A stretch of 38,723 bases of DNA from an uncultured Acidobacteriota bacterium. GTDB lineage: Bacteria > Acidobacteriota > Blastocatellia > RBC074. Below the pieces are notes generated by a model, which worked only from the letters and a program-made list of their open reading frames with translations, was not told the DNA's origin and searched no databases. A program made the translations under genes and the position numbers. This document shows positions 1 to 38,723 of this stretch, in pieces; the stretch's first letter is position 1, and each line of letters starts with the position of its first letter. The stretch covers positions 1 to 38,723 of the forward strand of contig CAIKMY010000266.1 of the NCBI GenBank assembly GCA_903828635.1. Reading direction: 5' to 3'.

Positions 1-2
1 AC

Positions 3-803
3 ATCGGCACCACCGACACCGATTACCAGGGCGACAAGGGCGCGCCTCAGGCCGTCGCCGGGGAGGTCATGGAGATCCTCGCGGCGATCAATGCCTATTT
101 CCCGGAGGCGCACCTGGAAGAAAGCGACGTGATCACCAGTTGGGCAGGGCTCCGACCGCTGATCAGCGATCCGGAAGTGACAAAGACTACGGATATTTCA
201 CGCAAGGAGGAGGTGATTGAGACGGCAGACGGAGTGATCTCGATTGCCGGTGGCAAGCTGACCACCTATCGATTGATGGCGGAGATGGGCATCGATCTCG
301 CAGGGAAGCGGCTGCGGGAGCAGGGTGTGTCCGTAAGGAGAAGCTCACCAACCCGAGAGATGCCAATCTGTGGTGGAAAGATGACACGGAAGGAGTTGGC
401 AGATCTCGCGCGAAAGATTGCCGTTGAGGAGTCGTTGCCGCCTGCCACCGCCAGCCATCTCGTCTTTAGCTACGGGTCAGAGGCTATGGAACTGATCGAG
501 ATGATGCGCGAAGATGAGCGTTTCCGGCAGACGCTGGTTACAGGACTGCCGCATCTCGCCGTCGAGGCGGTGTATGCCGCGCGCCGTGAGATGGCGATCA
601 CGGTGGCCGACGTCATGATGCGCCGGACGCGGCTGGCAATGCTTGCTGGTGAGGCTTCGATGGCCGCTGCCGGGGTGGTTGCCACCCTCCTCGCTGGCGA
701 ACTCGGCTGGAGCGAGGCGGAAACCCGTCGACAAATTGAGCAATGCCACGATGAGCTGGCCGCTGAATACTCGACTGCTCAATCTGCCGCGACAACGCGA
801 TAG
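3..803 (+). CDS. glpD: Glycerol-3-phosphate dehydrogenase, C-terminal part (5' truncated by window edge)
   Basis: This is the 3' end of a gene that begins before the window. The reading frame is open from base 3, and its first residues read IGTTDTDYQGD, a signature of FAD-dependent GlpD. It is followed by SDPEVTKTTDISRKEE and the hallmark GGKLTTYRLMAEM. The remainder matches the helical C-terminal DAO_C domain. The family oxidises sn-glycerol-3-phosphate to dihydroxyacetone phosphate at the membrane and passes electrons to quinone. The first ATG in the window (69) is internal and is not a start. The last 25 bases overlap the end of the convergent glycosyltransferase gene, so there is no room for a separate terminator between them. 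The family call is firm; the N-terminal Rossmann part cannot be checked here. Confidence 0.93.
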   Translation: MGTTDTDYQGDKGAPQAVAGEVMEILAAINAYFPEAHLEESDVITSWAGLRPLISDPEVTKTTDISRKEEVIETADGVISIAGGKLTTYRLMAEMGIDLAGKRLREQGVSVRRSSPTREMPICGGKMTRKELADLARKIAVEESLPPATASHLVFSYGSEAMELIEMMREDERFRQTLVTGLPHLAVEAVYAARREMAITVADVMMRRTRLAMLAGEASMAAAGVVATLLAGELGWSEAETRRQIEQCHDELAAEYSTAQSAATTR

Positions 804-2347
804 AGGATTAGTTGTGTCTTCTGATCATGCACCCAGACGGGCTTGAGCCAGGCCGGAGCCCGCTCGGGTTTGGCGAGCGGGGCAAGCTCTTTTCGTTCCT
901 TCAATTCGCGCCTGCCGATGACAATGTAGTCAACATGATTGCGATCCAGCCAGACATGCAGTTCATCGAGTGATTTGACGGCTGGAAAGAAAACCCACTC
1001 GCCACCAGTCATAAATGGCAGATGTGGCTTGCGGGCAACGATGCGCAGACTCTCCCGGGCAGTGGGATGGGCCGAGATCAGGTAGTCGCGCGCCGCGGCG
1101 ATCTCCCACGGCTGGGCGTCAAGGAAGGCAGTGAGATCCGCCCGCGACTGGCTGAATGAGAGCACCCAGCAAATGGCAAAGCCGGCCAGCGGCAGCAGCC
1201 TCCCTGTCCGTGACTCAGCGAAGGCCGGCATTTTCAGCCAGCGCCAGATATATCCACTGATGGTCGCCACCGCGAAGGTGGCAAAGCCGGCATAAAGAGC
1301 CGCAATGAAGAAATAGTAGCGTGTCTCCCAGTGGTTGAGCCCCATCAACAGTAAATAGCCTGATCCGGCGACCAGCAGAGTCCCAAGCTGGCGCGTCCTT
1401 GCCAGCAGCAGCGCCAGCAGTATCCCCAGCCAGGCAAGTGCGGCAACTGATGGATGGACCAGCTTCTCGGTGAAACTGTAGCGCAGACTCTGCCAGAGGT
1501 TCTGCGGATAACCGGTAACCATTCGCCAGGGGTCGTAACGTATCACCTCTCCAAACGAACTGAACCTCTCCTCAAGAGCCCGCGTCCCATCCTGGTTGGT
1601 CTTCCCGGCTACCAGTTCCGGATAGAACTGCGTCGCCATGTTGAGATAGTTGGTATTGTAGAGCGGAGATCCGTGGTGCTTCGCATTGAAGTAAAACCAG
1701 GGTGAGGCGGTCAACAGAAAGAGCAGCAGAAACCGTGCTGAGAGAAGTAACCTCTCGCGAGGCGGCTGCCTGAAGATATCGAGCAGTACGATGGCAGCAA
1801 GGCAGACAGCGACCAGAAAGAGGCCGTTGTAGCGTGAAAGGTAGCCAAGACCGGAGAGCACTCCGGTAAGGGCTGCCCGCCAGCCGGGCGAGGGACGCTC
1901 ACCGAGAAGCAGAGTCAGCGTCACGAGACAGATCAGCAGGAAGTGGAGATCGGTGGTCGCGTTGATCGAGAACTGCGGAAACTCGCCGCTGACAATCAGC
2001 AGCAATTGCGCTCCAAGTCCGATCCAATGGCCAAAGATCCGCCGGAAGAGGAAATAGAGAGCAACTCCGCCAAGCGCGGCGCAGACTACCGACAACCACT
2101 TGCCAATGGTGAAGAGATCGGCTCCGGTCAATCTGGCGAGCACCGCGATCGTCGCCGGATAACCCGGCCCCTGAAAGGTGTTCTCCGGGAATCGGCCATC
2201 CATCAGCCGCAACGCATCTGGAGCGAAGAGATGATAAAAATCGGTCTCGGTCGCAAAATTCCCGAATGGGTGTTGCCGGGCCGGAATAACCAGCAACGCC
2301 AGATGCAAGAGACATATCAGCCAGGTGGACGCACGTCGGATAGCCAT
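779..2347 (-). CDS. GT-C fold membrane glycosyltransferase (ArnT/PMT, GT39-like)
   Basis: A 522-residue polytopic protein with about ten hydrophobic helices. The first helix is near residues 8-25 and a cluster lies at about 80-230. The first extracytoplasmic loop has [18 protein letters not shown] followed by GPGYP, the usual layout of dolichyl/undecaprenyl-phosphate-sugar transferases, where an acidic residue in this loop is catalytic. SRYNGLFL and [13 protein letters not shown] farther on are also typical of the ArnT/PMT superfamily. It probably moves a sugar from a lipid carrier to a periplasmic acceptor; the acceptor cannot be told. The start is 10 nt downstream of the GMC gene stop, so the two are probably co-transcribed. 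Its 3' end overlaps glpD on the other strand. Confidence 0.8.
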
Positions 2348-2357
2348 GGCTCCTGAC

Positions 2358-4028
2358 CTACCAGCTTCCCTTCTTCATCTCGGCGGCCAGATACTCCGAG
2401 GCACGCCAGCTGAGCGCCATGATCGTCAGCGTCGGGTTCTTGTGGGTTCCCGAGGCAAAGGCGGCAGCATCGGTGACGAAGAGGTTCTTTACCTCCCACG
2501 ACTGATTGAACTGATTGAGCACCGAACTCTTCGGATCGCTGCCCATGTGCATCGTGCCCATCTCGTGGATTGAGTGACCGGGCTTGTCGGGCTCCTTCGG
2601 AAGACGAATATCGACGGCCTTCGCGGCAGCGAACATCTCCTCGTAGGTCTGACGAACATACTTGAACATCGCGTAGTCGTTGGCCTCCCACGGATGGTGA
2701 ATCCTGAGAACCGGAATCCCCCACTTATCCTTGACAGTCTGGTCAAGCTCGACAAATTTGTTGTCGGAGGGCAGCATCTCGCCGTGAGAAGCAAGTATCA
2801 CGCGCGCCCCGGTCCACTTGCGCACCTCTTTCTTGAAACCACTGCCAAACCCCGGGATATTCTTCGCATTCTTGTCCGGCCGCATGCGGATGCGCGATGA
2901 TGGCTCGATCTGAAACCCGCGCAGAAAGTCACGCTTCTCGTCAGGGCGAAAATAGCCAAACCATGGGATGATGATGTGTGCGCCGCCAATTCCGTCACCC
3001 GCTTCGCGATCCTGCCAGAAGAGATCCGGAAAGTAGGCCTGAGCCCCAATGTCAAGATGCTCAAGGAAATTTCTTCCGACAAGACCGTTTGAGTTGGCAA
3101 TGCCCGAATTGAGAACGAGGCGCGTACTCTCCAGCGTCCCGCAGGCGACGATCACCGTGCGTGCCCGCACTGTGCGTTCACTACCCGTCGTCTTGTCAAA
3201 GTAGCGCACACCGCTTGCCAACCCCTTTGCATTGAGATCGATCCGGAAGGCCATCGCGTTCGGGATCAGGGTGAAGGTGCGGGGATGCTGCTCCATCAGC
3301 GGAACGACCTGGCGAAATGCCGAATTGTAGAATGAATGGGTCTCACATCCATCGTCGCAGGCCGAGCAGAAATGGCACTGCTTGTAGCCGTTGTGGGCTT
3401 TGGTCAGCATCGCCCGGCGAACCCGCATGGTGCGAACGCCAATCTTCTCGGCCGCCCGCTTGATTGCCAGATCAGAACACTTGTAGGCAACCGGTGGCAG
3501 AAAGTTGTCACCATCCGGGAGGTCAGGGTGGTTCTCCTTCTCACCGCAGACACCCATGAAGATTTCTGCCTTGTCATAGTAGGGGGCAACATCCTTGTAG
3601 CTCAGCGGCCAGTCCTTGCCGGCACCATCACGGGAGCGCATGTGGAAATCGTTTTCATTGAAACGATTGGCAAATCGGCCCCAGAACATCGTCCGACCAC
3701 CGACATTGCGTGCGCGAAACCAGTCATAGGGCAGCTTTTCCGGCGTCGTGTAGGGCTCATCCTTTGTGCTGCCGGAGAGCGAGTATCTCTTCGCAAACTC
3801 TTCACTTTTGCTGACCGTGGTCCTGAATCCGCGATGCTCGTCCTGGTAAGGGAAATCCTCGTGGTAGGGGAAATCGATCAAATGCTTGCGCAACGGGCCG
3901 GTCTCAAGCATTGCGACCCGCATCCCCGCCTTGACCAGAACCCAGGCGGCTGTGCCTCCGGCTGCACCCGAACCGACAATGACCACATCGTAGATCGGCT
4001 CCCGCCCGCCTGCACGACGCTGACTCAT
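2358..4028 (-). CDS. GMC family FAD-dependent oxidoreductase
   Basis: A 556-residue protein with an N-terminal dinucleotide fold, [15 protein letters not shown] at about residues 15-29, and a GMC C-terminal domain. The C-terminus carries the active-site region [12 protein letters not shown] and then [31 protein letters not shown], giving the usual His and His/Asn catalytic positions. GMC enzymes oxidise alcohols or sugars and pass electrons to a quinone, cytochrome or oxygen. No signal peptide is seen. A cysteine-rich segment near residues 218-229 ([11 protein letters not shown]) lies where some sugar dehydrogenases of this family bind Fe-S, but binding here is unproved. The ATG at 4028 is preceded by GGGAG about 11 nt upstream. 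No gluconate-dehydrogenase subunit 3 or cytochrome subunit is adjacent. The substrate is unknown. Confidence 0.88.
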
Positions 4029-4104
4029 GACTCTTTTACTCCCTTTCTGATGTCTTTTACCATAAACGCTGATAACGAAAAGAAGATCGAGCGGCAGCCG
4101 CGTT

Positions 4105-4158
4105 CACCATATCCACCATATCCACCATATCCACCATATCCACCATATCCACCATATC
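4105..4158. repeat. 9-bp tandem repeat, six copies
   Basis: Six perfect head-to-tail copies of caccatatc fill the gap between the GMC oxidoreductase start and the end of the Yip1 gene. The unit length is a multiple of three, so it yields artificial open frames on both strands (YPP repeats on plus, VDM repeats on minus). No real gene covers it. Confidence 0.95.
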
Positions 4159-4216
4159 CGCCACCGCCCACTCACCAACCCTGATTTTGCGCCAGATGAG
4201 GGACGGTGTCCAGTCA

Positions 4217-4990
4217 TCAGGAGAAGAGAGCCGAGACCCCGGCGGCAACAATGGCGACAAGAAACGCGACCACGCTGCAGACGATGATCGAGGTTGAGGT
4301 CTTCAGCCTCGCAGTCACGGCCGCGAAACCAATGCCGAAAAGTACGGTCTTCCAGATATAAAAGACATCGAAATAGGTCAGCAGCAATCTGACGAAGCGG
4401 GGCAACGCGGTGACGCCGGCCATTGCCAGCAGCGCCGCCAGATTTGAGCCGAGCGGATTGGTCATGTCGATCTCGTCTGCAGATTTCGTGAAGAGGATGA
4501 CGGCAAAAAGAACAGTCGAGACGACAGTTGTCGCCAGGACGACATAGATGGCAACTGACCAGAGGGCGGTAAACCGGCTTTCGATGCCCATCATCATTGT
4601 TGCCAGCAAGGCAACGGCGGCGATGATCAGCGGTAAGAGAACGGCATAGAGTGCCGCCATGACCGGCGTAGCAACCCTGGCGTAGGGAGCAATTTTGCGT
4701 ACCTGCTCGCGCTGCTGCTCGGCCTGTTCGGCGGTCAGGCGGCCTTCCTCGACCATCTGGTCGATCGGCTGGGTCATCGCCTTCTCCATCGGCAGACGAC
4801 TGACCGTCATGGCGCTGGTGATTGCAATAAAGATGATGCTGACGATCAGCGGAACGGCGATCCCCGGATGAGACTTCATGTCGGGAAAAGTCTCCGCGGG
4901 CGACAACCAGACTCCGATGAGCCGGTTGATAAAGCTGAGAGGCTGGTACTCGGCTTTGGGGCTATCGATCCCGGGAAGTTGTTCATTCAT
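4217..4990 (-). CDS. Yip1 family integral membrane protein
   Basis: A 257-residue protein. A hydrophilic N-terminus leads to FINRLIGVWLSPAETFPDMK, the characteristic opening of bacterial Yip1-domain (PF04893) proteins, followed by five or so transmembrane segments. A charged loop at about residues 75-100 (EEGRLTAEQAEQQREQVRK) lies between helices 1 and 2. Bacterial members have no established reaction; they are presumed to be multi-pass inner-membrane proteins. The ATG at 4990 is a clear start. It lies between the Dpp-type ATPase genes and the GMC gene on the same strand, with gaps of 83 and 188 nt, so co-transcription with either side is possible but not shown. Confidence 0.8.
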   Translation of the reverse strand: MNEQLPGIDSPKAEYQPLSFINRLIGVWLSPAETFPDMKSHPGIAVPLIVSIIFIAITSAMTVSRLPMEKAMTQPIDQMVEEGRLTAEQAEQQREQVRKIAPYARVATPVMAALYAVLLPLIIAAVALLATMMMGIESRFTALWSVAIYVVLATTVVSTVLFAVILFTKSADEIDMTNPLGSNLAALLAMAGVTALPRFVRLLLTYFDVFYIWKTVLFGIGFAAVTARLKTSTSIIVCSVVAFLVAIVAAGVSALFS

Positions 4991-5073
4991 TGCTGACTCC
5001 TGACAATGGGTGGAATTCTCACACGGTGGCCAACAAACCGAGCAGCCTGCAAGACCCTGATTTATGAAGCTGA

Positions 5074-6036
<963 letters not shown>

Positions 6037-6056
6037 CACCCTGCCTTTCTTCTTTT

Positions 6057-6172
6057 CCCTGCACTCATCCACTCCCTGCACTCATCCACTCCCTGCACTC
6101 ATCCACTCCCTGCACTCATCCACTCCCTGCACTCATCCACTCCCTGCACTCATCCACTCCCTGCACTCATCC
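6057..6172. repeat. 17-bp tandem repeat, 6.8 copies
   Basis: Six perfect copies of ccctgcactcatccact plus a 14-base partial copy sit in the 160-nt gap between the dppD-like and dppF-like genes. The unit is not a multiple of three, so it is not coding. It ends about 20 nt before the dppF-like start codon, so copy-number change would alter the leader of that gene. Confidence 0.95.
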
Positions 6173-6196
6173 AGGCGAGATAAAACTGATGTAAGT

Positions 6197-7183
<987 letters not shown>

Positions 7184-7190
7184 AATCAAT

Positions 7191-11168
<3,978 letters not shown>

Positions 11169-11180
11169 AAGATTGGTCGC

Positions 11181-12998
11181 TCAGTAAACGAACTTCACCG
11201 TCAGAAAGGCTGACCAGAGAGTCGGTCGCCCGGCCCCGCAACCGGCTGGTGTCCCATTGCAGTTGGAAGAATAGAGGTCCGTCAATCCCCTTCCCGGCAG
11301 CAGACCGGACGTCCCTCCAATTATCGCGATATTTTCGTTGAGCAGTGGCCGGTAGATGAATCCGACTCCGAGATCATTGCCGATTTCATGGCGTATCCCC
11401 GGCTGGAAGAGAACTGTCTCCATCGGCTCAGTCCGGTTGAAACGAAGGTAATTGTAGTTGAGAAACCCTCGCAACTTTGGCGTGACATCGATATCGATGC
11501 CGGCATTGTACAAAGCCAGCCCCGGATTGATGAAGTTGGCCTGCCCCTGCGTCTTGCTGCTTCGCAGTGAAGGCACGAGGCTGCGCGGCTCGACGACTGC
11601 GACTCCGGTCTGCAGCAGTCGCAGCCCCTGAGAGTTCCAGAAACTGAACCGGCCACCGGCAAAGTTCGGATTGTCGAGAATTGTGTCGAAGCCGCGCGCC
11701 GTCCCATCAGTCGGACGTGAGTCTCCGGAGGCGTAAAATGCCCCGACACGATACCGCAGCCAGTCGTAATCGACCGAGAACTCCGCCGCCCCCATCTGCG
11801 CGTTGATCCGCGTTCCGCGCTGCGCTATCGGGTTGAATGAATCTCGCCCGAATGCCTGGTAAAGCGCATGTGTAACGTTGATTCGCCCAAAATGGCCATC
11901 CCCCGCCCAGCCCAGATACCCCGATCGCACCCGGTGAGGCCTGACTGTCCCAATCCGCTGCGGCCTTACCAGAAAACCGTTCTGGTCATATTCCGTCGTC
12001 GCCCGGTCATCGCTGTAGTGCAGGCTGAACTGCGTTGTGTACCCGAGCACCAGTGTGTCCTGACGATAGATATTGGCAATGTAGACCTGCTGGTTACGAA
12101 ACCGCGTCTCGACAAAATTGATCGTGTTGAGCCCGCTGTTCGTATCCTTTTCAAGCATCTGAAAATGGGCGAGATTGAACTGCCAGCGGTTTGAGTCGAA
12201 ACTGCCGAAGACCCGTGCCCCAAGGTTGGAGTCACTGAAGATGAACCCACGAAAATCACTGGTGAATGGCTGAATCCCCACTCTCACCGAGGTGAAATCA
12301 AACGTCGGTGAGCGCCCTTTCTGACTCCCCCTGCCACGCAAAAACGGTAAGAGCTTCGTCGTGTCGCCCAGCCGCCGCTCAAAGAAGACCTCCTCGATCC
12401 CGTTGAAGCCATCCCGGCGACGTGTCCCGCGACGGACATCGATATTGGTGATCCCCACCTCGCGCACATTCAACAGATTGATGTTAACAATACCCGAGAC
12501 TTTGAACCGCCACTCGACCGGCTCATAACTGGTGCTGCCACGAAAGAGATCGAACGAGGCAATGAAGTTCTGATTGAAGGTCTCCTGGCGCCCCCGACCA
12601 AAAAACTCATAGCTTCCCGGACGACGACTGCTCACATCCTGAGGCACCGGAAGCCGTCGGACTCCAAGGTCGCTCTCGCTCGCCAGTGTAATATTGAGGA
12701 ATGTCCGGTCGCCAATGATCGGGTAATCACCCTTGAGCACATTCTGGCGATAGGGATTGGCAAGGCGCCCCTTGCGAAAGCGTGGATCCTCCGGCACTCC
12801 GATCCGCCAGCGATCGGTGATCACCTTGAAATCGGCATCCTCCACCGAGGGCGCCGAGGACTTGCCGGTATCGACACGATCCCGCGACGGCCCGGCGGCG
12901 CCGAGAGGCTTGTCCGTCGGTCCCTGTGGCTCTGCCGACAGCGCAATGGTAACCAGCAAGGGAATGATTGCGAGTGAGATAATGGACGCTCTTCGCAC
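11181..12998 (-). CDS. Putative outer-membrane beta-barrel protein
   Basis: A 605-residue secreted protein. I chose the GTG at 12998 because GGGGAGG stands 7 nt upstream and the product then opens with MRRASIISLAIIPLLV, a standard signal peptide ending near SAEPQ. A longer frame begins with TTG at 13025. The mature part is full of alternating hydrophobic/polar strands and aromatic girdles (for example WRFKVSGIVNINLLNV, RFSFWNSQGLRLL, GFLNYNYLRFNR). The chain ends in SAFLTVKFVY, an aromatic C-terminus as used for barrel assembly. I do not recognise a named family. Its stop is 12 nt from the decaheme cytochrome start, so it may be the barrel of a porin-cytochrome complex; that is inference from context. 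Confidence 0.72.
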   Translation of the reverse strand: MRRASIISLAIIPLLVTIALSAEPQGPTDKPLGAAGPSRDRVDTGKSSAPSVEDADFKVITDRWRIGVPEDPRFRKGRLANPYRQNVLKGDYPIIGDRTFLNITLASESDLGVRRLPVPQDVSSRRPGSYEFFGRGRQETFNQNFIASFDLFRGSTSYEPVEWRFKVSGIVNINLLNVREVGITNIDVRRGTRRRDGFNGIEEVFFERRLGDTTKLLPFLRGRGSQKGRSPTFDFTSVRVGIQPFTSDFRGFIFSDSNLGARVFGSFDSNRWQFNLAHFQMLEKDTNSGLNTINFVETRFRNQQVYIANIYRQDTLVLGYTTQFSLHYSDDRATTEYDQNGFLVRPQRIGTVRPHRVRSGYLGWAGDGHFGRINVTHALYQAFGRDSFNPIAQRGTRINAQMGAAEFSVDYDWLRYRVGAFYASGDSRPTDGTARGFDTILDNPNFAGGRFSFWNSQGLRLLQTGVAVVEPRSLVPSLRSSKTQGQANFINPGLALYNAGIDIDVTPKLRGFLNYNYLRFNRTEPMETVLFQPGIRHEIGNDLGVGFIYRPLLNENIAIIGGTSGLLPGRGLTDLYSSNCNGTPAGCGAGRPTLWSAFLTVKFVY

Positions 12999-13385
12999 TG
13001 ACCTGCCTCCCCGAGAAGCCTTCAACCCAAGGTAAGCCCAATCCTTGTCGATAACGCAGGCAGTGATCAGTGTGATTCCGACAATGACGGGTGTAAATAT
13101 CGTAATGAGTGGCGCGAGAAGCCCGGAGATGTGAAGATCCGTCCCTGAGCTTTCCGGTCAGGTTAACCTGATCGCATTAACAAGTCTGCATTGAGCGGTT
13201 GGTTCTTACCATGGTTCAGTGATTTTAGTCAATGTATTACTGTGCAGGCATTATATTCTCTTGCAGGCCGCCGGAGACCAATATATATTCAGCGGCGTCG
13301 ACGATTAGTCATTCCCAGGCGGGGTTGCAATAAATTATCCCTGAAGATCCCGGCATGGGATCGTTATTTTATGACAGAGGTAGAC
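12999..13385. other. Divergent intergenic region between the barrel gene and the HbpS-like gene
   Basis: About 390 bases with no convincing gene. An open plus-strand frame from 13191 is only an upstream extension of the next gene and lacks coding character. The stretch should hold the promoters of both divergent operons. It includes a perfect palindrome at 13158-13171 and an AT-richer segment at about 13195-13345. I could not assign -35/-10 boxes with confidence. Confidence 0.6.
13158..13171. promoter_or_regulatory. Perfect 14-bp palindrome, candidate operator
   Basis: TCAGGTTAACCTGA reads the same on both strands and lies roughly mid-way between the divergent start codons at 12998 and 13386. 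A dyad of this length in a divergent control region is typical of a dimeric regulator site. No regulator gene is adjacent, and the binding protein is unknown. Confidence 0.45.
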
Positions 13386-15755
13386 ATGGCCATCCCCTTC
13401 CGGCTCAAATTTCTGCTGGCAGCATGCATTTTGGTTCTGGCGTCAGCCATTGGCTGGGCACCGCGTTTGGCATCCGGTTCAGCACCGGAGACATTCGTCA
13501 GCGTCAGTGCGGCCAGTTACGGAGGAGGACTGGCTCCGGGATCGATCGCCGCCGGCTTTGGTGTGAAACTGGCACGAGGGGTGGTTGCGGCGTCAGCACT
13601 GCCATTGCCGACGGATCTTGGAGGAGTATCGGTCAGGGTAACCGATGCTGACGGGCGGGAGTTGGCGGCGCCACTCTTTTTTGTTTCACCGGGTCAGATC
13701 AACTACCTGGTACCGGAAGAGGCAGGACACGGCCCGGCACGGGCACGAGTGATCAGCGAAGGTATTGTCGTTTCGGAGGGAACGCTGCGCTTGTCGCGGG
13801 CAGCTCCGGCACTCTTCACGGTCACGGCCGACGGCCGTGGCGTGCCGCTGGGGATGAGTACCTTCAACGGGATCGACTTTGAGCCGCTGAGCGACCCGGA
13901 CGGCAAACCGCGCCCGATCATGGCTGGCAGTCCGTGGCAGCCGACCTACCTGACGCTTTTCGGGACGGGCCTGCGGCGCGCGGAGAAGCTGCGTGTCAGG
14001 ATTGGCGGGATCGAGGTCGAGCCGATCTACGCCGGAGCCCAGGGAAGCTATGCCGGACTCGACCAGATCAACCTCGTCGTCCCTCCGGGGCTGTCGGGAG
14101 GGATCTCGGAGGTTTCAATCACAGCCGACAGTTCGCTGAGCAACATCGTTCAGGTCAGTGTTCGGGGTGAAGCCGGCCAGCAGCAGGGCGGGTTGACGAC
14201 AGCTGATGTGCAGACATTGATCGCGCAGGCGGTTACCCGGGCGCAACAGATTGGAATCAAGGTTACGGTCGCCGTCGTCGATCGTGAGGGCAACGTGCTC
14301 GGGGTCTTCCAGATGACCGGAGCTCCGGAAACGACAAGGATTGGCATCTTCGGCGCAGCCGGTGCAATCAAGCCGCGGGATGACGACGGCCTGCAGGATA
14401 TCGATGCTCCCGCGTTTGCCGCGGCGATCTCGAAGGCGGGAACGGCCGCCTTCTTCAGCACACAGGGGAATGCCTTCACCACACGCACGGCGAGCTTCAT
14501 CGTTCAGGAGCACTTTCCACCACTGATCAGGCAGTCAGCCGGCGGGCCGCTCTTCGGAGTTCAATTCTCGCAACTGCCCTGCAGTGATATCAAGAATCCC
14601 AACCTGCCGCTGGGGCTGTCCGGCGATCCGGGAGGTGTGCCGGTATACAAGAACGGGATTGCCGCCGGGGGTATTGGTATCGAAGGTGATGGCCGCTACA
14701 CGGTCGATCTCGATGGAAGCGACCTCGATCAGACACCGGAAGAGATCATTGCCGTCGCGGCAACACAGGGATTTGAGGCTCCGGCGGCAATCCGCGGAGA
14801 CCAGATCCTCGCCGACGGCATCAGGTTGCCCTTCGTCAATGCCGGGCAGAGCAGCGGCGGCAGTGCGGCCTTTTCGGGCCTGCCAGGAAACATCGTCGGG
14901 AACTTTTCGGTTCGTGCCGCCCAGGCGTCACGCTTCTCACCGCTGACGCTGGGTGGTGTCGCCGGCCGCGTCGATTCGCGCTTTCATCCCTTCAGGGGGG
15001 GCAGCCGACTGAGTGCGACGCAGGTCGGACAGATCATCACTCAGGCGGCGCAGCAGGCGGCACGCACTCGCGCCGCCATTCGCCAGCCCCTCGGGTCACC
15101 GGCGGAGGTCAACATCGCCGTGGTTGATCTCAACGGTGCGGTTCTCGGCCTCTTCAGCACGAGTGACGCCCCCATCTTCGGATTCGATGTCAGCGTTCAA
15201 AAAGCGCGGACGGCCGCTTTCTTCAGCGCTCCCAACGCCGGGGCACTGCTTCGCGCAGCCGAATCGGGCAGATTTGCGCGCTATGTCGATGCCGCACAGA
15301 GTGATGGTCTCGGGCTCGATGGACGAATTGCCTTCTCAAACCGCGCCATTGGCTTTCTCTCACGCCCGTTTCTGCCCGACGGCATCGACGGTTCGATCAA
15401 TGGGCCATTCTCCAGGCCGATCTCCAGCTGGAGCCCGTTCAACACCGGCCTTCAACTGGCGCTGATCAAGTCGGCGCTGGTAAGCGTCCTGACCAACAGA
15501 CCGACAAGCTCATGCACGGCAATTCCCAACCTGCCCAACGGAATACAGATCTTTGCCGGCAGCGTGCCGCTATATCTCGATGGAACCCTGGTCGGAGCGA
15601 TCGGGATCAGTGGTGACGGTATCGATCAGGATGATATGATTGCCGCGGCAGGTGCCTCCGGCTTTGACGCACCGCCAGGCATCCGATGCGACCAGTTCTT
15701 TGTTCGAGGTGCGAGGCTTCCCTATGTCAAGTTTCCGCGCCATCCAAACCTCTGA
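13386..15755 (+). CDS. Secreted TIGR03437-domain protein with two GlcG/HbpS heme-binding-type domains
   Basis: A 789-residue exported protein. The ATG at 13386 gives a signal peptide (MAIPFRLKFLLAACILVLAS); AGAGG precedes it. Residues about 40-265 (SAASYGGGLAPGSIAAGFG ... ISEVSITADSSLSNIVQVSV) match the TIGR03437 domain, nearly restricted to Acidobacteriota. Two GlcG/HbpS (DUF336) domains follow. The first spans about 275-520 (LTTADVQTLIAQAVTRAQ, VAVVDREGNVLGVF, KAGTAAFFST), the second about 545-785 (LSATQVGQIITQAAQQAA, IAVVDLNGAVLGLF, KARTAAFFSA). Relatives such as HbpS bind heme, while GlcG itself has no settled role. The stop is 37 nt before the first nonaheme cytochrome gene, so it is probably co-expressed with the cytochromes and could bind or sense heme outside the cytoplasm. 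That function is inferred. Confidence 0.83.
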   Translation: MAIPFRLKFLLAACILVLASAIGWAPRLASGSAPETFVSVSAASYGGGLAPGSIAAGFGVKLARGVVAASALPLPTDLGGVSVRVTDADGRELAAPLFFVSPGQINYLVPEEAGHGPARARVISEGIVVSEGTLRLSRAAPALFTVTADGRGVPLGMSTFNGIDFEPLSDPDGKPRPIMAGSPWQPTYLTLFGTGLRRAEKLRVRIGGIEVEPIYAGAQGSYAGLDQINLVVPPGLSGGISEVSITADSSLSNIVQVSVRGEAGQQQGGLTTADVQTLIAQAVTRAQQIGIKVTVAVVDREGNVLGVFQMTGAPETTRIGIFGAAGAIKPRDDDGLQDIDAPAFAAAISKAGTAAFFSTQGNAFTTRTASFIVQEHFPPLIRQSAGGPLFGVQFSQLPCSDIKNPNLPLGLSGDPGGVPVYKNGIAAGGIGIEGDGRYTVDLDGSDLDQTPEEIIAVAATQGFEAPAAIRGDQILADGIRLPFVNAGQSSGGSAAFSGLPGNIVGNFSVRAAQASRFSPLTLGGVAGRVDSRFHPFRGGSRLSATQVGQIITQAAQQAARTRAAIRQPLGSPAEVNIAVVDLNGAVLGLFSTSDAPIFGFDVSVQKARTAAFFSAPNAGALLRAAESGRFARYVDAAQSDGLGLDGRIAFSNRAIGFLSRPFLPDGIDGSINGPFSRPISSWSPFNTGLQLALIKSALVSVLTNRPTSSCTAIPNLPNGIQIFAGSVPLYLDGTLVGAIGISGDGIDQDDMIAAAGASGFDAPPGIRCDQFFVRGARLPYVKFPRHPNL

Positions 15756-15792
15756 TATCGCCCTGATACGAGACATCTGACAATCGAGCGGA

Positions 15793-17049
15793 GTGACAGA
15801 CGATTTGCCGATCAAGCTGCTTCTTTCAGTAATACTTCTCCTGCTGACGTTTTTCAGCCGCGGCGCCATTGGGCAGCGTCCTCCGGCTGACGAGGCAAAG
15901 TATGCCCGCTTCACCCACAAATCGCATTCGGGCACGGTGAGCAATCCGTTCAACAAGGCGCAGGTGACCAATCTCGACTGCGGCTACTGCCACGGGGCCC
16001 CGGTGCGCGATCGTCTGGGTGAGGGGCAGCACGACCTGGAAGCAATCGGCTATCCGAGCCATCTCAGAGCAGCAGGTGGCGCCAGGGCCCATACTGCCTG
16101 CACCTCCTGCCACGCCTTTGCCGGCCCGCGAATGGAGCGCCAGATGTGCACTATCTGCCATCAGGAGCTGACTCCCGACCCGCGGAACATGGCCACCAAT
16201 CTTCGCCGTTTACCCAATCCTCAGGGGCCGATCAAATCGAACTTCTTCGACTATTTTTCACATCGGGATCATGTCGATTTCTATGATCAGTTTGTGATGG
16301 CAACATCGCTGCGCACCAGATTCAAATTCTTCGATCAGAAGGCCGCGAGTGGCAATGCAAAGGGTCTTGACCGGAATCGCTTCGAATGTGCCACCTGCCA
16401 TCAGTCGAACAACATCGAGGCAGCGATTGCCGGAATCACCTTCAAACCAGGCGTCAAGATGGGCGCCCCCGGCCATCCGGAGTGCTTCGTCTGCCACTTC
16501 GACCCGACGGTGGTCGCGCCACCACGCAAGGATAAGCCATCCCCAAACAACAGCTTTGCGACCAACTGCAGCGGCTGCCACCAGACCACAGCGCGACCTG
16601 AGGTCAATGGCCGTCCGACGAGAGGCAGCGAACTGATGACGCTCTGGTTCGATCGCCGCATTGTCAACACTGAACGCAATCAGAGCCGGCCGAACGGGAA
16701 ATCACCACTGCCCTTCAGCCACCAGACGCACAGCGATGCCGTCGGAAAGAGCGTCGCCGACTGCCTCTCGTGCCATGCCACCGGCAAGACGGCACAGACA
16801 AGCGCCGACTTCCATCTGCCGGATCGCAAAACAGGCGAGAAGCAGCCGCTCCCGTTCAGTTGCATCGAGTGTCACAAAAAAGAGATGCAGACGAAAATCG
16901 CCGGTGAGACCACGCTCGAGGGAGCAAAGTGCAACTATTGCCACTCACTGACGACAATTCGCGATCTGGCAGCGAAAGGCGCATCGATGCCGCCGGACAG
17001 CCATTTCCGGCAGAAGTCTGCGCCGGCGGCCAAACCTTCATCGAACTGA
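15793..17049 (+). CDS. Nonaheme c-type cytochrome (cytochrome c3/c7-like)
   Basis: A 418-residue protein starting with GTG. It has a hydrophobic signal peptide (LLLSVILLLLTFFSRGAIGQ) and nine CxxCH motifs: CGYCH, CTSCH, CTICH, CATCH, CFVCH, CSGCH, CLSCH, CIECH and CNYCH, the first at residue 63. Distal histidines such as FTHKSHSG, FSHRDHVDF and FSHQTHSDA are typical sixth ligands of bis-His multiheme proteins. It should be a periplasmic electron carrier matured by the Ccm or Ccs system. The next gene, 10 nt away, is a paralogue. No catalytic domain is evident. A closer named family cannot be assigned by eye. Confidence 0.88.
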   Translation: MTDDLPIKLLLSVILLLLTFFSRGAIGQRPPADEAKYARFTHKSHSGTVSNPFNKAQVTNLDCGYCHGAPVRDRLGEGQHDLEAIGYPSHLRAAGGARAHTACTSCHAFAGPRMERQMCTICHQELTPDPRNMATNLRRLPNPQGPIKSNFFDYFSHRDHVDFYDQFVMATSLRTRFKFFDQKAASGNAKGLDRNRFECATCHQSNNIEAAIAGITFKPGVKMGAPGHPECFVCHFDPTVVAPPRKDKPSPNNSFATNCSGCHQTTARPEVNGRPTRGSELMTLWFDRRIVNTERNQSRPNGKSPLPFSHQTHSDAVGKSVADCLSCHATGKTAQTSADFHLPDRKTGEKQPLPFSCIECHKKEMQTKIAGETTLEGAKCNYCHSLTTIRDLAAKGASMPPDSHFRQKSAPAAKPSSN

Positions 17050-17059
17050 GATCGACGCC

Positions 17060-18019
17060 ATGACATTGCACACCGGACAAAGAGGCAGGGCGCTCGCCAT
17101 CATTGTGGTGCTGGCCGCCGGCATACTCTCTGACCCTGCCCTGCCTGCCCGCAGCCAACAACAGACGGCACAGCCCCCCTCGACGATCGACTGGGAGAAA
17201 TTCACTCATAAATCACATAGCGGCAGTGTCAAAATTCCGGGCACCAATGCTGCCCGTGAACTGAACTGCGATGCCTGCCACGATCATCGTGCCGGCGTAA
17301 CGCGACTGGTCGGAACAACGGATCGCAATCGTCGGCTGGGTGTGAGCTTCCCCGGCCACAAGGCCTGCGTCGAGTGCCATATCCCCCAGTTTACCGGCAA
17401 ACCGTTGCGCACCTGCACGATCTGCCATCAGCCTGAGAAGCTGGCCGCAACACGTCCGCCCGAGCGCGACTTCCCCGCCAGGTACGATTTCAATGCCCTC
17501 TTCGATGCAAGGCAGCACGAACTCCACGCCGGCTACAATCTTCCCGGCAAAGCAGTAAAGACCGATTGCACCTTCTGCCATCAGGCCGATCAGCGCCCGG
17601 CCCCCCTTGGCATTGCCTCACATCCGGAATGCTTCGCCTGCCATTCGCCATCCAGCCAGGATCCCAAGGCAAGGCTCAAGGCCGGCTGCCAGGTCTGCCA
17701 CACCACCATGACCGACAAGGTGGTGCCATTTGCCGCAAAGCTGATCAGCCGCGCCTATGGCGCACTCTTCACTCATCGATCGCACGTTGGCTATGTCAAT
17801 GGTCGTTGTGATGCCTGCCATACCATCGCCGCGGGCTACAATCAGCCGGTACCACGCACGGTCAGGGTGAAGGCTCACCTCACCCCCGGCGAGAAGAGCG
17901 GCCGCGGCTGTTTCAGTTGTCACGATGATGGGGAACATTATGGCCGCAAGGTCTTCAGCGGCGATGGATCCTGCAACAAATGCCACGATCGGCAGGATTT
18001 CAAGGTGACGCCGAGGTAG
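17060..18019 (+). CDS. Nonaheme c-type cytochrome, paralogue of the preceding gene
   Basis: A 319-residue protein with an N-terminal signal peptide (RALAIIVVLAAGILSDP) and nine CxxCH motifs: CDACH, CVECH, CTICH, CTFCH, CFACH, CQVCH, CDACH, CFSCH and CNKCH. It shares with the preceding gene the opening block FTHKSHSG(T/S)V, a CTICHQ site and an HPECF(V/A)CH site, so the pair arose by duplication, with later divergence in spacing and length. It is probably a periplasmic electron carrier. The ATG at 17060 is 10 nt after the previous stop, implying one transcript. It is convergent with the response-regulator gene; no clear terminator hairpin is seen in the 24-nt gap. Confidence 0.88.
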   Translation: MTLHTGQRGRALAIIVVLAAGILSDPALPARSQQQTAQPPSTIDWEKFTHKSHSGSVKIPGTNAARELNCDACHDHRAGVTRLVGTTDRNRRLGVSFPGHKACVECHIPQFTGKPLRTCTICHQPEKLAATRPPERDFPARYDFNALFDARQHELHAGYNLPGKAVKTDCTFCHQADQRPAPLGIASHPECFACHSPSSQDPKARLKAGCQVCHTTMTDKVVPFAAKLISRAYGALFTHRSHVGYVNGRCDACHTIAAGYNQPVPRTVRVKAHLTPGEKSGRGCFSCHDDGEHYGRKVFSGDGSCNKCHDRQDFKVTPR

Positions 18020-18043
18020 CTCCCCGGCCGATCTGCTGCTGCA

Positions 18044-18403
18044 CTACTTTTCCGCCATCCGGCGCACGGTCTCAACCAGATCGGGGATCGCGTAAGGCTT
18101 CTCGATAAAGGCATCGCAGGTGTCGATGATCAGTCTCGACTTCTCGCTGTTGTTCTGGCCGGAGACGGCCAGAACCTTGATGTGTGAAAGGTGGGGGGTC
18201 GATTTGATCAGACGGGTCGCCTCAACCCCGTCCATCACCGGCATGTCGAGGTCCATGACAATGACATCCGGCCGATCACGCTCGGCAATCTGCACCGCTT
18301 CCCAGCCATTGGCGGCCTGAAGGATCTCGTAGTCATCCTCCAGCGCATAGGTGAGCATCCGGCGTACACCCTCAATGTCATCGACAATCAGAACCCTTGT
18401 CAC
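18044..18403 (-). CDS. Single-domain response regulator (CheY-like receiver)
   Basis: A 119-residue stand-alone receiver domain. VLIVDD at residues 4-9 supplies the acidic pocket, MDLDMPVMDG places the phospho-accepting aspartate at about residue 51, AVSGQ provides the switch hydroxyl, and FIEKPY supplies the conserved lysine. No output domain follows. It starts with GTG at 18403, and GAGAG lies about 7 nt upstream. It would relay phosphate from an unlinked histidine kinase to an unknown target; no kinase or chemotaxis gene lies in the window. Confidence 0.9.
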   Translation of the reverse strand: MTRVLIVDDIEGVRRMLTYALEDDYEILQAANGWEAVQIAERDRPDVIVMDLDMPVMDGVEATRLIKSTPHLSHIKVLAVSGQNNSEKSRLIIDTCDAFIEKPYAIPDLVETVRRMAEK

Positions 18404-18464
18404 TGTAGTCTCTCAATAATGATCGAATAATCGGTTGCTGGCAGGCAATTACCTGGCAGACAGA

Positions 18465-19406
18465 TCAGACTGACGTCGGTTGTCGGCTTTCGTTCGTCCC
18501 ACCAGCCATCCTCGCCATCGGCCGCAACCGTGAAATAGTGACTCCCGCAAGAATCAGAATAGCACCAAATCCGCGACGGGAATCAAGACGCTCTCCGAGG
18601 GCAAGGTAGGCAACAACCGCCGCCGAGACTGGTTCCAGCGCGTAGACGATCGCGGCATGCGTCGACGAAACCTGTTTCTGTGCCCAGGTCTGAATCAACG
18701 AGGCGAGGCAGGTGACGACGATCGCGATGTAGCCGATCTGCCAGAGAAATGCCGAGTCGATTGGTGCGGACCTCGTCTCCAGCCCGGTCAGTCGCAGCAC
18801 TGAGTGGACGGCCAGCGCGAGGATTGCAACCGTGAAGACCTGAACCACTGCCAGAGTGCGCACATCGCCATTGGCCGCGTAGGCTGTCGTCGCCGCAATG
18901 TGGGTTGCCCAGGCGGCGGCCGCCATCAACACCAGCAGATCACCCCGGTTGAACGACTCGCTGGCCCCGGGATAACTGAGCAGAATATAGCCGCTAACCG
19001 CCACCGCCATCCCCGCAAGATGGTCTCGCGTCGGGGGAAGTCGGAAGACGGCGTAGGCGACCAGCGGGGTGAAGACAATGTAGAGCCCGGTAATGAACCC
19101 AGCCTTCGATGCCTGGGTAAAAGCAAGCCCGGCAACATAAAAGACGATGCCGGCAAAGCTCAGGAGCCCAAGAACCATGCCTCGCACTATCTCGCCACGC
19201 GAACTCTTCAGCAGATGGCGCCAGAAGAGCAGGACAAAACAGATGGACGCAATGCCAAATCTGGCAGTGGTGTAAAATGACGGGGGATGCGCCGCAAGAA
19301 GGCTCTTGGTGACGACGTGAGACGTCCCCCACATCAGCGCCAGCGCCACCAGTGCCGCATCGGATCTCCACTGCCCCACAGGATTATTGGAAGAACTCTT
19401 GATCAT
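18465..19406 (-). CDS. EamA/DMT-superfamily transporter
   Basis: A 313-residue inner-membrane protein with about ten hydrophobic helices in two EamA repeats. The first opens with LALMWGTSHVVTKSLL and contains FGIASICFVLLFWRHLL. The second repeat ends in STHAAIVYALEPVSAAVVAYLALGERLDSRRGFGAILILAGV, the usual EamA C-terminal signature. Members export amino acids, nucleotides or other metabolites; the substrate cannot be read from sequence. The gap to the response-regulator gene start is 61 nt. It is likely a simple independent gene. Confidence 0.87.
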   Translation of the reverse strand: MIKSSSNNPVGQWRSDAALVALALMWGTSHVVTKSLLAAHPPSFYTTARFGIASICFVLLFWRHLLKSSRGEIVRGMVLGLLSFAGIVFYVAGLAFTQASKAGFITGLYIVFTPLVAYAVFRLPPTRDHLAGMAVAVSGYILLSYPGASESFNRGDLLVLMAAAAWATHIAATTAYAANGDVRTLAVVQVFTVAILALAVHSVLRLTGLETRSAPIDSAFLWQIGYIAIVVTCLASLIQTWAQKQVSSTHAAIVYALEPVSAAVVAYLALGERLDSRRGFGAILILAGVTISRLRPMARMAGGTNESRQPTSV

Positions 19407-19526
19407 CTGAATTGTGAAGCCTGTCCGGTCAATTCCACTGAATCAACAAGATAGCGGAGATCACTCGATTGAAGCAAGCGAACGGCGCAGATCGTTTACC
19501 GGACCGTCGTCCTGCGAAGATAAAAG

Positions 19527-20555
19527 TCAGGTGTCAGCCCTGGAAGATCTGTTATGAAAGAGATGCTTCTGCCGACCCTCTTCAAGCCGACCCTCTTCAG
19601 ATGGATCCATCAGTCCATCCGGGGGCTCCATCTGACCAAGATCCCGGGCAAAGGGATTGCTGTTCTGCCAGCCGGTGCGGCGGGTGAGACGGTATTGCTC
19701 CAGCCGGCGAATGGTGATCTCGGCAAAGATCGGATCGATATCCATCGTCAGACAGCGGCGATCATCGATCTCAGCGGCAAGGAGCGTCGTTCCGGCGTGG
19801 GCAAAGAAATCGAGCACAATATCACCCGGACGGGAACTGGCATCAAGAATTCGCCGGATCGCCGCCAACGGCTTCTGGGCAAAGCAGCCATTGACATTCT
19901 CCTCAAGCCGGTAGAAGACCTGCTGAATATCGACCCAGACATTTCCGGCACGAAGGTTTTCACCGCGTCCGCGCCGGGTGTTCTCGGTCAGTTCACCGCC
20001 AACCGGCTTGTAGTAGCCCTTGACCTTCTTGGGGATGTCGGTATACTGCGGGCGAAAAAGGGGCGTGCCGCGCGTATAGTAAAGAAGTTCCTGCCGCACG
20101 CTCATCCAGTTCTGCTGGGTACCATAACCTCGCTGGTTGCGCATGGTGATCAGGCTGCGCGACCTGAAGCCGGTTTCGCGCATCATGATCATCACCTCGG
20201 GTAATGGCGTAAAGCCGTGATTCTGGTCGGCACCCAGCCACAGGTAAAGGCTCGCATCGTCGCCGAGAACCTCCGCGGTCAGATCGACCACCTGACGACA
20301 CCACGAGACAAATTGATCGACCTCGCGCTTGCGAAAAGCGATAAAATTATAGGGCGGGTCATGGACCGCCAGCGCTGCTTCGCGTCCCGGGCAGAGCCGT
20401 GCGACATCAACCGGCGAGGCGGCATCGAGACAGCCAACACGATGTCGCCCTGTCGGGTCTTCCCAGATCTCGCCGGGGCGCAGTCGACAAAATGGCAGAA
20501 GCTGCTCTCTCAACATCTGATCACGATCCGGTCTGCCAAGTGGATGTTTATGCAT
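19527..20555 (-). CDS. DNA methyltransferase, beta class (N6-adenine or N4-cytosine), no restriction partner seen
   Basis: A 342-residue protein with the catalytic motif DPPYNF at about residue 62 ahead of the AdoMet-binding motif LDFFAHAGTT near residue 250. This order (motif IV before motif I) defines the beta class; DPPY favours N6-adenine modification. Between them lies a variable region that includes RGYGTQQNWMSVRQELLYYTRG. I chose the ATG at 20555, with AGGAG about 11 nt upstream; an in-frame ATG at 20576 lies farther out. Near the 3' end a 15-bp direct repeat (19571-19600) encodes a duplicated LEEGR. No endonuclease or specificity subunit is adjacent, so it looks like an orphan methylase. 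Recognition site unknown. Confidence 0.85.
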   Translation of the reverse strand: MHKHPLGRPDRDQMLREQLLPFCRLRPGEIWEDPTGRHRVGCLDAASPVDVARLCPGREAALAVHDPPYNFIAFRKREVDQFVSWCRQVVDLTAEVLGDDASLYLWLGADQNHGFTPLPEVMIMMRETGFRSRSLITMRNQRGYGTQQNWMSVRQELLYYTRGTPLFRPQYTDIPKKVKGYYKPVGGELTENTRRGRGENLRAGNVWVDIQQVFYRLEENVNGCFAQKPLAAIRRILDASSRPGDIVLDFFAHAGTTLLAAEIDDRRCLTMDIDPIFAEITIRRLEQYRLTRRTGWQNSNPFARDLGQMEPPDGLMDPSEEGRLEEGRQKHLFHNRSSRADT

Positions 20556-20702
20556 CTTACGTCTTTCTCCTGTCATTTGCCCGGCTCTCCATCGCCCCGT
20601 CAGCAGGGCGTTTTACGGCTGTGGCGTGCAACCAATTTGACTTTGACGAGCAAAAGCAGATTAATACAAATTTCATTGGTTATCGAGTGTCGTGAGCTTC
20701 AG

Positions 20703-20736
20703 GGTCTTAATCGAGGTCTTAATCGAGGTCTTATCG
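20703..20736 (+). repeat. 12-bp tandem repeat upstream of the radical SAM gene
   Basis: Two perfect copies of ggtcttaatcga and a partial third (ggtcttatcg) end 3 nt before the ATG at 20740. Each copy carries GAGGT, so the repeat supplies the ribosome-binding site for that gene. Confidence 0.85.
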
Positions 20737-20739
20737 CAG

Positions 20740-21900
20740 ATGAACTACAATCTGGAACTGGTTAAAAAGTACGGGACCGTGCTGGCAGGTGGAGTGACCT
20801 CGCCGGTGATCCTCAATATTCTGATCACATCGGTCTGCGACATGCGCTGTCGGCACTGCTTCTTCACTGAGGAGCTTGATGATCAGCCGCGCAAAAAGCG
20901 ACAGATGACGACGGCGCAGCTGGTGCGCGTCAGCGAGACCCTTGGTGGAAGGCTGCCAATCCTGATCATTGCCGGTGGTGAGCCCTTCACCCGCAAGGAT
21001 CTTCCGGAGGTAGTCCGCGCCTTCTATGAAAACAACCAGCTCGAATCTGTCTACCTGATGTCGAACGGCGGCATTCAGCAGCGGATCATGCCGGATGTCA
21101 GCCGGATCCTCGAGGAATGCCCGAAGCTCAACGTGACGGTGGCTCTCGGGATCGACGGACTTGAGGACGACCACGAAAAGATTCGCGGCAAGGTGGGAAG
21201 CTGGCGAAAGGCAATCGACACCGCCCGGCAATTGCAGGAGATACAGCGCGAGATCCCAAGACTCGATGTCCAGACCTGCACCTGCTTCATGAACTCCAAC
21301 CAGGAGAAAATCTTCGAGTGGTACGATTTCCTGCGGTATGACCTGAAGCCGGACAAAATCAATGTCAACTACATTCGACCACCGTCGGCGAGCCCGGAGG
21401 AGTTGAACATCGACCTTAGCCGCTACCGCCAGCTTGCGGCCATGATTGACGACGATTCGCGGCGCGGGGTGATCAAGAATCACTACAAGGGCAAGGGTGG
21501 CTACTTCAAGGCCGCGGTCGACATCTACATGCACGAGTTGATCGCCCGCACCGAGGAGACGCAGAAGGCGCAGTTGCGATGTTTTGCCGGCACGACCGGC
21601 GGTGTGATCTACGATGAGGGCACCGTCTCCAGTTGTGAGAACCTTGATCCGATCGGCAACCTCCGCGACTATGATTGGGATTTCCATGCACTCTGGCACT
21701 CACCGGAACTGAAGGCACGGCGCGAGCAGATTCGCAACGGGTGCTACTGTACCCACGAGTCGAACTGCTACTACCCGTCACTGGCCTTCAATCCGAAGCA
21801 CCTGATCCAGATCAAGCGGCTGGAGCGGCAACTGAAGAAGACACAGGAAGCCGGTCAAGTGACGGCACTCAACCCGAATTCGGTTGTCAGGGCGGACTGA
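20740..21900 (+). CDS. Radical SAM protein with SPASM/twitch-like C-terminal cysteines
   Basis: A 386-residue enzyme. CDMRCRHC at residues 33-40 is the CxxxCxxC site for the AdoMet-binding 4Fe-4S cluster, followed by IIAGGEPFTRKDL, the GGEP motif of the superfamily. C-terminal cysteines (RCFAGTTGGVIYDEG, SSCEN, GCYCTHESNCYYPS) resemble a SPASM or twitch extension that holds an auxiliary cluster. I start at the ATG at 20740, preceded by GAGGT; an upstream GTG at 20692 would only add residues encoded by the 12-bp repeats. It is followed on the same strand by an MGDG-synthase-like glycosyltransferase and an SDR gene, so it may modify a lipid or glycolipid. The reaction is unknown. Confidence 0.87.
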   Translation: MNYNLELVKKYGTVLAGGVTSPVILNILITSVCDMRCRHCFFTEELDDQPRKKRQMTTAQLVRVSETLGGRLPILIIAGGEPFTRKDLPEVVRAFYENNQLESVYLMSNGGIQQRIMPDVSRILEECPKLNVTVALGIDGLEDDHEKIRGKVGSWRKAIDTARQLQEIQREIPRLDVQTCTCFMNSNQEKIFEWYDFLRYDLKPDKINVNYIRPPSASPEELNIDLSRYRQLAAMIDDDSRRGVIKNHYKGKGGYFKAAVDIYMHELIARTEETQKAQLRCFAGTTGGVIYDEGTVSSCENLDPIGNLRDYDWDFHALWHSPELKARREQIRNGCYCTHESNCYYPSLAFNPKHLIQIKRLERQLKKTQEAGQVTALNPNSVVRAD

Positions 21901-21985
21901 GTGCCTGAAGATCGAATTGCGAGTCACTGATCAGGGTGGCATACCGGAGACCGCAAACCGGAGATGATGGAAGCGAGTTCGCAAT

Positions 21986-23146
21986 ATGTCGGAAAACCCT
22001 CCGAAGCGGTTTTTGATCATCACCTCGGACACTGGCGGCGGCCATTCAAGTGCAGCCTCCGCCATTGCCGACGGTCTCTATCAATCTCTCTCTCAGGGCT
22101 GCCTGGTGAAGATCGTCCGTGCGATCGAGGAATCCCATTTCCTTGCGCGGCATCTTGCCAATCTCTACAACTATCTGTTGCGCCATCATCAGCACCTCGT
22201 CAAGCACTACTACCGGGCGATCGAGCATTTCCGACCAAACGAGTCGGGCCTCTTTTACCGGATGACGGCAAGGTATCTCAGCCAGCTCTTTGAGAAGTAC
22301 TGCCCGCAGATCCTCGTCTCGGTGCATCCGATGACCCAGCATTTTCTGGCACGGACGATGCGGGAACTGGGACTGCTCGACCGGATCCCGCTGGTGACGG
22401 TGGTGACTGACCCCTGCTACGGCTTCTGGCACGGCTGGGCTTGTGATGAAGTGAGTCTCTACCTTGTCGCCACCGATGAGGCGCGGCAGCAATTGATCGA
22501 TTATGGAGTGCCGGAAGAGAAGATTCGCATCTGTGGTATCCCGATACATCACAAATTCCGGGAGCAGGACGAAGAGACAAGGATGGCAATGCGTGAGGAT
22601 CTGGGGCTCGATCCGGAGCGGTTCACCATCTTCATCAATGCCGGCTGGGTTGGAGGCGGCAATATACCGCGAATCTATGAAGAGATGGTCCGCGAGGGAG
22701 AGCCGCTGAGCGGGGCTCAGGCGATCTTTCTGGCGGGAAAGAACGAGAGACTGCTGGCGCAGGCCGGTCAGTTGGCAGAGCGCGCACCATTCCCGACAAA
22801 GGTTATCGGCTACACGACGGCGATGGAGAAACTGATGAGCGCAGCCGACATCATGATCTCCAAGCTTGGAGGGCTGACCACTTTTGAGGCTCTCGCCTCA
22901 CGCCTGCCGATCATTGCTGACACGATCACCCCTCCAATGCCGCAGGAATCACAGACAGCCAGCCTGATCTCGCGCCATCGAGCCGGGTTGTTACTGAACA
23001 ATGTCCGCGAGATCGTTCCGGTGCTGCGACGCCTCACCAACGACCGTGACGAGATTGAAGCGATGCGTGCCGCCGCTTCGAGAATTGCCATCCCCGATGC
23101 TACCCAGCGAATCGTCAATGAGCTGGATCGACTGGTCATCGGTTAG
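21986..23146 (+). CDS. Diacylglycerol glycosyltransferase, MGDG synthase/UgtP-like (GT28)
   Basis: A 386-residue protein with an N-terminal MGDG-synthase domain (LIITSDTGGGHSSAASAIADGL at residues 10-31) and a GT28 C-terminal nucleotide-sugar domain. The latter is marked by MSAADIMISKLGGLTTFEALASRLPI near residues 285-312 and PPMPQESQTA just after. The family transfers glucose or galactose from UDP-sugar to diacylglycerol on the inner face of the cytoplasmic membrane. The sugar and acceptor here are inferred only to family level. It follows the radical SAM gene by 85 nt and precedes the SDR gene by 56 nt, all on plus, so a lipid-modification operon is plausible. Confidence 0.85.
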   Translation: MSENPPKRFLIITSDTGGGHSSAASAIADGLYQSLSQGCLVKIVRAIEESHFLARHLANLYNYLLRHHQHLVKHYYRAIEHFRPNESGLFYRMTARYLSQLFEKYCPQILVSVHPMTQHFLARTMRELGLLDRIPLVTVVTDPCYGFWHGWACDEVSLYLVATDEARQQLIDYGVPEEKIRICGIPIHHKFREQDEETRMAMREDLGLDPERFTIFINAGWVGGGNIPRIYEEMVREGEPLSGAQAIFLAGKNERLLAQAGQLAERAPFPTKVIGYTTAMEKLMSAADIMISKLGGLTTFEALASRLPIIADTITPPMPQESQTASLISRHRAGLLLNNVREIVPVLRRLTNDRDEIEAMRAAASRIAIPDATQRIVNELDRLVIG

Positions 23147-23202
23147 CTCTCATTCTGCCAGACTGTCAAACAGGAATCGGGCGTGTTCGGACTTATTTAT
23201 TT

Positions 23203-23952
23203 ATGAACTTGTTACTTGAGGGAAAGAAAGCATTGATCACGGGCGGATCTCGTGGTCTGGGCAGGGCCTTTTGCGAGGTCTTCGCACGGGAGGGGGCGGA
23301 TGTTGCCTTCAACTACAACACCCGGGAAGACCTTGCCCGGGAGGTCGTTGAGCGCATCGAGTCATACGGCCGCAAAGGGCTGTCATACAAGGTGTCGGTA
23401 ACGAATCGGCTGGAGATTGCGAAAATGGTACGCGACATCAACCAGCAGTTCGGGCGGATTGACATCCTGATTAACAATGCGGCGATCAACCGTGGCGATA
23501 GCTTTGCGACGATGACGGAACTGTCGTGGAAAGAGGTGATCGATACCAACGTCAACGGGCTCTTCAATGTTACCAAGCCGGTCTTCAAGGCAATGCTGCG
23601 ACAACGGTCGGGCAATATTCTGAACATCACCAGCATTGGAGCGATCCGGGCACTGCCGACAGCGGTCCACTATGCAACCTCGAAAGCGGCAGTGATCGGG
23701 TTCACCAAGTGCCTGTCGCGTGAGGCGGCCCCCTTTGGGGTAACGGTCAATGCCATTGCCGCCGGCATCTTCGACACCGATCTTGCCGACATGCTGCCCG
23801 ATCACCTGATGGATCTGCACAAATTCTGGGTAGCCAAGGGGCGGCGTGGCCGGCCGGAGGAACTGGCCGAGTTCGCGGCCTTCATGGTCTCCGAGCGCAA
23901 CAGCTACATGGTCGGTGAAGTGGTGACGGTGGATGGCGGTTCGGTGGTCTGA
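23203..23952 (+). CDS. Short-chain dehydrogenase/reductase (FabG-like)
   Basis: A 249-residue classical SDR. The cofactor site TGGSRGLG lies at residues 13-20, NNAAIN at 91-96, catalytic Ser at about 144 (NITSIGAIR), and Tyr157-x3-Lys161 in YATSKAA. Length and motifs are those of beta-ketoacyl-ACP reductase-type enzymes, but no acyl carrier protein or ketosynthase lies nearby, so the substrate may be another keto group, perhaps related to the preceding lipid glycosyltransferase. The basic residue after the glycine motif and FNYNTRED at the end of the second strand favour NADP(H). It converges on the purine permease gene with a 24-nt gap. Confidence 0.88.
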   Translation: MNLLLEGKKALITGGSRGLGRAFCEVFAREGADVAFNYNTREDLAREVVERIESYGRKGLSYKVSVTNRLEIAKMVRDINQQFGRIDILINNAAINRGDSFATMTELSWKEVIDTNVNGLFNVTKPVFKAMLRQRSGNILNITSIGAIRALPTAVHYATSKAAVIGFTKCLSREAAPFGVTVNAIAAGIFDTDLADMLPDHLMDLHKFWVAKGRRGRPEELAEFAAFMVSERNSYMVGEVVTVDGGSVV

Positions 23953-23976
23953 AGAGAAACAGCTGCCCGTGCCGAT

Positions 23977-25302
23977 TTAGTCGGCACCGAGCCAGGCGTA
24001 TCGTGCCAGGAAGAGTGCGGCAAGGACGAAGACCAGCGGATGAATTTCGCGGCGCCTGCCGGCAAGCAGCTTGAGTGCCGGGTAGCAGATAAAACCGATC
24101 GCCAGCCCGTTGGCGATCGAGAAGGTGAGCGGCATGGCGATGATCGTCAGAAAGGCGGGGAGTGACTCTGTCAGGTCATCCCATTCGATCTTTCTGACGA
24201 CAGAAATCATCAGGGCGCCAACGATAATCAGCGCCGGGGCGGTGGCAATCGGGGGGATGGCACTGGCAAGCGGCGCAAAGAACGCCGCGAGCAGAAAGAG
24301 AATACCGACGACACAGGCAGTCAGCCCGGTGCGACCTCCCTCGCTGACGCCGGTGGCGCTCTCGATGTAGGTCACGACCGTCGAGGTGCCGAAAAGAGCG
24401 CCGACCGAAGTCGCCGCGGCATCGCAGAAGAGGGCGCGATTGATGCGTGGCATGTGCCCCTCGCGGTCGAGAAATCCTGCCTGCTGACCCAGCCCGACCA
24501 GCGATCCGATCGTATCGAAGAGATCAACGAAGAGGAAGACAAAGATCACCTCGAAGAGACCAAGCCTGAGCGCTCCGCGGATATCGAGTTGCCAGAAGGT
24601 CGAGCGCCAGTCAGGCATCTGCACCATGCCGGTGGGAGGGGGCGAGAGGTGAAGCAGGATCGCCGCTGCTGTCACCGCCAAGATACCGACGAGAAAAGCG
24701 GCTCTGACACCTCTGGCCATCAATCCCGCAATGAGCATCAGGCCACCAAGCGCCAGCAAGACCTCTTTTGACGCAACGTGGCCGATCGTCACCAGGGTTG
24801 CCGGTGAGGCAATGATCACTCCGGCATTCTTCAAACCGATGAAGGCGATGAAGAAGCCGATCCCTGCCCCGACTGAGATCTTGAGCGTCATCGGAATCGC
24901 GTCGACGATCAGCATGCGAATTCTGGCAAGTGTCAGCGCCATGAAGACGATCCCGGAAATGAAGACTGCCCCCAGCGCAACCCGCCAGTCGCAGCCCATC
25001 CCCTTGACTACTGTATAGGTGAAATAGGCATTGAGCCCCATGCCCGGCGCGAGGGCGAAGGGATAATTGGCCAGCAGCCCCATCAGCAGCGATCCGACCG
25101 CCGCCGCAAGACAGGTTGCAAGGAGGGCTCCGCCAAAAGGGACACCTGCTTCGGCAAGAATCGATGGATTGACGAAGATGATGTAGGCCATCGTCAGAAA
25201 GGTGGTCACGCCGGCGGAGAGCTCAGTGCGTACTGTGGTGCGATTGGCCGACAGTTTGAAGAGTGAGTCGAGGAGTTTGTAAGATTGCCGCCGGTTGATC
25301 AC
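23977..25302 (-). CDS. NCS2-family nucleobase permease, AzgA/PbuG-like
   Basis: A polytopic protein of 441 residues with 12-14 hydrophobic helices. The N-terminal signature AGVTTFLTMAYIIFVNPSIL and LAPGMGLNAYFTYTVVKGMG, and later GTSTVVTYIESATGVSEGGRTGLTA, are diagnostic of the AzgA branch of the nucleobase:cation symporters, which import adenine, guanine or hypoxanthine. I place the start at the GTG at 25302, which forms a GTGA overlap with the acetyltransferase stop; another in-frame GTG at 25314 gives four more residues. It is the last gene of the selenoprotein-GNAT-permease operon. The purine substrate is inferred from the family. Confidence 0.9.
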   Translation of the reverse strand: MINRRQSYKLLDSLFKLSANRTTVRTELSAGVTTFLTMAYIIFVNPSILAEAGVPFGGALLATCLAAAVGSLLMGLLANYPFALAPGMGLNAYFTYTVVKGMGCDWRVALGAVFISGIVFMALTLARIRMLIVDAIPMTLKISVGAGIGFFIAFIGLKNAGVIIASPATLVTIGHVASKEVLLALGGLMLIAGLMARGVRAAFLVGILAVTAAAILLHLSPPPTGMVQMPDWRSTFWQLDIRGALRLGLFEVIFVFLFVDLFDTIGSLVGLGQQAGFLDREGHMPRINRALFCDAAATSVGALFGTSTVVTYIESATGVSEGGRTGLTACVVGILFLLAAFFAPLASAIPPIATAPALIIVGALMISVVRKIEWDDLTESLPAFLTIIAMPLTFSIANGLAIGFICYPALKLLAGRRREIHPLVFVLAALFLARYAWLGAD

Positions 25303-25757
25303 GACTTCATCCACTCGAAGACTGAATAATGGTCACCATTCATCCCAAGGCAGGCATAGACCTGCTGCGCGCGGGTATTACGAAGATCGACATAGAGTCG
25401 TATTCCGCGGATGTGGGGATCAGACTCCGCCTGCTGGCGAAGGTAATGATAAAGTGCAGTAAAAACGCCTTGCCGACGCTCGGCCGGTGGCACATAGACG
25501 CTCTGAATCCACCAGACGGTGCCGTTTCGCCAGTCACTCCACTCGTAGGTGATCATCGTTGAGGCAATCACCCTCCCGTTCTTTTCGGCAACATAGTAAC
25601 AACCGAGTGAAGGCTTTTCAAAGACGGCGGCAACACCAAGAGAGCAGGTTTCGGGATCGAGAGTGACATCCTCGGTCTCGCGAGCCATCAGTAACTGGAA
25701 GTCAACGATGGTTGGCGCGTCCTCGGGAACAGCCGGACGGCAGATGATCGATGTCAT
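25299..25757 (-). CDS. GNAT family N-acetyltransferase
   Basis: A 152-residue single GNAT domain. IQSVYVPPAERRQGVFTALYHYL contains the acetyl-CoA binding motif A (RRQGVF), and LYVDLRNTRAQQVYACLGM is the usual motif B. It transfers an acetyl group to an amine on an unknown small molecule or protein. Its ATG overlaps the TGA stop of the selenoprotein gene (ATGA), and its own stop overlaps the permease start, so all three are translationally coupled. Confidence 0.88.
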   Translation of the reverse strand: MTSIICRPAVPEDAPTIVDFQLLMARETEDVTLDPETCSLGVAAVFEKPSLGCYYVAEKNGRVIASTMITYEWSDWRNGTVWWIQSVYVPPAERRQGVFTALYHYLRQQAESDPHIRGIRLYVDLRNTRAQQVYACLGMNGDHYSVFEWMKS

Positions 25758-26500
25758 ATTGCAGCTCCGAAATCTTCGGTTACCGGCAGATCATCGCGAT
25801 CGAGCAGCCGCAGGGCGGCAGCAATGACACGATGCTGGAGTGCCGGGTTGTCAGGTTCGCCGAGGGGATACCCCATCGGAAAGGGGACGAGGAGGGCCCG
25901 TGGCGGACGGATGACCTCAGCCACTTCGCGGAGAAGCGAGATTGAGACAGTGGGGATCCCCTCACGCTCGATCGCCGCCTGGACCAGACAGACCGTCTGG
26001 TTACACATTGGTCAGAGGGGAGTGAGGAAGACGGCCTCGACACCATCCTCGCGGAGCATTCTCGCGACTGTCGGAGCCGTGACATCAATCAATTTTCGCG
26101 GACCAACGATTGAGCCCATGAAGCTGAAATGGCGATGGTTGAGCGAGCCGATCACTCGACGAGCCTGCAGTTCGCGAAAGCGGTCGAGTGGAAAGGCAAG
26201 GTTGCGATCGGCGGCGACTCCCCGATGATCGAAAGCCTGGCTGCGATGCGACTCGATCAGAGAGGCGGTCTCGACATCACCGGGGATTTCACGAAACGAG
26301 GTATCCCCGAGTTTGATACGCTGGTCAAAGGGCTGCTGCCCGGGCGCGCAGAACCCTGCCGTCGTCACCAGCGCTACCCGTGAATCCGCGAGAGGTCGAC
26401 GCAACCGCGCGCACGGCGTGGGATCAATCCGATAGCGTGCGAATGGATAATTGTTCATGAAGAGCCTGACATGCAGACTCATTTCGTCGTAGCCGGCCAT
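25754..26500 (-). CDS. GrdB-family selenoprotein (glycine/sarcosine/betaine/proline reductase B-like), read through an in-frame UGA
   Basis: A single 248-residue gene that would be split in two by standard calling. The upstream half (from ATG 26500, with GGGAG 5 nt before it) reads SRVALVTTAGFCAPGQQPFD, LGDTSFREIPGD, ESHRSQAFDHRGVAADRNLAFPLDRF and LNHRHFSFMGSI, the pattern of GrdB-like proteins. After AVFLTPL comes TGA at 26012-26014 (residue 163), and the same frame continues PMCNQTVCLVQAAIEREGIPTV and PFPMGYPLGEPDNPALQHRV to the stop at 25754. Reading UGA as selenocysteine gives a U-P-M-C redox motif, where homologues carry Cys or Sec. A SECIS-like hairpin follows. Catalysis is unknown; true reductases work with partner subunits that are not seen here. 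selA, selB, selC and selD are not in the window. Confidence 0.88.
25983..26001 (-). promoter_or_regulatory. SECIS-like hairpin for selenocysteine insertion
   Basis: On the coding (minus) strand, a perfect 7-bp stem ACCAGAC/GTCTGGT encloses a five-base loop GGTCT. The loop starts 17 nt after the UGA. In E. coli fdhF the SelB-binding loop also presents GGUCU, about 18 nt after the UGA. Bacterial SECIS elements lie within the coding region just downstream of UGA, so position and loop both fit. The stem is an inference from sequence only. Confidence 0.75.
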
Positions 26501-26695
26501 AGTACTCCCGTTGCGATCAGAACGGTAATTGTAGCCGATTTGCCGATTGGCAACCATTGAAATTTGGAGAATGGACCGGGCAGTCAGCGAGCAACATCGA
26601 CGATCGAACCGGGCACCTGCTTGCATCGCCGCGAGGATAACAATAATCTGATAAACTGGTGTACGTGCCCGCGCGAATAAGAGAAATCACCTGAC
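26501..26695. other. Divergent intergenic region, selenoprotein operon and glycoside hydrolase
   Basis: About 195 bases between two divergent genes. A minus-strand frame extends upstream from 26500 to 26626, but the GGGAG site and protein start favour 26500. The stretch should carry both promoters; none is clear enough to mark. Confidence 0.4.
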
Positions 26696-29134
26696 ATGCG
26701 ACTGATTGTATCGACATTGGCAATATTGGCGCTGCTGATGGGGATCAGCCCATCAGGGGCCCGAATGCAGACGACGCAGCCGGCGGCAGCGGTCGAACGC
26801 ATCCGCGTGGGGATGTTCGACGCGACCACACCGCAAAGTCTGATCTTGATCAGCGGAACGAGCCGGAAACCATCACAGAGCATTTTTGGCCTGAAGATCC
26901 TTGTCTATCGTCACCGGGAGAGAGTCGAGGAGATCCCACGACGAATCCTTCCGGGCCCGCAGGCGGTTGATGGTTCGTTCGGGAGCATTGCCTGGTACTC
27001 CTCCTTTGACGATCGAACCCCGATTACGCTCACCTGGTATCGACCGCAGCCACACCTGCTGGCCGCAAGGATCACCGCGCCATCCTCGGTGCGGGTTGCC
27101 ATCGAGGCCTCGCGACCGTGGCCGGAAGACCGGCAATGGTCAAATTTTCAGGCCGATCAGGATCGCACAACGCTTCGCGGAGAGCAGATTCAGCCAGGAT
27201 CGCCAGCTCTGCCCCGCTCTCGCTTTCTGGTAAGAACCGACCGCACGGCGATTGGCGCTGCAGGCTATGCCAGTCACACAGCATTGCGCCAGATGCTGGC
27301 AAGTGACGGACATGCTCAGGAGTCTGAAAACCTGCCGGATGCACGGCCGAGAAGCCTGGCTGCTCTCAGCTTCGATCTCAGTCAGCAGGAGGCGATCTCG
27401 CTGGTGGCAACAGTTGGTAACCAGTGGGGGACAATGGAGCAGGAGACACGATCACTGCTGCAGAAGCCGATCGTCGAACTGCTCGAAACAGCAGCGAAGA
27501 AGGAGGCCGACTCCGGCCCACGCAGCAACGGCGCAATCGGTGAGAGCCTCAACCTCGTCAGCCGCCACCTTGCCTGGAACAGGTTCTATGATCCGGAGCG
27601 ACGATTGATCTGGTTTGCACCACGCCGCTGGTCGGGAGAGCAGCCCGATTCCACGCCACCCCCGCCGCGAATCTCGATTGAATCTTTGCTGATGGCGACA
27701 ATGAGCGCGGTGATCGACCCGGAGAGCTCGAAATCAACGGTCAGCATGCTGCTCGATGGCCAGCTGACCGATGGGCGCGTTCCACCGTGGAGACAGGCCA
27801 ATGGCCACGGCCCGGCCTCGATGCCGGCAGGTCGCTCGATGCTGCCAATCGGCTCATACTGTGTGCTTAAAATCTATCTGGCCACCGACGATCTCGAATT
27901 TCTCGCCTGGGCCTATCCCCGGCTGCAACTCTGGAACGACTGGTGGTACTTCAACCGCGGAGATGGTCAGGCCTGGCGCGATGGCAATGGAGACGGGCTG
28001 CTTGAATGGGGATTCAACGATCATCTCGAACTCGGCTCCCTCGGTGAGCGACAACTGACGCCTAAAGATCAGCTGGCGATTGCCACAACCGAGTCCCACC
28101 CCGGCAATCTGCCAATCACCGAGGCGACCTTCAACGAGAAGACCGGGACGGTCGAGCTCAATTCGGCAGGACTTAGTTCGCTTTATGCCCTCGACACCGA
28201 GAGCCTGGCGACGATCGCGCGCGAACTCGGGCTGGCGATCGAGGCTGACCGACTTTACGACCGATACCAGCGACTGCGCACCCTGATCAATGATAAGCTC
28301 TGGGATGAGCAACGCGGAGTTTACGCTGATCGTCACTGGGATAACCGAATCTCGCCCTCTCTGCGGGTCGATCACTTCTACGCCCTCATCGCCGGTATCC
28401 CCGAACGTGCGCGAGCGGAAAGGATGATCGCTCTTCTCCGTGACGAGCAGCGGCTTGGCAGTGCATACCCCATCCCCTCGCTTGCCCGTGATGCTCCCGG
28501 CTTCGATGCGGTCACGCCCGGCAGAGGGGCAATCGATGCGCTGGCCAATTATCTGATATATCTTGGGTTGCGGCGCTACCAACGCCATGAGGAGGCCGCC
28601 AAAGTGGCACGCAGCGGGCTGTCACTCGGCCGCGCCGCCATTGAGAAGGGAGCAGGCCCGGTCGACAGCTACTCGGCACTCGACGGCTCGGCAATCCGGG
28701 GTGGAACTGTGGCTGGCGCCGGGTCAGGATTGATCTTCTGGCCTGCAATCGAGGAGATCTTCTGCATTGATCCGCTCAGTGGAATCAATATTGGCAGTCT
28801 GATCAATCGCGAAGAGGCGCGCCTCGAACAGTTATTCCCGGGAGAGAAGCGACTCGATGTTCTCGTGGGGCCGAATCGAACCGTCTTGCGGCGCGGAGGC
28901 AGGATCGAGATCGAAGGTGAAGCCCCCATCAGACTGCAGAGTTATCGTCGACAGGAGCGTGCCTTGAGCTTCATCATCGAGACCTCCGGAGCGGTTCGCC
29001 TCCTCTCACCGGGCGAAGAGGGCCGGAAAATCACCGTCTCCGTCGATAATCAGATCCTCGGCAGCACCTCGGTTGGTGCCTCAGTCAGCTTCCAGGTGCC
29101 GGCTGGTACTCACCGTATCCTGCTTGTCAGGTGA
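26696..29134 (+). CDS. Secreted GH63/MGH1-like glycoside hydrolase
   Basis: An 812-residue protein. A signal peptide (RLIVSTLAILALLMGISPSGA) leads to a beta-rich N-terminal region of about 250 residues. The (alpha/alpha)6-barrel domain, roughly residues 270-690, contains GSYCVLKIYLATDDLEFLAWAYPRLQLWNDWWYFNR, GDGLLEWGFN, and later LRVDHFYALIAGIP and SAYPIPSLARDAP, in the manner of GH63 and mannosylglycerate-hydrolase-like enzymes. A short beta-sandwich tail ends the chain. The acidic residues in DGNGDGLLEWG are candidates for substrate binding or catalysis. It probably cleaves an alpha-linked sugar outside the cytoplasm; the substrate is not evident. The next gene is a convergent UDP-sugar dehydrogenase, 19 nt away. 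Confidence 0.72.
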   Translation: MRLIVSTLAILALLMGISPSGARMQTTQPAAAVERIRVGMFDATTPQSLILISGTSRKPSQSIFGLKILVYRHRERVEEIPRRILPGPQAVDGSFGSIAWYSSFDDRTPITLTWYRPQPHLLAARITAPSSVRVAIEASRPWPEDRQWSNFQADQDRTTLRGEQIQPGSPALPRSRFLVRTDRTAIGAAGYASHTALRQMLASDGHAQESENLPDARPRSLAALSFDLSQQEAISLVATVGNQWGTMEQETRSLLQKPIVELLETAAKKEADSGPRSNGAIGESLNLVSRHLAWNRFYDPERRLIWFAPRRWSGEQPDSTPPPPRISIESLLMATMSAVIDPESSKSTVSMLLDGQLTDGRVPPWRQANGHGPASMPAGRSMLPIGSYCVLKIYLATDDLEFLAWAYPRLQLWNDWWYFNRGDGQAWRDGNGDGLLEWGFNDHLELGSLGERQLTPKDQLAIATTESHPGNLPITEATFNEKTGTVELNSAGLSSLYALDTESLATIARELGLAIEADRLYDRYQRLRTLINDKLWDEQRGVYADRHWDNRISPSLRVDHFYALIAGIPERARAERMIALLRDEQRLGSAYPIPSLARDAPGFDAVTPGRGAIDALANYLIYLGLRRYQRHEEAAKVARSGLSLGRAAIEKGAGPVDSYSALDGSAIRGGTVAGAGSGLIFWPAIEEIFCIDPLSGINIGSLINREEARLEQLFPGEKRLDVLVGPNRTVLRRGGRIEIEGEAPIRLQSYRRQERALSFIIETSGAVRLLSPGEEGRKITVSVDNQILGSTSVGASVSFQVPAGTHRILLVR

Positions 29135-29153
29135 CTGCGAGCAGGCCTCCGGC

Positions 29154-30497
29154 TCACAATCTGATTATCTTCCCGGCAAACTGATCAACCCCGATGGTCC
29201 TCGTGGTGTTGCGGGTATCGATGACAAGCTGCGCCTTCTCAATAACCCAGCCATAGTCGATCCGGCTGTGATCGGTAACGATCACCACACAATCGGCTCC
29301 GGCAACCGCCTCCTCGGTCAGAGCAATCCCCTGCATGTGGCCATGCCTGCTCTCAAGCGGGATCTGTGCGACGTAGGGGTCATGAAACGCAACGTCAGCA
29401 CCAAGCTCAACGAACCTGTCAACGATCGGCAGTGCCGGACTCTCGCGCATGTCGTCGATGTCACGCTTGTAGGCGACTCCCAGAATGAGGATCCTCGATC
29501 CATTGACCGGCTTCCGATGACGGTTGAGCCCGGCGCTGGCAAGACTGACGACGTGATCCGGCATCCTTGAGTTGACCTCTTCGGCAAGCGAGATGAAGCG
29601 GGCCTCAAAGCCATGCATCCTCGCCTTCCACGAAAGGTAGTGCGGATCGAGCGGAATACAATGGCCGCCAATGCCAGGACCAGGGTAGAACGGCATGAAT
29701 CCGAACGGCTTGGTGGAGGCCGCGGCGATTACCTCCCACGTATCGATCTCAAGAGTGTGGCAGAGACGGGCAAGCTCATTGACCATGCCGATATTGACCG
29801 CACGAAAGGTGTTCTCCAGAAGCTTGCACGCCTCGGCCACGCGCGCCGAGCTGGCGCGATGGACCTGCTCGACGATCACACCATAGACCGCCGAAGCTAC
29901 ATCCGTACTATCTGCGGTCACTCCTCCGACCACCTTGGGGATATTCCGGGTGTTGTAGACCGGGTTGCCCGGGTCGACTCGCTCCGGCGAAAAGGCAAGG
30001 AAATAGTCTTCGTCCAGCCGCAATCCGGTCTCGTCGAGCATCGGGCGCAGGATTTCGTCGGTCGTCCCCGGATAGGTCGTCGATTCGAGAATCACGAGGC
30101 ATCCCCGATGGAGTGACTGCCGGATCTTCTCCGCTGCCGCAAGGATGTACGAAACATCCGGATCCTTGGTCTTCCGCAGCGGCGTCGGTACGCAGATGAT
30201 GATGACGTCCTTGCTGGCAAGCTGGCTGAAGTCTGTGGTAGCCTCCAGCCTCCCGGCTGACACCAACTCTGCCACACTCTCCGAAGCGACATCCGGAATG
30301 TATGATACCCCCCGGTTGATACTCTCCACCTTTGCCGTATCAACCTCGAAGCCGGTCGAATGGAATCCGCCTCGCCCAAACTCCACCACCAGCGGAAGGC
30401 CAACATAACCAAGCCCGATCACCCCGATACGGGCTGACCTTGAATCTATTTTGTCGAGGAGGATCTGCTTCAGATCTGTTGTATTGTGGGACGACAT
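29154..30497 (-). CDS. UDP-sugar 6-dehydrogenase (UDP-N-acetylglucosamine/mannosamine dehydrogenase type)
   Basis: A 447-residue protein with NAD-binding IGVIGLGYVGLPLVVEFGRGG near residues 23-43, a central domain, and the catalytic cysteine motif GPGIGGHCIPLDPHYLSWKA near residues 259-278. The C-terminal domain includes ILGVAYKRDIDDMRESPAL. This arrangement is that of WbpA/TviB/WecC-type enzymes, which oxidise UDP-HexNAc C6 to the carboxylate for polysaccharide synthesis. I start at the ATG at 30497 (MSSHNTTDLK); a frame reaching 30569 begins inside 16-bp repeats and adds residues unlike the family. The exact sugar substrate is uncertain; no other polysaccharide genes are adjacent. Confidence 0.88.
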   Translation of the reverse strand: MSSHNTTDLKQILLDKIDSRSARIGVIGLGYVGLPLVVEFGRGGFHSTGFEVDTAKVESINRGVSYIPDVASESVAELVSAGRLEATTDFSQLASKDVIIICVPTPLRKTKDPDVSYILAAAEKIRQSLHRGCLVILESTTYPGTTDEILRPMLDETGLRLDEDYFLAFSPERVDPGNPVYNTRNIPKVVGGVTADSTDVASAVYGVIVEQVHRASSARVAEACKLLENTFRAVNIGMVNELARLCHTLEIDTWEVIAAASTKPFGFMPFYPGPGIGGHCIPLDPHYLSWKARMHGFEARFISLAEEVNSRMPDHVVSLASAGLNRHRKPVNGSRILILGVAYKRDIDDMRESPALPIVDRFVELGADVAFHDPYVAQIPLESRHGHMQGIALTEEAVAGADCVVIVTDHSRIDYGWVIEKAQLVIDTRNTTRTIGVDQFAGKIIRL

Positions 30498-30564
30498 AGA
30501 AATCTTTAACTCTACTGCAGAACTGCCTGCCACCTTCAGACCGGCCGGAATATAGATAGCAGCG

Positions 30565-30660
30565 GCCATTTATTGCAACAGCCATTTATTGCAACAGCCA
30601 TTTGCTGCAACAGCCATTTATTGCAACAGCCATTTGCTGCAACAGCCATTTGCTGCAACA
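30565..30660. repeat. 16-bp tandem repeat, six copies in two variants
   Basis: Six adjacent 16-base units alternate between gccatttattgcaaca (A) and gccatttgctgcaaca (B) in the order A-A-B-A-B-B, followed by four bases of a seventh. The two variants differ at two positions, so the array expanded after the variants arose. It lies 68 nt upstream of the sugar dehydrogenase start codon. Confidence 0.95.
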
Positions 30661-30970
30661 GCCAGAGGGTTGCCGAATAACTTGAATCCGAGCAGACTGT
30701 CTGAGATCAGAGGGTCCGTGAAAATAGTCTGTCAGAAAACTTTGTAAAGATTAGCACCTATTCTCAAAAGAGAAAACCACAAAATATTGATTCATGGCGA
30801 CTGGATGGGGGTGCTACCAGCCTTTATTGCAGGTAATTAATGCCCGCTGGATCTGAGATCGGCCACTATGGTGGAGATTGACTCCCTGTGTGGCGCGTGA
30901 TACGTTGGAACCGGCTTGTTTGGTATGCATATTTACATCCATTCAACCCTGATTTTTAATGAATTCTGAT

Positions 30971-31026
30971 AGACGAATTTTGTCAGACGCATTTTGTCAG
31001 ACGCATTTTGTCAGACGAATTCTGAA
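30971..31026. repeat. 14-bp tandem repeat, four copies
   Basis: Units agacgaattttgtc, agacgcattttgtc (twice) and a degenerate agacgaattctgaa stand immediately before the riboswitch. The TTGTCA junctions resemble -35 boxes, so copy number could affect transcription of the B12 operon. Confidence 0.9.
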
Positions 31027-31029
31027 TGC

Positions 31030-31220
31030 ATTGACAGGTGCCCGGCGAGGATAGACGTCGGGAGAATAGGGAAGCGGGTGTAACTCCCGCACGGTCACCG
31101 CCACTGTAAAGCCATTCGGGCTTCACCAAAAGCCATTGTGTCAAGCCATTGTGTCATGGACGCGAGAAGGCAGGGTGAAGGGCATTCCCGGCGAAGTCAG
31201 GAGACCTGCCTGTCAGCGAA
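31030..31220 (+). promoter_or_regulatory. Cobalamin (adenosylcobalamin-type) riboswitch
   Basis: The stretch carries conserved elements of the cobalamin riboswitch in order. A 5' strand starts at aggtgcccgg (about 31036), then the gggaatagggaag-like core (gggagaatagggaagcgggtg). The B12-box region follows with gcacggtcaccgccactgtaa at 31089-31109, and the 3' closing segment gcgaagtcaggagacctgcc ends near 31210. It precedes a complete btuF-btuC-btuD-btuB-like operon, the expected target; B12 binding would reduce expression. Edges are approximate. A 13-bp tandem duplication (31130-31155) lies in the variable arm. A weak CCGGG/CCCGG hairpin at 31259-31271 could be part of the expression platform. 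Confidence 0.9.
31130..31155 (+). repeat. 13-bp tandem duplication inside the riboswitch
   Basis: Two perfect copies of aagccattgtgtc lie between the B12 box and the 3' closing segment. This part of the aptamer is variable in length in nature, so function may be kept. A related aaagccatt occurs just upstream near 31108. Confidence 0.85.
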
Positions 31221-31291
31221 TCGACGACTCTTCGGATGAAAGAGAGCGGCGTGTCTTGCCGGGCGGCCCGGTTGTCAGATTTCCGGTTATT

Positions 31292-31327
31292 GGACTGGTT
31301 GAACTGGTTGAACTGGTTGAACTGGTG
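31292..31327 (+). repeat. 9-bp tandem repeat, four copies, between riboswitch and btuF-like gene
   Basis: Units ggactggtt, gaactggtt (twice) and gaactggtg follow one another in the leader of the lipoprotein gene. They create a spurious WLN-repeat reading frame joined to the real gene, which is why the open frame extends too far upstream. Confidence 0.9.
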
Positions 31328-31400
31328 GTTTGGTGAAACCGGACACAGCCGCGCTGCAATGGCCTTTAACGCCTGCCTCTGCCCGGGCTTGAAGGCCAAG

Positions 31401-32375
31401 ATGAAACATCCTCAAATCATCGACAAAATCACCGACGGAAGATTCCGCCTGTTACCGCGCAGATTGCTGAAGATCGTTGTGCTCTGCATCTGTGTGCTCT
31501 GCATCTGCATGATGCTCCCGGCCTGCACCCAGAAGGTGCCGGAGCCCTCCGGATCAGGAGAAGCAATCTTTGTCGACGATCTTGATCGTCGGGTGGCGAT
31601 TGCCGGTCCCGTGAAGCGCATTATCTCGCTGGCACCCAACCTGACAGAGATCCTGTTTGCGCTCGGGCTGGAAGAGGAGATCGTCGGTGTCACCAGTTAC
31701 TGCGATTATCCTGCGGCGGCGATGAAGAAGGAGCGCGTCGGCGACACGCTGCGTCCAAACCCTGAGCGGATAATCGGGTTACGGCCTGATCTGGTGCTGG
31801 TGACGACGAGCAGTCAGCTTGAAGGATTGACTCGCGAGCTGGAGCGGCTGTCGATTCCGGTCTATGTCACCAATCCGCGGACGGTACGTCAGGTAATCGC
31901 CACCATACGAAAACTGGGGAGTATCACCGGCAGACCGGGTCAGGCAAACGAGCTGGCGACGGAGATGGAGCGTCGTGTCGGGAGGATTGAGCAGCGAGTG
32001 AGTGGATTGCCAGGTATCCGGGCGCTCTACGTGTTGCAGATGGAGCCACTGATCAGTGTCGGGAAAGGCTCATACATCGACGATCTGCTGAAGCTGGCCG
32101 GTGGGGCCTCGATCAGCAGTGAAGAGACGCAGGAGTATCCACGGTTTGCGCGTGAGGCGGCTATTGCGCGTGGCCCCGAGGTGATTCTCTACCCTGCCTA
32201 TCACGGGAATGGAGCCATCGATGAGGGAGAGTTGCGCCGGGTCTTTGCCAATACTCCGGCAGTGAGGTTTGGCAGGCTGGCACGTGTCAATCCCGACTGG
32301 ATTGATCGTCCCGGGCCGCGAATAGTTGACGGGCTGGAGCAGGTCGCGCAGGCGCTCCATCCGGAGAGTCCATAA
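31401..32375 (+). CDS. btuF: Cobalamin ABC transporter substrate-binding lipoprotein, BtuF-like
   Basis: A 324-residue protein in the periplasmic-binding family of PF01497. I start at the ATG at 31401 (GAAGG upstream); the frame to 31236 runs through repeats. The signal peptide ends in MMLPACTQK, a lipobox with the lipid-modified cysteine. The mature chain opens with DDLDRRVAIAGPVKRIISLAPNLTEILFALGLEEEIVGVTSYCDYP, the classic BtuF/FecB opening. It would bind B12 in the periplasm, tethered to a membrane, and hand it to BtuC/BtuD encoded next. A 15-bp duplication (31479-31508) doubles VLCIC within the signal peptide. The riboswitch supports the cobalamin assignment. Confidence 0.9.
   Translation: MKHPQIIDKITDGRFRLLPRRLLKIVVLCICVLCICMMLPACTQKVPEPSGSGEAIFVDDLDRRVAIAGPVKRIISLAPNLTEILFALGLEEEIVGVTSYCDYPAAAMKKERVGDTLRPNPERIIGLRPDLVLVTTSSQLEGLTRELERLSIPVYVTNPRTVRQVIATIRKLGSITGRPGQANELATEMERRVGRIEQRVSGLPGIRALYVLQMEPLISVGKGSYIDDLLKLAGGASISSEETQEYPRFAREAAIARGPEVILYPAYHGNGAIDEGELRRVFANTPAVRFGRLARVNPDWIDRPGPRIVDGLEQVAQALHPESP
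31479..31508 (+). repeat. 15-bp in-frame tandem duplication in the btuF-like signal peptide
   Basis: Two adjacent copies, gtgctctgcatctgt and gtgctctgcatctgc, encode VLCIC twice within the hydrophobic core of the signal peptide. The duplication keeps the reading frame. Confidence 0.85.
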
Positions 32376-32395
32376 CCAGATGGCGAGATGAAGAG

Positions 32396-33463
32396 ATGAA
32401 CAAAACCAGTCATCCCACCGGGACGGCGGCGTTGTCACCGGGGAGGAGCGTTGGTGGCTACCTGACAAGGCGTCGGGCGGTCTGGTTCATTATGTCTCTG
32501 GTCGGCATGCTGGTGGGGATAGGATGGTTCTCGCTCATTTCAGGTAGTGAGGTGATCAGCCCCGGCCGCATCGGTGCGGCAATCCTCGCGGCGCTGACCG
32601 GAGGTGAGATTCGATTGACGCCCGAGCAGGCGACGATTCTTTTTCGGCTGAGGATGCCGCGAATAGCGCTGGCAATCGGTGTCGGGGCTTCCCTCTCGCT
32701 GGCCGGAGCATCTTTTCAGACACTCCTGCGCAACCCTCTGGCTGATCCCTACGTGATGGGGATCTCAGGTGGAGCAGCAACCGGGACGATAGTGGCGATT
32801 CTCTTTGCTCCGGCTCTGCCTGTCTGGCAGCCGATCTGCGGATTTGTCGGAGCGATGGCGGCGATGGCGGCGGTCTATCGGCTGGGGCGACGCGAGGAGG
32901 ATCCGGCGTATCTCGCGCTGGCGGGTGTGGTCATCTCGACGCTGCTCTCGTCGGTCATCGTGCTGCTGACATCGACTGCCGACGACATCCGGCTGCGCAA
33001 CATTATGCTCTGGCTGATGGGGGATCTGTCGGGAGGAACACCACTCGAAGGGAGCGTGACGATCATTGCAGCAATTCTGGCGACGGGGGTTCTTTTTCCT
33101 CTGTCGCGGGCGCTCAACCTGATGATGATTGGTGAGCGCGACGCCTTTGCGCTTGGGGTCGAGACGGTGAGGGTCAGGTGGACAGTCTATCTCATTGGCT
33201 CGCTGCTGACGGCGGTGTCGGTAATGGCTGGTGGAGCGATCGGCTATGTCGGACTGGTGGTTCCCCATCTGATCAGGCTCGGAGGTGGGTCGGACAATCG
33301 TCTGGTTATTCCGGCAAGCGCGATTGGCGGGGCGGTGCTCGTCCTTGCAGCAGATACTCTCGCACGCACGGTGATTGCTCCCCGAGAGCTGCCCACGGGA
33401 GCGATCACGGCGATGATCGGCGCTCCGGTCTTCCTTTTTCTGCTGATTCGCGGTCGAAGATGA
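32396..33463 (+). CDS. btuC: Cobalamin ABC transporter permease, BtuC/FecCD family
   Basis: A 355-residue permease with about nine to ten transmembrane helices. RLRMPRIALAIGVGASLSLAGASFQTLLRNPLADPYVMGISGGAATG near residues 83-129 is the hallmark of BtuC/FecD proteins, and GYVGLVVPHLIRLGGGSDNRLVIPASAIGGAVLV is the C-terminal signature that contacts the ATPase. It forms the membrane channel for cobalamin from the binding protein. It begins 20 nt after btuF and its TGA stop lies 23 nt before the ATPase start. Confidence 0.92.
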   Translation: MNKTSHPTGTAALSPGRSVGGYLTRRRAVWFIMSLVGMLVGIGWFSLISGSEVISPGRIGAAILAALTGGEIRLTPEQATILFRLRMPRIALAIGVGASLSLAGASFQTLLRNPLADPYVMGISGGAATGTIVAILFAPALPVWQPICGFVGAMAAMAAVYRLGRREEDPAYLALAGVVISTLLSSVIVLLTSTADDIRLRNIMLWLMGDLSGGTPLEGSVTIIAAILATGVLFPLSRALNLMMIGERDAFALGVETVRVRWTVYLIGSLLTAVSVMAGGAIGYVGLVVPHLIRLGGGSDNRLVIPASAIGGAVLVLAADTLARTVIAPRELPTGAITAMIGAPVFLFLLIRGRR

Positions 33464-33486
33464 TCAATATCCGACCGGGAGGTTCC

Positions 33487-34278
33487 ATGCTCGAATTGCG
33501 GGGGCTCCATTTCCACTATGCGCGTGACCCGGCGCGCCCGGTAATCTCCGGCATCGACCTTGCGGTCAGTGCCGGCGAGATCGTCGCACTGCTTGGCCCG
33601 AACGGCTCAGGGAAATCGACGCTGCTCTCACTGGCTGCAGGGATGCTCGTGCCTCAACGTGGTGAGGTCAGACTGGATGGAAAGCCGCTGGCGGGGCTGG
33701 CACGACGGGAGGTTGCCCACTCAATCGCCAGTGTCTCGCAGAGCGGTGATCTTCGCTTCCCGCTGCGTGCAATCGAGTACGTTGTCACCGGCTGCTATGC
33801 CCGGGTTGGAGGGATTGGCTTCGACTCGCCGAGGGAGATCGAAATTGCCCTGAGGGCACTTCGTGACACCGATGCCGAACAGTTTGCCGAACGGCAGGTC
33901 AACGAACTATCGACGGGTGAAAGACAAAGGGTGGCATTGGCGAGAGCGCTGGCTCAGGAGCCACGATTCATGCTCCTCGATGAGCCAACGGCAAACGCAG
34001 ATCCGGCCCATCAGTTTCTGCTGATGCAGCGAATTCGCGAGGTGGTCGATCAGCGAGGTCTTGGAGCAATCATTGTCACGCACGACATCAATCTTGCCGC
34101 CGAGTTCGCCGATCGGCTGGTTCTGCTCAAGGATGGCAGGCTGATGGCCGATGGTCGGGCATCAGCAGTGATGACCGAATCCCTGCTCAGCCGGATCTTC
34201 GGGATTCCGCTGCACATCGATCGTCATCCGCGAAGCGACCGGCCGCGAGTCTCGTGGGTGCGCCCCGGAAACAATTGA
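33487..34278 (+). CDS. btuD: Cobalamin ABC transporter ATP-binding protein, BtuD/FecE-like
   Basis: A 263-residue ATPase with Walker A GPNGSGKST, signature LSTGERQRVALARAL, Walker B FMLLDEPTANADPAHQ and H-loop IVTHDINLAAEF. It energises the BtuC permease. I place the start at the ATG at 33487, which has a perfect GGGAGG site 5 nt upstream; an in-frame ATG at 33460 overlaps the permease stop (ATGA) and is the alternative. The much longer frame from 33178 lies antiparallel in phase with btuC and is not real upstream of 33460. The BtuB-like gene starts 17 nt after the stop. Confidence 0.92.
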   Translation: MLELRGLHFHYARDPARPVISGIDLAVSAGEIVALLGPNGSGKSTLLSLAAGMLVPQRGEVRLDGKPLAGLARREVAHSIASVSQSGDLRFPLRAIEYVVTGCYARVGGIGFDSPREIEIALRALRDTDAEQFAERQVNELSTGERQRVALARALAQEPRFMLLDEPTANADPAHQFLLMQRIREVVDQRGLGAIIVTHDINLAAEFADRLVLLKDGRLMADGRASAVMTESLLSRIFGIPLHIDRHPRSDRPRVSWVRPGNN

Positions 34279-34295
34279 CAGGAGAATAAGTAACA

Positions 34296-36692
34296 ATGAT
34301 CAGTAAAATCCTCAACTCCGGCCTCTTTCGGCTGACGACAGCCGTGATGGCAATCAGCCTGCAATTTGTGCCGGGATCGGCGCAGACTGCGACAGGATCG
34401 ATGATCGGGGTGGTGATCGATTCTCGCGGTGCGGCAGTAAGTGGTGCACGCGTCGTCGTGCTTCAGGGAAACCGCGTCGCCATCCACGAATGCCTGACCA
34501 GCAACCGTGGTGAGTTTGCCTTCATGAATCTGCTTGCCGGAGACTATACCGTCTCGGTCGAGAAGGATGGGATGACACAACCCGGAGGTGCGCAGCCTGT
34601 CAGGATTGAGACGGGGCGTGTGCTTCAGGGATCGCTCGTGCTGGCAGTGGCGGCGATCGAGGACAGTCTGATCGTCTCGGCAACGAGAACCGACACGCGG
34701 CTCTCGGAGACTCCATCGCGCGCCTATATTGCCACCGGGAGCGACCTGCTGAGGGCGCAGCGCGTCAGCCTCTTTGATGTTCTGCGTTCCTCTCCCGGCA
34801 TCGGCGTCACGCAGACGGGGCGGCGCGGCGGCGTCACCTCGATCTTCGTTCGCGGCGGAGAGTCAGACTACACCAAGGTGCTGATCGATGGGGTTCCGGT
34901 CAACGACGCCGGTGGATCCTTCGATTTTGCCGATCTGACCACCGACAACCTCACGCGCGTTGAGCTGGTTCGCGGCGCCCAGAGCGCAATTTATGGATCA
35001 GACGCCATGAGTGGCGTTCTTCAGATTTTCACTCACCGGGGATCAACCTTCGAGCCGGCACTCGACCTTGCCCTCGAAGGTGGCAGCTTCGCCTTCAACC
35101 GCCAGATGGCGCGCCTCTCGGCCCTCCGCGGGCTCTTCGACTATTCGCTCAGCTTCACTCACTTTGCCACCAATGGGCGTGATCGCAATGATGATTACCA
35201 GAACCGTATCGCCACTGCCAACCTTGGCTATCGGTTCAGCGTCAAGACCCAGGGACGACTGACGGTGCGCAATGAAAACTCCGGGGCCGGAGTTCCCGGA
35301 GCGACCGCCAGGCTCTTCCCCGATCCGGATGAGCGCATCGAGCGCCGCCGCTTTGCCATTGGCGGTCGCTTCGATAATCAGACCACCAATTACTGGCGCC
35401 AGAGCGTAACCTATGCCTACTCCGCCAATCATCAATTGAGCTTTGATCCGGCCGCCCAGGATCTGAGCAGGCCGGGAACTCCTCCCGATCCGGGAACTGC
35501 CTTCAACGATTTCGTTAATCTCTTCGGGAATTACCAGCGTCGCCTTGGCGTGCGCTACCAGAATGATATTGTCTTCCCCAACGCCCATTTCGTCAGTACC
35601 GGCATCGATTACGAGACGGAGAGCGCGATCTTCGACAGCGGCTTCACTAACGCCAGCCGCGTTGCCTCATCACGTAACAATATCGGAGTCTTCGTACAGG
35701 ATCAGTTCTCGTATCGCTCACGGTTTTACTTTAATACCGGACTCCGCATCGAGAACAATACCGCCAGCCTGCCAACAGAGATCGCCGACATCCTGCGGCA
35801 ACTGGGCTCGACACCCTACAGTGGCGGAGTCGGCTACGGCACAAGAATCGTTCCGCGAGTCGCCTTCACCTGGGTGCTCAGCCAGAGCGGCCTGCTCAGC
35901 CGCCGCGGAGCAACAAGGATGCGCGCCAGCTTCGGCGAGGGTATCAAGGCCCCGACGCTCGTCGAGGCTTTCAGCCCCAACCGCTTTTTTCTCGGCAATC
36001 CCGCACTCAGACCCGAGCGCTCACGCAGCTTCGATGTTGGCCTTGAACAGATGCTCTGGCATGACCAATATCGCATCGAAGCCAACTATTTCGACAACTA
36101 TTTCCGTGACCAGATCGCCTATGTCGGCAACCCGGCCACCTTTGGCGGTCCGATCAGCCTCCCGGATGGTCGCCTGACCCATTACGTCAATAACGATCGC
36201 GCCAGAACCTCCGGTTATGAGCTGCTCTTCTCCGCCCGACCGGTTCGCCGGCTCCAGATCAATGGCAACTACACGCTGCTGCGAACCAGGCTGGTTGCTG
36301 CCGCTGATATCATCGACTATCAGACATTGAAGAATGCCCCCAACCCCGAGGTCGGCCTCGAACTGCTGCGGCGACCCCGCCATACCGGTGCCGTTAATCT
36401 CTCGTGGCTCGGCGACCGCTTCGATATCAACCTCGATGCCTTCGTCGTCGGCCGCCGCCGTGATCTCGATCCGGTCACCTTCGCACGATTCGATACCCGG
36501 CGTCGCCCGATCTACAATGACGGCTACACCCGTGCCGATCTCGCCGGATCGTGGAGGCTCAAACCCGACCTTGCACTTTTTGCCAGAATCGAGAATCTGC
36601 TCAATCAGAACTATCAGGAGGTTATCGGCTATCCGGCTTACCGCACCACTTTCTCCGCAGGTCTGCGGATCACCCTCGGCAGCAGGAAGTAA
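34296..36692 (+). CDS. btuB: TonB-dependent outer-membrane receptor, BtuB-like
   Basis: A 798-residue receptor. The signal peptide is near residues 10-30 (AVMAISLQFVPGSAQ). A carboxypeptidase-regulatory-like domain follows (SMIGVVIDSRGAAVSGARVVV to about residue 110). Then come a TonB-box-like stretch (DSLIVSATRTDT) and the plug domain (DVLRSSPGIGVTQTGRRGGVTSIFVRGGESDYTKVLIDGVPVND). The barrel ends in TTFSAGLRITLGSRK. It would import cobalamin across the outer membrane with TonB-ExbBD energy, followed by BtuFCD. It is the last gene of the riboswitch-led operon. E. coli BtuB lacks the regulatory-like domain, so this is the Bacteroidota/Acidobacteriota style of receptor. Substrate inferred from context. 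Confidence 0.9.
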   Translation: MISKILNSGLFRLTTAVMAISLQFVPGSAQTATGSMIGVVIDSRGAAVSGARVVVLQGNRVAIHECLTSNRGEFAFMNLLAGDYTVSVEKDGMTQPGGAQPVRIETGRVLQGSLVLAVAAIEDSLIVSATRTDTRLSETPSRAYIATGSDLLRAQRVSLFDVLRSSPGIGVTQTGRRGGVTSIFVRGGESDYTKVLIDGVPVNDAGGSFDFADLTTDNLTRVELVRGAQSAIYGSDAMSGVLQIFTHRGSTFEPALDLALEGGSFAFNRQMARLSALRGLFDYSLSFTHFATNGRDRNDDYQNRIATANLGYRFSVKTQGRLTVRNENSGAGVPGATARLFPDPDERIERRRFAIGGRFDNQTTNYWRQSVTYAYSANHQLSFDPAAQDLSRPGTPPDPGTAFNDFVNLFGNYQRRLGVRYQNDIVFPNAHFVSTGIDYETESAIFDSGFTNASRVASSRNNIGVFVQDQFSYRSRFYFNTGLRIENNTASLPTEIADILRQLGSTPYSGGVGYGTRIVPRVAFTWVLSQSGLLSRRGATRMRASFGEGIKAPTLVEAFSPNRFFLGNPALRPERSRSFDVGLEQMLWHDQYRIEANYFDNYFRDQIAYVGNPATFGGPISLPDGRLTHYVNNDRARTSGYELLFSARPVRRLQINGNYTLLRTRLVAAADIIDYQTLKNAPNPEVGLELLRRPRHTGAVNLSWLGDRFDINLDAFVVGRRRDLDPVTFARFDTRRRPIYNDGYTRADLAGSWRLKPDLALFARIENLLNQNYQEVIGYPAYRTTFSAGLRITLGSRK

Positions 36693-36794
36693 GGAGAGAC
36701 TTACGCATTGTCACCACGTCAGATTGACACCATGCGGAGGAGGAAACAATAACCGTCGGGCGCTAAGTACCACTCTTATTGTGTCAATCCTGAC

Positions 36795-36840
36795 AAAAAA
36801 ACCGGGGACCGGAAGCATTTGACACTTCCGGTCCCCGGTT
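36795..36840 (-). terminator. Rho-independent terminator of the Oar-like receptor gene
   Basis: A perfect 16-bp stem at 36800-36815 and 36825-36840 (AACCGGGGACCGGAAG with its complement) encloses a nine-base loop. On the minus strand it is followed by a run of T (the plus strand has seven A at 36795-36801). It lies 24 nt past the minus-strand stop codon. The plus strand lacks a T-run after it, so it serves the minus gene mainly. Confidence 0.9.
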
Positions 36841-36863
36841 CGTTCTATGACTTGAACCTCAGC

Positions 36864-38723
36864 CTAGAACTGATAACGCAGCGAGAACTGCAGTTGACGG
36901 TCTCCACCCTTGCTGGTGATCTTTCCAAAAGAGGTGCGTGTAAGATCAACCTTACCGTCGGTACCGAGGACGATATTGTTCGGGTTGGTGTCAGGTCCGC
37001 CCCAGTTCGGATGGTTCGGCCAATTGAAAGCCTCAAAGCGGAAGATCACCCGATGGCTCTCTTTGACCGTAAACTCCTTGAAGAGACCAAAGTTATGGTT
37101 TTGGAAACCAGGAGCGTAGAGAATGCTGCGCACCCGATCAGTGACGATCGTGCCGGCCGCCGGACGGGCGAAGAGAGCATTGCCATTGGCATCAGCCGGA
37201 CGGAACCAGAAGTTCGGGTCGCTCCTCAGCGTCGCAAACTTCTTCTCGCTGTTGTCGAGTGTTGCGTTTCCAAGCACTCGCCAGAACTGGGCTCCGCTTC
37301 CGGTACCGACTCCGGCAAAGTCATCTCCGGATCCGATCGAGAATGGGGTACCAGTCTGCATCTGCGAGACTGCGCTGATGGTCCAGCCACCAAAGAGCTT
37401 GCCAGTCAGCTTGCTGCGGTCCTTGAAGATCGGCAGCTCATAAATGGCGTTGAGCACCATAACGTGACGACGATCATAGGTCGCCGGGCCCCAGAGGTTG
37501 CTGGTGTCATAGGCGTTTGGAACCACGTCGCGTTGGGCCGACCCGGCATCGTTGACCTTGGAGAGCGTGTAGGCCATTCCAAAGCTCAGGCCTTGCGAGA
37601 ATCGCCGATTGACCCCCACCTGAAGTCCGTTGTACATCGAGTTGGCTTCGTTACCGGTTGAGCGGATGACCGCAAATCCACGGTAAGGACGCAGCGCGTC
37701 GACGTTGATCCCGGCGTTCTGCGGCAGAAACCGCGTACCGACCGGCAGCTGATTGATGTTGCGCTCGCGCTGGCCGAAGAGGCCGCGACGACCAACATAG
37801 CCAACCTCGACCGTGGTATTGAAACCAATCTCACGCTCGAAGGTCAGGTTCCACGTCCACGCCTCAGGTGCGCGGAAATTGCGATCCTGGGTCGTGATCG
37901 TCAGCGGGAAGTTGACGCCCGAAGCGCCACCCGGGTTATCAACATTGCCAAAGCTGACCGAGACTGACGGCTGCAGCGGAGGGTTGCCTCCAAGGAAGAC
38001 CGAGTCGCTGACTCCGAGACGGGTCAGGAATCGCCCCGCACCACCGCGGAAGACCGTTTTATCATTAACCGAATAAGCAAAACCAACGCGCGGCTGGAAG
38101 TTCTTGGCGAAGTGGATCGTCGAATATTCTTTCGTCTCACCACGGAACATGAAGTTGTACTCGCCACTTGAAGCGATCGGAATACGACCACCAGCCGACG
38201 CCGGCCAGCCATCACCCGGAATCAACAAGCCGTTAAACCTCGCCTGCAGGCTGCCAGCGGTGATCAGACCCGTCCGCGGATCCTGGGTAAGCGCGAGGTT
38301 CGGGTTGTAGTACTTCGAATCAAAGACCACCATATTGCGCCAGAGGCTGTAGTAGGGCTGGATGATGCTGTTGCGCACACCCGCCTCGAGGCGCAGCTTC
38401 GGAGTGGCCTTCCAGGAGTCCTGAACGAACCACTCGAACATGTGGCCGCGATATGGAGTGAAGGAACGGGTTCCCAACTCGGCATAAGTGTCAAAGAGGC
38501 CGATCGCCGCGTTGCCGATCGCCACTCCGGTACCATTGGGCGTCGTGTTGGTAAAGACGAAACGACCGTTCTGGTTGTTGGTGCCACCGGGAACGCCGGA
38601 GACGTTGATCTGGTCGAAGTCATTCTGGCCTGCACGCTCGAAGTAGCCACCAAACTTGATCGTGTGGCTGCCCCGGATGTGGGTCCAGTTCTGGTTGATC
38701 TGATAGATCGGGCCGGTCGACTG
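36864..38723 (-). CDS. Oar-like TonB-dependent receptor, C-terminal part (5' truncated by window edge)
   Basis: The frame is open from the right edge to the stop at 36864, giving at least 619 residues. An apparent start at 38525 is an internal GTG; upstream of it the frame continues with QINQNWTHIRGSHTIKFGGYFERAGQNDFD, a typical acidobacterial barrel segment, so the true N-terminus lies outside the window. Further segments include PYRGHMFEWFVQDSWK, NFQPRVGFAYSVNDKTVFRGG, EREIGFNTTVEVGYVGRRGLFGQ and the C-terminal GKITSKGGDRQLQFSLRYQF with a terminal aromatic. Such receptors of about 1000-1200 residues are abundant in Acidobacteriota and probably bind peptides or polysaccharide products; the ligand is unknown. 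A strong terminator follows. Confidence 0.92.
   Translation of the reverse strand, partial: QSTGPIYQINQNWTHIRGSHTIKFGGYFERAGQNDFDQINVSGVPGGTNNQNGRFVFTNTTPNGTGVAIGNAAIGLFDTYAELGTRSFTPYRGHMFEWFVQDSWKATPKLRLEAGVRNSIIQPYYSLWRNMVVFDSKYYNPNLALTQDPRTGLITAGSLQARFNGLLIPGDGWPASAGGRIPIASSGEYNFMFRGETKEYSTIHFAKNFQPRVGFAYSVNDKTVFRGGAGRFLTRLGVSDSVFLGGNPPLQPSVSVSFGNVDNPGGASGVNFPLTITTQDRNFRAPEAWTWNLTFEREIGFNTTVEVGYVGRRGLFGQRERNINQLPVGTRFLPQNAGINVDALRPYRGFAVIRSTGNEANSMYNGLQVGVNRRFSQGLSFGMAYTLSKVNDAGSAQRDVVPNAYDTSNLWGPATYDRRHVMVLNAIYELPIFKDRSKLTGKLFGGWTISAVSQMQTGTPFSIGSGDDFAGVGTGSGAQFWRVLGNATLDNSEKKFATLRSDPNFWFRPADANGNALFARPAAGTIVTDRVRSILYAPGFQNHNFGLFKEFTVKESHRVIFRFEAFNWPNHPNWGGPDTNPNNIVLGTDGKVDLTRTSFGKITSKGGDRQLQFSLRYQF

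Follow-up and report, generated by a model that had tools for sequence, protein, structure and literature searches.

In the D-proline reductase of clostridia, the pyruvoyl group of PrdA is thought to bind D-proline, the selenolate of PrdB attacks, and a Cys residue of PrdB resolves the product (PMC3091704). PrdB of C. sticklandii carries its selenocysteine (Sec) at position 152 of 242 (PMC3091704). The other close described group is selenoprotein B of glycine, sarcosine and betaine reductase (GrdB, GrdF and GrdH; PF07355), with a full length of ~430 residues. The Sargasso Sea survey listed 42 genes for PrdB-type selenoproteins with a UxxC motif (PMC1088965), the GOS survey contained 235 Sec and 110 Cys forms of the family (PMC2398784), and such proteins also appear in current reviews (PMC13188914).

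Here, we describe a gene of this kind, a kind catalogued since 2005, from an uncultured Acidobacteriota bacterium. The window analyzed is the whole stretch of 38,723 nucleotides that carries it. The "Proline reductase PrdB" family of both surveys shares with the window gene its relation to pfam07355, the UxxC motif and the abundance of Sec forms in metagenomes, and the survey sequences are likely to belong to the same branch.

Gene structure and genomic context

The gene occupies a single minus-strand frame with only one internal TGA (in the motif LTPL-U-PMCNQ) and ends at a TGA stop at 25756-25754 (Table 1). The start ATG at 26500 is preceded by CGGGAG and aligns with the start in almost every homologue, the initial Met being nearly invariant in the alignment. 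Plain open reading frame (ORF) calling splits the gene and gives 26012-26626 and 25754-26008 separately. An earlier note on this DNA had joined the two frames across the TGA, and this was borne out by homologues that align over both halves.

Since starts and stops overlap, the selenoprotein, GNAT and permease genes appear to be co-transcribed. Much of the gene order of the window is retained in two relatives (L018 and L019). The operon with a GNAT and a purine permease, from which the earlier note had drawn a functional argument, is real as a linkage but carries little functional weight, as it is found only in the nearest relatives and the neighborhood of the PrdB-like gene varies by lineage. 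For this reason, we discarded gene neighborhood as a clue to function beyond the close relatives. Elsewhere in the window, a cobalamin riboswitch immediately precedes the gene of a periplasmic binding protein, and a TonB-dependent receptor follows; this is likely a B12 uptake cluster.

TABLE 1 Coordinates of the window features discussed in the text
Feature	Position	Strand	Basis
PrdB-like selenoprotein gene, 248 codons plus TGA stop	25754..26500	-	Frame, NCBIfam profile match, homologue alignment
UGA in frame at codon 163, predicted to encode selenocysteine (U in UPMC)	26012..26014	-	TGA in 79/80 located sites; column invariant, as is C166
SECIS-like hairpin, 7-bp stem ACCAGAC/GUCUGGU, loop GGUCU	25983..26001	-	Folding, covariation, synonymous-codon null
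GNAT acetyltransferase gene, start overlapping selenoprotein stop (ATGA)	25299..25757	-	PF00583 1.3e-13
Xanthine/uracil-type permease gene (PF00860), start overlapping GNAT gene	23977..25314	-	ORF list, domain search
Cobalamin riboswitch (RF00174)	31019..31227	+	107.8 bits
Periplasmic binding protein gene (PF01497)	from 31236
TonB-dependent receptor gene	from 34296

Conservation of the UGA codon

A homologue scan of one genome per species (84,980 species) provided 80 loci with relatives of the gene. The nearest ones, at 72% identity, come from Acidobacteria and Blastocatellia, and farther relatives were found in Poribacteria, Latescibacterota, Myxococcales and others; identity over the two halves ranged from 48 to 72%. 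Among the 80 sequences in which the Sec site was located (window included), 79 have TGA and one (L087) has TGC. One more locus, L064, was missed by the site motif and stands outside this count; it also shows TGA. In an alignment of 43 rows, in which C stands for UGA, neither the UGA residue nor Cys166 varies, which agrees with the redox motif proposed in the earlier note. Selection was compared on both sides of the codon with five near relatives, giving pN/pS values of 0.21 to 0.23 after the TGA and 0.27 to 0.32 upstream, to be read as ratios of raw proportions only because synonymous sites are near saturation. As judged from these sequences, constraint past the UGA is no weaker than before it and purifying selection continues.

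We also inspected nine distant homologues without UGA, of which five have Cys at the site, three Asp or Glu and one Ser. The expectation that homologues without selenium carry Cys therefore holds for five of the nine but not for the other four. Together with the 79 TGA and the single TGC, the five distant Cys forms give the pattern of a selenoprotein family, a conserved UGA aligned with Cys in some members. The loci in which Asp, Glu or Ser replaces Sec or Cys (L107, L117, L126 and L130) are PrdB-like, and their residues suggest a branch with other chemistry.

A SECIS-like hairpin downstream of the UGA

Bacterial SECIS elements are usually located just downstream of the UGA. In the window gene, a hairpin with a 7-bp stem is found there, its loop beginning 17 nucleotides past the UGA. 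Folded as a single sequence, the region is not unusually stable (z score of 0.20), and we therefore turned to covariation and a synonymous null. A scan with Rfam around the UGA scored no relevant family. Across 34 distinct sequences, 92.4% of the cells were paired compared to 16.8 to 44.1% in controls with the partner slid by one to three columns, the stem had 29 double-sided changes and the covariation score was 0.331 versus 0.138 in shuffles, while the perfect 7-bp stem was present in 63 of 79 sequences against a mean of 2.9 and a maximum of 9 after synonymous re-coding (each sequence with its own upstream codon usage, 300 trials); because the sequences share descent, these figures are not probabilities.

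Most UGA forms have all seven pairs, while the Cys, Asp, Glu and Ser forms of the phylum have three to six, and the stem is lost in the Cys form L087 (four of seven pairs). In paralogues with UPxVC spacing, the stem lies one codon out of register and scores five by the same pair count. Fold, covariation and the synonymous null together point to a putative SECIS hairpin directly 3' of the UGA.

Selenocysteine machinery and other selenoprotein genes in the genome

The draft genome (4.3 Mb in 482 contigs, 92% complete) contains a tRNA-Sec with anticodon TCA (UCA), a full-length SelA (556.9 bits) and a full SelD with a UGA within its N-terminal active-site motif. SelB was found as its first 107 residues only (160 bits), running off the end of contig C470, and its remaining part, including the C-terminal domain PF09107, was not found in this draft. 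Another candidate for SelB, C86, was rejected as it is EF-Tu. The search for selA, selB, selC and selD that the earlier note had proposed as a check was thus positive for all four, SelB as an N-terminal fragment, and agrees with the selenium use claimed for the organism. In a sample of the phylum, SelA was present in 37 of the 38 genomes with the UGA form compared to 93 of the 161 without it (Fisher P = 3e-7, with genomes that are not independent).

The SelD gene (L015, 240-1277) is itself a selenoprotein gene, with its in-frame UGA in the motif CAGUASK. The same genome has a second PrdB-like gene (L098, 1080-1805; G000:C356:1110-1769) with an in-frame TGA in the motif GGUPNVC. Just upstream of it (L098, 349-837) lies a peroxiredoxin-like gene with TGA at the position of the peroxidatic Cys (TPVU), likely a Sec-peroxiredoxin gene.

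Relationship to PrdB and GrdB

The best NCBIfam match of the window protein was PrdB (TIGR04483), with 131 bits and an E value of 4.7e-38 over most of the length, although this is under the equivalog cutoff of 300 bits, as is the score of the second PrdB-like gene (184.6 bits). PF07355 was matched with 26.7 bits (gathering cutoff of 22) at profile positions 212 to 345 of 347. The GrdB models TIGR01917 and TIGR01918 matched by their C-terminal half only, and both scores fell far short of the cutoffs (37.2 versus 602.2 bits and 43.5 versus 65.45 bits, respectively). By profile comparison, PrdB is a nearer relative of the protein than GrdB. The earlier note had described the protein as GrdB-like; it does match PF07355, but the closest named family is PrdB. 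With PrdB, the window protein shares a similar length, the UxxC motif and a Sec about two thirds along a chain of ~240 residues (163 of 248), and differs in its score, its gene neighbors and in that no PrdA was found. Compared to selenoprotein B, only the C-terminal part is matched, the N-terminal ~210 positions are missing and there is no GrdE partner.

Profile searches with PF09338 and TIGR04480 detected no relative of PrdA or GrdE in the window's genome (92% complete), and they can be considered to work since they found the partner in genome G132. In the phylum, a PrdA/GrdE-type partner is present in 1 of 199 genomes (G132), while the PrdB-like gene is present in 56. In G132, which belongs to the same class, two GrdE-type genes (L131 and L132, G132:C1) lie beside UGA-containing matches of GrdB/PrdB type (C1:13289-13903), so that, judging from its genes, a true glycine-reductase-like system exists within the phylum. 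For the window gene, the lack of GrdE and PrdA and the missed GrdB cutoffs support the earlier proposal of a role different from that of clostridial glycine reductase.

AlphaFold2 with the family alignment predicted a confident fold (pLDDT of 95.9 and pTM of 0.94) in which residue 163 lies between a strand (156 to 160) and a helix (164 to 179), a junction that is a common site for redox-active residues. Searches of the PDB by sequence and by fold gave no confident relative (best E value of 6e-3, TM score of about 0.3).

Interpretation and alternative explanations

The conserved UGA, the selection past it, the covarying hairpin and the Sec machinery argue for a selenoprotein rather than a pseudogene, as the earlier note had maintained, and we consider it nearly certain that this is a functional selenoprotein gene. 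A sequencing error, or a nonsense mutation that arose recently in a gene with an ancestral Cys, would also give the two fragments of standard ORF calling; yet the TGA is common to several phyla in independent assemblies, and a strongly constrained 3' part with no other break and a conserved hairpin makes this highly improbable. Least probable of all is a code change by which TGA would stand for an ordinary amino acid such as Trp: such a code would leave the frame open, but both the selenoprotein gene and the GNAT gene terminate at TGA, the replacement seen most often is Cys and never Trp, and the genome has SelA and a tRNA-Sec with anticodon TCA.

A third alternative concerns function, namely, that the protein serves as PrdB in a true D-proline reductase (or as a reductase subunit of GrdB type) and that the draft happens to lack its pyruvoyl partner. 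PrdB is indeed the best named family, and the Sec positions are comparable (152 of 242 in C. sticklandii, 163 of 248 here). We regard this as quite unlikely given a score of 131 bits against a cutoff of 300, neighbors that are a GNAT and a permease and no prd genes, and the absence of PrdA or GrdE from this draft genome and from all but one (G132) of the 199 of the phylum, 56 of which have a PrdB-like gene. With the partner absent, the PrdA/PrdB proline reductase reaction is not expected and the protein most likely works alone, although an unrelated partner protein may exist.

For the selenoprotein that we favor, SelB with Sec-tRNA(UCA) would decode the UGA at codon 163, aided by the downstream hairpin, yielding a single PrdB-like protein of 248 residues whose Sec-Pro-Met-Cys redox pair lies where a beta strand gives way to the N terminus of a helix. 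The selenolate would attack a reducible substrate (peroxide, disulfide or similar), Cys166 would resolve the product, forming a selenenyl sulfide, and the enzyme might be regenerated by a thiol donor, for example, thioredoxin. A peroxidase activity of GrdB was reportedly described by Grobe et al. in 2007 (cited in PMC3091704), which makes a stand-alone role in peroxide or disulfide reduction plausible. On balance, we lean toward a stand-alone selenol/thiol redox enzyme rather than a D-proline or glycine reductase.

Significance for the family

Automatic annotation would turn this gene into two fragments or a pseudogene, and both the selenoenzyme and the selenium use of the organism would be overlooked. 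The phylum-wide pattern weighs more than the single gene: with so many PrdB-like genes and a single partner (56 and 1 of 199 genomes), the name "proline reductase" is probably misleading. What our data suggest, and what seems to be less appreciated, is that this group lacks a pyruvoyl partner and hence probably contains no proline reductases. The PrdB-like selenoproteins with UxxC that occur in Acidobacteriota, Poribacteria and other groups may well be a distinct, partner-free family of selenoenzymes, mislabeled as "D-proline reductase," with a chemistry of their own (probably peroxide or disulfide reducing) and a fold without a confident solved counterpart.
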